From NCBI GenBank assembly GCA_021833825.1, contig JAKBEL010000017.1, forward strand, positions 1 through 64,000: a DNA stretch of 64,000 nucleotides, written 5' to 3'. The position numbers were made by a program, and so were the translations under genes. This document shows positions 1 through 64,000 of this stretch, piece by piece (positions within the stretch are counted from its first letter, which is position 1; each line of letters opens with the position of its first letter). This DNA comes from a bacterium (GTDB lineage: Bacteria; Babelota; Babeliae; Babelales; Vermiphilaceae). Under the pieces are notes generated by a model. That model did no database searches and was not told the origin of the DNA. It saw only the letters and a list, made by a program, of their open reading frames with translations.

Positions 1-24
1 TGGCATTGCCAGGCTCCTTTTTTT
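1..24 (+). terminator. Right half of a rho-independent terminator cut by the window edge
   Basis: The window opens with TGGC-ATT-GCCA, then GGCTCC and a run of seven T. This is the loop and 3' arm expected of a GC-rich hairpin whose 5' arm lies outside the window. It probably ends a plus-strand gene upstream. The missing arm makes this an inference. Confidence 0.5.
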
Positions 25-330
25 GTGAATTATTCGTAAAACTCACTAAAATTGGAGCTCTTTTTTTGCTTTAAGTCAAGATCCAGATAATATTTTCATA
101 CATTTCAAAGATTAAGCGTAACTACTGATTATAAAAGGAATAGGACATCCCCATCATCTGCTAATACTAAAATCGAAACGATACATGCAAAAAATACCAC
201 TAGACAAACAATAATACTTTTTTTAATTTTTAAATAAATCATCTATCAATTCCAAACTGTTGAGTAATTTGCATAAAATATAGACACAATGATAGTCAAA
301 TATAAATAAAATTAAAAAAAGGATCTCTCT
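25..330. other. AT-rich intergenic gap
   Basis: About 300 bases with no convincing ORF, RNA gene or strong hairpin. The 3' end presumably holds the promoter of the phosphosugar isomerase gene and its AAGGA ribosome binding site just before the GTG start. Confidence 0.4.
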
Positions 331-1434
331 GTGAAAGCTATTATATTATTGGGACTGATTATGATACAGATAAAAGCAATAGCAACTCTAGTTAACTCAC
401 CTTTACCCACCATTGACAGAGAGAATATGTTCAACGCGATATACAGTTTTCCTGAACAGATCGAACAAGCCTTGCAGATTGGCAAACGCATTGCCTTGAC
501 ACGCTCATATGATGAGATTGATCACATTCTATGCGCTGGCATGGGAGGATCTGCCATAGCCGGCGATATAACAAAAGCCTTAGTAAAAGATATATGCAAA
601 AAACCGATCACTATCATTAAAAGCTACACGCTCCCTTCTTGGGTAACTGAACGAACATTGGTTATATGCGTCAGTTATTCAGGCAACACCGAAGAGACTC
701 TCTCTTGCTTTGAACAGGCGCACCAGCGTAACCTACCCATTATCGGTCTGTGCACAGGTGGAACCCTCCTTGAAAAATTACTCTCATCAGATTACGACTA
801 TATTATTATACCGAGTGGCCTACAACCACGTGCTGCGCTCGGTTATTTGACCATTCCACTAGTCTATCTACTTCATAAAATGAACTATATTGATAGCGAC
901 ATTATTAAAGATCTTGAGCTCGTACCTGCGCATCTAAAAAATTATCGTGAAACATTTGCAGCACAAGAGCAAAAAAATCCGGCCTATCTTTATGCACAGA
1001 ACTTAAAACAATTTATGCCCGTTATTTTTGCAGAGGCTGACACAACAGATTGCATCGCACAGCGATGGGCAGCGCAATTGGCTGAAAATAGCAAAATGGT
1101 TTCACGCATCAAAACATTGCCCGAACTCAATCATAATGAGATTGTCGGTTGGCATAACAATACACATATTTTAAAAAGCTCTATTATTATTTGGCTACTT
1201 GACCAATCAATGCATAAAATGAACCGCAAACGTGTTGATATCACTAAAGAGCTTTTGCAGGGGCTCCCTGCACTTCAATTACAATTTGAGGGATCTGGCG
1301 CAACATGGAGCCACCGGCTTTTTTACCTAATCTATTTTGGTGATTGGATCAGCTATTGGTGTGCTATTGCACATGAAACAGACCCTACAACCATTGTAGC
1401 AATTGATACATTAAAAAAGAGAATGCAAAGTTAA
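331..1434 (+). CDS. Bifunctional phosphoglucose/phosphomannose isomerase family protein (SIS domains)
   Basis: Predicted to interconvert glucose-6-P or mannose-6-P with fructose-6-P, feeding glycolysis and NDP-sugar synthesis. Two SIS-domain signatures are visible: GMGGSAIAGD near residue 70 and CVSYSGNTEETL near 113. A late LPELNHNEIVGW motif, typical of the PGI/PMI family, lies near 263. The length (367 aa) is slightly above the usual size because of a 20-residue hydrophobic N-terminus (MKAIILLGLIMIQIKAIA) that resembles a signal peptide. The GTG start has an AAGGA site 7 nt upstream. An internal ATG at 361 would remove most of the hydrophobic part. Family call firm, start uncertain. Confidence 0.85.
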   Translation: MKAIILLGLIMIQIKAIATLVNSPLPTIDRENMFNAIYSFPEQIEQALQIGKRIALTRSYDEIDHILCAGMGGSAIAGDITKALVKDICKKPITIIKSYTLPSWVTERTLVICVSYSGNTEETLSCFEQAHQRNLPIIGLCTGGTLLEKLLSSDYDYIIIPSGLQPRAALGYLTIPLVYLLHKMNYIDSDIIKDLELVPAHLKNYRETFAAQEQKNPAYLYAQNLKQFMPVIFAEADTTDCIAQRWAAQLAENSKMVSRIKTLPELNHNEIVGWHNNTHILKSSIIIWLLDQSMHKMNRKRVDITKELLQGLPALQLQFEGSGATWSHRLFYLIYFGDWISYWCAIAHETDPTTIVAIDTLKKRMQS

Positions 1435-1472
1435 TAGTCTAATACGTCACATTATAATGCAAGACGACTCTT

Positions 1473-2114
1473 TTAAAAACTATCAACTGATACAAACTCT
1501 CCACTTGCAGGAGCTTCAAGATAGTCAAATGCAAAACCTGCCAATGCCGAACCGAGCAATGGAGAGATTATATATACAAGAATATTGTTGCCCAAGTGAA
1601 TCATAGCCCCTGAAAAAAGGGCATTTAACAATAATGCTGCAACACCAATTGCAGGATTGAACAACCCACCCATTGAAGCAAGGCCAACTAAACTAAAACC
1701 TAAAATAAGTCCATAGAGCTGGGTTCCTTTAAAACCCTTTACAGTACGTGTAGCCAAATAAAGATAGCAGAGTACAAATGTGAATAACATTTCAAGAAGA
1801 CAGATAAAAAGAACATTATCTTCCGGTGAAATATCAGGAACAAACAATGATCCAGAAAGATGATATTCCAACGCTATTGCAAGCAGAGCACCAAAGCATT
1901 GTGATGCTCCATAAGGCAATAGATAAACTGTTGGAAATTTTCCACGCAACCATAATGCCTGCGTAATTGCAGGATTATAATGTGCGCCAGAAATGCGAGC
2001 CCCTAAATAGAGCATTGAAAGGTACATAAATCCAATTGCTATAGGATTTTCCGTTAGGCTCACCGCCAATACAACAAAGAATGTTCCTAGCGCCTCTATA
2101 ACATAATGCTTCAT
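1473..2114 (-). CDS. MIP-family channel (aquaporin/glycerol facilitator-like)
   Basis: Small integral membrane channel for water or small solutes. The two half-repeats each carry an NPA box, HYNPAI (N47-A49) and FNPAIG (N153-A155), which defines the MIP family. The length of 213 aa is short but within range. In most MIP channels an arginine follows the second NPA and forms the selectivity filter; here it is Ile156, so selectivity may differ. A good ribosome site (AAAGGAGATATAGATT) precedes the ATG at 2114. It faces the isomerase gene convergently and follows doxX on the same strand, separated by a repeat. Confidence 0.85.
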   Translation of the reverse strand: MKHYVIEALGTFFVVLAVSLTENPIAIGFMYLSMLYLGARISGAHYNPAITQALWLRGKFPTVYLLPYGASQCFGALLAIALEYHLSGSLFVPDISPEDNVLFICLLEMLFTFVLCYLYLATRTVKGFKGTQLYGLILGFSLVGLASMGGLFNPAIGVAALLLNALFSGAMIHLGNNILVYIISPLLGSALAGFAFDYLEAPASGEFVSVDSF

Positions 2115-2182
2115 AATCTATATCTCCTTTATTATGATTTTTTGATTTATTTAACTTAACAACACAATATCTTTTCCACAAA

Positions 2183-2258
2183 TCCGCTCATCCTGCCTGT
2201 CCGCCATAATTTTAATGACGACGGGAGAACCTCCTTCAGGAGGTATCGAAGGATGATC
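2183..2258. repeat. Single-arm copy of the CCGTTCGCCCTG / TATCGAAGG palindromic repeat, with nested hairpin
   Basis: The arm starts CCGCTCATCCTG (2184-2195) and ends with TATCGAAGGATGATCG. A 32-nt palindrome (CCTGTCCGCC...GACGACGGGAG, 2196-2227) is inserted between the arm's outer 12 bases and the inner AACCTCC-AGGAGGT stem. The same insertion point is used in copies at 4552, 36570, 41887 and 61078. It sits between doxX and the MIP gene. Confidence 0.75.
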
Positions 2259-2336
2259 GATTAAAACAATCTCACCATAATCAAAGATTACATCTCTTTT
2301 ATTACTCACGTATCTCAATCCTAATTCAATACCATT

Positions 2337-2783
2337 TTATTCCGACACAACATCTTTATACTTTTTATTATACAGATATTCATCAAACGAATAATAGCCT
2401 GGCCCACTTATACATATAGATACAAATATGATCAAAAATATCAACGCTTGTGCATAAATATCAAACTTATCTCCATGATCAAAGTGATACCCAAGAGCAA
2501 CAACCATAACCATACTCATTAATATCGTTGCCAAGCGCGTTGAAAATCCAAATATAAGGCAAAGCCCACCAATAAATTCAACATTTGCAGCAATCAATCC
2601 CCAAACGATTGGAAAAAATGTGATCCCAAAACGGGATAACTGTGAACCTAACCATATCCACGTTTGAGGGCCACCCATCAATTTCATCCACCCATAAATA
2701 GCAAATATAGCCCCAACACCAAGTCGAGTTATTAATAACCCCAATTCCAGAGAGCTTCGATTGGAGACAAAGAACCTGAACAT
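2337..2783 (-). CDS. DoxX family membrane protein
   Basis: A 148-aa protein with four predicted membrane helices and the DoxX pattern: an early RLGVGAIFAIYGWMKL segment, then FIGGLCLIFGFSTRLA. DoxX proteins are small inner-membrane proteins linked to quinone or thiol redox chemistry; the substrate is not known here. The start at 2783 is backed by AAAGGAGAAGG. It lies 18 bases downstream of the VKOR gene on the same strand, so the two probably form an operon with a shared redox role. Confidence 0.8.
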   Translation of the reverse strand: MFRFFVSNRSSLELGLLITRLGVGAIFAIYGWMKLMGGPQTWIWLGSQLSRFGITFFPIVWGLIAANVEFIGGLCLIFGFSTRLATILMSMVMVVALGYHFDHGDKFDIYAQALIFLIIFVSICISGPGYYSFDEYLYNKKYKDVVSE

Positions 2784-2801
2784 ATCGCCTTCTCCTTTTT
2801 A

Positions 2802-3200
2802 TTACATATAATAGTAGGTCAAAATAAATAATATCAGATTGATTATATAGGTCGAAATACAGATTAAGCAGAATGTCTTTACCTTTGTAAACAGAATATA
2901 CGCAAAAAAGACCGTTGCTATCATAAAACTAGTAGCCAATAGAAATGCAAGGCAGACCTTTCCAATAAGAGCAACTAAAAACATAGAAACATAGGCAACT
3001 AAACCCAGTTGTATGTTGGAAATACCAAACATACTCCCCCAGGGACTCAAGAAGGTTTTAGTGCAAGAGACATGATCAGATAGATCACAAACAGCCTTAT
3101 AGCTCTTATCTGCCCGAACCTTACGTTCGACGAAAAAACCGTACAGACAGATTAAAAATCCAATAACAGAAACAAACGCTACACTTAGCAACATCATCAC
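2802..3200 (-). CDS. Vitamin K epoxide reductase (VKOR)-like membrane thiol oxidoreductase
   Basis: A 132-aa four-helix membrane protein. It has the two cysteine pairs expected of bacterial VKOR: Cys38/Cys46 in the loop after helix 1 (CDLSDHVSC) and the active CLIC pair Cys111/Cys114. Bacterial VKOR takes over the DsbB role, passing electrons from a periplasmic thioredoxin-like DsbA to quinone and so driving disulfide formation. No DsbA partner is encoded next to it. A cysteine-rich secreted protein at 21.1 kb would be an obvious client, but that link is inference. Confidence 0.82.
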   Translation of the reverse strand: MMMLLSVAFVSVIGFLICLYGFFVERKVRADKSYKAVCDLSDHVSCTKTFLSPWGSMFGISNIQLGLVAYVSMFLVALIGKVCLAFLLATSFMIATVFFAYILFTKVKTFCLICISTYIINLILFILTYYYM

Positions 3201-3417
3201 ACCCCTTACTTAGATTATCTGTTTTTTCAGATATACCATTCTCACTATTTTTATACAACTGTTTTTCCGCCTTCGTTTTTTTAACTACGGCCAGATATAT
3301 AAAAGATCCCAAATCTATAACCCTCTAGCTTAATCCATCTTCAAATCAACATACCCCTTAAAAAAATCCTAACTTTATGTTACGATGAGTATGATTAACA
3401 CAATAAAGGATGATATC

Positions 3418-4326
3418 ATGTCAAAAGTACTTTTATTCTATAAATACACAAATTTTGAATTCCCCAAACGTATCCAAAAATGGCAGCTCAAGATATGCCA
3501 AGAGCTCGGATTAACTGGCCGCATTATTATTGCCCATGAGGGAATCAATGGAACCGTTGGCGGATCAGATGAATCAATTGAACGCTATAAAGAGATAATA
3601 TTAGAACATCCACAATTGCATGGCATGGACATCAAAGAGAGCGCTGGAGGATCTGATTGCTTTCCCAACCTGCGCGTTGTTGTAAAAGATGAGATTGTTA
3701 ATTTAGGGCTCAAACAAGAAGCTGCACATATTAATAACACAGGCGTCCATTTAACCCCTGAGCAGACGCATAATCTATTGGCCAACAGACCTGAAAATCT
3801 CTTGATTCTTGACACCCGCAATGAAGTTGAAAGTGCCATTGGAGCATTTGAAGGTGCCATTAAAGCGGAGATCTCCCATTTTAGAGACTTCCCTCAATAC
3901 ATAGATAGACATCTTGATGAATATAAAGACAAACAGGTACTTATGTATTGTACCGGTGGCGTCAGATGCGAACGTGCCACTGCATATCTAAAAGAGAAAG
4001 GGGTCGCCAAAGAGGTCTATCAGATAGAGGGCGGCATTCATCGCTATGCGGAGCAATATCCCGATGGTTACTTCCGTGGCAAAAACTATGTGTTTGATGG
4101 ACGAATTGCAGTAAAGGTTACTGACGACATCCTCGGTTCATGCACCCATTGCAAAAAAGCGTGTGATGATTACACGAATTGCTTAAATGCCAAATGCAAT
4201 AAACATCATATTTCATGCTCAACATGCATACAAGAATTTAATCAATGCTGCAGCACAACATGCAAAGAGTTGATCCTCTCTCAAAAAGTAAAAGCTCGAC
4301 CTGCTGTTCAGAGAGTATCTATATAA
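3418..4326 (+). CDS. trhO: tRNA uridine(34) hydroxylase TrhO (YceA-type rhodanese)
   Basis: Catalyses prephenate-independent, oxygen-dependent 5-hydroxylation of U34 in tRNA. The N-terminal UPF0176 domain (FYKYTNFEFPKRIQKWQ, then HEGINGTVGG) leads into a rhodanese domain with the active loop CTGGVRCE (Cys about 178). The last 60 residues hold a cysteine-rich tail of CxxC-like pairs. ATG 3418 is chosen because AAAGGA lies 7 nt upstream and the family starts at this point; an ATG at 3385 lacks such a site. It is the first gene after a divergent gap. Confidence 0.9.
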   Translation: MSKVLLFYKYTNFEFPKRIQKWQLKICQELGLTGRIIIAHEGINGTVGGSDESIERYKEIILEHPQLHGMDIKESAGGSDCFPNLRVVVKDEIVNLGLKQEAAHINNTGVHLTPEQTHNLLANRPENLLILDTRNEVESAIGAFEGAIKAEISHFRDFPQYIDRHLDEYKDKQVLMYCTGGVRCERATAYLKEKGVAKEVYQIEGGIHRYAEQYPDGYFRGKNYVFDGRIAVKVTDDILGSCTHCKKACDDYTNCLNAKCNKHHISCSTCIQEFNQCCSTTCKELILSQKVKARPAVQRVSI

Positions 4327-4384
4327 TATGAACTCTTCTGAAACCTATGCAGTAAAATTTCTTAATAATGATTGTAGGCTTGCT

Positions 4385-4596
4385 CCGTTCGCCCTGAGTA
4401 GACTCATTGTATGAGGCGTATCGAAGGGTATTGCATATAGACCACTATTAAATTATAGGGATGTAAATGATTATTTCAAAATCGATAGCTTCTTGGTTAG
4501 CGCAGTGTGTTGATGCTTTGATACTATCACTGCGCGGAGCTTGTGACAACTCCCTCCGTCGCTCAAAGAGCTAAGGCGGACAGGCAGCACGAACGG
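4385..4596. repeat. 212-bp inverted-repeat element with nested 33-nt hairpin
   Basis: The left arm is CCGTTCGCCCTGAGTAG...TATCGAAGGG. After about 100 AT-rich bases comes a degraded right arm running TTTGATAC...CAGCACGAACGG in the opposite sense. A 33-nt insert (CCCTCCGTCGCTCAAAGAGC...GGCGGACAGG, 4552-4584) breaks the right arm. It has the same length and design as the copy at 36403-36614. The rest of the trhO-murB gap shows nothing else. Confidence 0.8.
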
Positions 4597-4615
4597 TAAG
4601 AGGAAGAAATTTTAT

Positions 4616-5566
4616 ATGAATGTTAATAACAACATAGTAATCTCCGAACATGTGCCACTTCATGACAAGAACTGGTTTGCCACTGGTGGACCAGCACGAT
4701 ATTTTGCAGCACCCACAACTGCAGAAGAATTACAAGAGGCTCTCGCATTTGCTCAAAAGAGAGATCTTGAACTGTTCATATTGGGCAAAGGAGCAAACAT
4801 TCTGATCAGCGATAATGGCTTTGATGGACTTGTGATTCAGCCACACCTTAAACAGATATCTCTGGACAAAGAGCAGTCCTTGCTCACAGCCGGCTCTGGA
4901 GTGAGCATGAATGATCTCATTAATTATTGCTTAAATCATCACTTGATTGGCCTTGAAGAGTTCAGTGGCATTCCAGGAACCGTTGGTGGATCAGTATTTA
5001 TCAATCTCCATTATTTTAACTTCTTACTTGAACAGTTCATCGTTGAAGCGCGCGTGATTCACAAAAACACATGCGAAATTAAAATTGTAGATCGCTCATG
5101 GTTCCAGTTTGGATACAATTACTCAAGACTACATTCTGAACCATACCTTTTGATTGATGCAACATTTCAATTAAAACCTGCTGATGACCTGATGATTGCC
5201 TACGCACAGGGCCGACGCGATGAAATCATCAGACATCGACAGGCACGTTATCCTACACAAAAGACCTGTGGAAGCTTTTTTAGAAACTTTTTTGATCACG
5301 AAGTAACGCTCGAAGAGAATAATGGAAAGAAGATGATCTATGTGGCCTATTATCTTGATAAATTGGGAATTAAAGGGCAATTACAAGTAGGTGGCGCGAA
5401 AGTCTCTCATCAACATGCAAACATGATTATTAATCTTGGTCACGCAACAAGTAATGATATTCTTGAACTTGCTCGCACCATACAACTACTTGTACAAAAA
5501 AATTATGGCATTATCCCCAAACCTGAATGCCAACTTATTGGATTTAAGGAATATCCTCTTTTATAA
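4616..5566 (+). CDS. murB: UDP-N-acetylenolpyruvoylglucosamine reductase
   Basis: FAD- and NADPH-dependent reduction of UDP-GlcNAc-enolpyruvate to UDP-MurNAc, the second committed step of peptidoglycan synthesis in the cytoplasm. FAD-binding motifs are clear: WFATGGPARYF near 20, LGKGANILISDNGF near 57 and GIPGTVGGSVF near 125. The C-terminal domain holds YPTQKTCGSFFRN (the Ser proton donor lies in GSFF) and the late KPECQLIG motif with the expected glutamate. The length of 316 aa is normal. Its presence, with mraY and lgt, indicates a peptidoglycan-containing envelope. Confidence 0.93.
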   Translation: MNVNNNIVISEHVPLHDKNWFATGGPARYFAAPTTAEELQEALAFAQKRDLELFILGKGANILISDNGFDGLVIQPHLKQISLDKEQSLLTAGSGVSMNDLINYCLNHHLIGLEEFSGIPGTVGGSVFINLHYFNFLLEQFIVEARVIHKNTCEIKIVDRSWFQFGYNYSRLHSEPYLLIDATFQLKPADDLMIAYAQGRRDEIIRHRQARYPTQKTCGSFFRNFFDHEVTLEENNGKKMIYVAYYLDKLGIKGQLQVGGAKVSHQHANMIINLGHATSNDILELARTIQLLVQKNYGIIPKPECQLIGFKEYPLL

Positions 5567-6061
5567 TTCTTCTCTTGCAAGCTGATCCATATGCGAAATC
5601 AATATAGTGAATGTCAAAAATGCCTGGCGCAACCGTGTGCAAAATTCAGCTTCACTCAACCCTGATCTTATAATCTCTGCATCAATATCTTGCAACTGCG
5701 GAGGAAGAGTCAACTGACAATCATCTGCAATATATTTTTGTAGGGCTATGGTAATAAAATGAAGAAATCTCATTGTTGCATCAACATCATTCTTATTAGC
5801 AAGAAAATCATCCCACATCGACTTACCACACAATAATGAAATAAGCTGTGCAACCACAGCAATATCTTCCTCTGTAAATGCCACAAGCTCCTGCGCGTAA
5901 TGCCATTCTTTTGATTCTACTGAAGCATCTTTCAATTCATCCCGCCAGACACTATCATGCCAACAGGCTTTTACCACGGCACAACCATCTGGATCAAAAA
6001 TAAAGCCATGCATTAGTATCGACTGCATTAAACCGATAACCAATAAAAAATATTTAAACAT
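5561..6061 (-). CDS. Uncharacterised exported protein
   Basis: No family recognised. From ATG 6061 (AAAAGGAG 8 nt upstream) the protein begins MFKYFLLVIGLMQSILMHGF, a signal-peptide-like stretch. About 145 mostly helical, acidic residues follow, with no catalytic motif I can name. It contains four cysteines. The 3' end overlaps murB by 6 bases in convergent orientation. It belongs to the many small exported orphans in this window. Confidence 0.6.
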   Translation of the reverse strand: MFKYFLLVIGLMQSILMHGFIFDPDGCAVVKACWHDSVWRDELKDASVESKEWHYAQELVAFTEEDIAVVAQLISLLCGKSMWDDFLANKNDVDATMRFLHFITIALQKYIADDCQLTLPPQLQDIDAEIIRSGLSEAEFCTRLRQAFLTFTILISHMDQLAREEL

Positions 6062-6182
6062 AAACGACACTCCTTTTAGTATGTAAATAGGTTAATAACA
6101 CCCTCAGCCTACCAAAAGAAAAAAAGAAGCCAAGAGAAGTCCTTTATTGTTTTACGATCTGTTGATGCTATACTTATACATT

Positions 6183-7313
6183 ATGAATAACTTTACTTAT
6201 GAATTAATTCACCAATCAAAAAAATCAAGAGCTCGCGTTGGCCGCATTCATACTCCACATGGCATTATAGATACGCCAAATTTTGTTGCTGTTGGAACCA
6301 ATGGAGTCTTGAAAGCTTTAGACAATCAGATGGCAAAAGAGATGGGTCTACAACTCATGTTCTGCAATACATACCATCTTATGCTACAACCTGGCACAGA
6401 TGTGGTCAAAAAGGCTGGAGGGCTGCACAAATTCATTAATCGCAACGCCCCTATTATAACCGATTCCGGCGGATTTCAAGTCTTTAGTCTTGCTTATGGT
6501 ACAGTTAAAGATGAACTCAAAAGCAAAGGTCAAAAAAAGAGTGATAGTGGTGTTTTGAAAATCAGTGAAGAGGGGGTCTTGTTCCGTTCTTATCGCAATG
6601 GCGACAAAGTGCTACTCACCCCTGAAAGTTCCGTGAAAGCTCAAAAAGATTTAGGGGCTGATATCATTATTCCCTTTGATGAATTACCACCCTATCATAT
6701 AGATCCTCATCAGCTAAAACTATCTCTCGATCGCACTCATCGATGGGAAAAGCGATCATTAGAAGAACATCTGCAAAATCCAAATCAACAGGCTATGTAT
6801 TCTGTTATTCATGGTGGCATTGATCCGGAAATGAGAAGGCTTAGCTGTAACACATTGACCGCTCTACCTTTTGATGGACATGCAATTGGTGGATCTCTTG
6901 GTAAAAATCATCAACAGATGTTTGATATGCTCAGTTATGTGATGCCTCAACTACCTCAAGAAAAACCTAATCACCTTCTTGGCATTGGCGATCTCACATC
7001 ACTTGAACCCTGCATCAAGTTAGGCATTGATACTTTTGACAGCTCCCATCCAACAAGATGCGCTCGCCATGGCCTCTTGTTCACATTCAATGGAATGGTT
7101 AAAATATTAAAAGGTTCACATCGCACAAACTTTAACGCTCCTGATAACAACTGCACCTGTTATACCTGCACAAATTATAGCATGGCCTATATTCAGCATC
7201 TATTTAAAGCAAATGAATTGACCGGCTATACTTTAGCAACAATACACAATCTACATTTCATGATAAAATTGATGGAACATTATCGCACTATGATTCTTGA
7301 AGATAAGCTTTAA
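6183..7313 (+). CDS. tgt: Queuine/preQ1 tRNA-guanine transglycosylase
   Basis: Swaps G34 for preQ1 in tRNAs with GUN anticodons. Signatures are TDSGGFQVFS (near 94, substrate pocket), the catalytic loop GIDTFDSSHPTR (near 280, nucleophilic Asp) and the zinc site CTCYTC followed by a His about 20 residues on. The ATG at 6183 gives the normal family N-terminus (MNNFTYELIHQ); a TTG 36 bases upstream would add an odd hydrophobic extension. In the usual FDECTPYP segment this protein has FDELPPYH, a mild variation. Confidence 0.92.
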   Translation: MNNFTYELIHQSKKSRARVGRIHTPHGIIDTPNFVAVGTNGVLKALDNQMAKEMGLQLMFCNTYHLMLQPGTDVVKKAGGLHKFINRNAPIITDSGGFQVFSLAYGTVKDELKSKGQKKSDSGVLKISEEGVLFRSYRNGDKVLLTPESSVKAQKDLGADIIIPFDELPPYHIDPHQLKLSLDRTHRWEKRSLEEHLQNPNQQAMYSVIHGGIDPEMRRLSCNTLTALPFDGHAIGGSLGKNHQQMFDMLSYVMPQLPQEKPNHLLGIGDLTSLEPCIKLGIDTFDSSHPTRCARHGLLFTFNGMVKILKGSHRTNFNAPDNNCTCYTCTNYSMAYIQHLFKANELTGYTLATIHNLHFMIKLMEHYRTMILEDKL

Positions 7314-7372
7314 AAAAAGATCATTGTATCAAGCAAAATCCTTATGTTATAGTACCATTGATGGAGGCTTTG

Positions 7373-7582
7373 ATGAAGAAAGAATTATTGTGTGTATTGT
7401 TTATCGGAGCTCATACAGAGCTCTTCGAGCAAAGATTCAAAAACTACCTACCGTCATTTAAAAAACTGCCCTTATTACCGACTGCTCAGACGACAAACAG
7501 AGATCACAAAGCAATTCATTTTGAACAAAAAGTTGGTTTTAAGAAAAAAAAATTTGAATACACATTAGCATTAAGGTATTAA
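7373..7582 (+). CDS. Small orphan protein, possibly exported
   Basis: A 70-residue ORF between tgt and the RNA methyltransferase gene. ATG 7373 follows TGGAGG with good spacing, so I prefer it to the ATG at 7358. The protein starts MKKELLCVLFIGAH and then becomes lysine-rich and polar. No family is recognised. The ribosome-site context (ATGGAGGCTTT before ATG) is nearly identical to that of the gene starting at 63950. Confidence 0.45.
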   Translation: MKKELLCVLFIGAHTELFEQRFKNYLPSFKKLPLLPTAQTTNRDHKAIHFEQKVGFKKKKFEYTLALRY

Positions 7583-7588
7583 TATTCT

Positions 7589-8329
7589 ATGAAAATAATA
7601 ACTTCAAGGCAAAACGAACAGATAAAAGAGTTAACACTTTTACATCAACCTAAATATCGGAAAAAACTTCAGCAATTCCTTGCACAAGGAATGCGCACCG
7701 TTACAACATTGATGGGCAAGCTTGAACCACTTCAACTCTATATGACTGAAGAATTTTTCAACCAACATAAAAAAGATTTCAAAACAGATAAGATCACAAT
7801 CATCTCTCAAGAGGTCCTTGAAAAAATAAGCACAACGGCAACATCCCAAGGAATTGTTGGGCTCTTTGCAATACCCAAATCATCAGATAAATCTTTAACC
7901 AAAGGGCTTGTTCTTTGTAATATTACCGACCCTGGCAACATGGGAACATTAATCAGAACGGCTGCAGCTATGAATGTAAAAACAGTGGTTCTTATTGATG
8001 GAGTTGATCCATGGAGCCCTAAAGTTGTTCAAGCAACGGCAGGAACCCTTGCATCTGTTAACATTATTGAATGTTCTTGGCAAGAACTCATTAATCGCAA
8101 AGCTGCACTCAAGCTGTGTGCCTTAGTGGTCAAAGATGGACAAAATACCAATATTCTATCTCGAGACGACATCTTAATTGTTGTTGGCAATGAGGCGGTT
8201 GGTATACCAGCTCAATGGCTACGAGACTGCGAACTGAATTGCACACTATCTATGCCGGGCAATACGGAAAGTTTAAATGCTGCCATTGCAGGATCCATTG
8301 CGCTCTATCTTGCTTTTATCAAAAAGTAA
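7589..8329 (+). CDS. TrmH/SpoU family RNA 2'-O-methyltransferase
   Basis: SAM-dependent 2'-O-methylation of rRNA or tRNA by a trefoil-knot enzyme. An N-terminal substrate-binding domain of about 95 residues precedes the SpoU domain with its three motifs: DPGNMGTLIRTAAA, VGNEAVGIP and SMPGNTESLNAAIAGSIALY. The length of 246 aa is typical. The exact target (RlmB-like 23S rRNA or a tRNA) cannot be told from sequence alone. It follows the small orphan gene by six bases. Confidence 0.87.
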   Translation: MKIITSRQNEQIKELTLLHQPKYRKKLQQFLAQGMRTVTTLMGKLEPLQLYMTEEFFNQHKKDFKTDKITIISQEVLEKISTTATSQGIVGLFAIPKSSDKSLTKGLVLCNITDPGNMGTLIRTAAAMNVKTVVLIDGVDPWSPKVVQATAGTLASVNIIECSWQELINRKAALKLCALVVKDGQNTNILSRDDILIVVGNEAVGIPAQWLRDCELNCTLSMPGNTESLNAAIAGSIALYLAFIKK

Positions 8330-8389
8330 CAGTACCTTGATCTCTAGAACTTGATTATCGATCAACTGCAAATTCTTAAGGATTATCTC

Positions 8390-9682
8390 ATGCATAACGA
8401 GAATAGACTATCACTCATCGCAGCTATTTTTATCAACATTAATATTATGATTGGCGCAGGACTATTCATCAATACCACTAATCTTGCCCAGATGGTTGGC
8501 GCTGCTGGATTTCTTTCATATGCTCTTCTTGCTCTACTGCTTTATCCACTTATCTCATCAATAGCATCTCTCGTGGCAATTTATCCATCTGGAGGATTTT
8601 ATGCTTATTCTAAAGATATGCATCCAGCGATCGGCTTTTTAAGCGCTTGGAGCTATTTTGTTGGCAAGCTGGCATCGGCAACGATTTTAATGCATGCATC
8701 AATCCTATTATTACAACAGATCATTCCTTTATTGAACACAACCAATATCTATCTTCTTGACCTCATTATATTGAGCATATTTCTTAGTTTAAATCTGTTA
8801 AACCTGCAAACAGGAAGCTCTATTCAATCATTTTTTTTAGGAATGAAACTGATTCCTATACTCTTTGTTATTGGAACTGGGCTCTTCTTTTTTTCTCCTG
8901 CACATTATCAACCTGCACAATTTATCTGGCCACATTTTATAGAGACATTACCCTTTGTTCTCTTTGCGGCACTTGGCTTTGAAGCTACAACATCATTGAG
9001 TGGCAAAATTAAAGATGCGCATATCAATGCTCCACGAGCAATCTTAATCTCATACGCCATTGTTGTTTTAATTAACATCGCCTACCAATTCTTTTTTTAT
9101 GGCTCAGTAGGAGAGCAGTTGCAACATGCCAACGGATTCTTGCAAGCATTCCCCTTACTGCTCAGCAAACTGTTTACCATCGATGGACAGTTCAAAACAC
9201 TATTGCAAACCATCTTTAATATCGCAATCGCATCTTCAGCACTGGGAGGCGCCTATGGAATACTATTTAGCAACAGTTGGAACCTACATACTCTTGCAAA
9301 ATATAATCTCATTACCAACTCTTCATTATTCTTAAAAGAGAATCGTTATAATATCCCTTATTGGTGCATTGCCGCTGAGGGTATTATCTGTCTTATGTAT
9401 CTCATGACAACGGGCGGCACACAGATTCATCTCCAGCAGATTGCTGCATTTGGATGCACTATTGCATATACACTAAGCATTATAAGCTTGTTTAAACAGA
9501 ATCAGATAGCACAACGCTCATTGCTTTTACCATCACTCGGCATTATAAACTGCTTGATATTCTTCTTTTCATGCATCCATAGTTTTACAACAAGAGGATA
9601 TTATTCGTTAAACATATTTGGGTGTTTGCTGATAATTGGTTTATCTATGTTTTATGTGCAACAAAAAAAAGTCTCTACCTAA
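8390..9682 (+). CDS. APC superfamily amino-acid permease
   Basis: Inner-membrane secondary transporter with about 12 hydrophobic helices. The first helix carries the unwound-helix motif IMIGAGLFINTT, which binds the amino-acid backbone in APC transporters, and ALGFEATTSLSGKIKDA matches helix 6 and the following loop. ATG 8390 is chosen because AAGGA lies 8 nt upstream; a TTG at 8351 would add 13 residues. Import of amino acids fits a host-dependent lifestyle. Substrate unknown. The 3' end overlaps mraY convergently by 8 bases. Confidence 0.87.
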   Translation: MHNENRLSLIAAIFININIMIGAGLFINTTNLAQMVGAAGFLSYALLALLLYPLISSIASLVAIYPSGGFYAYSKDMHPAIGFLSAWSYFVGKLASATILMHASILLLQQIIPLLNTTNIYLLDLIILSIFLSLNLLNLQTGSSIQSFFLGMKLIPILFVIGTGLFFFSPAHYQPAQFIWPHFIETLPFVLFAALGFEATTSLSGKIKDAHINAPRAILISYAIVVLINIAYQFFFYGSVGEQLQHANGFLQAFPLLLSKLFTIDGQFKTLLQTIFNIAIASSALGGAYGILFSNSWNLHTLAKYNLITNSSLFLKENRYNIPYWCIAAEGIICLMYLMTTGGTQIHLQQIAAFGCTIAYTLSIISLFKQNQIAQRSLLLPSLGIINCLIFFFSCIHSFTTRGYYSLNIFGCLLIIGLSMFYVQQKKVST

Positions 9683-10739
9683 TTTTCAATGTCATCAACG
9701 CAATCAAACAGAGAACGAGCGATATAATACAGAATCTAATGGTAATACGACTCTCTGGCCATCCTATCAGTTCAAAATGGTGATGAATGGGGGCCATGCG
9801 AAAAATGCGCTTACTTAACAATTTTATAGAACAGACCTGCAGAATTACTGAAATGGTCTCTAGAACAAAAAGCCCCCCCGCTATAGGCAGCAACAACTCT
9901 TGCTTTGAAACCAATGCTATATAGGCAAGTGACGCACCTAATGCAAGAGAGCCCACATCTCCCATAAAAATCTGTGCTGGATAAGCATTAAACCACAAAA
10001 AACCCAAAGATGCCCCTACCAAAATAGCCGATATAACAACCATCTCTTCTGAATGGGCATAGGGAATATAGAGGTATGCGGCCAACTGTTTATGACCCGC
10101 CAAATAAGATATAAAGCCGAATGTGGCAAAATTGGGAATTATAGCCCCAATGGCCAAGCCATCAAGACCGTCGGTCAAATTTACAGCATTACTGCAGCCG
10201 ACTATAATAAGGGTGGCCCAAAGTACAAAACCAAAGCCGATCATAATGGTCACATTCTTTAATAGCGGAAGGGCTATTATAGGCTCTATAGAGCCAAATT
10301 TGACCGCCAGCGCGCTTATTATAAAAGCTGTTAAAGTCTGCAAGCAGAACTTAAAGCGTGCCGACAGCCCCCTTTTGCGACCAATTTTCGATAAATCATC
10401 ACAAAGACCTATAAGGCCAAAAGCTATTATCAGTAATAAAAAAAGCCATACTTTGGCGTCTGATAGGTTACACCAGAAAAGAGTGTTAATAACTACCCCT
10501 AAAATAATAAATAGTCCACCCATAGTGGGCATCTGCCCTTTAGCTTGATGTGACTCTGGGGTATGCATGCGTGGAGCTGAACGAAAAGAGATCTTTGACC
10601 TCTCTATAAACCTTATTCCCAAAAAAATAGATAGCCCCAATGTTGATAGTAAAGATGCTATAGATCGAAAGCTCACATAGTGAATCAGGTTTAAAATAGA
10701 TATATACACCTGTAAATAAGCGGCCATATGATAGATCAT
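9675..10739 (-). CDS. mraY: Phospho-N-acetylmuramoyl-pentapeptide transferase
   Basis: Transfers phospho-MurNAc-pentapeptide from UDP to undecaprenyl phosphate, forming lipid I at the inner membrane. It has about ten helices and all the hallmark motifs: PTMGG near 70, NLTDGLDGLA, the FMGDVGSLALG aspartate loop, and the C-terminal APIHHHFEL histidine motif. The length of 354 aa is normal. The first methionine at 10739 gives MIYHMAAYL; ATG at 10727 is also possible. No neighbouring mur genes are present, so the division cluster is dispersed. Confidence 0.95.
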   Translation of the reverse strand: MIYHMAAYLQVYISILNLIHYVSFRSIASLLSTLGLSIFLGIRFIERSKISFRSAPRMHTPESHQAKGQMPTMGGLFIILGVVINTLFWCNLSDAKVWLFLLLIIAFGLIGLCDDLSKIGRKRGLSARFKFCLQTLTAFIISALAVKFGSIEPIIALPLLKNVTIMIGFGFVLWATLIIVGCSNAVNLTDGLDGLAIGAIIPNFATFGFISYLAGHKQLAAYLYIPYAHSEEMVVISAILVGASLGFLWFNAYPAQIFMGDVGSLALGASLAYIALVSKQELLLPIAGGLFVLETISVILQVCSIKLLSKRIFRMAPIHHHFELIGWPESRITIRFCIISLVLCLIALMTLKIR

Positions 10740-10851
10740 GCTATTACTTTTTTTACCCTTTTTTTAAGGAAGTTTTTACCTATTTTATCTTGAAACTAAT
10801 AGTAAATGTGCCCACCAGTTGACTAAAAACCGGTTGGTTTTAAACTTAATA

Positions 10852-10881
10852 TTGTCAGCATAAATAATAATATCTGATAAT
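10852..10881 (+). promoter_or_regulatory. Probable sigma-70 promoter of the 10902 gene
   Basis: TTGTCA at 10852-10857 and GATAAT at 10876-10881 are separated by 18 bases. The start codon at 10902 lies 20 bases downstream, with AAGGAAG as ribosome site. Confidence 0.5.
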
Positions 10882-10901
10882 ATATACATAAGGAAGAAAT
10901 T

Positions 10902-11564
10902 ATGAAATTTTTAAAAATGAACAGTAAACATCTTATTTTCGCGACTATTATCCATTTGGCTGGAACAAGCTCATATTCCCTTGCCAATGCTCCTGACTAT
11001 ACTCAAAGCATAAAGGGTATTCATCGCCATTTTGATGAACACGCACGGTATTTCAAATGTACCTTCAAAGATTCATTTTCAGAAAACAGCGCCGAAAAAT
11101 TGAATCTTACAGTAAAAAAAATGATCGATGGTAAACAGAAAATACAGGAATTTATGAAAGATTTAGAGGCTAAGAAACTCGAGCTGAATCCTCAAAGCGA
11201 AGCCGATGCTCCTCTTTTTGCCTTTATCACCATCTTGCTACAGATCGCATATGATCTTGAAAAATATTTTAATACAGCCTATAACACCTTGACTGCTGGT
11301 CTTGCAAAAAGATTAAAAGCTACAGCCTTTGCTACAGAGCTTACAAAGATGAGCAAAACTATTGTCACAGATGACAACTTCAATAGAATGGACAACTACC
11401 TTGCAGAGTTACAAGAGATTGCTGAATGTAACAATGAGCAGGATGTCGCTGCCGAAGTGGCTGAAATAAGATGCGATATGAAAAAAATTATCGCTCAGCA
11501 CAAAGCGAAATCTAAAGATAATGCCGCAGCTCTTGCAATGCTACGCAAACGACTCCCTTACTAA
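10902..11564 (+). CDS. Uncharacterised exported helical protein
   Basis: No family recognised. The N-terminus has a lysine-containing start, a hydrophobic core and a SLANA-PDY cleavage-like site near residue 30, so it is probably secreted. The mature part of about 190 residues is rich in Ala, Glu and Lys and is predicted to be almost all alpha-helical, possibly coiled coil. It has its own promoter and sits alone between mraY (divergent) and mnmG. Confidence 0.6.
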   Translation: MKFLKMNSKHLIFATIIHLAGTSSYSLANAPDYTQSIKGIHRHFDEHARYFKCTFKDSFSENSAEKLNLTVKKMIDGKQKIQEFMKDLEAKKLELNPQSEADAPLFAFITILLQIAYDLEKYFNTAYNTLTAGLAKRLKATAFATELTKMSKTIVTDDNFNRMDNYLAELQEIAECNNEQDVAAEVAEIRCDMKKIIAQHKAKSKDNAAALAMLRKRLPY

Positions 11565-11697
11565 TATTAACTTAAAATTAAACTATCTTGGTAACAGAAA
11601 TAAAAAACATAATCAAATAGTTGCCTCATATATCCTAACAGAGTAAACTAATCGCTGAGATTTTTTATCTCAAGGGAAAGCGCAAAAAATAAATATT

Positions 11698-13548
11698 ATG
11701 AAAAAACAGATATTAGCAAATTATTTTGATGTCGTAGTGATTGGCGGTGGACATGCCGGCATTGAAGCTGCATGGGCAGCTGCCCATATGGGCTCAAAAA
11801 CAGCATTAATCAGCCTCGAGATTGAAAAAATTGGCACTATGCCATGCAATCCTGCTGTTGGAGGAATAGGCAAAGGGCACCTAGTATTTGAAATAAGCGC
11901 AATGGGTGGATTAATGCCCAAGTTATGTACTCAAACATATCTGCAAGTTCGAATGCTCAATACAAAAAAAGGTCCTGCCGTTCATGGATTACGATTACAG
12001 ATAGATAAAGTTGCTTACAGTGCATTAAGTCAAAAAATGCTCTCTGAAGTTGAAAATCTAACTCTTATTGCTGGGCGGGCAGATGATATAAGATTAGATG
12101 AACATGGTAATGTTCGCTCTGTTATTTTGCATGATGGCACTGAATTAATTACATCATCAGTAGTTATAACTACTGGAACATTTTTAAATGGTAAAATTCA
12201 TATAGGCCAAAATAATTATGAAGGTGGACGCCGCAGCGAAAAAGCGGTCACCACATTATCAAACTTTTTAAAAAATAGTGGTCTAAAACTTGGCCGCTTA
12301 AAAACCGGTACACCACCAAGATTATTGACTGAAAGCTTAGATTTCAGCAAAATGGAATTTCAAGAGCCTGATAACTTAAACTTTCTTTTTGATTTTTATC
12401 CACATAAAGCTATAAGCTCTCGCCCTTGTTATATCACCCATACCAATGAAAAAACTCATGAAATAATCCGCAATAATCTAGGGCGTTCCGCTATGTATAG
12501 TGGAAATATTGAAGGCATAGGGCCCCGCTACTGCCCCTCTATTGAGGACAAAATTTCACGATTTGCTAATAAAAATGCGCACCACGTCTTTGTTGAACCT
12601 GAAGATGCAAGTATGCAAGAGATCTACCCAAATGGACTTTCAACTTCGTTGCCTGCCGATGTGCAAGAGCAATATATACGCTCTATTAATGGATTTGAAA
12701 ATGCTATTATCACAAAACTTGGCTACGCAATTGAATACGACTTTGTACAACCAAATCAATTAAATCACTCTTTAGAAGTTAAAAAAGTTCCTGGACTCTT
12801 TCTTGCAGGCCAAATCAATGGCACAACCGGATATGAAGAAGCTGCAGCGCAAGGACTTGTAGCTGGTATCAATGCCCATCAAAAAGCCCATAAAAAAGAG
12901 CCTGTTATATTTGAAAGATCAGAGAGCTATATTGGTGTGATGATAGACGATCTGGTAAGCATAGGCATTGATGAACCATATAGAATGTTCACATCACGCG
13001 CTGAAAGACGCTTGCTGCTTCGCCAAGATAATGCATTTTTACGCTTGACCGATAGGGCATATAACCTTGGCCTTATTGACGAATCATTCTATAAAGATTT
13101 TTGCAAAGAAAAAGAGCAGATTGCATACGCTATAGAACTATTTAAAGAAAAATATAGCACTGCAGAACTCATACATATGTTTGGCGGAAGTATCGATCCG
13201 CAAGAGATTCTTGCAAAAGAACCGAGCATCTATCTTTCAGATCGCGCCATGTTAACAGTACAAGCACATTTTATGTATGAACCATATTTAAAACGGGAAG
13301 CACTTGAGGTTCAACGCAGAGAGCAATATCGAACTATGATTATACCTGCATCACTTGCAATTAAAGATCTTCCGGGCCTTTCAAAAGAACTTCAAGAAAA
13401 AATCATTAAACGCAGGCCTAGAACACTTGCGGACGCGGCACTTATTCCAGGTATGACCCCTGCTGCAATTTCATTGTTAATATTCAAAATAAGAGAAATT
13501 ATGAAAAAGACTGATTATGAAAAAAGGAATGTAAAGGAGACAATATGA
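11698..13548 (+). CDS. mnmG: tRNA uridine-5-carboxymethylaminomethyl modification enzyme
   Basis: With MnmE it installs the cmnm5 group on U34 of tRNAs reading split codon boxes; FAD- and folate-dependent, cytoplasmic. The FAD dinucleotide fold GGGHAGIEAAWAAAHMG is at 17-33, followed by PCNPAVGGIGKGHL, the GTFLNGKIHIG motif and the ETYPNGLSTSLP-like segment (here EIYPNGLSTSLP). YEEAAAQGLVAGINA near 380 and FTSRAERRLLLRQDNA near 430 are family signatures. The length of 616 aa is normal. Confidence 0.96.
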   Translation: MKKQILANYFDVVVIGGGHAGIEAAWAAAHMGSKTALISLEIEKIGTMPCNPAVGGIGKGHLVFEISAMGGLMPKLCTQTYLQVRMLNTKKGPAVHGLRLQIDKVAYSALSQKMLSEVENLTLIAGRADDIRLDEHGNVRSVILHDGTELITSSVVITTGTFLNGKIHIGQNNYEGGRRSEKAVTTLSNFLKNSGLKLGRLKTGTPPRLLTESLDFSKMEFQEPDNLNFLFDFYPHKAISSRPCYITHTNEKTHEIIRNNLGRSAMYSGNIEGIGPRYCPSIEDKISRFANKNAHHVFVEPEDASMQEIYPNGLSTSLPADVQEQYIRSINGFENAIITKLGYAIEYDFVQPNQLNHSLEVKKVPGLFLAGQINGTTGYEEAAAQGLVAGINAHQKAHKKEPVIFERSESYIGVMIDDLVSIGIDEPYRMFTSRAERRLLLRQDNAFLRLTDRAYNLGLIDESFYKDFCKEKEQIAYAIELFKEKYSTAELIHMFGGSIDPQEILAKEPSIYLSDRAMLTVQAHFMYEPYLKREALEVQRREQYRTMIIPASLAIKDLPGLSKELQEKIIKRRPRTLADAALIPGMTPAAISLLIFKIREIMKKTDYEKRNVKETI

Positions 13549-13586
13549 CAAAAACTCTTGCCCCCTTTTGTTTTTTCATTTTATGA
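13545..13586 (+). other. 13-codon ORF with a strong ribosome site, overlapping the mnmG stop
   Basis: ATG 13545 overlaps the mnmG TGA and is preceded by AAAGGAG. The reading frame gives MTKTLAPFCFFIL and then stops. It could be a truncated exported gene, the start of a lost downstream operon member, or a translation-coupled leader. No homology is apparent. Confidence 0.3.
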
Positions 13587-13616
13587 TGGTATAATTGTAA
13601 TTATTATAAAAGATGT

Positions 13617-13664
13617 TATCTTACTACTTCTTTGGCTGTAACAATTATGGTATATAGTAAGATA
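13617..13664. promoter_or_regulatory. Operator-like inverted repeat upstream of the 13709 gene
   Basis: TATCTTACTA (13617-13626) and TAGTAAGATA (13655-13664) form a perfect 10-bp inverted repeat, 28 bases apart. The right half overlaps a TATAAT -10 candidate (13663-13668). This is consistent with a repressor site or a looped promoter. Confidence 0.4.
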
Positions 13665-13708
13665 TAATATTAAATTAAGAAAAATGAAATTAATGCGGAG
13701 AAGATAAG

Positions 13709-14533
13709 ATGATAAATAAGAATGTTGTTTTTATGGGCCTAGCCTGCTCTTTACTGCATGGTACAGAACAGATAACTACACCTATAACAAATGATGAAAA
13801 TTCTCTTTTGAGCGCTTCCCAAGTACATATTCCCTCAATGCAATCACCTAACACTGAAAAACAGGATTGTCCTGAAGGACAGGATCCTGAACAGAGTGTA
13901 AATAAAAATCAAGAGACTTTAGTTCAAACAGATGAGAGTGGGATATCTTATGATGTGGCTGAAAAAAATGAATCTACAGAAAGTTCTGACAATGATAATG
14001 CTGATGAAATAAACTCATCATCAAAACGTGATATTATCTTTCAAGACGATCTCTCTGAACTGCTTGATCTTGATGAAAACTGCAAGAAACATTGTGACCG
14101 TTTTAAACAGTTAAATATTATTATTAAGGCAGTTAATGAATACCATTGTCCTCGTGGTGAAAAAATAGAGGTAACCATTGAAAATAATAAATGGACGATT
14201 GTTATCAAAAATATTACTGCGGATCTATTATTTGAATGCGTACCTATTCAAGAACTTCTTCCTGAAACTCATGCTAAAAACCGATTGGAACGGTATCTCA
14301 ACTTAGCATCACATTATATGACAAAAGTGGGCATTTACATTTGGGGCAAAACATTGGCAAAGTATGCCAAATGCACTGTCGTCATTAATGGCATAATACA
14401 ACCAGAAGAAGAACATGTATTATGCAGCGATGTGATTATTGATATTGTGGACTGGTCAAAACAGAAACTGTTAAACATAAAACGGTATGCGTCTGATCTA
14501 CTCAACTATCAAATAGTTATATCAAAGAAATAG
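13709..14533 (+). CDS. Uncharacterised exported acidic protein
   Basis: No family recognised. A short hydrophobic N-terminus (NVVFMGLACSLLHG) suggests export. Residues 30-120 are acidic, Ser/Asn/Glu-rich and probably disordered. Residues 125-274 look folded, with alternating beta segments (KWTIVIKNITADLLFE, CTVVINGIIQ, VIIDIVDWS). The VVING strand resembles VVNGI in the next protein (14616), so the two may share a C-terminal beta domain. The ribosome site is GCGGAGAAG. Confidence 0.55.
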   Translation: MINKNVVFMGLACSLLHGTEQITTPITNDENSLLSASQVHIPSMQSPNTEKQDCPEGQDPEQSVNKNQETLVQTDESGISYDVAEKNESTESSDNDNADEINSSSKRDIIFQDDLSELLDLDENCKKHCDRFKQLNIIIKAVNEYHCPRGEKIEVTIENNKWTIVIKNITADLLFECVPIQELLPETHAKNRLERYLNLASHYMTKVGIYIWGKTLAKYAKCTVVINGIIQPEEEHVLCSDVIIDIVDWSKQKLLNIKRYASDLLNYQIVISKK

Positions 14534-14615
14534 AAAATCATTATTCTTCATTCTGAAAGTATGATATAGTGGGAATCAGTTTTCATTAATTCCTCTATTT
14601 TTATGGACTATGCTA

Positions 14616-15161
14616 ATGAGTAAAAAAAGAATTGCATTGCTATTTATTTCAATGTTATTAGGCGCGTTTGCCATCAGATATTATCAGTCTAAAGCTATCG
14701 AACACCCTGAAAATTTGCAATCGACAGAGCCTGAATCCATCTTGCCTATAGCTGAATCGATCGCACCCACAATTGAAGAGAAAGAGCCAATTGAACAAAT
14801 CGCTTTTGCACCTACTTTAGAACCTTCTATTACGCATGTAAGTAAAAGCATATCAGTAAAAAATAATATTACCGACAAAATGCTCACTTACAAAAAGGGC
14901 TTTATAAGTTATATTCCAGCATTTAAAATAGTCGTTAATGGCATCTCTTTAGCACAAGGTGAACAGCAATCAATAGAGATTCCCGACCAACTGCTTAAGG
15001 TCACCTATAGCTATGATTTTGTAAATGGATATAAGACTGGCACAAGAACTGTTGTATTTAACATTCCAGAAAATCTAACTGAAGCTGCAATCACATTTGA
15101 TTGGAAAAATGATTGGCGAGTTATTATCGATGGGGCAAAGCCTCTTGAAATAATTGAATAA
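14616..15161 (+). CDS. Uncharacterised membrane-anchored or exported protein
   Basis: No family recognised. The N-terminus (SKKRIALLFISMLLGAFAIRYY) is a single hydrophobic anchor or signal. A Glu/Pro/Ile-rich linker of about 60 residues follows, then a C-terminal beta-rich domain (FKIVVNGISLAQGEQQ onward). The start is either ATG 14610 or 14616. It ends 11 bases before lgt and may be co-transcribed with it. Similar in layout to the preceding gene. Confidence 0.55.
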   Translation: MSKKRIALLFISMLLGAFAIRYYQSKAIEHPENLQSTEPESILPIAESIAPTIEEKEPIEQIAFAPTLEPSITHVSKSISVKNNITDKMLTYKKGFISYIPAFKIVVNGISLAQGEQQSIEIPDQLLKVTYSYDFVNGYKTGTRTVVFNIPENLTEAAITFDWKNDWRVIIDGAKPLEIIE

Positions 15162-15172
15162 AGAGTATACCG

Positions 15173-15949
15173 ATGCTTACACGAACTCTTTTTCATATTT
15201 GGGGACCATTCTCCATCTACACGTATGGAGCATGTATAGCATTAGGCTGCATAGTCTTCTATTATTTAATACTGAACCATCCTAAGCGGCCCTCTATTAT
15301 CAGCGAAGCTGATGCTGCATCACTCTTCTCTTTAAGTATTTTGGTTGGAGTTATTGGAGCCCGAGCGCTCTATCTTTTTGGTTCTTACGGAACTATTTCA
15401 TCTGTGCAAGAGATCATAATGATTACCAATGGTGGAGGATCTCTTTTGGGCACAGTTCTTGCATTATTGATATTTATCCCCTACTTTCTGAAAAAAAAAG
15501 ATATCCCTATTATGCCATTACTCGATTTGATATCTATTTATGCACCTTTATTACAAGCTATTTCACGCTTAGGATGCTTTTTTGCAGGATGTTGTTATGG
15601 TAAACCAACCACAATATTTTGGGCGGTAAAATATACAGATCCTGATACTCTGGCCCCCCTTAACTGTTTGCTACATCCGGCACAACTGTATAGCGCCGTT
15701 TCACTGTTTGCCATTTTTATAGCTCTTTATATGGCGCAATCATATATAAAAAAACCTGGAATACTCTTTTGCTTATATCTCATACTATCTAATGCATCAA
15801 GATTTTTAATCGATTTTCTCCGTGATGATCGTGAATTTTTAAATAATGATTATACTTTATTATCAATACACCAATGGATTGCCCTTTTACTTATTATTGG
15901 CGCTGGTATAATGTATATAGTTATTTTGCGTAATCAACGGAATTCATGA
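15173..15949 (+). CDS. lgt: Prolipoprotein diacylglyceryl transferase
   Basis: Adds diacylglycerol from phosphatidylglycerol to the lipobox cysteine of prelipoproteins at the inner membrane. Seven hydrophobic helices are visible. Key motifs are GPFSIYTYGACIALG near the N-terminus, VGVIGARALY, the signature-like block RLGCFFAGCCYGKP, HPAQLYSA and FLIDFLRDDRE, each of which occurs in Lgt proteins. The length of 258 aa is normal. The gene overlaps dnaG by four bases (ATGA), so the pair is translationally coupled. Confidence 0.93.
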   Translation: MLTRTLFHIWGPFSIYTYGACIALGCIVFYYLILNHPKRPSIISEADAASLFSLSILVGVIGARALYLFGSYGTISSVQEIIMITNGGGSLLGTVLALLIFIPYFLKKKDIPIMPLLDLISIYAPLLQAISRLGCFFAGCCYGKPTTIFWAVKYTDPDTLAPLNCLLHPAQLYSAVSLFAIFIALYMAQSYIKKPGILFCLYLILSNASRFLIDFLRDDREFLNNDYTLLSIHQWIALLLIIGAGIMYIVILRNQRNS

Positions 15950-17706
15950 ACATATTCTCACATATCAAAGAACAGATCTCAATTCTAGATGCAATTGGAT
16001 CATATGTAACGCTTAAAAAAGCGGGACTCTATTACAAAGGCAGCTGCCCTTTTCATCATGAAAAGACGGCATCATTCACCGTTAGCCCACACAAGGAGAT
16101 CTTTTATTGTTTTGGTTGTCACGCTGGTGGAGATGTCATATCGTTCATTTCGCGCATCGAACAGTGCAGCCAACTTGAAGCTGCAAAGCTTTTAGCAGAT
16201 CGATATCAAATACAGATCCCAGAATCAACCTTCACCCTAGATTCAAAGTCTCCCGATAAAAGAAAACATTATTTTCTTGTTAATGAACTGGTCACTCAAT
16301 GGTGCCATGAACTATTACTCAAAAGTCCTGCGGTGTTACGATACCTACATGATCGAGGCATTGATAAAACATGCATTAGCACCTTTAAGTTAGGCTATTT
16401 TCCAGAAGGTCCATCTGCAATAAAATCTCTACTGCATTATGTTTCAGAACATCAGGTTCTTGCCAACGATCTCTTTGATGCTCATATTATTCATAAAGGA
16501 AAAGCATCGGTATATTCACCTTTTGAACAAAGAGTGATCTTCCCGATTGCTGACCATATTGGCCATTATTCTGGATTTGGTGGCAGGATCTATAAAAATC
16601 AGGATACACGAGCAAAATATTATAACTCACAAGAGAATGAATTTTTTAACAAAGGATCACTCCTTTATGGTCTTCATCTTGCCAAAGAGACTATGCAGAA
16701 AAAGAATGCTGTCTTTCTGGTTGAAGGCTATACAGATTGTATTGCCATGGTGCAACACGGATACAAAAATACCGTTGCATCTTTAGGAACAGCCTGCACC
16801 ATTGAACATCTAAAATTATTATCACGCTTTATAGAACAGATCTATGTTCTATATGATGGCGACGCCGCTGGCCAGCAGGCTATTTTGCGCCTTACAGAAC
16901 TCTGCTGGCAAGTAAATCTCGAGATGAAAATTATACAATTGCCAAAAGGTGAAGACCCCGCTTCTTATCTAAAAAAAGAGATCAATATTGATCCCCTTAT
17001 TAAAGAGGCTAAAGACATCTTTAGCTTTTTTGTTGAATCTATAGGGACCAACTTTAAAGATCAATCGCTCAATCAAAAACTCCAGACAACTCGCAAGATT
17101 ATAGGATTAATTGGCAAGATAAAGGATACTATTAAGCAAGACATCCTATTGCAAGAAGCTGCAAAAATTCTGGCCATTCCCTATCAGACATTAAAAGATA
17201 ATCTTTACGAGAACAGATCCTCTTCTATACAGACCGAACAGAAACGGCAGTTTCAGATAGAAATTATTCCCGATAAAATTGTTGACGAAGAGCTCAAATT
17301 AGAAAAAAAAATTTTATCTGCTATACTGAGCAATGTGTCATTATTTCGTGCAGAAAATCGTCAATATCTATATCATATGTTGCCAACAACATACGTTACT
17401 ATATTGACCAAACTTGAAGAGGTTTTACAGAAGAATCCTCATTATACTATTGCTGAACTATTTGAGCTGCTCAATGAACAAGAAAAGCAGATTGCCAGCC
17501 AAGCAGTATTTTCATCTGAAGATTCAACAGAAAAGGATAGTTTCGAGCACCTTGTAAAACAGCTTCAAAAAAAGAATTGGAAAACAATAGTGCATAATAT
17601 AAAGAGTAAGTTAGAGATGGCAAAAAATCAGGGGGATACACAAAAGTTAACTGAGCTGATACAAGAATTTGCAACATTAAAACAGATGATGCTTGAAAAA
17701 GAATAG
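15946..17706 (+). CDS. dnaG: DNA primase
   Basis: Makes RNA primers at the replication fork. The zinc-binding domain is complete ([11 protein letters not shown] ... [10 protein letters not shown], residues 35-65). The catalytic core carries FGGRIY, the TOPRIM glutamate loop [12 protein letters not shown] and the metal-binding YDGDAAG. A divergent C-terminal helicase-binding domain follows, giving 586 aa in total. It lies in the conserved dnaG-rpoD order, with lgt immediately upstream. Confidence 0.95.
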
Positions 17707-17729
17707 TGAGCTTTGCAAAGAGGGTTAAT

Positions 17730-19628
17730 ATGGTCAAAAAAATAGTTAAATCAAAAGTTACAAAAAACGATAGCAACAAAGATAAAATAAAAAAAACATC
17801 TTCAGCTACTGGTATAGACTTAAAAAAAGAGCTCATCGAAGAGCTTCTTGAAAGAGGCCGTCAAAGCCGCGTTCTTTCCTACGAAGAAGTTATTGAATTT
17901 GGCGAAAAGAATCATCTTACCGATACAGAGACCAATAATCTTCTACGATTACTAGAAAAAGAGAATGTTGAGCTTGCTATGCAAGAAGAGCTCGATTCTG
18001 ATGACAAACCATATGAATCAGACGAAGGAGCCGGTTTTTCAAAAATACATGATATCAAAACAAAACTGTCAAATATAGATAGTGATGATTTTGCTTCAGA
18101 TGAAGAGCCTGAGCTAGAAGAGCATGATGAAGAAAAATCCATAAGTCATGCAACTCAAATTACCGATCCGGTTAAATGTTATTTACGAGATATCGGCAAA
18201 ATCCCTCTTCTTAATAAAAAGACAGAAAAGGTTATTTCTGAAAAGATATCATCTGCAAAAGTTGAATCTATAGACGCCCTTTCGCGATTCCCACTCATTC
18301 ACAAAGAATTTGTTCTGATTGCTGATCGTCTACGTAAAAACAGCATGCAATTAAAAGATGTAATTCAATTTCAAGAATTTGATGAAGAGAATAGCCCTAA
18401 AGTAGACGCTGAACAGAAATCTTTACTTGCAACTATCGACAAAATCAAGAGCCTTATTGAAAATGAAGAGAAGATCTACTTAAGCTATCGCGGAAAACTG
18501 ACATCTCATGAAAAAAAGCAGGAGATGCTAGATGCTGTGCGTAAAAACAAAGAGGCGATTGGTGAAACAATTAGATCTATTAAGTTATCAAATAAATTGA
18601 TTAAAAAATTGGGCAAAAAACTTGAGAAGTTGATTAAAAAAATCAGAGAGAAACAGGATATCATAAGGTTCTGCCAAGACCAACTCAAGGCCTATAGCCA
18701 AAAGAATGAACTTTCAGAATCTGAAAAACAGACCGTAGAAGAGATCGAGCGCAATTATCGCATGTCACAGAAGAGCATAAAAAAAATAGAGGCTGAAATA
18801 GGTCTACCACTGGATACTATCTCTATCTACTTTGCTCAACTTACAGCAGCACAATATAATGATAAACATGCAAAAGATGATCTTGCTCGCGCAAATTTAC
18901 GCCTTGTTGTTAACATAGCGAAAAAATATGTAAATCGTGGGCTCCACTTCTTGGATCTTATTCAAGAGGGAAATATTGGCCTTATGAAGGCTGTTGAAAA
19001 ATTTGAATTTGAACGTGGATATAAATTTTCAACATATGCCACATGGTGGATTCGCCAAGCAATCACCCGCGCTATTGCTGATCAATCGCGCACCATTCGA
19101 GTGCCCGTTCACATGGTTGAAACACTCAATAAAATCAACAAGATTAAGCGAACATTTGTTCAAGAACATGGTCGCGAGCCGAGCCATGCCGAACTTGCAA
19201 AAGAGTTAAATCTTGATGAGAAAAAGATAAAAAACATTATCAAAATCTCAAAAGAGCCTATATCTTTAGAGACACCTGTTGGGGATAGTGACGATGCTTA
19301 TATCAAAGATTTCATAGAGAGCGAAAATGACTTCTCTCCTTCTGATACCGTTGCAAGCAATGACCTCAAAGAAAAAGTACGCGAGATACTTAAAACATTG
19401 ACTCCACGAGAAGAGAAGGTTCTCAAAATGCGCTTTGGAATAGACGTTGCATCAGAGCATACCTTAGAAGAGGTGGGAAAAGATTTCTCTGTCACAAGAG
19501 AGCGCATTCGACAGATCGAAGTTAAAGCACTGAGAAAACTGCGCCATCCCTCACGCAGTAAGCGTTTGCGATCATTCTTTGACAAAGAGCTTGAAGAAGT
19601 TCTTGCATCTGATGATCCAATTGAATAA
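17730..19628 (+). CDS. rpoD: Primary RNA polymerase sigma factor (sigma-70)
   Basis: Directs RNA polymerase to housekeeping promoters. The N-terminal region 1.1 is followed by an acidic linker and an unusually Lys/Glu-rich, coiled-coil-like non-conserved region (about 195-365). Regions 2-4 are canonical: [34 protein letters not shown] for -10 recognition, and the region 4.2 helix [19 protein letters not shown] for -35 binding. ATG 17730 is preferred (AGAGGG upstream) over a GTG that touches the dnaG stop. TTGaca/TATaat-like promoters in the window fit this factor. Confidence 0.95.
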
Positions 19629-19682
19629 TATAAGTATACGAAATATAACAATCTGTTACATGGATTATAAGGTCAGGATATT

Positions 19683-20993
19683 TTGAGTATGGAACCTCAA
19701 CTGCAAACATTATGGTATTCGTCAATCTTTTTTTGTATTGCGCTCAGCGTTAGAGGCGTATTCTCATTTCTTGAGACAACCATCACAGCGCTGCGTCTCT
19801 TTAAACTTAAAGAGCTCGAATCAAAAATTGGTAAATATAGACGATTATTTGAAACATTTGAAAAAAATCCTCAACGTATCCTGATTACCATATTAGTAGC
19901 AAATAGCTTAGCCGACGTTACTACTGCGGCACTAGCTGCGCATATGATGGAGACGCTTTTTTCATATTTACATCTATCAGGAGATTTAGGTTTTTCTATA
20001 GGTATACTTCTGGCAACTGTCGCTATTGTTGTCTTTGGCGAAATCATTCCTAAAAATATCGCAAAAGCGCGCGGAGAATATCTTTTTACCTCCACATTAT
20101 GGATTGTACATGGGGTCTACATTCTGCTTTATCCATTAGTATCTATACTATTCTGGTTTTCAGAATTGATCATGGCAATTATTGGAACCAAACAGGATCA
20201 GACCAATGATTGGGTAACCAGCGAAAGCGAAATACGCTTCTTGATTAACTATATTCGCAATATGGGTCTCATGGAGGTTGATAAATCACAAATGCTTCAA
20301 AGTATTTTTGAATTAGCCTCAACTCCAGTTAAAGAGATTATGGTTCCAGCAATGGACATTGTCTCAGTCGATATCAATGCTACTATTCAAGAGACATTGC
20401 AAATCTTTTTGAAAAGAAATTTTACTAGACTCCCTGTCTATAAAGGCAATCATGAAAACATTGTAGGTATAGTTCACCTTAAAGATCTCTTTCATCTGCT
20501 CTCTCAAAATAAAGATCTGCCCTTAAAAGAGCTTTTGCGCCCTATTCTTTTTGTTCCTGAAAGTATGAAAATTAATCAATTACTTAAAGAATTCACCGAA
20601 AAACATCGGCATATGGCTATTGTACTCAATGAACATGGAAGCCTTATTGGTCTGACAACCCTTGAGGACATTCTTGAAGAGATTGTCGGCGAAATAAGCG
20701 ATGAACATGAACCGACCAATGAAAAAATCATTCACTTAAAAGATGATAGTTGGCTTGCCGAAGCAAGCACTCCCCTTGAAGATATAAGCAGACTCCTTAA
20801 CATAAGCTTTGAAGCAGAAAATGTCTTTACATTAGGTGGATTTATTGCTGAACAACTTCAACGCCTACCTACAAAGGGTGAGCGCATTTTATATAAAAAT
20901 TACTATTTTCAAGTACAAAATGCGAGTCCTAAACGTGTTCTTCAGGTGCTCATTTTCAGAGAAAAAAAACCTAATTTGACCACTGAAAACTAG
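19683..20993 (+). CDS. CNNM/CorC-family membrane protein with CBS domains
   Basis: It has an N-terminal DUF21 (CNNM) membrane domain with about four helices. The signature EIIPKNIAKARGE lies near 122. A pair of CBS domains follows (about 215-340, with MVPAMDIV and LTTLEDILEEIVGEI), then a C-terminal CorC/HlyC domain. Relatives are implicated in Mg2+ or Co2+ efflux and are often mislabelled haemolysins. The TTG at 19683 has an AGGA site 4 nt away; ATG 19689, two codons on, is equally possible. Confidence 0.88.
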   Translation: MSMEPQLQTLWYSSIFFCIALSVRGVFSFLETTITALRLFKLKELESKIGKYRRLFETFEKNPQRILITILVANSLADVTTAALAAHMMETLFSYLHLSGDLGFSIGILLATVAIVVFGEIIPKNIAKARGEYLFTSTLWIVHGVYILLYPLVSILFWFSELIMAIIGTKQDQTNDWVTSESEIRFLINYIRNMGLMEVDKSQMLQSIFELASTPVKEIMVPAMDIVSVDINATIQETLQIFLKRNFTRLPVYKGNHENIVGIVHLKDLFHLLSQNKDLPLKELLRPILFVPESMKINQLLKEFTEKHRHMAIVLNEHGSLIGLTTLEDILEEIVGEISDEHEPTNEKIIHLKDDSWLAEASTPLEDISRLLNISFEAENVFTLGGFIAEQLQRLPTKGERILYKNYYFQVQNASPKRVLQVLIFREKKPNLTTEN

Positions 20994-21018
20994 AACCTGC
21001 CCATTCTGTATAAAACTA

Positions 21019-21047
21019 TTGCCATTCTTTATGGCCAAAGTTATATT
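21019..21047 (+). promoter_or_regulatory. Sigma-70 promoter of the cysteine-rich protein gene
   Basis: TTGCCA (21019-21024) and TATATT (21042-21047) are spaced exactly 17 bases apart. They lie about 48 bases upstream of the ATG at 21095, which has the strong ribosome site AAAAAGGAG. Confidence 0.55.
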
Positions 21048-21094
21048 GTTGTCTGGAAGTTTTTCATTTTTTAAAGTAAAAAAGGAGTAAGTAG

Positions 21095-22861
21095 ATGAAA
21101 AAACCACACATAAGTTTGTGCGTCCTGTTTTCATGCATATTATTACCACTACATGCCTCATCAGGCCTTGCTGAAGATGCAACACATCAAGCCTCATCTG
21201 AGTCTCGTGATGCAAAAACAAGCCGTATTCTTGCAGGCGTAGGTCGAGTTGTTGAAGGGCTGATCAAAGTGATCAAAGATCCACACAACAAACAGAATGT
21301 TCTTCTTCATGTTGGCGACATGCTCTCTGGAATATTTAGCATTGCAGCAAGCTCACTTCCTAGCCATGAGTTGACCCAAGAGGAGGTTGCAGAGCTTCGC
21401 TCACTATTACAAGACGTTGCTCAATCGGTAGTTCCTCTCCTTCAACATGATTTGACTGAAAGTGCCGCATCTTTACGAGAATATTTACAGACAGTTCCTT
21501 TGGAACATCTCAATGAAATTCCTCTCAATGAATCTTCATCAATAGATAGCTCTAACAATTCTTCTGTGGATGATAATGAAGTAGAACTTCACACAAGCTT
21601 ACTCAACGCCCTTCAGAATCTGATACAGAATCTTTTTGCTATCGTTCAATACCCAGAAGATACCAGGGTGATGGAGCAGAGCATTGCCGATATGTTCAGC
21701 AATATTATCAATGTCGCATCTAAAACATTAAAATATGAATACCTTTCATCAAAAGATGCTGAAGAGACCATTGTTAATTACTTAGATAGCTTTAGCGATG
21801 AACTGACCAAAGAGATTAAGCATTTAATGCTTCAAACAGCTCTTCATCTGCGCGGTAGCAGAGCGTGCGGATCCTGCAATAATTGCTGCTCAAGTAGCTG
21901 CTCTTCATCATCGTGCTGCTCAACAATATGTAGACCATGCTGCAAGCCTTGCAATAATTGCTGCCGAAATATAACTACCGAAGACCAAGTCAGAAGTTGC
22001 TGCAACTGCTCTTCATGCAACTGCACTTCAACAAATCGTGGATGCTGTAATTGCTGCAGCAGTTGTAGCTCAAGCTGCAGATCAGCAGATTCTGAAATTA
22101 ACCGTAAATGCTCATCTTGTGGATGCTCAACAAACAACTGCACTTGCACAAATAGAGCTGAAGATTCAGTTCGCAAATGCTCTACCTGTGGATGTTCAAC
22201 AAATAGCTGCAATAGCTGCACCAACTGTGGCAACAAGACGGCTGCGATCGACGCTCAAAACCCATCACTCCGCTCATGTAATTCATGTGGCAACTCTAGC
22301 AGCTCTAATTGCAAAAACTGCGATTGTAAAAATACAATGCGCCAACAGGTGAGCTTGCGCAAATGCACCTCTTGCAACTGCACAACTAATAACGGCACGT
22401 GCAATACGTGTGGCTGCAAAACAGTTCCAATAAAAACATTCTTAAAATATACACAGTCTGGAAACAATTATCTTGAATCAGCCTCTGAAGACTATTTAAA
22501 ATGTGGCTGCAGCAAACCTAAACCACAGCAACAGGTCACTCGCAATGAGAAGATCTGCTCAAAATGTGGATGCTCTAACAAGCCTAATGGCAATGGACAA
22601 GTAAGATGCGGTTGCAATAAACCAAAACCTCAACAGAGCACAACCCGTGACCTAAAATGTGGGTGCAGCAAACCTAAACCGCAACAAGGCCCAACACGTA
22701 CTGCAAAATGTGGGTGCAATAAACCTAAGCCTCAACAACAGATCACTCGCAATAAAAATATCTGCTCAAAATGTGGATGCTCTAACAAACCTAATCGTCC
22801 TGGCGGAGAAGCCCGATGTGGTTGCTATAATAACAATAAGCCTAAAGCAGAAGAACAGTAA
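21095..22861 (+). CDS. Secreted cysteine-rich repeat protein
   Basis: No family recognised. A signal peptide (MKKPHISLCVLFSCILLPLHASS) is followed by a helical domain of about 230 residues. From about residue 258 the composition changes: roughly 60 cysteines in 330 residues, first in CSSC/CNNCC runs, then in CGCS units. Near the C-terminus are four CGC(S/N)KPKPQQ repeats and two ICSKCGCSNKPN repeats. This could be a disulfide-locked surface or cyst-wall-type layer, or a metal-binding protein. It has its own promoter and terminator. Codon-level low complexity produces long spurious ORFs in other frames. Confidence 0.75.
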   Translation: MKKPHISLCVLFSCILLPLHASSGLAEDATHQASSESRDAKTSRILAGVGRVVEGLIKVIKDPHNKQNVLLHVGDMLSGIFSIAASSLPSHELTQEEVAELRSLLQDVAQSVVPLLQHDLTESAASLREYLQTVPLEHLNEIPLNESSSIDSSNNSSVDDNEVELHTSLLNALQNLIQNLFAIVQYPEDTRVMEQSIADMFSNIINVASKTLKYEYLSSKDAEETIVNYLDSFSDELTKEIKHLMLQTALHLRGSRACGSCNNCCSSSCSSSSCCSTICRPCCKPCNNCCRNITTEDQVRSCCNCSSCNCTSTNRGCCNCCSSCSSSCRSADSEINRKCSSCGCSTNNCTCTNRAEDSVRKCSTCGCSTNSCNSCTNCGNKTAAIDAQNPSLRSCNSCGNSSSSNCKNCDCKNTMRQQVSLRKCTSCNCTTNNGTCNTCGCKTVPIKTFLKYTQSGNNYLESASEDYLKCGCSKPKPQQQVTRNEKICSKCGCSNKPNGNGQVRCGCNKPKPQQSTTRDLKCGCSKPKPQQGPTRTAKCGCNKPKPQQQITRNKNICSKCGCSNKPNRPGGEARCGCYNNNKPKAEEQ

Positions 22862-22888
22862 AAACTATATTTCATTCTTGTACCTAAT

Positions 22889-22918
22889 CGGGGAGACTTT
22901 TGAGCCTCCCTTTTTTAT
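22889..22918 (+). terminator. Rho-independent terminator of the cysteine-rich gene
   Basis: GGGGAGAC ... GCCTCCC stem followed by TTTTTTATTTT, starting 28 bases after the stop codon. Confidence 0.65.
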
Positions 22919-22947
22919 TTTATCTTTGCACTTGCCACCCTAAATCA

Positions 22948-22982
22948 TTGTAATAATCACCATTTTATGGTAGTTATTACAA
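22948..22982. promoter_or_regulatory. 35-nt near-perfect hairpin
   Basis: TTGTAATAA and TTATTACAA enclose ACCAT-TTT-ATGGT, making a 9-bp outer and 5-bp inner stem with one weak junction. No T-run follows, so it is more likely an operator or RNA element than a terminator. Confidence 0.45.
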
Positions 22983-23012
22983 TAAGCAGTGTACTTTTAA
23001 AAGGAGAGGCAG

Positions 23013-23039
23013 ATGAACCTTAAAAGGTTCATTTATTAA
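23013..23039 (+). other. 8-codon leader ORF inside a perfect palindrome
   Basis: AGGAG six bases upstream of ATG opens MNLKRFIY and then stops. The first 20 bases (23013-23032) are a perfect palindrome, ATGAACCTT-AA-AAGGTTCAT. The start codon would be hidden in the hairpin, as expected of a regulated leader. This is speculative. Confidence 0.3.
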
Positions 23040-23047
23040 GGAAAATC

Positions 23048-23173
23048 ATGAAGAAAAATGTAATGACAGCAACTTTGTTAATAGTTCTTTGTTCAGCTTT
23101 AAAACTCTGTTCTTTTGTTGCTCTATGCAAATATAGCAAACCTCATATAACCTGTCTTTTGCACATGAGATAA
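23048..23173 (+). CDS. 41-residue exported peptide or gene remnant
   Basis: ATG 23048 has AAGGA seven bases upstream. The product begins MKKNVMTATLLIVLCSALKLCS, a good signal-peptide shape, and ends after a short tail containing three further cysteines. It may be a genuine small secreted peptide or the stump of a decayed exported gene. It lies alone between the cysteine-rich gene and the ABC-F gene. Confidence 0.35.
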   Translation: MKKNVMTATLLIVLCSALKLCSFVALCKYSKPHITCLLHMR

Positions 23174-23279
23174 GACCGGTACTCTTTTTTATCAAAATGG
23201 TTTATAATTGAAGATATAGAGAAAACATACTTAATCATAATGATCTTTCTATTCATTCAATTATTAAGGCAACATAACT

Positions 23280-25130
23280 ATGATCCATATCAAAAATCTC
23301 CTATTGTCATTCGGCTCCCAGACCATATTTGATAATATCTCCTTAAATATCAATCAAAACGCCCGTATTGGCCTTGTAGGAAGAAATGGATCGGGTAAAT
23401 CAACATTACTTAAAGTGATCGGCAAACAACAACCTATTGATGGCGGAACCATATCTATTCTACCAGGTAAACGAATCGCCTATATGCCACAAGAGGTGGT
23501 TCTACTTTCAAACAAAACCATTTTGCAAGAGACTATGCAGGCGATTGCAGATATTAGCTCACTCAAAGATCGACTAACCTTCTTAGAGAGCAAAATAGAA
23601 CAGGGTGAGACCGATGAGGATACTGTTGAAGAATATGTAGAACTCCTTGAAAAGATGAGCGAACTTGAGCCAGAACAGTTACAAGCTCAGGCAGAACGTA
23701 TTCTGCTTGGATTAGGATTTAAAGAACAGCAACTAGAGCAACCGGTCAGCACCCTAAGTGTCGGCTGGAAAATGCGGATTGTTCTTGCAAAACTACTTCT
23801 TCAAAAGGCTGATTTCTATCTTTTTGACGAACCAACGAACCATTTGGATATCGTCGCTAAAGATTGGTTTATTAACTTCTTACAAAACTCAAATTTTGGT
23901 TTTCTTCTTGTCTGCCATGAACGGTATTTTCTTGATAAATTATGCACCAGCATTGTAGCTCTTGAACTGGGCGACGCCAAAGTTTATAACGGCAACTATA
24001 GTGCATTTGAAGTTCAATATGAGAGCGATATGGAGCAACTGCAGTCAGCTTATGCACAGCAGCAAAAAGAGATCAAACAGAAAATTGAGACCATCGAGCG
24101 ATATAAAGCAAAAGCAAGTAAAGCCAAAATGGCAAAGAGCATGCAAAGAAAGCTTGAAAATGTAGAACTAATATCACTACCGCCAGCACCTAAACAGGTA
24201 CATTTTCATTTTCCTGAAGTCAAACGTTCGGGGCGCATTGTGCTTGATGTTCATAAAGTTGCACATCGATTTGAAGATAAAAAACTGTTTGATAATGTTA
24301 ACCTCAAAATAGAGCGCGGGCAACGGGTTGCATTAGTTGCTGCAAATGGTGTGGGTAAAACAACGCTCTTTAATTTGATTGTTGGTAACTTACCGCTGCA
24401 ACATGGCTCGATAGAGTTCGGCCAGAATGTTGATTATACCATCTTTGCACAGGACCAAAACCAGTCGCTCGATCTTGATAAAAACATTTTTGAAAATGCA
24501 CAGAGCCGCTGCTCAAAGAAAAGCGAGCAACAAATTCGGTCATTCTTGGGAGCTTTTTTATTTAACGGTGATGACATCAAGAAAAAGATTAAAGTTCTTT
24601 CTGGGGGCGAAAAAAACCGCGTGGCGATGGCAATCGTCCTTATGCAGGACAGCAATTTCTTACTTCTTGACGAACCGACCAACCATCTTGATATGCCATC
24701 TAAAGAGACGCTTATTCGCGCACTCAAAGAGTTTCAAGGAACCATTCTATTTGTTTCTCACGATCATACATTCATCAATGAGCTGGCCAATATCGTAGTT
24801 GAACTGACTCCTCATGGCGCATTCAGCTATGAAGGCAACTATGATGCTTACCTGCATCAAAAAAATGAAGCTTTAGCAGGACAGCAAACTGTAACTGTTA
24901 AACCGACAGAATCAAAAAAAGAGAGCAAAAAAGAGGATGACCCTCAAAAAGATCTGCGCCTTCTTGAACAGAAAATTGCAAAATGCGAAAAAGAGTTAGC
25001 CAGGATTCAAGGCTCATTTGAAGATGTTGAATATGGCACTCCTGCATTCAAGCAGGTTGAGCAGAAATTATTGAAAAAACAGGCAGAACTTGATGCGTTA
25101 ACTGCTGAGTGGGAAGCAGCACAGGATTAA
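23280..25130 (+). CDS. ABC-F family ATP-binding cassette protein
   Basis: Soluble protein with two ABC domains and no membrane part, as in ribosome-acting ABC-F factors (Uup/EttA type). Walker A motifs are GRNGSGKST (residue 37) and ANGVGKTT (near 358). Signature motifs are LSVGWKMR and LSGGEKNR, and both Walker B motifs read FDEPTNHLD or LDEPTNHLD. The first signature has Val where Gly is usual. The Lys/Glu-rich interdomain linker (about 245-290) and the C-terminal coiled coil (about 550-616) match the Uup-like subgroup. Confidence 0.9.
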   Translation: MIHIKNLLLSFGSQTIFDNISLNINQNARIGLVGRNGSGKSTLLKVIGKQQPIDGGTISILPGKRIAYMPQEVVLLSNKTILQETMQAIADISSLKDRLTFLESKIEQGETDEDTVEEYVELLEKMSELEPEQLQAQAERILLGLGFKEQQLEQPVSTLSVGWKMRIVLAKLLLQKADFYLFDEPTNHLDIVAKDWFINFLQNSNFGFLLVCHERYFLDKLCTSIVALELGDAKVYNGNYSAFEVQYESDMEQLQSAYAQQQKEIKQKIETIERYKAKASKAKMAKSMQRKLENVELISLPPAPKQVHFHFPEVKRSGRIVLDVHKVAHRFEDKKLFDNVNLKIERGQRVALVAANGVGKTTLFNLIVGNLPLQHGSIEFGQNVDYTIFAQDQNQSLDLDKNIFENAQSRCSKKSEQQIRSFLGAFLFNGDDIKKKIKVLSGGEKNRVAMAIVLMQDSNFLLLDEPTNHLDMPSKETLIRALKEFQGTILFVSHDHTFINELANIVVELTPHGAFSYEGNYDAYLHQKNEALAGQQTVTVKPTESKKESKKEDDPQKDLRLLEQKIAKCEKELARIQGSFEDVEYGTPAFKQVEQKLLKKQAELDALTAEWEAAQD

Positions 25131-26062
25131 TACTTTAGGCTTTCCAACTCTTTACCAACCCTCTTAACCGATTTTGCATACTGATCAATATCCTCCCATG
25201 GATCACCAATACGTGAAATTCGTTTGAAGATATTTGATAGATTATATTTCTGTGGAGTCAAGGAACTATTGACCTCTTTCCATCCAAGTGGTGTTGCAAT
25301 AGGAGCCTTTTCACGCGCTCTCATTGCATACGGAGCAACAGCAGTCTGCGCCCATGCATTGCGCAGATAATCAACAAAGATCTTTCCTTTTCTTTTTTCT
25401 TTGCGGACTTCTAATGTTAACAGTTTTGGATACTGTTTGACCATTACTGCAGCAATATCACGCGCAATCTGGCGCACATCATCAAAGAGCAGTTCGCGCT
25501 TGATAGGAATATTAACATGCAATCCACGTGAACCGGTTGTCATAACAAAAGGAGCCAACCCTAACTCTTCAAGAAATGCTTTAAACAGTTTTGCCGCTTT
25601 GCACACTTGACTGAAATCTTTTCCCGATGGGTCAAAATCAAAAATAATGCGGTCAGGATAGTTCAATCTGTTAACGGTACTCAACCAGATATGTGGTGTT
25701 ATGACCGCCTGACTTGCAAGATACACTAAAGTTGCTGCATCATTGCATAACACGTGTGAGACCACTTTTGATGTATCACCCTTTTCCACTTCTACTCGCT
25801 TTATCCATGACGGGAAATAATCTGATGCATCTTTCTGGAAAAATCCTTCATGGCCGATCCCTTCTGGAAATCGCTGCATGCTGATCGGTCTGTTTTTAAG
25901 GTGCGGAACCATAACCGGTGCGATTCGCTGATAATACTCAACCATCTCTAGCTTCGTGATTCCCGACTTGGGAAACAGTATTTTATCTGGATTAGTAATA
26001 ATTATAGCACGTTTGCCAACATGCAACATCGTATCATTCATAGACTTTTGATTTCTTATCAT
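25127..26062 (-). CDS. LigD-type DNA polymerase/primase domain protein
   Basis: Stand-alone archaeo-eukaryotic-primase-type polymerase of the bacterial end-joining system. It fills gaps and adds nucleotides, often ribonucleotides, at DNA breaks. Visible motifs include ITNPDKILFPKSGITK, the metal-binding FDFDPS, TTGSRGLHVNIPI and the late APYAMRAREKAPIATPLGW. The length of 311 aa equals one domain; no ligase domain is fused. The start overlaps the phosphoesterase gene by 29 bases, so they are co-expressed. ATG 26041 is an alternative start. It ends convergently with the ABC-F gene (4-base overlap). Confidence 0.9.
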   Translation of the reverse strand: MIRNQKSMNDTMLHVGKRAIIITNPDKILFPKSGITKLEMVEYYQRIAPVMVPHLKNRPISMQRFPEGIGHEGFFQKDASDYFPSWIKRVEVEKGDTSKVVSHVLCNDAATLVYLASQAVITPHIWLSTVNRLNYPDRIIFDFDPSGKDFSQVCKAAKLFKAFLEELGLAPFVMTTGSRGLHVNIPIKRELLFDDVRQIARDIAAVMVKQYPKLLTLEVRKEKRKGKIFVDYLRNAWAQTAVAPYAMRAREKAPIATPLGWKEVNSSLTPQKYNLSNIFKRISRIGDPWEDIDQYAKSVKRVGKELESLKY

Positions 26063-26708
26063 CTTTAATTTGCTTCATGGTTCTATCGGTCAAAGCGGAA
26101 CGTTTTTGACTAGATACTGGATTTTTCTTTGCGCTTGCAAACTCATCCTTCATCTTGATCATCAACCAGTTCTTTTTAGAACCGGCATAATGAGTACGAA
26201 CAAACGCAAAAGCACCCTCTAATTTTTTCCCTTTTAGCTCAACCTCAATCTGACCCTGCTTGAGGCACTCTTGCATCGATTCATCTTTTATATTTTTATA
26301 GGTACCAATATCCCAGACCATCACCGTGCCAGCACCATAGCCCTCTTTAATGATTCCTTCAAAATCTGCATAATCGATGGGATGATCTTCTGTCTGCACC
26401 GCTAATCGTTTCACTCGCGGATTAAGTGATGGCCCTTTTGGCACCGCCCATGAGACCAGTACGTCACCAATTTGCAAACGAACATCATAATGCAAATGGC
26501 TCGCTTGATGCTCTTGAATAACAAATATCGGTTTTTTACGCGAACTTAATCTTTTTTTAATAGTTTTGCCACTCGGCTCAGGGGTTTTGGTGAAATCACG
26601 CTTAGAGCGATAGGTTGAAAGAGCCTCTCTCTTTTGTGCCATAAGATAACCTTCAGATCCCAATGCTATAGTAAGCATGAGCAGGGTTTTTATATGTTCC
26701 ATTTTCAT
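26034..26708 (-). CDS. LigD-type 3'-phosphoesterase domain protein
   Basis: Trims 3'-phosphates and ribonucleotides at DNA ends in LigD systems. Conserved residues are present: KRDFTKTPEPSG, then QEHQASHLHYDVRL (His/His/Asp metal site), SWAVPKGPS and EGYGAGTVMVWD. The catalytic family normally starts near ALSTYRSKRDF. ATG 26642 (GAAGG 6-7 nt upstream) would start MAQKREALST; the longer frame from 26708 adds a hydrophobic KTLLMLTIALGS segment resembling a signal peptide but lacks a good ribosome site. The shorter form is more likely for a DNA-repair enzyme. Confidence 0.85.
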   Translation of the reverse strand: MKMEHIKTLLMLTIALGSEGYLMAQKREALSTYRSKRDFTKTPEPSGKTIKKRLSSRKKPIFVIQEHQASHLHYDVRLQIGDVLVSWAVPKGPSLNPRVKRLAVQTEDHPIDYADFEGIIKEGYGAGTVMVWDIGTYKNIKDESMQECLKQGQIEVELKGKKLEGAFAFVRTHYAGSKKNWLMIKMKDEFASAKKNPVSSQKRSALTDRTMKQIKDDKKSKVYE

Positions 26709-26812
26709 GAGTTCAAGTGTAAAACTATTGAGATTGCTATGGCAAGAGAATGGAGTATATTTATCTCAAAATAATCACATATCTATAGCTTTTTAATATG
26801 AGGAAGAATAGG

Positions 26813-27409
26813 ATGAAAAAAATATTAGCAATGGCATTAATCACCACTACATCAATATACAGCGCTCATTATAATAAGATACGACAACTACAAAAGAATC
26901 TATTGTGGGCTGTATGCCATAGTAATTTACCTAGACAAACAAGCAAGATATATACAGCACGAATTAACTATCTTCTAGAGCCAACAATAAAAACATCAAA
27001 TGGATCATCATTATCTGATCTTTACCTTCGAAAAAATTATGAAATAATTTTTCTTGAAGATGCTCGTATAATATTACAAAACATAGCACAAAAAAATGGC
27101 CTATCGCCCATCAAATCTGATAAAAACTTTTCCGATCAAGAGATCCAACCTTTAAATAAACTTGCAAAAAAATATGCCAACATTATGGTCAACAGAAAGC
27201 TAACAGTCGAGCAAGTATATTGCGATGTTAAGGAAGTTTACAAAGAACAGGGAAAAACTATTGCTGCATTGTTACAAATGCAAAAGCATCAAGAATCCAC
27301 TCCTATTTCTAATAAGGAAATTAATATTTGCAATGTTGAGTGGGATGACTGTGGCTTCTTTTTTGATGTTAGAGACTCATCAGGTGCTAAAATAGACCTC
27401 AAGAAATAG
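26813..27409 (+). CDS. Uncharacterised exported protein
   Basis: No family recognised. It begins MKKILAMALITTTSIYSA, a signal peptide with cleavage likely after YSA. The mature 180 residues are lysine-rich and mainly helical, with two cysteines near the C-terminus. ATG 26813 is preferred to 26798 because GAGGAAGAATAGG lies directly before it. It stands alone and divergent from the LigD pair. Confidence 0.55.
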   Translation: MKKILAMALITTTSIYSAHYNKIRQLQKNLLWAVCHSNLPRQTSKIYTARINYLLEPTIKTSNGSSLSDLYLRKNYEIIFLEDARIILQNIAQKNGLSPIKSDKNFSDQEIQPLNKLAKKYANIMVNRKLTVEQVYCDVKEVYKEQGKTIAALLQMQKHQESTPISNKEINICNVEWDDCGFFFDVRDSSGAKIDLKK

Positions 27410-27429
27410 TTTAAATGACGGTTAAGCTT

Positions 27430-27460
27430 AAAGAGCTCGATTAAAACCCGGGCCCTTTTT
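27430..27460 (+). terminator. Terminator between convergent genes
   Basis: AAAGAGCTCG and CGGGCCCTTT can pair with one mismatch and one wobble, followed by TTTTTATTTT. It overlaps the stop codon of the minus-strand ATPase gene. Confidence 0.5.
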
Positions 27461-28643
27461 ATTTTATCAGATCATCAATCAACGTTGCAGCATCTTTCCA
27501 TGTGACCACATTCCCTTTGGTGCGATGTTGAGCACGATCACCGGCATAGACAATATAGTTGTTTTCTGATGTGGTTTCACTCACCCCGTTCCAATTGAGC
27601 AACGAATCAAAAAATGATAACTGAATGGTCTCCCCTGATTTGATCTCAATAGGAGTTAACTTTTCAGCGTTATCAACAATGCAGTCAACTTCGATTCGCC
27701 CATTCATGTCACGCCAGAAATAGAGTGATGGCCGATAGCCAAGATTGGCGTACTGCTTCATGAAGTCTGAAATGATCAATGATTCAAATAGATGCCCACG
27801 AAATGGACTCAATGATAAAACCTCTTTTGATTGTATGCCAAGAAGTGAACATGCAACACCGGTATCATAAAAATAGAGCTTTGGTGTTTTAATTAACCGT
27901 TTATTATAATTTTTGTGATGCGGTTGCAAGAGAAAAATTATATAGCTTGCTTCAAGCACAGATAACCATTTTTTGATCGTACGTTGATCAACCCCAACCT
28001 GTGTTGCTATCTCAGCAATATTAAGGAGCTCCCCAATACGGCCAGCACATAAGCGCAAGAACTTTTCAAAAATGGCCATATCCCCAATATTGGTTAACTG
28101 CCTAACATCCCGTTCAATATATGTTCTGATATATGATGGATAAAAGTCTAATGAAGAGAGATCTTTTTTATAAAGCCGCGGGTATGCACCATCCAGCATC
28201 ATCTGATCAACAGATCGCAATAGCCTGTTCTTTTCAAGTTCATGCAATGATAATGGCAATAACGTTAAAATACCCACACGGCCAGCAAGTGATTGTGTGA
28301 TCGCCTGATTCATGAGAAAGTTCTGCGATCCGGTGAGCACAAAGTATCCAGGCCGATCTTTTTCATCCGATTGAACCTGAATATATGAAAGCAGTTCAGG
28401 AACATACTGAAACTCATCGATAATCATTCCATGGTTGTTTTCAAAATCTCTTAAAAACTTTTGTGGATCGGCACGCGCAAACTCTCTCATTTCTAAAACT
28501 TCTAAATTTATATATTGATGGTTTTTAAAGTGATGCTTTGCAATGGTTGTTTTTCCCGACTGACGTGGCCCTAAAATGGCAACCACCGGGAACTTCTTAT
28601 ATCGAACAAAAAGCTTTTCTAAATCTCTTTTATAAAAATCCAT
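27459..28643 (-). CDS. AAA ATPase with C-terminal DUF4143
   Basis: A member of the widespread AAA_14/DUF4143 family. It has Walker A GPRQSGKTT at residues 25-33, Walker B-like GMIIDEFQYVPELL near 70, and the sensor FVLTGSQNFL. A winged-helix-like middle and the DUF4143 domain (LFESLIISDF, then RDMNGRIEVDCIVD and PIEIKSGET, a nuclease-like D...E-x-K pattern) follow. The cellular role of the family is unclear; some members are proposed to act in defence or stress. Two palindromes sit just upstream of its start. Confidence 0.85.
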   Translation of the reverse strand: MDFYKRDLEKLFVRYKKFPVVAILGPRQSGKTTIAKHHFKNHQYINLEVLEMREFARADPQKFLRDFENNHGMIIDEFQYVPELLSYIQVQSDEKDRPGYFVLTGSQNFLMNQAITQSLAGRVGILTLLPLSLHELEKNRLLRSVDQMMLDGAYPRLYKKDLSSLDFYPSYIRTYIERDVRQLTNIGDMAIFEKFLRLCAGRIGELLNIAEIATQVGVDQRTIKKWLSVLEASYIIFLLQPHHKNYNKRLIKTPKLYFYDTGVACSLLGIQSKEVLSLSPFRGHLFESLIISDFMKQYANLGYRPSLYFWRDMNGRIEVDCIVDNAEKLTPIEIKSGETIQLSFFDSLLNWNGVSETTSENNYIVYAGDRAQHRTKGNVVTWKDAATLIDDLIK

Positions 28644-28654
28644 ACCTGAAATCC

Positions 28655-28689
28655 TGTGCTAATTTTACATTCAATGTTATTTTAGCACA
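28655..28689 (-). promoter_or_regulatory. Operator-like palindrome 1 of the ATPase gene
   Basis: TGTGCTAA (28655-28662) and TTAGCACA (28682-28689) are inverted repeats 12 bases before the ATPase start codon. The central TTTTACATTCAATG is shared with palindrome 2. Confidence 0.55.
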
Positions 28690-29006
28690 AATTTGACTAG
28701 AAAAGAAATAGTTTTAAAATATTATTCAAAACGTTTTTAAATCTAGGAATTTGCGAGAATTTTAGCCTTAAATCTCATAGGCCATTTTTTGTGCTAATTT
28801 TACATTCAATGCTAAATTAGCACAGAAAACAGTTTCGACTTTTTTAATTTCTGATTCTTATCTGCATCATCTATGATCGGACCACTCTATTAGTAAGCTA
28901 CTGTTATTGTAACCTTCTTTGGACTCGAAGGGGTTAATAACAAGAGTTTTTTATCTTCCCAAACGCCCCTTTTTTCAGACAAGCCCGGCTAATCCCGAGC
29001 TCTTTT
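28690..29006. other. Gap holding a second palindrome and a decayed AbiEi-type promoter copy
   Basis: Palindrome 2 (28790-28824) is TGTGCTAATTT / AAATTAGCACA, a perfect 11-bp inverted repeat. At 28882-28918 is a diverged copy of the AbiEi promoter-operator at 30531-30567 (AGTAAGCTACTGTTATTGTAACCTT), with the -35 lost. At 28982-29008 a weak hairpin and T-run (AGCCCGG / CCGAGCT) could be a plus-strand terminator. No gene was seen here. Confidence 0.5.
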
Positions 29007-29131
29007 TTACCTATTTTCAAAAACAGAAAACTCGCACAATCTTTCAAAGCCAAGCTTTTCATACAGTCCAAGCGCATCTTTCTGCGCAATGAGCACTGCA
29101 GTAGCATAACCCGCCTCTTGAGAGCGGATCA
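29007..29131 (-). pseudogene. Duplicated 3' tail of the GNAT acetyltransferase gene
   Basis: These about 125 bases match 30597-30721, the 3' end of the intact acetyltransferase gene including its TAA stop, with only a handful of mismatches. The copy begins directly after the abiEii stop codon; the last bases of abiEii (TGATCC) are shared with it. It encodes no complete domain. With the intact gene it flanks the AbiE module as a direct repeat about 1.59 kb apart. Confidence 0.85.
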
Positions 29132-29986
29132 AACATTTCTCATTTGATTATCAAGATCATCTATTAAATAGACCATAAAATCCCAAAAGTTTTCTTGCTT
29201 GAGCATCTGATCAACCTGTTCAACCGATAAGAAGCGGCGCATCTCAGCCTGAAATGCTGTTGCTACTGCAGGTTCTTTGAGTAATTTTTTGCGCTCACTA
29301 AAGAGCTCTAAAAAATCATGCCTTGTTTTGTGACGATCTTTTAATTTATCATTGATCAATGCTAGCCGAGGCTTTATCCCTTGACCATGTAGCCAAACAA
29401 TATCCCATAGATCACGATATTTAATGCGATTTGCTCGCAAAGCAAATGCGATAATTTTGTCTGTATAAATCTCTTCGCGGCTTTCAACCTGTATGATCAA
29501 TCCACTAGTGCCCATATCAATGCCATAAGGGTTTAAGAGCATCATGGGCCGTTTTTCATATGATGGTATAGCGCAAATATCAATATGAATGCGCTGAGCA
29601 GGAACATGTTTTGATTCAGGTCTTGTCTCTATTTTAATCTTCCATGTATCAACATTCTTCTTATCTTTAACCGGTTCGCTCACCACCACCTTTAAGCCAT
29701 ACTTCTCTTCTAAATTGGTAGTTAAGATCTGCCCCATTGCTGATAGATCGGATCGTGAAAAATCTGCACCGCCAGTAAAATCAAGATCCTCGCTCAAACG
29801 CACTCCACCATAGCAATGCCTTAGGCAAGTCCCTCCGATAAAGACAAGGTTTTTGAGCAGATCATTGGCACTCAAAATCTTGAGAATATCATGATGTAAT
29901 AACTCTTTTTCTATCACCATTCTTAATGGGGACCATTGTGGATTATTTTTTAAAGCTTCTGTGACTAATGTATCAAATAAATTCAT
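29129..29986 (-). CDS. AbiEii/AbiGii-family nucleotidyltransferase toxin
   Basis: Toxin half of a type IV-like AbiE system that causes abortive infection or growth arrest, by nucleotidyltransferase activity that in studied relatives targets tRNA or nucleotides. The fold signature FIGGTCLRHCYGGVRLSEDLDFTG near residue 50 carries the Gly-Gly and the metal-binding D-L-D. A later conserved EEIYTDKIIAFALR segment is typical. The start overlaps the antitoxin gene by 14 bases. The stop lies exactly at the edge of the duplicated acetyltransferase tail. Confidence 0.85.
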   Translation of the reverse strand: MNLFDTLVTEALKNNPQWSPLRMVIEKELLHHDILKILSANDLLKNLVFIGGTCLRHCYGGVRLSEDLDFTGGADFSRSDLSAMGQILTTNLEEKYGLKVVVSEPVKDKKNVDTWKIKIETRPESKHVPAQRIHIDICAIPSYEKRPMMLLNPYGIDMGTSGLIIQVESREEIYTDKIIAFALRANRIKYRDLWDIVWLHGQGIKPRLALINDKLKDRHKTRHDFLELFSERKKLLKEPAVATAFQAEMRRFLSVEQVDQMLKQENFWDFMVYLIDDLDNQMRNV

Positions 29987-30521
29987 GAACCATATCCCAA
30001 TCTATTAAATCACTGTTTCTACGCGTTGCTTTCATATCCCTAATAGCTAATGCAACCGATGCGCGCCATAAACCACACCGAGCATCATATGAAAGTTCAT
30101 TCATAATATCGGTTGGTTTTTGACTCGTATGAACAAACTCTATCGTGCCAAATTGGCCACACGAAATGATCGCACTGCAACCTGAGGACATAATAGTAAT
30201 CCATTGCATAGGAACCTGAGAAATAACCCCCGCGTCACTTAAGGCTGTCTCAAGACTGATATAATTAAAAGCTTCTGCTCTTAAAAGCGCTACTGCATGA
30301 AACAATAACAATCCATCTGATGGCATAGCATTTTTATAAAGATAAAGGCCTCGGCAGACTCGTGTCAGATAGTTCTTTGTAACAGCTCTACTTAGTAAAG
30401 TCTTGAAAGCAGAATCAGATAGCTCAGGCAAAAGGGCCCTAAAATCCTGCAATAAAAAAAGATAATGCTCATTGGTGGCATGTTGCTGCAACCAATCTAT
30501 TAATATTTTCATAGAACTCAT
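29973..30521 (-). CDS. AbiEi-type antitoxin (transcriptional repressor)
   Basis: N-terminal winged-helix domain (FRALLPELSDSAFKTLLSRAVTKNYLTRVCRGLYLY) followed by the AbiEi C-terminal domain, as in antitoxins that neutralise AbiEii and repress their own operon. I place the start at ATG 30521 because the promoter at 30553-30582 would lie inside any longer frame; ATG 30512 is another option. A GTTAC-N7-GTAAC palindrome overlapping the -10 is a likely autoregulatory site. Confidence 0.8.
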   Translation of the reverse strand: MSSMKILIDWLQQHATNEHYLFLLQDFRALLPELSDSAFKTLLSRAVTKNYLTRVCRGLYLYKNAMPSDGLLLFHAVALLRAEAFNYISLETALSDAGVISQVPMQWITIMSSGCSAIISCGQFGTIEFVHTSQKPTDIMNELSYDARCGLWRASVALAIRDMKATRRNSDLIDWDMVHEFI

Positions 30522-30543
30522 AAAAACAATCACTCCATAGTAA

Positions 30544-30582
30544 GTTACTATTATTGTAACCTTCCCCAGAGTCAAATGTCAA
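30544..30582 (-). promoter_or_regulatory. AbiE promoter with overlapping palindromic operator
   Basis: On the minus strand TTGACA (30582-30577) and TACAAT (30558-30553) are separated by 18 bases. GTTAC-N7-GTAAC (30544-30560) covers the -10. A degenerate copy lies at 28897-28913. Confidence 0.6.
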
Positions 30583-30596
30583 TAAAATGAGATCTT

Positions 30597-31397
30597 TTAT
30601 CGATTTTCAAAAACAGAAAATTCGCACAATCTTTCAAAGCCAAGCTTTTCATACAGTCCAAGCGCATCTTTCTGCGCAATGAGCACCGCAGTGGCATAAC
30701 CCGCCTCTTGAGATCGGATCAATAACTCTTGAATCATTGCGGTTGCAAAGCCACGCCTTCTATAACGTGAACGCGTAACAAGATTGTAAATCCCTGCCAC
30801 ATCACTGTGTAATGTAACAGAACCGGCACATACTGGTGTTTCATCCAAGTAACCGACATAGAACTGTTCATAATCTGATAATGAGAACTCAATATCTTGA
30901 AATTGATGATACCACTCTTGTGCTGTAGAATCCCGCTGATGCAGTTCAATCATAAGATTGGCATAATCCTCTTTCTGCTCACTCTCAAGAACACGTTCAA
31001 TACGCAGTTCAATCTGTTCGTAACCATAATGCTCTATTACAAGTGACATACCAACATAAGTCTCAGTTTCGGTCAAACCTGCACCTTCTAAAATATGTGG
31101 CAGCTCTGCTGGCATATCATCCGGGCAGACCCACCATGAAAATGGCATCTGTTCACGTTGAAAATATGCAATCGTACTATCGACCACTTCTGATGCATTC
31201 TCATCTTGAAGTCGCGCCTTAAATACAAGGTTTAATGAACTATCTTGCACATGGCTATCGATCATCATAATCTCTTGAGCACGCAGCACCGTGCATGATG
31301 GCAACCGTTCTGGCAAAAAGAGCATATGCGCTGCCATGTTCTCTTGCATTGATGTAATAACTTTTAAATCATCTTCCGATGAGGTCAGTATAGCCAT
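30597..31397 (-). CDS. GNAT family N-acetyltransferase
   Basis: The C-terminal GNAT fold is clear: VTLHSDVAGIYNLVTRSRYRRRGFATAMIQELL (acetyl-CoA loop RRRGFA, near 215), then AVLIAQKDALGLYEKLGFERL. The N-terminal 130 residues look like a second, degenerate GNAT-like half. The substrate is unknown. It follows leuS by two bases and is probably co-transcribed. Its last 125 bases are repeated downstream beyond the AbiE genes. Confidence 0.83.
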   Translation of the reverse strand: MAILTSSEDDLKVITSMQENMAAHMLFLPERLPSCTVLRAQEIMMIDSHVQDSSLNLVFKARLQDENASEVVDSTIAYFQREQMPFSWWVCPDDMPAELPHILEGAGLTETETYVGMSLVIEHYGYEQIELRIERVLESEQKEDYANLMIELHQRDSTAQEWYHQFQDIEFSLSDYEQFYVGYLDETPVCAGSVTLHSDVAGIYNLVTRSRYRRRGFATAMIQELLIRSQEAGYATAVLIAQKDALGLYEKLGFERLCEFSVFENR

Positions 31398-31399
31398 TG

Positions 31400-33889
31400 T
31401 TACCTTACAACAAAATTAATCAGTTTATCAGCTACAAATACCACTTTTACTATCTCTTTGCCATCAAGCCAATGAGCAATCACTGTCTTCGCCTTCAGCT
31501 CGACAGTGGATTGTGATGTTCCAACAGGCATCTCAATGTTTGCACGTAGCTTTCCATTGACCTGCACAACAATGATCTTGCTGTCATCTTGAACCAATAC
31601 TGGATCGTATGATGGCCAACTACATTTATCAAGTTGTTTGCCAAGCAATGATTCAAGCAGTTCATTTGCCATATGTGGCGCTAAAACTGAAAGTGATACT
31701 ATAAGTTTTTCAGCAGAATCTTTTGACAGGCGCATATGTTGTGCTGTCGCATCATTTAAAAATTCCATTAATGCTGAAACAGCAGTGTTCGGTTTAAAGA
31801 GATCGATTCTCTCTTGGAAATCTTTTAACAGACGATTGACCCGTTTGCTTACAGTCAAATCTTCAGCTGCTGCATCTTGCAGTAACGTTTTTTCATCGGT
31901 CATATAGTTCCAGAAGCGGTTCAAGAAACGTTTAACACCTTCAAGGCCACTGGTCTGCCATTCAGAATCAAGTTCAGGCGGCCCCATGAACATCATATAG
32001 ATGCGCAACGCATCAGAGCCGAACTCATCAACCATCTCATCTGGGCTTACCACATTACCTTTTGATTTTGACATCTTCTCAACAAGACCGGTCTTTTCTG
32101 ATCGTTTGACCACCATCCCTTGGTTAAACAGATGCGCAAACGGTTCATCAAATGGCAATAGCCCTTGATCATAAAGCACTTTAACCCAGAAACGGGAATA
32201 CAGCAGATGCAATATCGCATGTTCAACACCACCAATATAAAGATCGACCGGCATCCAGTAATTCATATCTTTGGCATCCCATGCACCATCTTTAAGTTGT
32301 GGATTTGGATAGCGCAGAAAATACCAGCATGATCCCGCCCATTGAGGCATGGTGTTTGTTTCACGTTCAGCTGGCCCACCACATGTTGGGCATTGTACAT
32401 TCACCCAATCATGCATGCCAGCCAATGGTGACTGCCCAGTTCCTGTCGGTTGATAATTTTCAACTTCTGGTAATGTTACCGGCAACTGATCCTCTGGAAC
32501 AGGCACAATGCCACATTCATCACAATGAATAAGTGGAATCGGCTCACCCCAATAACGTTGACGGGAAAACACCCAATCACGAAGCTTATATTTAATACTT
32601 CTATAGCCAACTCTTTGCCCAATAATATCATTAATAATTTTTTCTTTTCCAACCGTTTTGGCAGGCAGCCCATTAAATGGTCCACTGTTAATCAAGACGC
32701 CATCGCCAGTATAGACCTCTTGCATGTTGCCTTGGACATCAAGTTTTACTTCCGGAGAGGAAATGACCTGTTTAATCGGCAGATCGAACTCTTTTGCAAA
32801 ACCAAAATCACGTTCATCATGTGCAGGAACTGCCATCACAACGCCGGTGCCATAATCATGCAGAACATATGAGCATACGTAAATTGGTAGTGATTCGTGA
32901 GTGATTGGATTGATCGCATAGGAACCGGTAAAAAAACCTTTCGGTTCATCAATGTCAGATTCATCATCACAATGATCTTCTTCTTCATTTTCATCATGAT
33001 GATCATCATCTTCTGAACAACAACAACCTTCAGTGCCAAAATAGTCATTAAGCGCAGCTCGTTGCTCATCGGTCACCAATGTTTCAACAAGTTCATGTTC
33101 TGGTGCAATCAACAGGCAACTAACACCAAAAATAGTCTCTGGACATGTAGTATAGACAGGAATATCAACTTGGCGACCATAGCGATCTTTCGCTTGAAAA
33201 TAGATCTCTGCACCTTCTGATTTGCCAATCCAGTTCTTCTGCATCAATTTAACTTTTTCTGGCCATTCAAGTTTATCAAGACCATCGATCAATTTGTCTG
33301 CATAACTGGTTATTTTGAGCATCCATTGTGGAATAACCTTCTCTTCAACTGTAGCGCCACAACGCTCGCAGCCACCATCGACCACCTCTTCATTTGCAAG
33401 ACCGGTCAGACATGATGGGCACCAATTGATCGGCATACGTGCCATATAGGCAAGACCAGCTTTATAGAGCTGCAAGAAGATCCATTGTGTCCATTTATAG
33501 TAATCAGGATCGGTTGTATTAACCTCTTTGCTCCAATCATAGATTGCGGCAATACTCTGCAACTGTTCTTTAAATCGAGCAACATTGCGCTCTGTGCTCA
33601 CGCGTGGATGAATGCCCTCTTTAATTGCAGCATTTTCAGCCGGCAACCCGAATGCATCCCATCCCATAGGATGAAGAACATTATACCCTTCTAACCACTT
33701 TTTTCGTGCATAGATATCAGAAAGCACATATCCGCGCCAATGCCCCACATGAAGCCCTGACCCAGAAGGATAGGGGAACATATCAAGTACATAATATTTT
33801 TTACCACTACCTGTTGGCTTTGTGAGAGCAGGCGGATTCTCTTGCCAACGTTTTTGCCATTTTTTTTCTATAGATTTAAAATCGTACAT
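31400..33889 (-). CDS. leuS: Leucyl-tRNA synthetase with acidic Cys/His-rich insertion
   Basis: Class I synthetase charging tRNA-Leu. It has the HIGH-type motif [11 protein letters not shown] near 43, a zinc-ribbon-like CPSCLTG/CERC region near 160, the editing domain ([14 protein letters not shown], then [15 protein letters not shown]) and [10 protein letters not shown] near 610. The length of 829 aa is normal. Within the editing domain, near residues 288-315, lies an unusual segment [20 protein letters not shown], rich in Asp/Glu with Cys and His, between the YFGTEG turn and the standard [12 protein letters not shown] motif. Confidence 0.95.
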
Positions 33890-33901
33890 TGATCTGACCT
33901 T

Positions 33902-34291
33902 CTATTTCTCTTGTCTATATTTATCTGGTTGCTTCAAAAAGTGCTCTTTCCAAGGAGAATCATCTGCAACAGTAATTGCATTGACATATATCTTTTTATC
34001 AAAACCACCCTTCTTTTCTCTTTTTTCCAGCTGCACCTGATGCAACTGCTCAGAGGTAAATCCATGAGCCTTTAAAAGCGCATCCAACACCTCTTGAACA
34101 TCCGCAAGCTCTTCAAGAAGCTCATCTTTTTGTGCACTGACAACCTCTAAAGATTCTTCCTGGAGTTTTTGAGCCAAAGCCTTATGATAATCACCCTCAT
34201 TCATAATGTGATAATCAATACCTATATTCTGCTGCTCACAATCTTCAATGATCTTGTCTCTAGCTAACTTATGGCAAAAAAATGTAGTCAT
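33902..34291 (-). CDS. MazG-like nucleotide pyrophosphohydrolase
   Basis: Small all-alpha NTP pyrophosphatase-like protein with the metal-binding pattern EESLEV...DELLEELADVQEVLDAL, which matches the EExxE/ExxD motif of the MazG/HisE superfamily. The N-terminal KLARDKIIEDCE resembles the phosphoribosyl-ATP pyrophosphohydrolase-like subgroup. The likely role is house-cleaning of non-canonical nucleotides. The C-terminal 40 residues (KREKKGGFDKKIYV) match similar stand-alone homologues. It is upstream of leuS on the same strand with 12 bases between. Confidence 0.75.
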   Translation of the reverse strand: MTTFFCHKLARDKIIEDCEQQNIGIDYHIMNEGDYHKALAQKLQEESLEVVSAQKDELLEELADVQEVLDALLKAHGFTSEQLHQVQLEKREKKGGFDKKIYVNAITVADDSPWKEHFLKQPDKYRQEK

Positions 34292-34371
34292 ATAAATCCA
34301 ATCTTGATGTTACGCATATTTCTTTCTACAATGGTACCATAAGATAACCATATAAACAATCAGGAGCCATC

Positions 34372-34989
34372 ATGCAGACTACCCAATCTACAACACAACA
34401 TATCAACCAGATACATGATGAGATGATACTAGTGGTCAAAAGAGCTGAAATATTTTCAATCTTTCCAGCCTGGCATGGGCTTGCACAAGAGCCCCTTGAA
34501 CATGCTTTAGAGGTTATCAAAAATAAAAAAGAGTTTCAGCCACGATCAACTATGGAGACAGACCCCTCTTATAAACAGATCATTCCTTATCTGATATTCA
34601 ACCATGATAATCGTTATTTTTTTATGCAGCGCCAAGGCCATGCATCAGAGCAACGATTAAAGAACAAATATACCCTGGGCATTGGCGGCCATATCAGACT
34701 TGAAGATATGAGCACCGATTCAATATTTGAATGGGCCAAGCGCGAATTCCACGAAGAGGTCAATTATAACGGTGAGCTTCAGATCGAGACAATCGGCATC
34801 CTTAATGATGACACAAATGCTGTAGGCCAAGTTCACATCGGATTGGTCTTATTACTCAAAGGAGATAACTCCGATATTTCAGTAAAATCTGAACTAAAAT
34901 CTGGCACGTTATTAACGCTTCAAGAACTTCAACCGTTTGTTGAGCATATGGAAAGTTGGAGCCAGATGGTGTTTGAAAAACTTGTATAA
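34372..34989 (+). CDS. NUDIX-like hydrolase
   Basis: The NUDIX box is recognisable: GGHIRLEDM followed by AKREFHEEV (near 105-128), with the REFHEE core of the consensus. The N-terminal segment (residues 1-70) is an extra domain seen in a group of predicted phosphoesterases. The substrate is unknown. It is divergent from the MazG-like gene, so two putative house-cleaning enzymes share a promoter region. The next ORF starts 21 bases after its stop. Confidence 0.78.
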   Translation: MQTTQSTTQHINQIHDEMILVVKRAEIFSIFPAWHGLAQEPLEHALEVIKNKKEFQPRSTMETDPSYKQIIPYLIFNHDNRYFFMQRQGHASEQRLKNKYTLGIGGHIRLEDMSTDSIFEWAKREFHEEVNYNGELQIETIGILNDDTNAVGQVHIGLVLLLKGDNSDISVKSELKSGTLLTLQELQPFVEHMESWSQMVFEKLV

Positions 34990-35010
34990 CCATTTTTAAA
35001 GGAGAAAGAT

Positions 35011-35445
35011 ATAAAAAAAATATTAAGCATATCCCTCTGCATACTCTCTTTTTTACATGCAGACATAATAGAACTTACAGAACTAGAAATCAAAGATGAA
35101 CTCTACAAAGGGTATATCTTAAGTGAAAAAGAGAGCTCCCAATATTCATTCATAGGAACAAAAGAGGACAAAGATATAACCGTTATTACCGCACAAAAAA
35201 GAAACCCTTATAACCTAAAAGGTTATCATTTTGTACAATGTACTTTGCAGACCAAAAAAGATACATTCTGTTTTTATTCAGATTGGATAGCCGGCAGGCG
35301 CAGCACGACCGTCTTTAGTATCAATCAACCAGACCCTCAAGCGTTTGCATTAATGCTTCTTTTTATAAGAACTCAGGCCCAACGAGCTGATCAAGTAACA
35401 AGAAGATTCCCTAAACTACCCCCCGATGCAGAATCTTGTAATTGA
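35011..35445 (+). CDS. Exported orphan protein with an apparent ATA start codon
   Basis: No family recognised. The open frame runs from 35011 to a TAA at 35443. Its first codons read IKKILSISLCILSFLHAD, a textbook signal peptide, and GGAG lies 6 nt upstream of ATA 35011. No ATG, GTG or TTG occurs in-frame between the NUDIX stop (34987) and 35245, so the normal start has either mutated (ATG to ATA) or AUA is used. The annotated-looking TTG start at 35245 would drop over half of the protein. About 144 residues are predicted. It may be a recently silenced gene. Confidence 0.6.
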   Translation: MKKILSISLCILSFLHADIIELTELEIKDELYKGYILSEKESSQYSFIGTKEDKDITVITAQKRNPYNLKGYHFVQCTLQTKKDTFCFYSDWIAGRRSTTVFSINQPDPQAFALMLLFIRTQAQRADQVTRRFPKLPPDAESCN

Positions 35446-35489
35446 ATGGCTCCTTTGACTATGCTTAGAGCAAACTAAAGGAGAGATTC

Positions 35490-36341
35490 GTGATCAGACA
35501 TATATATAACTGTTTTAAAAAAGGTCTTTTTATTGCAGCAGATAGTTTTGCAATGTTATTTGAGTATCCAATATTACTCAGTTATCATGCTATACTACTA
35601 CTCTCATATTCACTTGTTTTCATCATAGCTTACAACATTGTCGGATACCACACTATGCTTGCTCCGCTTGCCAATCAATTTCAGGTGCCAGACCAGAACC
35701 TTTTGTGTGCAATACTCCCTCATGTCGATGGCATTGTCTACATAAGCCTATTGCTCTCTATTTTTTTGAACATTTTTTTTCGTAACTACTTTGATGCTGC
35801 GCTCATTAAACATGTACACAATATTATTAAAAATGAACCTATATCAATGAAAAAATCGATAGCATACGCCAACCATAAGTTATGGCATCTTATCCAATGG
35901 ACCATAATTGTTACCGGGGCCACGATCACCACCTATCTGATTTCAAAAATTATCTGCAGCCCCATAACCACTCTATCGATTATAACACCGACAACCTTCA
36001 TCTGGTCAGTCATCACGTTCTTCACATTGCCTATCATCACACTCGAACAAAAAACCATCTTTGATAGCCTACAAACATCAATAACCCATATGGCTCGCAC
36101 ATTTACCAAAGTATGCGGAGGAGCATTCTGGATTATGCTTATGTACTCCCTAGGCATGGCAACACTTCTTCTTATTGAAATAATAATTCCTATACCTTAT
36201 CTGATCTTACTCGGCCTTTTTCTGATAAATGGCATCATAAGCTCAGTTCTTATTATCTTTAAGACTAATATGTATGAACTGTATCCCATTATGGAACATG
36301 GACCAGCTAATCATACCCCACCAGATTTTACTCAGTTTTAG
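35490..36341 (+). CDS. Multi-pass membrane protein (DUF6159-like)
   Basis: About six hydrophobic helices, no enzyme motif. The layout (long cytoplasmic N-terminus, FRNYFDAALIKHVHNIIKN loop, then paired helices near the C-terminus) resembles proteins annotated as DUF6159, but I cannot confirm this. The start is GTG 35490 with AGGAG upstream. Function unknown; membrane structural or transport role possible. It is separated from rpsA by a repeat-rich gap. Confidence 0.6.
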   Translation: MIRHIYNCFKKGLFIAADSFAMLFEYPILLSYHAILLLSYSLVFIIAYNIVGYHTMLAPLANQFQVPDQNLLCAILPHVDGIVYISLLLSIFLNIFFRNYFDAALIKHVHNIIKNEPISMKKSIAYANHKLWHLIQWTIIVTGATITTYLISKIICSPITTLSIITPTTFIWSVITFFTLPIITLEQKTIFDSLQTSITHMARTFTKVCGGAFWIMLMYSLGMATLLLIEIIIPIPYLILLGLFLINGIISSVLIIFKTNMYELYPIMEHGPANHTPPDFTQF

Positions 36342-36402
36342 TGCAGTGCTGAGCACTGGGTAAGAATATTATCGTTATCTTCTAAAAAGCCGACTCTTTT
36401 GT

Positions 36403-36614
36403 CCGTTCGCACTGAGTAGCCTCATCTTATGAAGTATATCGAAGTGTTGTTAACTATAAAATTAAGTAAAGCAATGAGTTGTAAACATTTATCTCATACG
36501 CAATAGTTTTATAGTTTGAATTAGCTTTTTGATACTTCGATATCTTGATTCCGAAACGTAATCAAAACTCCCTCCGTCGCTTAAAAAGCTAAGGCGAACA
36601 GGCAGCACAAACGG
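36403..36614. repeat. 212-bp inverted-repeat element with nested 33-nt hairpin
   Basis: Same size and design as 4385-4596: left arm CCGTTCGCACTGAGTAG, right arm ending CAGCACAAACGG, and the hairpin insert CCCTCCGTCGCTTAAAAAGC...GCGAACAGG at 36570-36602. Both arms have begun to diverge, so this is an older copy. Confidence 0.8.
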
Positions 36615-36860
36615 AAGAAGTTAAGGTGCCTGTCCGGCGAAACTTGCCAAGTCGGAAGACCTGGATAAGTGTAGCCTGGATCGTTTTGGTTGCAAGGCCT
36701 TTAGGACAAGCAAAAGGCCTTGTGCTCGCCTGGCGAAGGCAAATAAAAATTATATAAAAAAGAAACACCCCCAAACCCCCTTCCAACCGATTAATTTGTC
36801 AATTTAATCAAATAATGCTACTCTAATTACTAGTATTTTTAATCATTTAACCTTAAAACA
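36615..36860. repeat. GC-rich palindromic debris before rpsA
   Basis: This stretch, GC-rich compared with its AT-rich surroundings, contains GCCTGTCCGGCGAAAC and a 10-bp hairpin CAAGGCCTTT / AAAGGCCTTG (36693-36722), then CGCCTGGCGAAGGC. It looks like the remains of one or more further small palindromic repeats. A 65-codon minus-strand ORF here has no support and is rejected. The rpsA promoter probably lies at its right end. Confidence 0.5.
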
Positions 36861-36917
36861 CCCTTTTTCAAAGGGAATATTGATCTGGTTCTCAGATTAA
36901 TATCGGAGCATATATAC

Positions 36918-38720
36918 ATGTCTAAAGAGCTTATTCGTCCGAAACAGTTTGCAAGAGCAGCTGTTATTCAGGATGACTTGGTCCTCGAGCTAAATCCAGA
37001 ACAGCAAGAGGAGCTAAACCGTCTGTATCAGGGCACTCTACAAGATTTAACCCCTGGCAAACTTGTTAAGGGTAAAGTTGTCGATATCACCAATGATGGT
37101 GTTTCAGTCGACATCGGCTACAAATCAGAAGGCGCAATCTCGCGCTATGAATTTGGCCCTCACGAATTGAAAAAATTTAAACTTGGCGATGACATTGAGG
37201 TCATTCTCGATGAGCTTGAAAGTGTTGATGGCAACGTCGTTCTTTCATATGAAAAAGCCAAGGCGCTCAAAGCTTGGGATGAGATCATTAAACTCTTTGA
37301 AGAGGAAAAACCTGTGCAAGGTATGGTCACCCATAAAGTTAAAGGTGGCTTAAGCGTTGACATAGGTATTCCAGCATTCTTGCCAGGTTCACAAATCGAT
37401 CTACAACGTGTTACTGATTTTGACCAATATGTTGGTCAGAGCATTACCGCAAACATTATCAAAGTGAACCAAAAACGTGGCAATGTGATCATTTCTCGCC
37501 GCAAACACTTATCTGATCAAAGATCTGAAACTCGTAAAAAAATACTTGATACATTGTCAGAAGGCCAGACCATTCAAGGTACCGTTAAGAATATCACCAA
37601 CTATGGTGTGTTCATCGACATCGGCGGCGTTGATGGCCTACTTCATATTACCGACATGACCTGGGGACGCATTTCACACCCTAGCGAATTGGTAAGAATA
37701 GGCGATAAGATCACAACCAAAGTATTATCATTTGATAAAGACAATGAGAAGATCTCTCTTGGGCTCAAACAGTTAAGTGACAACCCATGGAAAGAGATGG
37801 GCGAAGATCTTAAGGTTGGATCTGTTGTTAAAGGTAAAATCTCTAGCATTACCGACTACGGTCTTTTTGTTGAGATCGCAAATGGTATTGAAGGGCTTGT
37901 CCATATCTCTGAAATTTCATGGACAGATCGCATTGCAGATCTACGCGATAAATTCAAAGTTGGCCAGCAGATCGACGTACTGGTTGTGTCCCTTGATAAA
38001 GAGAACCGCCGCATGTCATTGAGCGTTAAACAGCTTGAGAAAAATCCTTGGGAAGCTATTGCTGAGAAATTTAAAATTGGCGACAAGATTAAAGGAACCA
38101 TCAGCAACATTACCGACTTTGGTATTTTCGTTCAACTGATGCCAGGAATTGACGGCCTTGTTCATATCTCTGATCTTTCATGGACAGAACATATCGAGCA
38201 CCCTGCTGATATTTATAAACGTGGCAGCGAAGTTGAAGCTGTTATCTTATCAATCGATAAAGATAATAAGAAAGTTTCTCTGGGCATTAAACAGTTGTCT
38301 GAAGATCCTTGGAAGAAGATTGAAGATGAGTACCCTGTTGGCAACATCATTGAAGGCACCATCTCAAAGATCACCAACTTTGGCGCATTTGTTAAATTGT
38401 CATCAGGCATTGAAGGCCTTGTGCATATCTCTGAATATGCAGATAGAGGCGTTGATAAACTTGACGAAATACTCAAAGTGGGCGAAAAACATTCATTCCG
38501 CGTTGTTAATGTCAACAAAGATGAACATAAATTGGGCCTTAGCCCTAAGTTAGAAGCTCCTGCTCGTAAAGAGAAATCGGCATCTACATCTAAAGAAGAG
38601 AAGCCTGCAAAGAGAGCAACAAAGGCTACTCCTGCAGCACCAAAAAGCAAGAGTCAGTTCCAACTTGCTCTTGAAGAACATGCAGCTCGTCAACATGATG
38701 ATAAAAACGAGGATGAATAA
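36918..38720 (+). CDS. rpsA: 30S ribosomal protein S1
   Basis: Binds mRNA leaders and helps unfold them on the 30S subunit. Six consecutive S1 OB-fold repeats can be traced by their G-x-V-x-x-I-T and HISE/HITD pattern: about residues 40, 130, 215, 300, 385 and 470. A short Lys/Ala-rich, probably disordered tail follows. The length of 600 aa is close to normal for six-domain S1. The stop codon overlaps the ndk ATG (TAATGG), so they form an operon. Confidence 0.95.
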
Positions 38721-39127
38721 TGGTAGAACGTACACTTGCAATTATCAAGCCTGATGCAGTAAGCAAAAAGTTTACTGGTAAAATCATCGATATGATCGAA
38801 AATCATGGCTTTAATATCATACGTATGCAAAAACTACGTATGGCCCCTGAGCATGGCCAAGCGTTCTATGCTGTTCATAAAGAGAGACCTTTTTTTGGTG
38901 AACTCGTTGAGTTCATCACATCTGGTCCTGTTGTGGTAATGGCTCTTGAAAAAGAGAATGCTATCAAAGATTGGCGCACCTTAATGGGTGCTACCAATCC
39001 AGCACAAGCTGATGCAGGAACTGTGCGCAAGCTCTATGCTGAAAGCATAGGCAAGAATGCGGTTCATGGATCAGATGCTCCTGAGACAGCACAAGAGGAG
39101 ATTAAATTCTTCTTTCATGATCTGTAA
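38720..39127 (+). CDS. ndk: Nucleoside diphosphate kinase
   Basis: Makes NTPs and dNTPs from NDPs using ATP, by a ping-pong mechanism with a phospho-histidine. Family motifs are [12 protein letters not shown] at the start, [13 protein letters not shown] near 63 and the catalytic [12 protein letters not shown] with His at about 114. The length of 135 aa is normal. It is translationally coupled to rpsA and followed by a strong terminator. Confidence 0.96.
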
Positions 39128-39134
39128 TTGATTC

Positions 39135-39172
39135 AAAAAAGAGGTAGCGCTTTAGGGCTCTACCTCTTTTTT
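39135..39172 (+). terminator. Strong terminator of rpsA-ndk
   Basis: AAAAAAGAGGTAG pairs perfectly with CTACCTCTTTTTT around a GC-containing loop, starting seven bases after the ndk stop. The A-run also allows it to work on the other strand. Confidence 0.9.
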
Positions 39173-39213
39173 GAGAATTATGTATTTACAAAATATTATT
39201 ATAAAGATTTTAT

Positions 39214-39744
39214 ATGAAACATAGTATATTAATAGCATTATTGGTAATGGCGGCAAACAACACTTATACTGAAGATGTTTATCCTACAGATGAGACTAAA
39301 GAAACAAGAGCTTTTAAGGTAGCAGCTAAGTCTAGAGACTGGAAGGGTATGGAAAAGGCTATAGCAGATGGCTTTGATATAAACACAGAAAATGAAAATG
39401 GACCATATGGTAAGACTTTTTTATCAGAGGTTATTTCTGGAAATGATAAAGAGGCTACGCAATGGGCCTTAGATCATGGTGCACGCCCTACTATTGAAGA
39501 CGAAGCTCGAATGAATCTTGAAGATGCTGTCTGCACAAGAAATACACCATTAATCGAATGGTGCCTAGCCAACCTTGGAACAACAATGCCTAAAAAACTA
39601 GCAAAGGAACACGGTAAACAAATGCTCGACGAAGCAACCTGGACACAGAATTGGTCATTGGTCGACCTGTATCAAGACCATGGAGTAGAACCTACTATAA
39701 GACAAACAATACGAATACTTTATTGTCGTTATTCACCTGTTTAA
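39214..39744 (+). CDS. Exported ankyrin-repeat-like protein
   Basis: Signal peptide (MKHSILIALLVMAANNTYTED) followed by three or four degenerate ankyrin units: WKGMEKAIADGFDINTENENG, then GNDKEATQWALDHGARPT, NTPLIEWCLANLGT and NWSLVDLYQDHGVEPT. Ankyrin proteins of host-associated bacteria often act on host partners; that role is an inference here. It has its own terminator. A short monocistronic unit. Confidence 0.7.
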   Translation: MKHSILIALLVMAANNTYTEDVYPTDETKETRAFKVAAKSRDWKGMEKAIADGFDINTENENGPYGKTFLSEVISGNDKEATQWALDHGARPTIEDEARMNLEDAVCTRNTPLIEWCLANLGTTMPKKLAKEHGKQMLDEATWTQNWSLVDLYQDHGVEPTIRQTIRILYCRYSPV

Positions 39745-39759
39745 TGCAATAAAAAATAT

Positions 39760-39796
39760 AAAGAGATAGGGCTTTAAAACTCTATCTCTTTTTTTA
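39760..39796 (+). terminator. Terminator of the ankyrin-like gene
   Basis: AAAGAGATAG and CTATCTCTTT enclose GGCTTTAAAACT and lead into seven T. Nearly the same stem pattern as the ndk terminator. Confidence 0.85.
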
Positions 39797-39813
39797 CATT
39801 TAAACGAAAATAA

Positions 39814-40368
39814 CTATTCAATATCTTGATTAAAACAGTTAAAATTACGCGCTACATCTTTATGCAAGTATGATGCCTGACATGGCCCATTCACAGGAAA
39901 TCCTAACTGAAACCATTCTTTAATCCCGCCAATATAATCAAACACCGACGTGAACCCCATGCAATGGAGCAATATATAGGCCTTCTCACTTGCATCACAA
40001 GCATCAAGCGCACAGTAAACGACAATATCTTGACTACGATCAAATGAACCAACTTTATAGATAAATTCAGTCAATGGGATATTAATCGAACCGGCAATAT
40101 GGCAATCATTATGCCAATTTGCTGAAAGCACATTAATAACCAATAGCTTTGGATTTTGAGCCATTTTAGCACTAAGATCCTGCGCGCTAATTGAATTGAT
40201 AGGACCGACATCCTGACGAACTAGATCTCTCAATTCTTGAGCACTTATATGAAATAACTCTTTTGAAACATCTTCAAGTATGTTAAACAGCTCGTTGCTC
40301 ATACTTTGAATCTGTCCCACAGAAAGGGCAAACGGCATGAGCAACATAATAGCTTTTATTGATTTCAT
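39814..40368 (-). CDS. Exported rhodanese-domain protein
   Basis: Single rhodanese domain after a signal peptide (MKSIKAIMLLMPFALSVGQIQS). The domain shows LLVINVLSANWHNDCHIAGSINIPL and VVYCALDACDASEKAYILLHCMGF with the likely active cysteine in YCALDA, ending with GGIKEWFQLGFPV. Rhodaneses transfer sulfane sulfur; an exported form may serve in periplasmic redox or sulfur handling. ATG 40368 has AAGGAG 6 nt upstream and is preferred over 40404. Confidence 0.8.
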   Translation of the reverse strand: MKSIKAIMLLMPFALSVGQIQSMSNELFNILEDVSKELFHISAQELRDLVRQDVGPINSISAQDLSAKMAQNPKLLVINVLSANWHNDCHIAGSINIPLTEFIYKVGSFDRSQDIVVYCALDACDASEKAYILLHCMGFTSVFDYIGGIKEWFQLGFPVNGPCQASYLHKDVARNFNCFNQDIE

Positions 40369-40443
40369 TGCAATCTCCTTTTTGATTAGAAATGTAATAT
40401 GCACATTCTAACAAGAAGTCTCTTTTTAAACCAAGATTTGCAA

Positions 40444-40923
40444 CTATTTTTGCTGATTCTCTTTTTCTTTAACCGCTTCATCAAGAATGCCATTAATAAA
40501 TTTATATGCATCCTTTTCAGAAAAACATTTAGCAAGTTCGACCGCTTCATTTATGACAATACTTGTTGGCATATCTGTATAAAAGAGTTCCCACATTGCA
40601 AATCGCAAAATCAGACGAGTACAGCAGCCAATTCTATCAAAACGCCAATTTTGCAAGAATGGCATAATCTGCTTATCAAGAGTCTCTCGATTATTGATAA
40701 TATTCTGAGCGGTCTGAAAAGCTAAGCTATCAAATGGAATCTCAACACCAAAACCACGACTTAAATTGTCTGAAATAGATTCTAATGAATCTAGATAGTC
40801 ATGACTTTCTGCAGCATAAAGCAGATGGAATACAAGAGACCTCTCTTGCCTACGTGATAGATCGCTATAAACAATCGTCTGCTCTGGATGTAGTGGCATA
40901 TCATCATTAATGAGTGAACACAT
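40444..40923 (-). CDS. nusB: Transcription antitermination factor NusB
   Basis: All-helical RNA-binding protein that, with NusE, helps RNA polymerase read through rRNA operons. Family motifs are SRRQERSLVFHLLYA near residue 22, GCCTRLILRFAMWEL near 104 and INEAVELAKCFSEKDAYKFINGILDEAV at the end. The length of 159 aa is normal. It lies 11 bases downstream of efp on the same strand, a frequent bacterial pairing. Confidence 0.93.
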   Translation of the reverse strand: MCSLINDDMPLHPEQTIVYSDLSRRQERSLVFHLLYAAESHDYLDSLESISDNLSRGFGVEIPFDSLAFQTAQNIINNRETLDKQIMPFLQNWRFDRIGCCTRLILRFAMWELFYTDMPTSIVINEAVELAKCFSEKDAYKFINGILDEAVKEKENQQK

Positions 40924-40934
40924 GGAGAGATTCC

Positions 40935-41504
40935 TTAACTTTTCTTGACGCGTTCAATATAGATACCATCACGCGTATCGATTCTGATGACTTCACCCTC
41001 ATTGACAAATAACGGAACCTGAATAACTGCACCTGTCTCTAATGTGGCAGGCTTTGTAGCACCACCTTGAGCGGTATCTCCACGCACTCCGGGAGGCGTC
41101 TCTTTAACCTCAAGATCCATAAACATCGGTGGAGTTACTCCGATAGGCTTATCATTAAAATAAAGAATGGTATAGACTTCCTGTTCTTTAAGGTAAGCAA
41201 GAACCTCTTCTATTTGGTCCTTATTTAAAGCAACCTGTTCATAACTATCTTGGTCCATGAAATTGTAAAGAGCATTATCCTCATACAAATATTGCATCTT
41301 TTTATATTCTAAATCAGGATTTTCAAATTTTTCTCCTGATCGGAACGTCTCTTCATGCATAAGCCCAGTAATCATGTTTTTCATTTTGGTTCTAACAAAA
41401 GCACCACCTTTACCAGGTTTTACATGCTGAAAATCGGTAACCATATAGGGTTCATTGCGAAAGAGTATTTTGCACCCTTTTCTGAAGTCTGCAGTCGAAA
41501 TCAC
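40935..41504 (-). CDS. efp: Elongation factor P
   Basis: Rescues ribosomes stalled at polyproline stretches. The KOW-like N-terminal domain has VKPGKGGAFVRTK with the modifiable lysine position, followed by two OB domains ending in GDTAQGGATKPATLETG and RIDTRDGIYIER. I choose GTG 41504 (MISTADFRKG), which has AAAGGTG six bases upstream and matches the family N-terminus; a GTG at 41513 would add three residues. No EpmA/EpmB partners are present in the window. Confidence 0.95.
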   Translation of the reverse strand: MISTADFRKGCKILFRNEPYMVTDFQHVKPGKGGAFVRTKMKNMITGLMHEETFRSGEKFENPDLEYKKMQYLYEDNALYNFMDQDSYEQVALNKDQIEEVLAYLKEQEVYTILYFNDKPIGVTPPMFMDLEVKETPPGVRGDTAQGGATKPATLETGAVIQVPLFVNEGEVIRIDTRDGIYIERVKKS

Positions 41505-41513
41505 GAATATCAC

Positions 41514-41690
41514 CTTTGCTACAAAAATTAATCTTCTATTTTAGTATATGAGAGCTCGGGTAAAATTGCAAAATAAAACGAACAGATCGGCCATATCTAT
41601 AAAAAAAAGCATCCATTTATACCGATCTATCCAAAACACAGCCTTAACACCAACCGATCCCTATTCCGATCATGGCAAGGATCCTATCAG
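41514..41690. other. Left part of the efp-glyA divergent gap
   Basis: The promoter region of efp is expected here. No ORF or RNA gene was seen. The remainder of the gap is filled by the repeat below. Confidence 0.4.
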
Positions 41691-41935
41691 CTCACCCTGA
41701 GTAGCCCGGCATTTCTCAAAGCAATACGTGAAACATTGTTATTGCATTGGTCTATATCATACTAGAAAATATAGATCAAGGGAGGAAATGACGGGTGTAT
41801 CGAAGGGGCCATCTATAATCAATTACTCGAGTAACAATAAAAATCCATTGGATACCCATATTCCGCTCTACGAGCTTCATAGGGTCCTCGCGCCGTCATT
41901 AAAATTATGGCGGACACGGCAGGATGATCGAAGTG
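41691..41935. repeat. Inverted-repeat element with two kinds of nested insertion
   Basis: The left arm CTCACCCTGAGTAG is interrupted at 41705-41795 by a 91-nt insert with ends CCCGGCATTTC / GAAATGACGGG. It then continues TGTATCGAAGGGG. The right side, decayed, carries a 33-nt palindrome (CTCGCGCCGTCATT...GGCGGACACGG, 41887-41919) followed by CAGGATGATCG. It lies in the divergent efp-glyA promoter gap. Confidence 0.75.
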
Positions 41936-42061
41936 GATTAAATAGTTTTAGTTCAGTTCCTCATACTAAACATTAAAAATCTTATAAAGGAGAAAGTCCA
42001 TTGAAAAAGCTATCAACCTTGTTAAACTAAAAATAGACCCTTTATACGTAGGATATGTATT

Positions 42062-43351
42062 ATGTCTGAACAAAAACGTGACCTTATCATTGAAGCTCTC
42101 ATCCAAAAAGAGCATAATCGCCTTGAATCTGAACTGAACCTGATTGCATCGGAAAACTATGCCTCTCCAGAGGTTCTGAAGGTTACCGGTTCAGTACTGA
42201 CCAATAAATATGCCGAAGGCTATTCTGGCCATCGCTATTATGCAGGATGCCAAGTGATCGATGAGGTTGAAGATCTGGCTATTGAACGGGCAAAACAGCT
42301 TTTTAATGCTGAACATGCCAATGTTCAACCACATTCAGGTTCACAGGCCAATATGGCTGTCTATTTTGCTCTACTCAAACCGGGCGATACTATTCTTGGC
42401 ATGAGCCTGGCAGAAGGGGGACATTTAACACATGGCCATAAAGTAAATTTTTCAGGACAGTTCTATAACAGTATCCAATACAAGGTCAATCCAAACACCG
42501 AGATGCTCGATTATGATGAGATTGAGCGATTAGCACAAGAACATAAGCCAAAACTTATTGTCTCCGGAGCATCAGCTTATTCTCGCGTTATTGATTATGA
42601 ACGAATCGGTTCTATTGCAAAAAGTGTTGGTGCCTATTCTATGGCAGATATCGCCCACATTGCAGGGCTTATTGCCTCTGGACTACACCCTAATCCATTC
42701 CCTCATATTGACGTGGTAACCAGCACTACACACAAAACATTACGTGGGCCACGTGGTGGATTAATTCTGTGCAAGAAAGAGTTAGCAACACTTATTGATA
42801 AAGCGATCATGCCAGGCACACAAGGCGGACCGTTCATGCATATTATTGCAGCTAAAGCGGTCGCATTTCATGAAGCATTACAGGATGATTTTGTTATATA
42901 TCAAAAACAGGTAATTGATAATGCACAAACATTGGTGACTGAACTACAAGCCAAAGGATACCGCATTGTCACTGATAGAACAGATAATCATCTCTTTGTG
43001 ATCGATCTACGCAATAAAAACATTAATGGTAAAATTGCAGAAATTGCACTACAAAAAGCTGGCATTACCATTAGCCGAAGTTGCATACCGTTCGATCCTG
43101 AAAAACCATGGATCACCAGCGGCATTCGCATCGGAACTCCTGCAGTAACCACACGTGGCATGAAAAATCATGAGATGATCGAAATTGCAAACTATATTGA
43201 TAAAGCATTAACTCATCATGATAATGACACTATATTGAATGCAATTAGAACAAAAGTTATGACACTCTGCGATATGTTTCCTATTTATCAAGAAGCGGAA
43301 TCAATGCCAGCTCAAAGATCTCATACTTTTGAAGCGTATTGTAAAGGATAA
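42062..43351 (+). CDS. glyA: Serine hydroxymethyltransferase
   Basis: PLP enzyme that converts serine plus tetrahydrofolate to glycine and methylene-THF. Motifs: LNLIASENYASPEVL near 20, NKYAEGYSGHRYYAGC, QPHSGSQANMAVY, and STTHKTLRGPRGG with the PLP-binding lysine near 224. The length of 429 aa is normal. It is monocistronic, with repeats on both sides. Supplies one-carbon units for nucleotide synthesis. Confidence 0.97.
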   Translation: MSEQKRDLIIEALIQKEHNRLESELNLIASENYASPEVLKVTGSVLTNKYAEGYSGHRYYAGCQVIDEVEDLAIERAKQLFNAEHANVQPHSGSQANMAVYFALLKPGDTILGMSLAEGGHLTHGHKVNFSGQFYNSIQYKVNPNTEMLDYDEIERLAQEHKPKLIVSGASAYSRVIDYERIGSIAKSVGAYSMADIAHIAGLIASGLHPNPFPHIDVVTSTTHKTLRGPRGGLILCKKELATLIDKAIMPGTQGGPFMHIIAAKAVAFHEALQDDFVIYQKQVIDNAQTLVTELQAKGYRIVTDRTDNHLFVIDLRNKNINGKIAEIALQKAGITISRSCIPFDPEKPWITSGIRIGTPAVTTRGMKNHEMIEIANYIDKALTHHDNDTILNAIRTKVMTLCDMFPIYQEAESMPAQRSHTFEAYCKG

Positions 43352-43368
43352 AGCAGTATCCCTAATTC

Positions 43369-43631
43369 CCGCTCGCCCTGAGTGGCCCGTCATTTCTCAA
43401 AGCAATATATGAAAGATTGTTATTGAATTGGCCTAGCTCATAAGAGAAAATATAGATTAAGGTAGGAAATGACGGGTGTATCGAAGGGTTTGCTCACTCA
43501 AACAAACAAAAAAATACCGGGTTGTAGATACATATTTACAATCCAATAATGCATCTTATAATCTATGTCATCGACCCTTCGATACTTTTGCTGTGTGCTA
43601 AGAGCACTTCGCAAAAACTCAGGGCGAGCGG
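43369..43631. repeat. 263-bp inverted-repeat element with nested 91-nt insert
   Basis: Left arm CCGCTCGCCCTGAGTGG, 91-nt insert 43386-43476 with ends CCCGTCATTTC / GAAATGACGGG, then TGTATCGAAGGG. About 95 AT-rich bases follow, then the intact right arm CCCTTCGATAC ... CTCAGGGCGAGCGG. The right arm here is free of the 33-nt insert. It fills the convergent gap after glyA. Confidence 0.82.
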
Positions 43632-43685
43632 ACGAATAAGTAAATATCTTTCAAATAGAAATCCAATAAATAAAGAAATCAAACT

Positions 43686-43723
43686 AAAAAGCCCCACCAA
43701 CAATGTAATGTTAGCGGGGCCTT
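43686..43723 (-). terminator. Terminator of the 43743-44123 gene
   Basis: Read on the minus strand, GGCCCCGC-TAACA...TGTTGG-TGGGGCTTTTT forms a strong stem with a following T-run, about 20 bases after the stop codon. Confidence 0.85.
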
Positions 43724-43742
43724 AATTAAACTTTATCAATCT

Positions 43743-44123
43743 TTAGTTTTCTTCTATAAGAGCCAACAGCATTCTTTTAATACATGCATTTTGAACATTA
43801 TCCACACCTTGCTGAGCTTTCTCAGTCTTCTTTTGTAATTCTTTGTACTGATCTTCGGATGCTTCAAAAGATCTGTCCTTAATACCATCAGACACATTTT
43901 CCAACAAACCTGAAAATTGCAGATCTCTGATATTGCGATCAAAAAAGAGTTCAAATGCCGTCTTGGTAAATGCCTGCCGCATATCCATCGACAACATCTT
44001 ATTTAGACATTTAACCATATCTACCATGCTATCACAAGCAGCTTTTTGCTCTGCTGTTTCTGGCACTTGCGCATAAGAAAGCCCAATGGTGCACAATAGA
44101 ACTAAAACAGAATATCTCTTCAT
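43743..44123 (-). CDS. Uncharacterised small exported protein
   Basis: No family recognised. Signal peptide MKRYSVLVLLCTIGLSYA with a likely cut before QVPE, then about 108 helical residues with three cysteines (CDSMVDMVKCLNK and CIKRM). A terminator follows. It is one of a pair of neighbouring minus-strand exported orphans, with the 44245 gene upstream. Confidence 0.6.
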   Translation of the reverse strand: MKRYSVLVLLCTIGLSYAQVPETAEQKAACDSMVDMVKCLNKMLSMDMRQAFTKTAFELFFDRNIRDLQFSGLLENVSDGIKDRSFEASEDQYKELQKKTEKAQQGVDNVQNACIKRMLLALIEEN

Positions 44124-44244
44124 AATAAAAACCTTTCAAAAAAGATATATTTTAATATAAATAGTGGCCATATATTTCATATTGTACCACAACTTGATAG
44201 AGCTGCAAAATGCCCCCCCTTTTTGACCTTTTACAGGTTATAAC

Positions 44245-44805
44245 CTACTCTTTTTCAAAAAGCCTCTGCTGCTCTGCGCAAAAGGTTTTCAAGTCACTGA
44301 AAAGCTTCTGAACAATCTCTTGGGCCACCTCTTTGCCCTCCTGACCAACCCTGTTGCCATCAACATGTTTTTCACAGGCTTTAATGTAAGGCGCTACCAA
44401 TTGGCGCAAAACTAATGCTTTTGCATGTAACTGCACAGCAACACGCTCCGACTCAGCATCTGGACGACTTAATAATTCAAATATCGAACCAACTTTTTTA
44501 ATGATCTTTCCGAACTTATGTTTGTCTTCATGTGATAATTTGGCGCGAATATCATCTAAAATAGTTCCTGCTGTTCTTTGAAGTTCCTGACTATTTGCCG
44601 ACACAAAATCACGGACAATAACTTCACATCGCTTTACAGTGACAACTTCTGCTATAGCCTGAGCAACACGATCGCAATGATCATCATGCTTTTTAGCTTT
44701 TTTATAAGTCTGTTCAATATCTGATGCAAAATTAAAGCCATCTGTCGCTACATCACATCTAACAGCACTGGTGACTAACAAAAACAGACCAACCGATCTT
44801 TTCAT
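44245..44805 (-). CDS. Uncharacterised exported helical protein
   Basis: No family recognised. The N-terminus MKRSVGLFLLVTSAVRCD is signal-like. The mature 165 residues are charged and helical, with HDDHCDRVAQAIAEVV and repeated Glu/Lys patterns. It overlaps the upstream membrane-protein gene by ATGA (44802-44805), so it is translated from the same transcript as the glycan genes. Confidence 0.55.
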   Translation of the reverse strand: MKRSVGLFLLVTSAVRCDVATDGFNFASDIEQTYKKAKKHDDHCDRVAQAIAEVVTVKRCEVIVRDFVSANSQELQRTAGTILDDIRAKLSHEDKHKFGKIIKKVGSIFELLSRPDAESERVAVQLHAKALVLRQLVAPYIKACEKHVDGNRVGQEGKEVAQEIVQKLFSDLKTFCAEQQRLFEKE

Positions 44806-46208
44806 AGGTATCTCTTTCTTATAGAGTTAAACATATTTTCAAACCTTGTTAGTATACAGTAAAACAGAAATCCGACAAATAATGATGTGATCCAATAAAA
44901 AGGAACTATGTAACGATATTCAATGTGAGAGGGATAGGTGCTCAAGCCAGAGAGTAAACAGGTCAGAATAAATGCAATAGCAACATACCGTTTGCGCATA
45001 AGCATCAGGATAAGCCCCGCATAAGCACAGAACAGATAAAACCTCATCCAGATATGGCGCAATACAAAATCTATTATGTTTTGCCATGAACTGAAGACAA
45101 AGATCAATTTCTCAGCCATTCCATTACATCCAGCATAGGGCGACTGTTCATAAAAGATCCACTGCAATCCTGGCAAAAAAACATCTGGCAAGCGCCATAC
45201 TAATGTTTTGATGTAATGCCAAGGATCCTCTTTAACGCACTGTTTGAACTCTTGCATTGCTGCTTCATCGAATTCAACCGTGCCATAGCCCAGTCTATAT
45301 TTATTACTGATAAACTCATTAACATATTCATCGTTCAGTTGATGCCCCCATCTGTTTGGCAGTTCGCCAAGCCCTTCAAGCAAGCTTTGCCCTGCTGGGC
45401 TGACCATATAACGGCCATAGGTTGTATAGTTATAATAACTGAATGGTAACCAAAATAATAATAATGAAATAGACCACATATAACAGATTAATGTAAATGC
45501 TCGCATCTGACTTTTCTTCATTGCATATACAACTAAAAAGATGCTCATCATAATGAGAGCAAACGATAATGTTGGCCGTATCCATTGGCAGAGTACAAAA
45601 AAAATGAGACTACTGATTAGAACAGACATATGTATATGCTCAAACAGATATGCAAGAACCGCATAGCAAAGCACCAAGAGGCCATAATAGGCCCATACAT
45701 CACGCACCGGCATCACATTATAAGCAAGCAGAGGAAAGAAACATAATTGCGCAATGCCACAACAGAGAGCAATCTGCGTGCACCCAAAAAGCATATAAGC
45801 GACTTGATAATAGAGAAGCATTAATAATGAAAAAAGCATGATCTGCAGTATTTGTATATCTTCAAACTTCAATGAACCGGTTATTTTCCAAATGAGTCCG
45901 AGCAACAGACCATAAGCGACCGTGTCATTAATGGGAAATGGTTCATAAGAATTAACATGAAAAGCTTCGATGTTATCATAATCGATCAGACATCCCTGCT
46001 CACGCATGAGGCTATCCATGGTTTTAGTCAATGCACTATTCATGCCGACAACATTGTGCTTATAAAAGTTATAACCGATCTGACCATGCGCCTGAGTTAT
46101 TGCAAAATAGACTTTTGGGTTATACAGATAAAAGAATAGTATATTCATACACAGAGCAAGGCATACCAATAGCAAACTCTGTTTATTGACCAGAGCAACC
46201 GCCTTCAT
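44802..46208 (-). CDS. Multi-pass membrane protein, possible GT-C glycosyltransferase
   Basis: About ten membrane helices, with a large loop around residues 60-105 between helices 1 and 2 and another around 240-330. This layout and the neighbours suggest a GT-C type (PMT/ArnT-like) enzyme using a lipid-linked sugar, but the catalytic acidic motif is not obvious, so the call is tentative. ATG 46208 overlaps the methyltransferase stop (ATGA). Part of the 47.0-44.2 kb minus-strand operon. Confidence 0.5.
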   Translation of the reverse strand: MKAVALVNKQSLLLVCLALCMNILFFYLYNPKVYFAITQAHGQIGYNFYKHNVVGMNSALTKTMDSLMREQGCLIDYDNIEAFHVNSYEPFPINDTVAYGLLLGLIWKITGSLKFEDIQILQIMLFSLLMLLYYQVAYMLFGCTQIALCCGIAQLCFFPLLAYNVMPVRDVWAYYGLLVLCYAVLAYLFEHIHMSVLISSLIFFVLCQWIRPTLSFALIMMSIFLVVYAMKKSQMRAFTLICYMWSISLLLFWLPFSYYNYTTYGRYMVSPAGQSLLEGLGELPNRWGHQLNDEYVNEFISNKYRLGYGTVEFDEAAMQEFKQCVKEDPWHYIKTLVWRLPDVFLPGLQWIFYEQSPYAGCNGMAEKLIFVFSSWQNIIDFVLRHIWMRFYLFCAYAGLILMLMRKRYVAIAFILTCLLSGLSTYPSHIEYRYIVPFYWITSLFVGFLFYCILTRFENMFNSIRKRYL

Positions 46209-47005
46209 TGCTTTTCCAACTCTATGGTCATAAACCATCCAACCTTATGCCAACCCAAGAGACATGCCATCAGATAAGCAGAGCACTTGAAAAACGATGA
46301 CTTATAATATAAAAGGTCATGATTGGTCACTGGCGCTTGCATTAACCGTAATGCAACCGGGTGTTGTGCAATCATTTTCTTGATCTCTTTGTATGTATAC
46401 GCTTTTGTTCCTATGCTCTCTTGATGCTCAAAAAGAATATCGCCCCACTTTGCAAACGGTCTGCCTTTACATAGACCACACAAAAGATAACGGTAGAAGG
46501 CAAAGAGTGAATGTCTGTTATAGACCATTATTTTAATAATACCCCCCGACCTGGTTACACGAACAATCTCTTTTAAACATTGCTCCATATCTGGTGAATG
46601 GTGAATAACACCCCATGAATAGACAAGATCAAAAAAATCATCTTTATAAGGTAACCGTTCTGCATCAGCAACTTTCAGTTCGGCCGCCTCAAGACCCTGC
46701 AATGCCAAGCGTTCTTTTGTATTGCAGATCGCCTCTTCAGTCAGATCCACACCATATGCAATCGCGCCTGATCGCACCCATTGCACAAAATCTGTTCCAG
46801 CGCCAACGCCAACTTCTAACACTTTTTTATTATAAAACCGTGAAAACTGCGCAAAAGAAAATATTTCCGGTTCAATGGTATAGCGAAACTGCTCTATCTC
46901 ATCAAAGTAGGCTTCTGAATATTTTGGTTGTTCTATAAATTCAGTTCCACAGCTTGCTTTATTCCAGTAGCCTCGCACCTGCTCTTTTAACTTTTTATTG
47001 TTCAT
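46205..47005 (-). CDS. Class I SAM-dependent methyltransferase
   Basis: Motif I VLEVGVGAGTDFVQWV near residue 62, acidic motif YGVDLTEEAI, and post-motif VYSWGVIHHSPDMEQCLKEIVRVTRSGG are typical of small-molecule or sugar methyltransferases. The C-terminal 60 residues (YKEIKKMIAQHP on) form a variable cap. Coupled by ATGA to the downstream membrane protein, so a role in glycan or lipid modification is likely. The substrate is unknown. Confidence 0.82.
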   Translation of the reverse strand: MNNKKLKEQVRGYWNKASCGTEFIEQPKYSEAYFDEIEQFRYTIEPEIFSFAQFSRFYNKKVLEVGVGAGTDFVQWVRSGAIAYGVDLTEEAICNTKERLALQGLEAAELKVADAERLPYKDDFFDLVYSWGVIHHSPDMEQCLKEIVRVTRSGGIIKIMVYNRHSLFAFYRYLLCGLCKGRPFAKWGDILFEHQESIGTKAYTYKEIKKMIAQHPVALRLMQAPVTNHDLLYYKSSFFKCSAYLMACLLGWHKVGWFMTIELEKQ

Positions 47006-47111
47006 TAATCAAACCTTCTTTAAAATAACAAAATCATTGTGCCTAAGAGTAAATTTATCGTATTATCCCATTATCAAAAGTTTATTATAAACATACAACA
47101 TGGAGGAAAAT

Positions 47112-47861
47112 ATGTTTATATTCAAATTGCAGCACCTATCTCTATTGCTTAACATAATGTATATTTCAGTAATCTTGCCCGCACCTGCTATGGTTGACGT
47201 CATTTCTCTTCCGGTTAATGGCACTAATCTTACCTGCAAATGCTTACAACTACTATTACAACCTTATGGTGGATGGAAGCAGATACGGGGGCCACATCTT
47301 CATGATCAGAAAGATTGGAATTTCTATCTTCAGAATAAATGCAAAATTATCTTTCCTATTCGAGACCCTCGAGATCGTGTTGTGTCATACGCTTATAAAG
47401 TGAAAAAATTGAGCCCAAAAGCTCGAGCATCTATTGCCGATTTAACTTTTGATGTCATTACTCAATACGGAATGGTCAACTATAATTATCTTGTACGAAT
47501 TCCTTTTTATAAAAAAATTGGTGATTTTTCAGAATATTATAAAATATATTTCCCCTGGTTTAATTATCCACATCTATTAATTATCTTCTTTGAAGATCTC
47601 GTTGGACCAAAAGCTGGTGGATCAAGAGAAAAGCAACTAGCTACTATTCAAAAGATCGCTGAATTTATAGAAATTGATGCATCTGAAAATGAAATAGAGT
47701 ATGTTGCTGATAATCTTTGGGGCGATACCTCCTCTTTTCGTGATTCTAAGATTGGTCGATGGAAAGATGTGTTCACCGACAGACATAGAGAGGCATTCAA
47801 AAAAACCTGCATGGCACAATTTTTAATAGATTTTGGCTATGAATTAGATACTTTGTGGTAA
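47112..47861 (+). CDS. Sulfotransferase-like protein with N-terminal signal
   Basis: Shows the PAPS-binding pattern of sulfotransferases: a strand-loop SLPVNGTNLTCKCLQ at residues 35-50 (with Asn where Lys is usual in the phosphate loop), RDPRDRVVSYAY (3'-phosphate motif, near 87), then IIFFEDLV and a late GRWKDVFTDRHREAF. The N-terminus MFIFKLQHLSLLLNIMYISVILP resembles a signal or anchor. ATG 47112 follows GGAGGAAAAT; an ATG at 47100 is less likely. Would transfer sulfate to a carbohydrate or protein. Confidence 0.72.
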   Translation: MFIFKLQHLSLLLNIMYISVILPAPAMVDVISLPVNGTNLTCKCLQLLLQPYGGWKQIRGPHLHDQKDWNFYLQNKCKIIFPIRDPRDRVVSYAYKVKKLSPKARASIADLTFDVITQYGMVNYNYLVRIPFYKKIGDFSEYYKIYFPWFNYPHLLIIFFEDLVGPKAGGSREKQLATIQKIAEFIEIDASENEIEYVADNLWGDTSSFRDSKIGRWKDVFTDRHREAFKKTCMAQFLIDFGYELDTLW

Positions 47862-48174
47862 TATTAATAAAAAGCACAAGATCAATGTATTTAATTTGGC
47901 CTGTTTCATGCTAAAAAATATAGATCAAGGTAGGAAATGACGGGCTTATCAAAGGATCTAGCATTCATGCAAATCAATGTATAATTCTGTTGTAATTGTA
48001 GTGAATATTAATATACTTATTTTTATTTAATAACAATTTACACCTCGATTATTTACTCGTTTGATTAGATTACGCACCCTTCGATATGCCCTTATAGGGC
48101 TACTCAGGGCGAACGGGCAGTGTGTAGGCGATTAAAAAAATTAAGATACATTCGCCCTGATCAAGGGTACCCTC
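47862..48174. repeat. Gap with truncated inverted-repeat element
   Basis: The left arm starts inside a partial 91-nt insert (47896-47944, ending GAAATGACGGG), then CTTATCAAAGGATC. After about 120 AT-rich bases comes the intact right arm CCCTTCGATATGCCC ... CTCAGGGCGAACGG (48077-48117). Beyond it TTAAGATACATTCGCCCTG (48142 on) lies just before the next start codon; the same string occurs at 61149. No gene is visible. Confidence 0.75.
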
Positions 48175-49503
48175 ATGAATATATCAATACAATCTGCAAT
48201 TCATTATATTCATCAATATATTGCCATCCACAAAGAATACACATATATCATTAAAAAATTTGTAACCTTTGCATGCGGATCTTTTTTCACTAGAAGCATA
48301 ACCCTTCTTTTGGCACCTATCACCATGCAATTGTTAACACCTGCAGATTATGGTCTACTTGCATTGACAAACAGTTTCATTAGCATATTGACTGCTCTAT
48401 TGGGTCTCGGGTTGCGGCAGATGCTACCATTGCATTATTTTACTATCGAAAAAGAGCATCGCCCCTCTATCATTATCGATATCATATGCATATATCTTAT
48501 TATCAGCATTCCAGCATTATGCATACTCTCTTGCAATCTTGCCATTCTTAATGAATATCTTTTTCTTGAACAAGCATCTCACCCACTATTGTATATAAGC
48601 CTCTTTATCTCATTTATCTATTTCTTTGTAGAGCTCTTTTACCAAATCTTGCAATATCATCAAGAGGCATGGCATCTAACTAAAATTCAAGCGATTATAA
48701 CACTTTTTACCATCAGCTGTAATCTATTCTGCTTATACATTTTAAACCTTGGGGTATGCAGCATTTTTATTGGACAAGCAATGGGTATGATATTAGTTTT
48801 TTTTCTATCTATACAAGAGATTTGGGATTATGACTACAGAGAACACCTTAATATCAGTCGATCATTACATTCTATAAAATCGTATCTATCAATGGGGCTT
48901 CCATTTATTCCAAGCATGCTCTTTGGCCTACTGCTTGCATCTGGTGACCGTTGGGTGCTCGCCCGCCTTTCAACCATGCATAATGTTGGTATCTATTCAG
49001 TTGCCAATACATTGGCACAACTTGCCAACATGATCATCTTTTATGCAATAACCGGGTCATACATGCCTTATATGCTCAACAGTTTTGCTCACAATAGAGA
49101 TAATATCATAGAACTTGAGGCTAAAAATAAATTGGCTATGTGGTCATGTATGCTTGCAAGCTTTGTTCTGATAAGCATAGGATTTGCATCATCTAAATGG
49201 ATACTCTACTTTTTCATCCCAAAAGCTTTTCAAGCATCGATCGGCTATATGTATCTATTATTACTAGGCTCAATTTTTTTATTAGGAACACAGTTTTTGA
49301 ACTGCCTCATTCAATGTGAGAAAAAGAGCCTCTTTCTTGGCCTAATATTATGCTTACCCGCATCACTCAATGTTTTACTTAATATTATATTGATCCCCTA
49401 TCTTGAACTCTATGGATGCGTACTTGCAACACTGATTTCATATATCAGTTATTTTATGATTACGTATGCATATAATGTTCGATTACTAAAAAAGGCGCTC
49501 TGA
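48175..49503 (+). CDS. Oligosaccharide flippase (Wzx-like, MATE/MVF fold)
   Basis: Thirteen or so membrane helices and the overall pattern of the polysaccharide transport/flippase family: FTRSITLLLAPITMQLLTPADYGLLALTNS at the N-terminus and LASGDRWVLARLSTMHNVGIYSVANTLAQ in the middle. Such proteins flip lipid-linked oligosaccharide units across the inner membrane. AAGGGT lies 7 nt before ATG 48175. It sits among glycosyltransferase genes, which supports the call. Confidence 0.8.
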   Translation: MNISIQSAIHYIHQYIAIHKEYTYIIKKFVTFACGSFFTRSITLLLAPITMQLLTPADYGLLALTNSFISILTALLGLGLRQMLPLHYFTIEKEHRPSIIIDIICIYLIISIPALCILSCNLAILNEYLFLEQASHPLLYISLFISFIYFFVELFYQILQYHQEAWHLTKIQAIITLFTISCNLFCLYILNLGVCSIFIGQAMGMILVFFLSIQEIWDYDYREHLNISRSLHSIKSYLSMGLPFIPSMLFGLLLASGDRWVLARLSTMHNVGIYSVANTLAQLANMIIFYAITGSYMPYMLNSFAHNRDNIIELEAKNKLAMWSCMLASFVLISIGFASSKWILYFFIPKAFQASIGYMYLLLLGSIFLLGTQFLNCLIQCEKKSLFLGLILCLPASLNVLLNIILIPYLELYGCVLATLISYISYFMITYAYNVRLLKKAL

Positions 49504-49606
49504 GGAACCCGTGCTTTTCACTCTCTGAACTTGGCGCTTGACAAAGCTTATGGATATGAGAAAATCTATATTAATTACTAATATATAACTTTTCTTGGAA
49601 GTGTAA

Positions 49607-50203
49607 ATGAAAAAACAGAATAAATCTCTTATGTATTTAGCTACATTTGCAATAGCAATGTCTAGCATCATGACTTCTCATGCAACGTTTTTTGATACAA
49701 CTTCTAATACACTTTATACAGTTAAACAGGTATACGGTGGACCTCTTGGCAACTATCTTTCTCACAGAAAAACAGCAGCCGGATGTGGCCTTTTAAGCCT
49801 TCCTTTCACTACAAAAATTGGCTTTATTCTTGGCGGAGTTTTAGGAATTGGTGCAGGAGCAATCTTCACAGAATTGACTTGTAATGGTGACGCAGCCGAT
49901 AAAGTTATTGGCAGTATGATAAATATAGTTGGCATCGGCACACTAGGTGCAACTCTAGGTACTGCAGCTGGAATACCCGCAAGTTATAAATTTTATCAAT
50001 TCTTATCAAAAAAAATGATCACTCACGCAGATAAGCAAGTCGCCGCTTATACAAACACACTTACAAATGCAGGACGCAGCAATCTGCTCAATCATATAAA
50101 AACTACTAATGCCAAATGCAACGTTAAAAGTAATATCTTTCAATCAAATGAGCAATCTTTTCGTAATTTTATGAATATTTTAGAATCAAAAGTTGTACAA
50201 TAG
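49607..50203 (+). CDS. Exported protein with glycine-rich membrane segments
   Basis: No family recognised. Signal peptide MKKQNKSLMYLATFAIAM...SHA with cleavage likely before TFFDTT. Two glycine-zipper-like hydrophobic stretches follow (GFILGGVLGIGAGAIF and IVGIGTLGATLGTAAG), as in small membrane-inserting or inclusion-type proteins. The C-terminal 60 residues are polar. It is monocistronic and ends with a terminator shared with the next, opposing gene. Confidence 0.6.
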   Translation: MKKQNKSLMYLATFAIAMSSIMTSHATFFDTTSNTLYTVKQVYGGPLGNYLSHRKTAAGCGLLSLPFTTKIGFILGGVLGIGAGAIFTELTCNGDAADKVIGSMINIVGIGTLGATLGTAAGIPASYKFYQFLSKKMITHADKQVAAYTNTLTNAGRSNLLNHIKTTNAKCNVKSNIFQSNEQSFRNFMNILESKVVQ

Positions 50204-50225
50204 ATGCATACTTCTATTCAGATTC

Positions 50226-51266
50226 CTAAAGGCTATTCTGAATATTCAGAGTAGCCTTTTTTTGCAACACTCGAACAACTAATTCATAGAACTGATCACT
50301 ATCACCAACATCATATACAGCCACATCTTGTGGCCGCAAACATACATTTGTTGCCACAACCGGCTTACCAGCCCAAAGCGCTTCTTCTATGCTCACACTT
50401 GCACCATCACTTAATGTTGGCCTCACAAACAGATCAATTTTTTTGAGCAGTGGCCAGAGCTGCCGTTGGCCAATTAAGAAATAACAGTTATCGGTTAGAT
50501 CGTATTCTACAATTAATTTACGCAACTGCTGATAATAAGTTTCATTGCCAATAGATCCTAACACAAAGATAAAACCAATATTATTATGAGCCACTTTCAG
50601 CTTTCCCAACAGCTCAATACAACTGTCAAAACCATACAGATCTTTTCCATCAAGCAACGAGAGCTGAAATGCATTTGCAAGCAGTAAAGGGGAGTGATTT
50701 TCTATAAACTGAAACAGTTCCTGCGGATAAGATGTTAGTATCACCTGCTCCTGACTTTGCTCGGGTTGCAAAAATGCTGATTCAATAGTATTACATTGTG
50801 CAGCTGCCATCTTGTTATCAACATAGCTTTGCGCTGTTACATTACCAATAAAGATCTGCTGCGCAATGTCTGGCAGCAATCTGTTCAAAGCACTTTTCCA
50901 TTGCTCAGAACGTCTATACAAATAACGGCAATCATGCTCTATCAATAGAGCATCATAATGCAATAACTTTTTTAATCGCATAATCCACTGCAACTCGCAA
51001 AGGCCATTGCTCAGGTACAATGTATGCAGATGCACCTGATCTGGACGATGCCAGCACAACATCAATAGAAGACGAATAATATAGATTGGAAAAAATTGAT
51101 AACGATACTCAACACAGGATTCACTATACATAACATCATTATACTGCTCTTTTAATTTTGCAATCACACGCTCCACATGCACCGAAACGCCTCCTAGTGG
51201 TGGCGGCAATGGGCCTAAGACTATAATGCGTTTATAATATATATTATTGGTGTAACAATGCTTCAT
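50226..51266 (-). CDS. GT4-type glycosyltransferase
   Basis: GT-B fold glycosyltransferase. The N-terminal donor-site motif VLGPLPPPLGGVSVHVERV is typical of GT4 enzymes of capsule and LPS synthesis. LFVRPTLSDGASVSIEEALWAGKPVVATN near residue 300 is the nucleotide-sugar E-x7-E motif. ATG 51266 overlaps the upstream transferase stop by ATGA; the longer frame is not supported. Adds a sugar to a growing surface glycan in the cytoplasm. Confidence 0.85.
   Translation of the reverse strand: MKHCYTNNIYYKRIIVLGPLPPPLGGVSVHVERVIAKLKEQYNDVMYSESCVEYRYQFFPIYIIRLLLMLCWHRPDQVHLHTLYLSNGLCELQWIMRLKKLLHYDALLIEHDCRYLYRRSEQWKSALNRLLPDIAQQIFIGNVTAQSYVDNKMAAAQCNTIESAFLQPEQSQEQVILTSYPQELFQFIENHSPLLLANAFQLSLLDGKDLYGFDSCIELLGKLKVAHNNIGFIFVLGSIGNETYYQQLRKLIVEYDLTDNCYFLIGQRQLWPLLKKIDLFVRPTLSDGASVSIEEALWAGKPVVATNVCLRPQDVAVYDVGDSDQFYELVVRVLQKKATLNIQNSL
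50228..50263 (+). terminator. Terminator after the 49607 gene
   Basis: AAAGGCTA-TT-CTGAATATTCAG-AG-TAGCCTTTTTTT. The strong double stem starts 25 bases after the stop codon and overlaps the 3' end of the opposing glycosyltransferase gene. Confidence 0.85.
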
Positions 51267-52474
51267 TGATCTATTGCTCTCATAATCCGCCCCACATGCG
51301 CAGACCATGTATACTCTTTTGCTCTCTGTTGTAATGCACATTTCATGTGCATTAACTCATCAGGTTGCATACTAATAACCTTAAGCAGAAGATTATTAAA
51401 TGCATCATGATCTTCTGGTTGCGCAAGAAATCTTTGTGCTGGTTGAAACATCAACAACTCTGAAACCTGCCCGATGTCAGATGCAATGATCGGTTTGCCC
51501 ATAGCCATATATTCAAATAATTTTGTCGGAGATCCAAAAAAAGATGTCCCATCCTTATTTGATTGTGTTGGGCAAATAAATGCATCACACGCTGCTAAAT
51601 ATTTAGGCATATCATGCGCATTGAGCATGCCGGTGAATGTTACTGAATCGGATACTCCTGCAGACTTCAACGCTATCTGTAACACTTCTTTTAATTGACC
51701 ATCGCCAAACAACATGAAATACACTTTGGAATTCCGTTTAATCACAAATGGAATAACTTGAGCAAGAAGCTCAATGCCATGCCAAGGACCAAATGTACTT
51801 GCAAAGCCAATAACAAACTTCTGTTCAATAGCATATTGCTTGCGAATAATAGAACGTTCAGTTGTTAACCTATCTGGATTAAACTGTTCAACATCAACAC
51901 CATTAGGATTGACTATAATCTTTTGGGCATCAATGCCGATTGCCAACAACTGATTTTGCAGTTCTTGAGAAACAACTATAATCTTGTACGCATGCTTAAG
52001 ATTATACCGTTCAATCTTTTGCATGAATCGCGTTAATCGCAATCTTCCTTGCGACCAATTATGATCAACCCACACTTCAGAACCATTAAATTCTAAGATA
52101 AGCGGAATATTATATTGCATTGAAAGCCATACACCAACAAGATTAAACATGCTATAGCGCTGGTAAATAAAATCTGGACAATGTTTTTTTATCAACTTTT
52201 CTGTTCTATGGTAAAAGAATAGATTTGAAATAATTGATGTTAGTTTAAAGCCAAGAACTGAAAAAATCTGCGGAACCCTTAAAGGGATAAACCTATAATT
52301 CTGATGAGTAATAGCATCTAATAGTTTATGCATTGCTGAACTTACACAAATAACAGCGTACCCTTGTTCAAGAAAACCGTTAACAACCCCTAATGTGTGT
52401 GAAACAGACCCTCCGCCAATCAGATCACAAGTTCCAAGATCTGTGCGCAAATAGAGAATAGATTTTTTAACCAC
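51263..52474 (-). CDS. GT4-type glycosyltransferase
   Basis: A second GT-B enzyme: VVNPNGVDVEQFNPD mid-protein, FVIGFASTFGPWHGIELL and the C-terminal AFICPTQSN...GSPTKLFEYMAMGKPIIASDIGQ motif with the catalytic glutamates. The N-terminus has GGSVSHTLGVVNGF. The GTG at 52474 immediately follows the asparagine-synthase stop and is preferred over a start inside that gene. It is the middle gene of a coupled three-gene set. Confidence 0.85.
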   Translation of the reverse strand: MVKKSILYLRTDLGTCDLIGGGSVSHTLGVVNGFLEQGYAVICVSSAMHKLLDAITHQNYRFIPLRVPQIFSVLGFKLTSIISNLFFYHRTEKLIKKHCPDFIYQRYSMFNLVGVWLSMQYNIPLILEFNGSEVWVDHNWSQGRLRLTRFMQKIERYNLKHAYKIIVVSQELQNQLLAIGIDAQKIIVNPNGVDVEQFNPDRLTTERSIIRKQYAIEQKFVIGFASTFGPWHGIELLAQVIPFVIKRNSKVYFMLFGDGQLKEVLQIALKSAGVSDSVTFTGMLNAHDMPKYLAACDAFICPTQSNKDGTSFFGSPTKLFEYMAMGKPIIASDIGQVSELLMFQPAQRFLAQPEDHDAFNNLLLKVISMQPDELMHMKCALQQRAKEYTWSAHVGRIMRAIDQ

Positions 52475-52476
52475 AA

Positions 52477-54423
52477 CTATGCCCCATAGGCCAACAGATT
52501 TTGCACAGCCCACAAATGATATGAATAGTCAACTGATGGGTCAGTTCGATTAATTTTTTGCATATTTCGAATAGCCTCTACATCAAATATATCATTCCAT
52601 TGCCCATTAGCATCAAGAAGCATATCTTGTAAACGTTCATTAAATAGGTTGCTCGATTTAAACCAACGTGTTGTTGGTGCCGCAAAACCGATTTTTTTGC
52701 GATAGATAAGATCATGAGGCAACAAACCCTCTGCAACCCTTTTTAATATATATTTTGTAACACCATTATGATATTTAAGATCTTGTGGAATAGTCAACGC
52801 AAATTCAATCAATTTATGGTCTAAAAATGGGACTCGAGCTTCAACTGCTGTTGCCATACTCATCTTATCAACACGCATTAGCAATAGCTCCGGCAACCGA
52901 TGCTTCAATTCAAGATAGCCCATCTGCGTCAATTGATCGGCATGAGGTAATTGTGCTTTTAATTGTGACCGATACCAATCGCCCATTGCATAACTATCAT
53001 CTAACTTCATACCGGGAAAAAACCGCTCAACCATAGGATCTATTTCACAAAGAGACATTTTGAGCTTCTGATGCTTCATATATTCTGAAAAGACCACTGC
53101 ACCACTATAAAACAGTTCTCTATTGCTTGCCCAATTATTAAGAACATCAAGTCTATTATATTTTGCAGGAAACATGCGCTGAGCTGCATAAAAAAGCCCT
53201 TTTTTTGCCAACTTTGGCACATAGCTCTGCGTAGCTGACCACCAACGATAACTGTTAAGATAGTTCACATATTGATCATAACCACAAAATAGCTCATCTG
53301 ATCCTTCACCAACCTGAACAACCGTAACCCCCGCTGATTTGAGTAATTTAGAGACAAAATAGAGCGGCACACAAACAGAGTCTCCCAAGGGTTCATCCTG
53401 ATGATAAATCATTTTATCAAAAAATTGATGCGCATCAGCCTCATTAATAATGATCTCATGATGTTCAGTATCATAAAGATGTGCAACTTTGCGCGCCCAA
53501 GCAAGTTCATTATATTCAGGTCCATCCTGAAATGCGACAGTGAATGTTTTGACTTTATCGGTGACCTCTGACATTAATGCAACATTAAGACTCGAATCGA
53601 TACCTCCTGAAAGAAAGACTCCAAATGGCACATCAGACATCATCCGTTTTTTTACTGATGCACGAAGCAAAGATCGTATAGTATCAACATACCATTGCTC
53701 ATCATATTGGTTATCATGTGATACAAGTTGTTCATGCAGCTTATACCATTGTTTAATATGCATCTGCTTACGACTATCAAAACGCAGATAAAATCCCGCA
53801 GGTAATTTATAAACTCCTTCAAAGAGCGTAAGCGGTGCTGGAGTGACAAGATAGGTCAAATAGTGATAAACAGATGACGCACTCACCTGCCTGTTCATCC
53901 ATGGCAACTTCCATAAAGCTTTAATTTCAGATGCAAAGCTACAGACGTCTGACTGTAGTGAAAAATAGAGCGGTTTGACGCCGATACGGTCTCTAACTAA
54001 AAAAAAGTCTTTTGTTCTAAAGTCATACAGACAGAATGCAAACATCCCTTCAAGCCGCTCTAACAGCTTATCAATGCCCCATGCCTTGTATCCATAAATA
54101 ATAACTTCTGAATCAGACCCTGAAGCAAAAGAACACCCTAATTGTTCAAGCTCTAGCTTTAATTGTTTGTAATTATAGATCTCACCATTTGCACAGATAA
54201 CAACCGTGCGATCATGATCAAACATTGGTTGAGCGCCTGCATCGCTCAGGTCAATAATACTCAACCGTCGATGCACTAATGCAATCTCATGTTCATCTGA
54301 AGACCAGATACGATATCCATCGGGACCACGATGTGCAAGCTTCTGCTGCATAGCATACAATAATGCTTCATCATTAATAAAAGGTCTAATTGATAGATTC
54401 AAATAACCCGCAAATCCACACAC
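52477..54423 (-). CDS. asnB: Asparagine synthase-type glutamine amidotransferase
   Basis: The N-terminal Ntn glutaminase starts MCGFAGYLN (catalytic Cys2), and the C-terminal synthetase domain carries the ATP-binding SGGIDSSLNVALM and VGEGSDELFCGYDQY. The length of 648 aa is typical. Inside glycan clusters such AsnB-like enzymes often amidate uronic-acid residues or act on sugar precursors rather than making free asparagine; which applies here is not shown. It is translationally coupled with the two GT4 genes downstream. Confidence 0.88.
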   Translation of the reverse strand: MCGFAGYLNLSIRPFINDEALLYAMQQKLAHRGPDGYRIWSSDEHEIALVHRRLSIIDLSDAGAQPMFDHDRTVVICANGEIYNYKQLKLELEQLGCSFASGSDSEVIIYGYKAWGIDKLLERLEGMFAFCLYDFRTKDFFLVRDRIGVKPLYFSLQSDVCSFASEIKALWKLPWMNRQVSASSVYHYLTYLVTPAPLTLFEGVYKLPAGFYLRFDSRKQMHIKQWYKLHEQLVSHDNQYDEQWYVDTIRSLLRASVKKRMMSDVPFGVFLSGGIDSSLNVALMSEVTDKVKTFTVAFQDGPEYNELAWARKVAHLYDTEHHEIIINEADAHQFFDKMIYHQDEPLGDSVCVPLYFVSKLLKSAGVTVVQVGEGSDELFCGYDQYVNYLNSYRWWSATQSYVPKLAKKGLFYAAQRMFPAKYNRLDVLNNWASNRELFYSGAVVFSEYMKHQKLKMSLCEIDPMVERFFPGMKLDDSYAMGDWYRSQLKAQLPHADQLTQMGYLELKHRLPELLLMRVDKMSMATAVEARVPFLDHKLIEFALTIPQDLKYHNGVTKYILKRVAEGLLPHDLIYRKKIGFAAPTTRWFKSSNLFNERLQDMLLDANGQWNDIFDVEAIRNMQKINRTDPSVDYSYHLWAVQNLLAYGA

Positions 54424-54444
54424 TCTCCTATTCCTTACATTCTT

Positions 54445-55173
54445 TTAATTATGTAATTTCTTTAACTTCCAGAGCGAACGCAACATGCCAATTCCACTAC
54501 TAAATGTCTGTAGCTTGCTTCCCACTTTATCGGTCCATACTGTTGGGACTTCAATTACATCAAAGCCTTGCTTTTTTGCTAAATAAAGGAGCTCAACATC
54601 AAAAGCCCATTGGCCTTCACTCATCTGACAAACAACATTTTCAATTAATGCCCTTTTAAATAACTTTGCACCACATTGAGCATCTGCATAGCGCAATCCA
54701 AAAAGAAGACGAACCATCTGATTATAGATAAGTTTGCGTCCCCATTTTTTAATCAATGGGCGTGGCGGATATATTTCAGATGCGGGCATATAACGACTAG
54801 CAATCACACCATCATGACGATCAATCTCTTGATATAATTCATAGAAATAGTACGGCTCTGTTGCCATATCTGCATCCACAAAACCTATATAGTCATTAGA
54901 TCTTGATAGAGCATCTTTAAAACCGGCAATAATAGCAAGCCCTTTGCCAGCCTCTTTTAGATCAAGGATACGAATCTCGCTTCCACATGAAACCATAATC
55001 TGCTGAACGACACTTGCAGTATTATCATTGCAACCATTTAAAACAACTAAAATCTCAAAATCAATCTTCTCTTGATCTTGCAACCCCTTAAAATAATGAT
55101 AATACTCGCGCAAGGTATCACCTATACGATGCTCTTCATTGTGCGCAGGAATAATAATACTAATTTTATTCAT
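54445..55173 (-). CDS. GT2 family glycosyltransferase (DPM/dolichyl-P-glucosyltransferase-like)
   Basis: GT-A fold inverting enzyme. Motifs: SIIIPAHNEEHRIGDTL at the start, the metal-binding DADMATE near 98 and YADAQCGAKLFKRALI with QWAFDVELLYLAKKQG near 190, as in the undecaprenyl- or dolichyl-phosphate glucosyltransferase subgroup. No membrane helices follow. It may make the lipid-phosphate sugar used by the GT-C-like protein at 44.8 kb. It starts the 55.2-50.2 kb operon. Confidence 0.85.
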   Translation of the reverse strand: MNKISIIIPAHNEEHRIGDTLREYYHYFKGLQDQEKIDFEILVVLNGCNDNTASVVQQIMVSCGSEIRILDLKEAGKGLAIIAGFKDALSRSNDYIGFVDADMATEPYYFYELYQEIDRHDGVIASRYMPASEIYPPRPLIKKWGRKLIYNQMVRLLFGLRYADAQCGAKLFKRALIENVVCQMSEGQWAFDVELLYLAKKQGFDVIEVPTVWTDKVGSKLQTFSSGIGMLRSLWKLKKLHN

Positions 55174-55248
55174 AATCTCTTTATAACAGATGGTTTTCTT
55201 GTTGAGTATACCATATAAGTTCTAAAGCACATCTAAAAGATAGAATTA

Positions 55249-55278
55249 TTGCTATACCCTTTCTAGACATTCTATACT
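55249..55278 (+). promoter_or_regulatory. Probable promoter of the 55312 gene
   Basis: TTGCTA (55249-55254) and TATACT (55273-55278), spacing 18. The start codon lies 34 bases downstream, after AGGGAGA. Confidence 0.4.
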
Positions 55279-55311
55279 ATCATTAAGGCTTTTTAAAAAT
55301 AGGGAGATCTC

Positions 55312-55737
55312 ATGAAATATATATGTTATAGCATAATCATTCTAACAATGCAGACAGCTCGTGGTGAAAATTTAACTGGCGAACAGACGCCAGCGGGCGA
55401 GCTCCACCTTGCATTTGAAGAACAAAAACCAACAACGATTCTTAAAAAATGTGCTACTGTATCTCATGAACCAATACTCACTCCTATAGGAGTTATAAAT
55501 CCCTTTTTAGAGTGTTTGAATGGAAACTCTGAGATGAGCAACTATATATCTGCAGAAGATCAACAAAGGCCGCCTGAACTAAATCCATCTTTTGCACAAG
55601 AGGAGAGCCAACCCGTCAAGAGTGGCTCTTTTGATGCTAATGCTGCAGACCCTACTGAAACTTCTGATGAATTACATGATGATGAGATAAAAGAGTTTCT
55701 ACAGATGGTTGAAAATAATAATCAACCTGTTATTTAA
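55312..55737 (+). CDS. Uncharacterised exported acidic protein
   Basis: No family recognised. A short signal-like N-terminus (YICYSIIILTMQTARG) leads into about 120 residues rich in Glu, Pro and Asp, without apparent fold, so probably disordered. It has its own promoter and overlaps the opposing 55734 gene at its stop. It is the only plus-strand gene inside the glycan region between 50.2 and 59.4 kb. Confidence 0.5.
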   Translation: MKYICYSIIILTMQTARGENLTGEQTPAGELHLAFEEQKPTTILKKCATVSHEPILTPIGVINPFLECLNGNSEMSNYISAEDQQRPPELNPSFAQEESQPVKSGSFDANAADPTETSDELHDDEIKEFLQMVENNNQPVI

Positions 55738-56921
55738 ACCTGCTTGTAAATCTCTTCAAAAACCGTGCGCCATCGATTGATCATCTCCTCCTTATGCTGA
55801 TGCGCAAATGCGATAATCTTTTTCTTCATTGCATCATAATCGGTTGTCTCAATTTTATGCTTAAGATCTTCCCAGGAATCATAATAGACAATAAGATCTT
55901 TATGCTCAGCAGAATACCATTCACACAACTCATAAAGACGACTGCCCAGAACATAAGGATGGCCTGAAACAGGAGCTTTTGAACGGTTTAGCTCCTCCAT
56001 AAAATCTATTGATGGCAAGAAATGGACTAAACCCCGTTGAAAATTCTCAAACATAGCAATATTCAACCATGCACCATAAATAAAGAATATGACGCCTTTG
56101 AAATCCTTTATATCATGAGAACCATTATATTGCCCACTGTAATATGGAATGCTAAGCTCATCACACTTACTCTTTACAAAAGAAAGCTCTCTTTGATTAA
56201 GGCGTGGATAGATAAGCATAGTATTTTTTTTATCAACTGACAGCGGAACCGATTTGTCCGTATGAGCATAGCGCTCTCTCTCTTCAACTGCACCAATAGG
56301 CTTAATAGTAAAGGTGTTCAAAAATACTTTTTTTGTATAGGCATAGTACCATTCATACGGCGAATAAGGAATTATAAATACATTTTTTTGCTTTGTTGCT
56401 TTACGAAACAACTCGTGATATTCAGGATCAGGAAATTCACTCGGATAATGACAATAATCAAAGCGATTACAGATCCATATCAATAACGGTTTTTTCCAAT
56501 CATTTTGTAAAAATATACGGCTTAAAGGTGCTGTGTCTGTAATCCAGATAATATCAAAAGTATTAAAATAATCTTTATGTTTTTCCCAAATGCGCTGGGC
56601 ACGATCTGGCAACATATTGTAGACTTCCAGACCACTATTACAACCCTCAAATTCTACCAAAGGTCTATCAAAGACATACCATGGAGTAACATCTAAATCC
56701 AATTTTCTTGCTATATCTTCAACCTCCTTAATACATCCCAAATGGAAACTGAGATGTAATATTTTTGGTCGTTTTGTTACCTCTTTAATATCACTTTTAG
56801 CCTCTTTCTGAATAATCATCTCTCTTTTAATGCTCTGTTGACGTTGTTGCTTAAACCACGGCTCCGCTACAATAAAACTTGTTACAATAGAAAGTGTTAT
56901 TATTAAACTATTTTTTTTCAT
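55734..56921 (-). CDS. Exported protein of unknown function in the glycan operon
   Basis: No family firmly recognised. Signal peptide MKKNSLIITLSIVTSFIVA, then about 370 residues. Segments such as FDIIWITDTAPLSRIFL, LLIWICNRFDYCHYPSEFPDPEYHELFRKA and ISPYSPYEWY-like text resemble GT-B proteins, so a divergent glycosyltransferase is possible. ATG 56921 follows GAGGATCTAT. It is 17 bases downstream of the methyltransferase gene, within the same operon. If enzymatic, it would act outside the cytoplasm. Confidence 0.5.
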   Translation of the reverse strand: MKKNSLIITLSIVTSFIVAEPWFKQQRQQSIKREMIIQKEAKSDIKEVTKRPKILHLSFHLGCIKEVEDIARKLDLDVTPWYVFDRPLVEFEGCNSGLEVYNMLPDRAQRIWEKHKDYFNTFDIIWITDTAPLSRIFLQNDWKKPLLIWICNRFDYCHYPSEFPDPEYHELFRKATKQKNVFIIPYSPYEWYYAYTKKVFLNTFTIKPIGAVEERERYAHTDKSVPLSVDKKNTMLIYPRLNQRELSFVKSKCDELSIPYYSGQYNGSHDIKDFKGVIFFIYGAWLNIAMFENFQRGLVHFLPSIDFMEELNRSKAPVSGHPYVLGSRLYELCEWYSAEHKDLIVYYDSWEDLKHKIETTDYDAMKKKIIAFAHQHKEEMINRWRTVFEEIYKQV

Positions 56922-56938
56922 ATAGATCCTCGTCAACT

Positions 56939-57778
56939 TTAAGATTCATATTCTAGACAATTCAGATCAAGATCTTGCAATAACCATAGCCCCATAGCTT
57001 TTTTGTCTTGCAATGAAGAATCTTCTGCGGTCGTCTCTCTTATAAGAATAAGAGGCTCAGGAAGACTAAATGGCGCTGCTGTTAAATCGTAAGGATAATG
57101 ATTACCTGGAACAATTGATCTATTTTTACCTGTTTCATGAGTGGTTGCCAATAGAAATGTTGAGCCACTAGCTTTTAGATTGCGCAAAACTTTACAAACA
57201 GTCTGAGCATCTAAATGAGCAAGAACATCTCGGCAAATAACCATATCAACTTTTGGCAATATATCTTCTGCAAGGTTTAAACACAAAAAATGATGGTTAT
57301 CATCTGCAAAACACTCTCTATTTTTTTCTATCATCTCTGGAACAATATCTGCTCCAAAATAGAGCCGGCCCTTCATATCAACAGTTCTCATCCAATAATA
57401 ATCTCCGCAACCGGCATCTAGAATAGACTCAATCTTGAACATATCAAAAAGCTGTGAGAGCTCTTGCCTGATAACAGCTGTTGTTCCCAATGTTGAACCC
57501 TGACCAGAGCGGGACTTTGTTCCCAACCAAAAATTTTCACGGTAAATTTCTGTAAAGACATCTTTAATATCTTTATCTTCAAATGCTTTTGCCATCAAAC
57601 TGCGATGAATCGAAGGCTTTACCATTTCTGCCATATGTGGGTTAAATAATGCATCATCATTTATTGCATAATCTTTGGCAGGCTCTATCAGATTTTTTTT
57701 CCCAGTTCTTTCTAATACCATTACAGCAAAAACATGTTGTAATGACAACAGATACAAAAACAATAAATATTTTTTCAT
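56939..57778 (-). CDS. SAM-dependent methyltransferase with signal peptide
   Basis: Class I fold: ILDAGCGDYYWMRTV near 118, YFGADIVPEMIEK, DMVICRDVLAHL and ASGSTFLLATTHE. The N-terminus MKKYLLFLYLLSLQHVFA has n, h and c regions with a cut likely before VMVL. Placing a SAM enzyme outside the cytoplasm is unusual because SAM is cytoplasmic in bacteria; host cytosol would supply it. The upstream GT gene (57803) is on the same strand 24 bases away. Confidence 0.75.
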   Translation of the reverse strand: MKKYLLFLYLLSLQHVFAVMVLERTGKKNLIEPAKDYAINDDALFNPHMAEMVKPSIHRSLMAKAFEDKDIKDVFTEIYRENFWLGTKSRSGQGSTLGTTAVIRQELSQLFDMFKIESILDAGCGDYYWMRTVDMKGRLYFGADIVPEMIEKNRECFADDNHHFLCLNLAEDILPKVDMVICRDVLAHLDAQTVCKVLRNLKASGSTFLLATTHETGKNRSIVPGNHYPYDLTAAPFSLPEPLILIRETTAEDSSLQDKKAMGLWLLQDLDLNCLEYES

Positions 57779-57802
57779 ACATACCCTTCTTTTTAAATCA
57801 AC

Positions 57803-59281
57803 TTATCTAAATTTAAATCTCTTTAATGCAATAAAACTCATCGCCAACAGTATCCATCCACAATAGAATCTTCTTATCTGCGATGTTCCATATGTTCTAC
57901 TTTTATAATGAACCGGCATATCAATTAATTTTAAATGAAGTTTTGCCGCTCCAAATAATAGATCAAAATCTCCAAATGGATCAAAGCTTCCAAAAATTGA
58001 TCGATTACGCGCTATTGCTCTATAATCATCTTTCCAGAATACTTTAGTCCCGCATAAAGTATCTTTTAATGGCTGCCCTAATAACCAAGAAAAGAGCCTT
58101 CCAAAAAAGAAGTTGGCTACAAAATTTAAAAAACGCATAGAACCATCTTCCATATTATAGATCAACCGCGAGCCATTAATAAAATCAGCTTTATTTTCTA
58201 CCAATGCATAATAGAACTTTGGCATCTCTTCAGGCTGTATTGTCAGATCAGCATCAAAAATCATTAAAATATCACCAATTGCATAATCAAAGCCCATTCT
58301 GACAGCATCACCTTTGCCTTTGCCCTTCTGCACATAGACCGATACTGCACGATCAGGATATTTTTGAATAACACGATAAATCTCATCTAATGTGCCATCA
58401 TGAGAATTACCCTCAACAAAGATAATTTCTGTAAACTTTCCCAATTGCGGCATTCTTTTTACAACATCTTCAATATTGCCCTTCTCGTTACGGCATGGAA
58501 CAACAATCGAGACTGTATAATCATCCACATTGCGTGCAATAAACAGAGGACGAGCAATTAATAGTTGATGCAGACATGCTCTATTAACACCAGGAATATG
58601 TTGCATAATTGTATTAAATATGGTTGAAATAAGTGGCAAATAAACAGGCATAAGCATATAACGTGAGCGTTCGACCACCTGATAATCTGAAAGATAGAGA
58701 AAGTTGGCAATATCATCTTGTGTTAACCAATTTTTAAACTCTGTTGGTCTACGCAACCCAAGCTTCTGTGCAAAAAAAAGAGATGGCTCCCAAATATAAC
58801 TATAGGTATCTACAATCAGACGCGTTCCTACATGACACAATGGTTTTAGTGATTCAAAAAGAGCCTGTACATCATAACAATCCATGGTAATAGATGATAA
58901 AACAATATAATCAAATGTCTCTTTTTGCGGCAAATCTGCCAATGTTCCAGCATAGAATTGATAGCGCGGATACGTCGCTTGCGCTTCAACAATAACTGCA
59001 GGATCTGTATCAATACCGACACCATAGCTTGGTTTTACCGCATCTAACAGATAACCGTTTTTACATTGTAACACAAGAACTCGAGCGCCCTCCGGTATTG
59101 CAAAACGATAACATTTTTTAAGTCTATGATGATAATAATGATTTTTTTCAAGCCAATATGAAAATGGCTTATCATCTATAATAACTTTTTTAACTACAAC
59201 CGATTGTATTTGACTCTCTTGAGCAGTATCTTGCTCTTGTACCACCTGCTTCTCTTGATTCATGTCTCCCCGTTTCATCAA
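57803..59281 (-). CDS. Fusion of methyltransferase-like domain and GT2 glycosyltransferase
   Basis: Residues 50-220 form a Rossmann methyltransferase-like domain (RVLVLQCKNGYLLDAV, YGVGIDTDP, FDYIVLSSITMD). Residues 255-490 are a GT2 domain: VSIVVPCRNEKGNIEDVV, DADLTIQPEEMPKF and LKDTLCGTKVFWKDDYRA. The first domain lacks some hallmark residues, so its activity is uncertain. Single-protein fusion of these domains is less common than separate genes. Start ambiguous; ATG 59263 has GGGGAG close upstream. Confidence 0.8.
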   Translation of the reverse strand: MMKRGDMNQEKQVVQEQDTAQESQIQSVVVKKVIIDDKPFSYWLEKNHYYHHRLKKCYRFAIPEGARVLVLQCKNGYLLDAVKPSYGVGIDTDPAVIVEAQATYPRYQFYAGTLADLPQKETFDYIVLSSITMDCYDVQALFESLKPLCHVGTRLIVDTYSYIWEPSLFFAQKLGLRRPTEFKNWLTQDDIANFLYLSDYQVVERSRYMLMPVYLPLISTIFNTIMQHIPGVNRACLHQLLIARPLFIARNVDDYTVSIVVPCRNEKGNIEDVVKRMPQLGKFTEIIFVEGNSHDGTLDEIYRVIQKYPDRAVSVYVQKGKGKGDAVRMGFDYAIGDILMIFDADLTIQPEEMPKFYYALVENKADFINGSRLIYNMEDGSMRFLNFVANFFFGRLFSWLLGQPLKDTLCGTKVFWKDDYRAIARNRSIFGSFDPFGDFDLLFGAAKLHLKLIDMPVHYKSRTYGTSQIRRFYCGWILLAMSFIALKRFKFR

Positions 59282-59412
59282 CTAAATCTACTTATTGATT
59301 GACTAGGTTACACTTTTTTCACCATTAGGCCAAGAGGAAATATGATCCCTATCCAACACTATTTGACTTTCAAATTACCTGTATGATATAATGGACAATA
59401 ATAAGGATTTTT

Positions 59413-59652
59413 ATGATCATTATCAATAAAACAAAAGAGTTTCAGGCCTGGTTTGATTCATTAACCATTAAAGAACAACTTAAAGTCGAGGCCCGCTTGG
59501 AAAGAATTCAAAATCTTGAATATTTTGGCGATGCAAAATCGTTAGGTAATGGATTAGCAGAACTACGTTGGACAAATGGTTGGCGTATCTATTTTGTAAA
59601 AGTAAAAGCAACAATTATTTTGCTGCTTAACGAAGGAAATAAAAATGCATAA
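59413..59652 (+). CDS. RelE/HigB-type addiction-module toxin
   Basis: A 79-aa small toxin. It has the pattern of the putative addiction module killer family: FQAWFDSLTIKEQLKVEARLERI, then GDAKSLGNGLAELRWTNGWRIYFV and LLLNEGNKN. RelE/HigB toxins are mRNA interferases or ribosome-dependent endonucleases. AAGGA lies before ATG 59413. It overlaps its antitoxin by 8 bases; the toxin-first order is that of HigBA. Confidence 0.87.
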   Translation: MIIINKTKEFQAWFDSLTIKEQLKVEARLERIQNLEYFGDAKSLGNGLAELRWTNGWRIYFVKVKATIILLLNEGNKNA

Positions 59653-59980
59653 AAAAAAGACATCGAAAAAGCGAGAATTCTCATTCAAAAATATGCAAGA
59701 GACTAAAATTAATAAAAAGCATATATCAAAAAAATGGCATATCGAAGATGATTTTCTAGATACTACCAAAGTTGGTGCTGCATTATTGGAATGTCTTGTT
59801 GATAATGATACAGAGACTTTTATTGAGATTATTGATTCATATTTACGCATCAATAAACTTCAGGTTGCAAAAAATGCACAGTTATCACGATCAACTGTTC
59901 ATTTAGCTTTATCAAAAAGCGGTAATCCAACACTTAAAACGCTTGCAAAAATTGTTCACGAAGCTTCATTAAGAAGATAA
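59645..59980 (+). CDS. HigA-type antitoxin (XRE HTH)
   Basis: Residues 55-105 hold an XRE-like helix-turn-helix (LQVAKNAQLSRSTVHLALSKSGNPTLKTLAKIVH), while the first 35 residues are basic. The family pattern DTTKVGAALLECLVDNDTETFIEII fits the probable-addiction-module-antidote family. It likely binds toxin and represses the operon. It ends convergently with the GT6 gene, overlapping by 12 bases. Confidence 0.87.
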   Translation: MHKKKTSKKREFSFKNMQETKINKKHISKKWHIEDDFLDTTKVGAALLECLVDNDTETFIEIIDSYLRINKLQVAKNAQLSRSTVHLALSKSGNPTLKTLAKIVHEASLRR

Positions 59981-60784
59981 AAGCATCTGCTTATACCAAC
60001 CAATGGGATTAATCGACGACTGCTTTCTTGTCTGACTATAATCTTTATCGTCATATGCAATGATCTTCTTTTCAAATGGTGAGTGCCAATGTTCAAAATG
60101 GCAATAGGATGGGCTCAGCTCTAATGTTGGTTTATTGTCTACAAAATACTTATTAATGTGACTTTCATCATTGGCCCATGCAATATACCCTCGTGCCAGA
60201 TCAATATCAACCTGTTCAGCTGTCTTGGCCAATAATCGAACAAATTCATCACGTGAACCACCATAAAATGCTCCCGCATAATACTGACCACCTTGCCCGA
60301 CATGCACATAGGCAGTTGATAGTGGATTTGATTCATATGGTTTTTGTGGCTTAAAGAGATGAACTGATAATATAGTTGCAACACGATCTGATAAGATCTC
60401 ATCACCAACTGCTGCAGCAAACCCCATATCAGCATCAATAGCATAAACATAATCAAGATCGGCAAACAGATCTGCATGTTTTAAATAGGTGTGAAATCGC
60501 ATCATACTATCATATGGCCAACCTAACTGTTTTTGGTAAATCATTTTTGCATGTTGATGTTCAAATGGGCTATCGGTAAAGACAAAATAGGTCACATCAT
60601 GTTGTTGCAAAAAATAGTTATCTGCAGAATCAAGTAATTTTGGTACATACCCTATATATTTTCCGGTTGCCATAACACAAAGACCTATTCTTTTTTTTTC
60701 AAATTGTTTTTGATGGGTTGATATAAACAATCTTGGTGCTGCGATAATCAGAAGTAATGCTATTAATAAAAACCATCTGTTCAT
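59969..60784 (-). CDS. GT6 family glycosyltransferase (ABO/alpha-1,3-Gal-type) with N-terminal anchor
   Basis: Matches vertebrate ABO/alpha-galactosyltransferases along the catalytic domain: VTYFVFTDSPFEH, metal site DADM (Asp117-Ala118-Asp119), YYAGAFYGGSRDEF near 168 and WANDESHINKYFV near 215, which align with YYMGAFFGGS and HDESHLNKYL of GT6. These enzymes transfer Gal or GalNAc alpha-1,3 to acceptors. The first 25 residues (NRWFLLIALLLIIAA) form a single anchor, so the enzyme has type II topology or is exported. Many described bacterial GT6 have NxN; here DxD is kept. Confidence 0.88.
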   Translation of the reverse strand: MNRWFLLIALLLIIAAPRLFISTHQKQFEKKRIGLCVMATGKYIGYVPKLLDSADNYFLQQHDVTYFVFTDSPFEHQHAKMIYQKQLGWPYDSMMRFHTYLKHADLFADLDYVYAIDADMGFAAAVGDEILSDRVATILSVHLFKPQKPYESNPLSTAYVHVGQGGQYYAGAFYGGSRDEFVRLLAKTAEQVDIDLARGYIAWANDESHINKYFVDNKPTLELSPSYCHFEHWHSPFEKKIIAYDDKDYSQTRKQSSINPIGWYKQMLLSS

Positions 60785-60881
60785 TCATAGTTCCTTTACA
60801 AAAAGATGTCACTTGGTTATACCTAAAAAAAATATGAGTGACAATAATAAACACATTTAACGTAGATTGAATATGCATCAT

Positions 60882-61123
60882 CCGTTCGCCCTGAGTAGCT
60901 CTGCAAGAGCATATCGAAGGGTGCGCAACATAATCAAATAAGAAAACAATTGAACTGTAAAGTACTATTGAATAAAATAGTTAAGCAATTATAATATTTA
61001 TCACAATTACAATTCGATTACACATAGAATATCATATACGTTTGACCCTTCGATACGCCTCATAAGATGAGGCTACTTCCTCCGTCGCTCAAAAGGCTAA
61101 GGCGGACTTTGCAGGGCGAACGG
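60882..61123. repeat. 242-bp inverted-repeat element with nested 34-nt hairpin
   Basis: Best-preserved copy. Left arm CCGTTCGCCCTGAGTAG...TATCGAAGGG (60882-60921), AT-rich centre of about 120 bases, then right arm CCCTTCGATACGCC...GGCTACT, the 34-nt insert TCCTCCGTCGCTC...GGCGGACTTTG (61078-61111), and CAGGGCGAACGG. The ends are flanked by CAT/ATG. It fills the divergent gap between GT6 and FkbM genes; the rest of that gap shows only TTAAGATAC-TTCACCCTG. Confidence 0.88.
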
Positions 61124-61188
61124 ATGGTGTTCACATAACTTAAAACGTTAAGATACGTTCACCCTGCAGAAATGTTAGACTGGTATAT

Positions 61189-61869
61189 ATGTTACAGATC
61201 GATAAAAAAAACCTCTTTAATATATTAAAAGAGCTCTTGCCTGACAATCCTATCATCATTGAAGGTGGGGCTTTCATAGGCAATGACACACTCCGCATGG
61301 CAAAAACATGGCCTGATGGAACTATATACGCATTTGAGCCTATTCCAGAAATATTCAACCACCTTTATCATAACACCAAAGATTATCAGAACATCTATCC
61401 CATACAACTGGCATTGGGAACCCAGAACGGCCCTTCTCTCTTTTGGCCTGCTCAAAATCCAAAAAAAAACAGATCACCTTCACAAGCTGGATCTTTATTA
61501 CCGCCAAAGGAACGGTTAACATGGTCAGATATCACTTTTTCTGAACCGATTGAAATTCCAACAGTTACATTAGCATCGTGGGTAAAAGAACAACAGATCG
61601 ATAATATAGATTTCTTGTGGCTTGATCTGCAAGGATATGAATTACCCGTTATGCAAGCAAGTAAATCTCTTATTCAACAGATACCATTTATTTATACCGA
61701 AGTTCATTTTATTGAAGCTTATCAAGGACAAGCGCAATATACTGAAATTAAAAAATGGCTTGAATCTATTGGATTTACCATGATCGCAAAAGATTTCCCG
61801 GAACAACCTGATTGGTTCTTTGGTAATGCATTATTTAGTAAAAATCGTGACCGATTTTTATTTGAATGA
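61189..61869 (+). CDS. FkbM family methyltransferase
   Basis: SAM-dependent methyltransferase of the FkbM family, frequently acting on sugars in surface glycan and antibiotic pathways. Motifs: IIEGGAFIGNDTLRMAKTW (motif I), YAFEPIPEIFNHL and the FLWLDLQGYELPVMQAS segment with the conserved Asp. The length of 226 aa is typical. No signal peptide. It is the first gene of a plus-strand pair with the fucosyltransferase-like gene, 28 bases apart. Confidence 0.87.
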   Translation: MLQIDKKNLFNILKELLPDNPIIIEGGAFIGNDTLRMAKTWPDGTIYAFEPIPEIFNHLYHNTKDYQNIYPIQLALGTQNGPSLFWPAQNPKKNRSPSQAGSLLPPKERLTWSDITFSEPIEIPTVTLASWVKEQQIDNIDFLWLDLQGYELPVMQASKSLIQQIPFIYTEVHFIEAYQGQAQYTEIKKWLESIGFTMIAKDFPEQPDWFFGNALFSKNRDRFLFE

Positions 61870-61897
61870 ATGTCCTAAATGAACAGTGGAATAATTG

Positions 61898-62818
61898 ATG
61901 TTTACACATAAAACATTTCTATTTATACAACTTTATTGCGTGTTACATATCAGCATTAATAACACAATGCATCTCAAACCAAATCACTTTCTTAGAAATA
62001 CCCTCCTTTCAATACTACAAAAAATAACCGATCAAAAAAAATATGTTATTGGAACACAAGAAAGGAGTGGTATGGGCAGCTCTTTACATGCATTACTTAA
62101 TCATCTTTATTATTGCGAAAAAAAGGGGTTAACACCAGTAGTTTTTTGGAATGAAAAATCACTCTATTACAAGAAAGAAGGATTTAATAATAAATCTAAT
62201 GTTTGGGAATATTATTTTGAACCACTTTCACCAACTAAGTATCAATTAGGAGATAAAATTAATTATAACTCTCCGCACAACTCACACATATATTTCGTGT
62301 ATCAAAACGCTGCGCATTCCATACGAAAAGATGCTGCTCGTTTAATGAAAAAATATAATATTCGCCCAAATAAACATGTTCAAACAAAGATCGATACCTT
62401 CTACAAAAAAAATATTGAAGGCAATCACACAATAGCAATTCATATTCGCGGAACTGATAAAATTAAGGAAGAAAAACCTGTAAATCCAAAAAGTCTCATC
62501 AAAGAGGCTTTAAAACATGCACACGAAAAGACACAGTTTTATATAGCAACAGATGAGCAAACAATAATGGATCAAGCTCTATCGCTTTTAAAAGGAAGAA
62601 AGGTAATCTACTGGGATTGTTTCCGATCTTTAGACGGAAGCCCTTTACATATAGGGCAAAAAGAGCATCCTCAAGCATCACGTGCTCAAGTGGGAGAAGA
62701 TATAGTTATTGAAATGTACCTGCTTTCAAAATGTGATTTTTTAGTTCGCACTTTATCGAACGTTTCCAACTTCGTTCTTTATCTTAATCCCGCCATGCCA
62801 TATATTACCTTACGGTAA
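61898..62818 (+). CDS. Exported fucosyltransferase-like protein (GT23-like)
   Basis: The segment IAIHIRGTDKI near residue 180 resembles the H-x-R-x-T-D-K donor motif of alpha-1,6-fucosyltransferases. TQFYIATDEQTIMDQAL and EDIVIEMYLLSKCDFLVRTLSNVSNFVLYL match later family blocks. GERSGMGSSLHALLNHLYY-type text near residue 50 fits the acceptor side. The N-terminus MFTHKTFLFIQLYCVLHIS is signal-like. Would use GDP-fucose or a related donor. ATG 61898 follows a TTG; start certain within two codons. Confidence 0.68.
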   Translation: MFTHKTFLFIQLYCVLHISINNTMHLKPNHFLRNTLLSILQKITDQKKYVIGTQERSGMGSSLHALLNHLYYCEKKGLTPVVFWNEKSLYYKKEGFNNKSNVWEYYFEPLSPTKYQLGDKINYNSPHNSHIYFVYQNAAHSIRKDAARLMKKYNIRPNKHVQTKIDTFYKKNIEGNHTIAIHIRGTDKIKEEKPVNPKSLIKEALKHAHEKTQFYIATDEQTIMDQALSLLKGRKVIYWDCFRSLDGSPLHIGQKEHPQASRAQVGEDIVIEMYLLSKCDFLVRTLSNVSNFVLYLNPAMPYITLR

Positions 62819-62821
62819 TAT

Positions 62822-63817
62822 TTAATAGCCAAGCTCTTTAAAATAATCTATCGTCAACTTTAACCCTTCATCCAAAGAGATTCTTGGTTCCCAATTGAAC
62901 ATCTGTTTTGCCAAGCTAATATTCGGGCATCGTTTTTTTGGATCATCTGATGGCAGTGGCTTGAACACAAGCTCCGATGAACTACCAGTTAATACAATCA
63001 CCTTCTGCGCCAACTCAAGCAGATTAAACTCTCCTGGGTTGCCTAGATTAACCGGTCCGGTAAAATCGGTTGGTGAATCAAACATCATTGCAATAATACC
63101 ATTCACCAAATCATCAACATAACAGAATGAACGTGTCTGAGTTCCATCGCCATAGATAGTGATCGGCTCACCTTGTAAAGCTTGACGAATAAAGTTACTG
63201 ATCACACGACCATCGTAGGGATCCATATGTGGGCCATAAGTATTGAAAATTCGTATCACTTTAATATCAACCCCATAGAAACGGTGATAATCAAAAAAGA
63301 GAGATTCTGCACAACGTTTACCCTCATCATAACAAGCACGAATACCAATAGGATTCACCGAACCTCGATACTCTTCCGCTTGAGGATGCATCTCAGGGTC
63401 ACCATACACCTCACTTGTTGACGCTTGTAAAATACGCGCATTATTTCGACGTGCAAGCTCAAGCAGATTCATTGAACCAATCACACTGGTTTTGGTAGTA
63501 AATAGTGGATCTTTTTGATAATGGGGCGGCGATGCTGGACATGCAAGATTAAAGATAAAATCAACCTTAAGATCTAGTGGATCTATAATATCATGTTCAA
63601 TAAAAGAGAATTGTGGATTTGCAAACAGATCTTCTATATTACGCCTGTTTCCTGTGTAGAGATTATCAAGCGCAATAACATCATAACCCCTTTCAAGCAA
63701 CTTTTTGCACAAATGACTGCCCAGAAAACCTGCCCCACCTGCAACCAGTGCTGTTTGAGCATCTGCGTAGCAAGGCAATAATAAGCAAACTATCATAGAA
63801 TATTTTAAAAACTTCAT
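62822..63817 (-). CDS. UDP-glucuronate decarboxylase-type enzyme with signal peptide
   Basis: Short-chain dehydrogenase fold of the UDP-xylose synthase group: [20 protein letters not shown] (NAD site), [25 protein letters not shown] catalytic Tyr/Lys, [17 protein letters not shown] and [16 protein letters not shown]. The N-terminus [20 protein letters not shown] precedes the NAD motif almost directly, with an ADA-QT cut site. ATG 63817 is backed by AGAGGAA. The catalytic part is complete (about 310 residues), so an exported version of a normally cytoplasmic NDP-sugar enzyme is likely. Confidence 0.9.
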
Positions 63818-63949
63818 ATTAGGTTTCCTCTTTCTCATACTCTTGATTTTCAAATACCATTTTATTTACTGTATATATAAAATGGTTAAATTTAGCAAAC
63901 TATGTGACAAGCTTTCTAAAAAAAACTTTTTAATTCAAATGGAGGCTTT

Positions 63950-64000
63950 ATGATAAAAAAAGCTATAAAAACACTACTTTTATTCAATATAATTTTTTAT
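63950..64000 (+). CDS. Start of an exported protein, cut by the window end
   Basis: ATG 63950 follows GGAGG by 5-6 bases. Only 17 codons are visible: MIKKAIKTLLLFNIIFY, a lysine-rich start and hydrophobic core of a signal peptide. The product cannot be identified. The ribosome-site context is almost identical to that of the 7373 gene. Confidence 0.6.
   Translation, partial: MIKKAIKTLLLFNIIFY

Follow-up and report, generated by a model that had tools for sequence, protein, structure and literature searches.

Cysteine-tailed exported protein of a Dependentiae bacterium: a candidate disulfide-cross-linked envelope scaffold

The Dependentiae, which occur widely, live as obligate parasites of protists. 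Their particles are small and long-lived outside the host, with dark periplasmic material, as described for Chromulinavorax, and they can stay infectious for years outside the host (PMC6561590). In the infectious form of Chlamydia, disulfide cross-linking of envelope proteins, OmcA and OmcB included, is critical (PMC6752827), and the membrane enzyme VKOR of bacteria recharges DsbA-type oxidases in DsbB's stead (PMC11208910). The window, by which we mean the whole stretch of 64,000 nucleotides analysed here, comes from the 1.23-Mb genome of a Dependentiae (Babeliales) bacterium (G000) and encodes an exported protein with a C-terminal tail packed with cysteine; a literature search returned no description of such a Cys-tail protein in Dependentiae. 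From its sequence features we consider, with a probability of about 0.5, that this protein is a disulfide-cross-linked envelope scaffold, resembling OmcB in action and not by homology. The locus is laid out as follows.

19683 to 20993, plus strand: CNNM/CorC-type transporter gene (CNNM, CBS and CorC_HlyC, by Pfam)
21083 to 21087, plus strand: ribosome-binding site AGGAG, read from the sequence
21095 to 22861, plus strand: Cys-tail protein gene, ATG start, 588 amino acids, single open frame
21095 to 21157, plus strand: signal peptide MKKPHISLCVLFSCILLPLHA, type I, without lipobox, read by eye
21191 to 21472, plus strand: first copy of the order-specific predicted helical domain (profile E 8.8e-25; the profile includes this copy)
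21569 to 21850, plus strand: second copy of that domain (profile E 2.3e-25; the profile includes this copy)
21860 to 22858, plus strand: Cys-rich basic tail, about 333 amino acids with 62 cysteines and no histidine, by composition count
21866 to 22417, plus strand: first part of the tail, with CC, CxC and CxxC runs, from the sequence
22496 to 22858, plus strand: second part of the tail, with CGC(S/N)KPKPQQ and ICSKCGCSNKPN repeats, from the sequence and DNA repeats
22890 to 22911, plus strand: terminator-like hairpin followed by T-rich sequence (-9.5 kcal/mol, z -1.84)

Across 21095-22861 only the frame of the gene is open, the five remaining frames carrying 16-62 stops each. A frameshift in the low-complexity region, raised as a concern with the original prediction, is not found: the frame is intact and orthologues with cysteine tails occur in three other assemblies, on which ground a sequencing artefact was also rejected. 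The signal peptide has LHA at residues 19-21, and no membrane or wall anchor was identified in the protein. The promoter once assigned to the gene is weak and lacks statistical support, seven promoter-like sites occurring against 6.8 expected, which is chance level, although a 10/12 match lies at 21019-21047. The terminator fared better, in that a hairpin and T-rich stretch are present and plausible; the signal is weak, 12 of 200 shuffled sequences folding equally well, and is missing from a consensus scan. A small open reading frame at 23049-23174 on the plus strand (MKKNVMTATLLIVLCSALKLCSFVAL...) has a similar, identically placed counterpart in G001 (L002, about 3710) and appears to encode a conserved small membrane protein. 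Elsewhere in the window, the LigD primase-polymerase and LigD phosphoesterase are encoded by separate, overlapping genes (25127-26708, minus strand). The lineage also retains at least one peptidoglycan-synthesis gene, MurB (4616-5566, plus strand), in contrast with Babela massiliensis, in which the murein pathway is reported absent (PMC4378268).

The anatomy originally described, with a signal peptide, helical N-terminal half, cysteine runs and repeats, is present in full, and the count of four CGC(S/N)KPKPQQ and two ICSKCGCSNKPN repeats is correct for the tail (4 KPKP motifs). The protein has 64 cysteines, of which 62 lie within residues 256-588 (18.6%); against a background of 1.6%, the mean cysteine fraction of the window's other open reading frames of at least 130 amino acids, the chance of at least 62 cysteines in 333 residues is about 4e-45. 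The tail has 48 lysines and arginines, 16 aspartates and glutamates, and almost no aromatic residues. Its growth by repeat duplication, which had been suggested earlier, is supported by the DNA, where a 51-nt unit occurs four times and a 91-nt unit twice at 88% identity; between the two 91-nt copies 9 of 30 codons differ, 5 of them silently and none at a cysteine. No second Cys-rich gene was evident in the window's own genome among the matches listed for the DNA pattern CxCxxCxC, and a search of a plasmid collection gave no match.

Searches of the whole protein, the tail and the N-terminal domain against Pfam, NCBIfam and PDB sequences returned nothing credible. At E<=0.1 the whole protein matched only MIP-T3_C in Pfam, which is irrelevant, and not Chlam_OMP6 (PF03504); the tails of the window protein and of its orthologues in G001, G002 and G007 had no Pfam match at E<=1, PF03504 and keratin-associated families included; and the metallothionein families of Pfam and NCBIfam matched neither the window protein nor its tail. 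When PF03504 was searched across the order, no positive control responded, which makes that search uninformative.

By profile comparison, the N-terminal half is built from an approximately 85-residue, predicted helical domain present twice, which is described here for the first time and has no relative in Pfam, NCBIfam or PDB sequences. An independent profile, built only from short single-domain orthologues, finds two matches, at residues ~43-117 (E 4.8e-14) and 169-250 (E 1.6e-10), and profiles of the two copies match each other with a probability of 96%; together these matches point to a tandem duplication. The original prediction recognised the helical domain; out of its sight were the duplication, the membership of an order-wide, usually Cys-poor family linked to CNNM genes, and the addition of the tail in a single clade. 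AlphaFold2 models the domain of a single-copy orthologue as three helices (pLDDT ~93), and the two-copy N-terminal model of the window protein is all-helical at low confidence (mean pLDDT 52.5). A fold search with a single-domain model (pLDDT 80) gave a best Foldseek E of 0.19 and generic helical matches only, complex I subunits among them, and the best Z of 8.3 is inside the range noted for chance helical matches. The N-terminal half is under purifying selection (dN/dS 0.13-0.18, with dS between species near saturation).

The phylum guess of the original prediction is supported, and the homologues among Dependentiae that it had proposed to look for were found: by profile search 35 of the order's 101 genomes contain the domain, whereas the 273 genomes searched outside the order contain none. 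Most orthologues read are ~130-160 amino acids long, with a single domain and few or no cysteines. A longer form of 200-260 amino acids, also without a Cys tail, occurs in G003, G014, G020 and G026 and probably contains two domain copies, the first too diverged for a profile match. Of the 23 loci read, 22 have a CNNM/CorC-type gene upstream in the same orientation, adjoining in 20 and with one open reading frame between in 2 (L006, L036); L024 is the sole locus of the 23 without this linkage. The CNNM label by Pfam applies to the window gene, to which the genes of the other loci align along their length. Downstream genes vary, and by eye include a lysozyme-like frame (L011, L033), an SPFH-like frame near L026 and a PurA-like frame (L030), so that the CNNM linkage exceeds general synteny. 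To judge from these loci, the members of this newly described family are normally small, Cys-poor exported proteins encoded beside a CNNM/CorC transporter gene. The window protein belongs to the family, its domain copies being matched by the profile of the other orthologues and its CNNM gene lying at 19683-20993.

The C-terminal Cys tail occurs only in the window species (G000), its congeners G001 and G002 ('Candidatus Dependentiae bacterium OFTM133', contig L057), and a member of another genus, G007 ('Candidatus Babeliales bacterium SW_55', contig L058). These four carriers group as one clade (support 99/98) when the tree is built from the CNNM proteins encoded next to the family genes, and comparison with relatives shows the tail to be an addition made once, on a single branch, to an older exported protein, an origin that is also new here. 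Some of the evidence comes from metagenome assemblies, one of which (G001) is gapped within the tail, where a single open frame continues past the gap. The tail of G002 has 440 residues and 91 cysteines, and that of G007 has 187 residues and 26 cysteines. Repeats differ by species, with KPKPQQ units in the window and CCKTS units in G001 and G002, and a CGC-KPKP-like unit near the C-terminus is common to species within the window's genus. Across species the tail repeats are wholly different, while cysteine density and tail position are kept, cysteine making up 14-21% of the three complete tails (G000, G002, G007).

Two other Cys-rich genes of the order were seen. In G013 (L009:982-1740), a genome without VKOR, the helical domain of the orthologue is preceded by a segment rich in Cys, His, Asp and Glu, and this may be an independent metal-binding version. 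In another family of the order, G043 (L007:1507-1701) encodes an unrelated 64-residue exported protein with three CNCGKPKPK units, near a gene named by eye as an ArsM-like methyltransferase; the CxC-KPKP unit therefore exists on its own.

The window also encodes the following pair of membrane proteins.

2802 to 3200, minus strand: VKOR, a membrane disulfide-forming oxidase with CX7C and CXXC pairs and the proposed oxidant of the pathway, by profile and cysteine pairs
2337 to 2783, minus strand: DoxX-family membrane protein adjoining VKOR, of uncertain relevance, by family match

The VKOR match scores 84.8 bits against a cut-off of 27.5 and retains both redox cysteine pairs (CDLSDHVSC and CLIC). 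The same genome encodes, in tandem, two exported proteins of thioredoxin fold (WCPPC and WCGPC), one of them a lipoprotein, and the DsbA-like Thioredoxin_4 family had no match in it. VKOR is present in 4 of 4 tail carriers versus 23 of the 101 genomes of the order, giving a naive probability of 0.002, or 0.03 within the family. Since the carriers go back to one origin and do not count as independent cases, the association of VKOR with the tail amounts essentially to a single event, and there are VKOR-bearing genomes that have no Cys tail. In all four carriers VKOR and the tail gene share a contig, within ~18-31 kb of each other; nine members of the same family that lack the tail (G003, G008, G009, G012, G014, G019, G020, G022, G028) have VKOR and the domain gene on separate contigs, of which some are short. 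As a separate observation, the species with the longest tail, G002, has a tandem pair of VKOR genes (C11:75468-76266).

Exported, Cys-packed, basic and His-free repeat tails, together with an export-side disulfide pathway, make envelope cross-linking material the best explanation. The idea of OmcB-like cross-linking is strengthened by the VKOR of the window, the two exported thioredoxin-fold proteins and the confinement of C-terminal tails to VKOR-bearing genomes. We infer the location, disulfide state, cross-linking and infectious-stage link of the protein as follows. The protein would leave the cytoplasm via Sec, and its two-copy helical domain would keep it where its small relatives are presumed to be, in the periplasm or at the outer membrane. 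The long, flexible tail would then be oxidised by the VKOR and exported-thioredoxin pathway, forming disulfides within and between molecules, with the Lys-Pro-rich CGC(S/N)KPKPQQ units serving as extended spacers with paired cross-linking points. The envelope would thereby be hardened by a covalent mesh, similar to keratin or OmcB, that would be most useful in the dormant extracellular particle. As only cysteine density and length would count, the tail could lengthen or shorten through repeat duplication.

The sole neighbour kept in evolution, CNNM, favours metal handling as much as envelope mechanics, and with the G013 variant it makes metal binding the strongest rival, albeit one that we regard as unlikely. 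The tail would then act as metallothioneins do, as an exported sponge that takes up Zn, Cu, Cd or As in metal-thiolate form in the periplasm, and it might feed or guard the CNNM/CorC transporter encoded next to it. The CxC and CxxC spacing and few aromatics suit metal-thiolate clusters, the CNNM gene is adjacent or near in nearly all loci read, the orthologue in the VKOR-less G013 has its Cys/His/Asp/Glu-rich segment on the other side of the domain, and the unrelated G043 protein is encoded near an ArsM-like methyltransferase gene. Against such a role, the compartment to which the tail is exported has an oxidising enzyme, so that oxidation of its thiols is to be expected, histidine is absent from the window tail and acidic residues are few, and the protein is much longer than metallothioneins and matches none of their families. 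It seems improbable that the protein is instead a secreted or surface factor aimed at the protist host, in which its disulfide-knotted tail would resist proteases and act as an adhesin or effector. Fast-changing, repeat-built tails do resemble host-interaction proteins, Dependentiae export many uncharacterised proteins (PMC6561590), and Babela massiliensis has a 7-member family of large secreted proteins with Cys-rich N-termini (PMC4378268); yet beyond Sec there is no known secretion signal, regular domains of the EGF or LDL-receptor type are absent from the tail, which Pfam does not match, and the core family is order-wide, mostly Cys-poor and linked to a CNNM gene of housekeeping type. Rapid repeat turnover and a tail sequence unconserved across species might suggest a neutral low-complexity extension, grown by slippage and serving no specific function; this is highly improbable given a frame that remains open for 187-440 codons in three species and, in the gapped fourth, throughout the sequenced part, the steady cysteine content of the complete tails though their repeats differ, and a diverged 91-nt repeat pair in which every cysteine codon is spared.

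More tentatively, the envelope-scaffold reading may be extended: one Dependentiae lineage could have independently evolved a chlamydia-like disulfide-hardened infectious particle, by placing a fast-evolving keratin-like tail on an ancient phylum-specific exported domain and using a nearby-encoded VKOR pathway as oxidant. If true, a disulfide coat arising apart from Chlamydiae would be a clear convergence among intracellular bacteria and would bear on the protection of the Dependentiae particle, and the cross-linking reading would give an order-wide exported domain family its first function.

Among known systems, metallothioneins (bacterial SmtA, animal MT) are short cytosolic proteins that share with the tail CxC and CxxC spacing, few aromatics and richness in lysine and serine, whereas the window protein has 588 residues and a signal peptide and is without a family match. 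Mammalian keratin-associated (high-sulfur) proteins are cross-linked by disulfides, and by eye their CC and CxxC repeats resemble CCKTSCCKTS, CKPCC and CRPCCKPC in G000-G002; they belong to another kingdom, whereas the window protein is bacterial, exported and without a Pfam match, so that the likeness is compositional convergence only. OmcB has a cysteine density far below that of the window tail. The secreted family of Babela massiliensis is likewise Cys-rich and from Dependentiae, and differs, by its description, in having an LDL-receptor-like Cys-rich N-terminus and a C-terminal beta-barrel in place of a helical N-terminus and a C-terminal Cys tail (PMC4378268). From OmcB and OmcA the window protein differs in that its cysteines lie in a repetitive tail, its N-terminal domain is unrelated, it has no family match, PF03504 included, and its tail is confined to one lineage of the phylum, cross-linking being here a proposal from genes. 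Like them, it is Cys-rich and exported (by a signal peptide read by eye), and its bacterium lives obligately inside cells, passes through an infective stage outside them and encodes a disulfide-forming membrane enzyme, DsbB in Chlamydia and VKOR here.

Follow-up and report, generated by a model that had tools for sequence, protein, structure and literature searches.

A solitary abiE toxin-antitoxin operon in a Dependentiae draft genome (multi-contig, 1.23 Mb) lies between two diverged copies of the 3' end of a GNAT-family acetyltransferase gene. We judge that, on balance, this arrangement arose by an insertion that used no recombinase and took the neighbouring gene as its anchor, with a homologous join at one end, an illegitimate join at the other and the resident gene tail left behind as a relic. 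The elements observed directly are the two coding-type tails, a relic of the AbiE operator, a shortened AbiEii toxin, the recurrence of the pattern at other loci and empty sites in Pseudomonas. The question that they address is how solitary toxin-antitoxin modules move without a plasmid, phage or integrase.

The abiE operon and its neighbourhood

In the analysed stretch of 64,000 nt (hereafter the window), the minus strand carries, in order, leuS, the GNAT acetyltransferase gene, a promoter-operator, abiEi, abiEii, a copy of the GNAT tail, a copy of the operator and a gene for a DUF4143/AAA_14 ATPase (Table 1). An earlier sequence-only reading of this DNA had proposed the same order of tail, promoter, abiEi, abiEii, tail copy and promoter copy, and was right in all essentials. 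The abiEi reading frame, which starts at the ATG at 30521, overlaps that of abiEii by 14 nt (29973-29986) and is preceded by a strong promoter-like site of sigma-70 type. Upstream of abiEi lies an inverted repeat of ~41 bp (consensus ACTCAACAGTAAGTTACACTAAGTGTAACTTTCTGTAGAGT) that is conserved in ~50 homologous loci and constitutes a predicted operator; the AbiEi protein of Streptococcus agalactiae binds inverted repeats within its own promoter (PMC3985639). The operon formed by operator, abiEi and abiEii is apparently an intact type IV toxin-antitoxin module. A search of solved structures returned no sequence match. Carriage of abiE by phages or plasmids was considered and rejected, only distant AbiEii proteins (41% or less) being found in these elements.

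Table 1. Features of the abiE locus in the window
Feature	Position	Strand	Basis or remark
GNAT-family acetyltransferase gene; 3' end is the putative insertion site; leuS upstream	30597..31397	-	Pfam Acetyltransf_1 E=1e-11
Proximal (working) GNAT tail, 128 nt	30595..30722	-	repeat search; encodes the same peptide as the distal tail over 42 codons, stop included
abiE promoter-like site, TTGACA - 18 - TACAAT, 14 nt past the GNAT stop	30553..30582	-	scan, 11/12 matches; consensus match only
AbiE operator (predicted), inverted repeat overlapping the -10 region	30532..30572	-	family matrix score 39
abiEi, antitoxin and repressor	29973..30521	-	NCBIfam NF047376 TAA_AbiEi 190 bits, cut-off 150; PADLOC AbiEi E=3e-62
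abiEii, nucleotidyltransferase toxin, 285 aa, C-terminus shortened	29129..29986	-	Pfam AbiEii PF08843 110 bits, cut-off 22.5
Right junction TTGATCC; the abiEii stop (TGA) falls within the first bases of the tail copy and is not in the GNAT frame	29127..29133	-	sequence reading
Distal (relic) GNAT tail	29005..29132	-	128 nt, 95% identical to proximal tail; all coding differences synonymous
~57 nt between tail and operator, distal copy only	28948..29004	-	comparison of copies
Relic AbiE operator; half-site decayed, -35 lost; no abiE genes follow	28885..28925	-	matrix 6.7; null (shuffled-sequence) maximum 2.4

The module is patchily distributed, being missing from same-genus and same-family genomes. 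The leuS-GNAT order is also present in the same-genus genome G002 (locus L003), with other DNA 3' of the two genes. The comparison with related genomes lacking AbiE that had been suggested earlier could be made to this extent, the same-genus GNAT protein being only ~50% identical in amino acids to that of the window; empty sites with one copy of the target were found at the Pseudomonas cobF gene described below.

On the distal side, the ATPase gene (27459-28643) matches the PADLOC candidate PDC-S01, and two 35-bp copies (91%) of the inverted-repeat sequence TGTGCTAATTTTACATTCAATGTTATTTTAGCACA upstream of it, at 28655-28689 and 28790-28824, are possible operators. Further along, at 25127-26708 on the minus strand, a LigD polymerase domain and a 3'-phosphoesterase domain are encoded by two overlapping genes.

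Two diverged gene tails, a relic operator and a shortened toxin

The repeat of the GNAT tail past abiEii, originally described as 125 bases long, was borne out and runs 3 nt further; the module is flanked on both sides by host-derived direct repeats in the 100-bp range (128 nt, 95% identical). A whole-genome search found only these two copies of the tail, other matches being at chance level. Over the 42 codons there are 6 nucleotide differences in 5 codons, and 6/6 are synonymous (P=0.002-0.008 under a null in which the resident tail is duplicated and the copy drifts while the working gene is under selection). Furthermore, the tails differ at 6/126 nt and the adjacent intergenic DNA at 19/71; on this intergenic scale, a duplication within one genome would be expected to show ~22 tail differences, compared to the 6 observed. 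Given tails that differ only synonymously in their coding part, next to intergenic DNA that has diverged much further, we read them most simply as two alleles of the GNAT gene from different strains rather than as products of a plain tandem duplication.

A tandem duplication with subsequent loss had been put forward earlier as an alternative. If it took in tail, operator and abiE within a single genome and the second abiE pair then disappeared, it would account for a distal side that has tail and operator in the same order and for a junction that resembles a duplication join. However, the exclusively synonymous tail differences (P<0.01), a tail that has changed too little compared with the intergenic DNA beside it and the lack of any abiE remnant beyond the distal operator (tblastn) all speak against it. 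We regard it as improbable, and among the recombination models it is the least compatible with the tail data. A tandem duplication between the alleles of two strains, or one with allelic exchange afterwards, is possible.

The decayed AbiE promoter-operator copy previously noticed beyond the distal tail was confirmed by its family matrix score, which lies well below that of the proximal operator and above the maximum for shuffled sequence (Table 1). The two operators share a 27-nt repeat (28891-28917 and 30538-30564, 93%), and a search of the 1.23-Mb genome returned the operator core exactly two times and a reversed-pattern control 0 times. Alignment of both promoter copies, which had been recommended, shows that the distal one carries the ~57 extra nt between tail and operator and has lost the -35 element. 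An old AbiE operator behind the relic tail makes it probable that the site was occupied by an abiE module earlier; and since the resident site would already have had such an operator, two strains that each had the module may have recombined, the old genes being lost later.

Inside the ~57 nt peculiar to the distal copy, a hairpin AGCCCGG-CTAATC-CCGAGCT followed by a T run (window 28960-29010, plus strand) looks terminator-like by eye and was not listed by an automatic scan. Solo AbiE operators located 3' of abiEii and with no abiE genes after them were also seen at other loci (L041:8334, L042:8180, L044:7616 and L058:6909), possibly as relics of lost modules, and two tandem operators lie upstream in L052, L054, L067, L077 and L079.

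At the right junction, the 7 nt TTGATCC are common to both sides. The earlier statement that the tail copy begins exactly at the abiEii stop holds in that the stop lies at the repeat start, the repeat itself starting one base before the TGA (29131-29129). Most AbiEii homologs have 298-300 aa and end in F[KRM]M, and the window protein ends 13-15 residues short of this usual end, a shortening at the junction that had gone unmentioned, as had the recurrence of the pattern at many loci. The F-x-M end is kept in 57 AbiEii homologs and is not found in 20 others, a number that includes near-duplicates and two early stops; many of these 20 carry differing short ends. Such varied C-termini fit repeated illegitimate joins close to the abiEii end, and a lineage-specific shortening in the clade nearest the window is possible.

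Recurrence at other toxin-antitoxin loci

The allelic reading of the window tails draws on small numbers (six changes) at one locus in one strain of this species, and we therefore examined other abiE loci. The sample comprised 57 abiE relatives from Dependentiae, Midichloriaceae, Legionellales, Verrucomicrobia, Deltaproteobacteria, Pseudomonas and others, with one genome per species scanned, and 56 of them were testable for flank repeats. Each locus was searched for direct repeats shared by the 400 nt preceding abiEi and the 350 nt following abiEii, using positions of the same geometry on the same contigs as controls. Flanking direct repeats were present at 14/56 abiE loci (the window included, and the loci not all independent) and at 7/821 control positions (Fisher P=3e-13); after collapsing by AbiEii similarity, they were present in 11/36 clusters. 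The remaining 42/56 loci had no detectable flank repeat.

Not all 14 repeats are gene tails: those of L032 and L069 are possibly of other types and were excluded from the gene-tail evidence, that of L058 is the operator itself, and that of L029 measures only 29 nt. The clear gene-end cases besides the window are L056, L057, L070, L024 and a group at the Pseudomonas cobF gene, to which L126 adds another. At L056, the repeat derives from a phosphatase-like gene (tail peptide A-D/E-D-L-x-AAARYVL), and the copies differ by 5 synonymous and 2 nonsynonymous changes (5/7, P=0.04). L057 contains three tails of one molybdopterin-enzyme-like gene (PFTPEKVLNAI[RK]AVK), located at the gene's own end, before the operator and after abiEii; its two relics differ from each other by 9 synonymous and 2 nonsynonymous changes (9/11, P=5e-4). 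At L070, a tail plus terminator is duplicated (59 bp, 96.6%) and the copy starts inside the abiEii stop codon, as in the window, while at L024 the duplicated element is a terminator (72 bp, 98.6%). The copies at these last two loci are nearly identical, and they either do not code or have too little coding sequence to tell where they came from.

The target genes of these abiE loci are unrelated to one another, which weighs against site-specific integration with the tail as attachment site, whether at a gene 3' end or as an integron cassette. Gene 3' ends are common attachment sites, and the gene end is restored here. Nevertheless, a scan of neighbouring proteins (part of the window ORFs) turned up no integrase, and the tail shows no attC-type hairpin (z=-0.8). 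The site-specific recombination entertained by the sequence-only reading is accordingly very improbable, and an integron cassette was rejected for the window, where the tail has no special fold and codes for GNAT.

The cobF group provides both occupied and empty sites. In L059, L065, L066 and L068, abiE is located between a working cobF tail and a relic tail, and L087 and L089 have a single tail at the 3' end of cobF, followed by other occupants. Together with the absence of the module from same-genus and same-family genomes of the window host, these single-tail sites support the initial suggestion that the module was inserted by recombination at a gene 3' end. The relics of L059, L065 and L066 are mutually related, and were therefore counted as one event. 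Those of L059 and L066 match the cobF tails of other species (84-86%) better than the tail of their own genome (73-75%), and for those of L065 and L068 the own genome's tail is the best or equal best match, the L068 relic being closest to its own tail, as simple duplication predicts. At L091 (1150-1202), a relic cobF tail lies beside an unrelated small gene, with no abiE; the part downstream of this relic matches the usual intergenic DNA, and the working gene is followed by something else. Because it is a relic without abiE, and has the usual intergenic DNA behind it, L091 shows that tail relics can also be left by cargo other than abiE, and that of the two tails the relic can be the more ancient.

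The isolates in this group also bear on an artefact in which metagenome assembly merged the contigs of two strains. The window comes from a multi-contig draft, and mixed strains could yield two alleles, but the same architecture is found in named isolates such as Pseudomonas chengduensis DSM 26382 (L066) and the 7 nt shared at the window join are, we infer, too short for an assembler overlap, so that an artefact of this kind is highly unlikely.

The small and precise module, with near-identical copies at L024 (72 bp, 98.6%) and L070 (59 bp, 96.6%), would also be consistent with a long target duplication, in which the operon inserts while duplicating ~130 nt of its target and the working GNAT gene is later replaced by a diverged allele; long duplications of variable length have been described for restriction-modification genes (PMC3874152, PMC3031569). 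Copies made from one target should be identical at birth, so this explanation needs a later allelic exchange to yield the synonymous pattern. The window copies show synonymous-only differences (P<0.01 under that null), and such an exchange, which could mask identity, would have to be postulated separately for the window, L057, L059 and L066. Moreover, the duplicated part in the window includes the AbiE operator, which is not expected of a virgin target. We therefore consider target duplication rather unlikely.

The tail pattern is not specific to AbiE: ParE modules of Pseudomonas have flank repeats at 5/30 loci (one on a short contig, some very short). At two of these ParE loci, L174 and L153, a copy of neighbouring sequence follows the toxin, and the copy at L174 is a partly deleted transporter-gene tail.

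Proposed mechanism and comparison with known systems

For the anchored insertion that we favour, the donor, the two kinds of join and the order of events are suggested by the anatomy of the sequence. A related strain would have supplied a DNA fragment in which that strain's GNAT tail preceded the operator and abiE. Homologous recombination, with which the allelic tails are compatible, would have joined this fragment to the recipient on the GNAT side; at the other end, the abiEii 3' end would have joined the resident GNAT tail at the short microhomology TTGATCC. This join would have trimmed the last abiEii codons and supplied a stop codon from the tail, and the resident tail would have been displaced, together with its downstream DNA, as the relic. 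Non-homologous end joining was rejected as the source of the join: although LigD polymerase and phosphoesterase domains are encoded nearby, a Pfam PF02735 search found no Ku gene in the genome. A partial ComEC match in the host genome is weak evidence for DNA uptake.

More tentatively, tail-anchored insertion may be the main route by which solitary toxin-antitoxin operons such as AbiE and ParE move within and between species. If so, these operons would travel with the end of the adjoining host gene as their homology while the resident tail stays behind, and stacked gene tails and solo operators would be a record of repeated arrivals and losses. Gene-tail relics would be the trace of each arrival, revealing the anchor gene and making the process testable. 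Likewise, if the allelic reading is correct, part of the target duplication ascribed to addiction modules would be recombination with a relative's gene end. No report of flank duplication at AbiE was found in the literature searched, most subscription journals being outside its scope. Long target duplication is already known for restriction-modification genes; the recurrence at AbiE and the allelic tails are notable, not unprecedented.

The window operon resembles the AbiE type IV system (Dy et al. 2014, PMC3985639) in its adjacent genes for an AbiEi-family antitoxin and a nucleotidyltransferase toxin and in its inverted-repeat operator at the promoter. It differs in that its AbiEii lacks the last ~13 residues of most close homologs and in the second, decayed operator downstream; toxin neutralisation and phage defence, which characterise that system, are putative functions here. 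The insertion of restriction-modification genes with long target duplication (Nobusato et al. 2000 and Furuta et al. 2010, as cited in PMC3874152 and PMC3031569) is the closest known parallel to the insertion and is similar, as far as those citing papers describe it, in placing a small two-gene addiction module between ~100-bp direct repeats of host sequence without a transposase. Here, the module is a toxin-antitoxin pair, and the synonymous differences between the gene tails that form the repeats favour two alleles over a copied target.

Homology-facilitated illegitimate recombination has been documented experimentally (de Vries and Wackernagel 2002 and Prudhomme et al. 2002, as cited in PMC5361080; PMC3240628 for E. 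coli conjugation), and its combination of a homologous anchor join with an illegitimate microhomology join would explain both ends of the window module; in the accounts given by these sources it is known from laboratory events, whereas our case is read from anatomy. The same mechanism has been invoked for the displaced effector-immunity modules of the Vibrio cholerae T6SS and their orphan immunity arrays (PMC5361080), in which, as here, successive modules lie behind a conserved anchor and the older 3' part is pushed downstream. In Vibrio, however, immunity genes are left behind whole; the abiE locus, whose module is an operon in its own right, retains an operator and the end of a gene.
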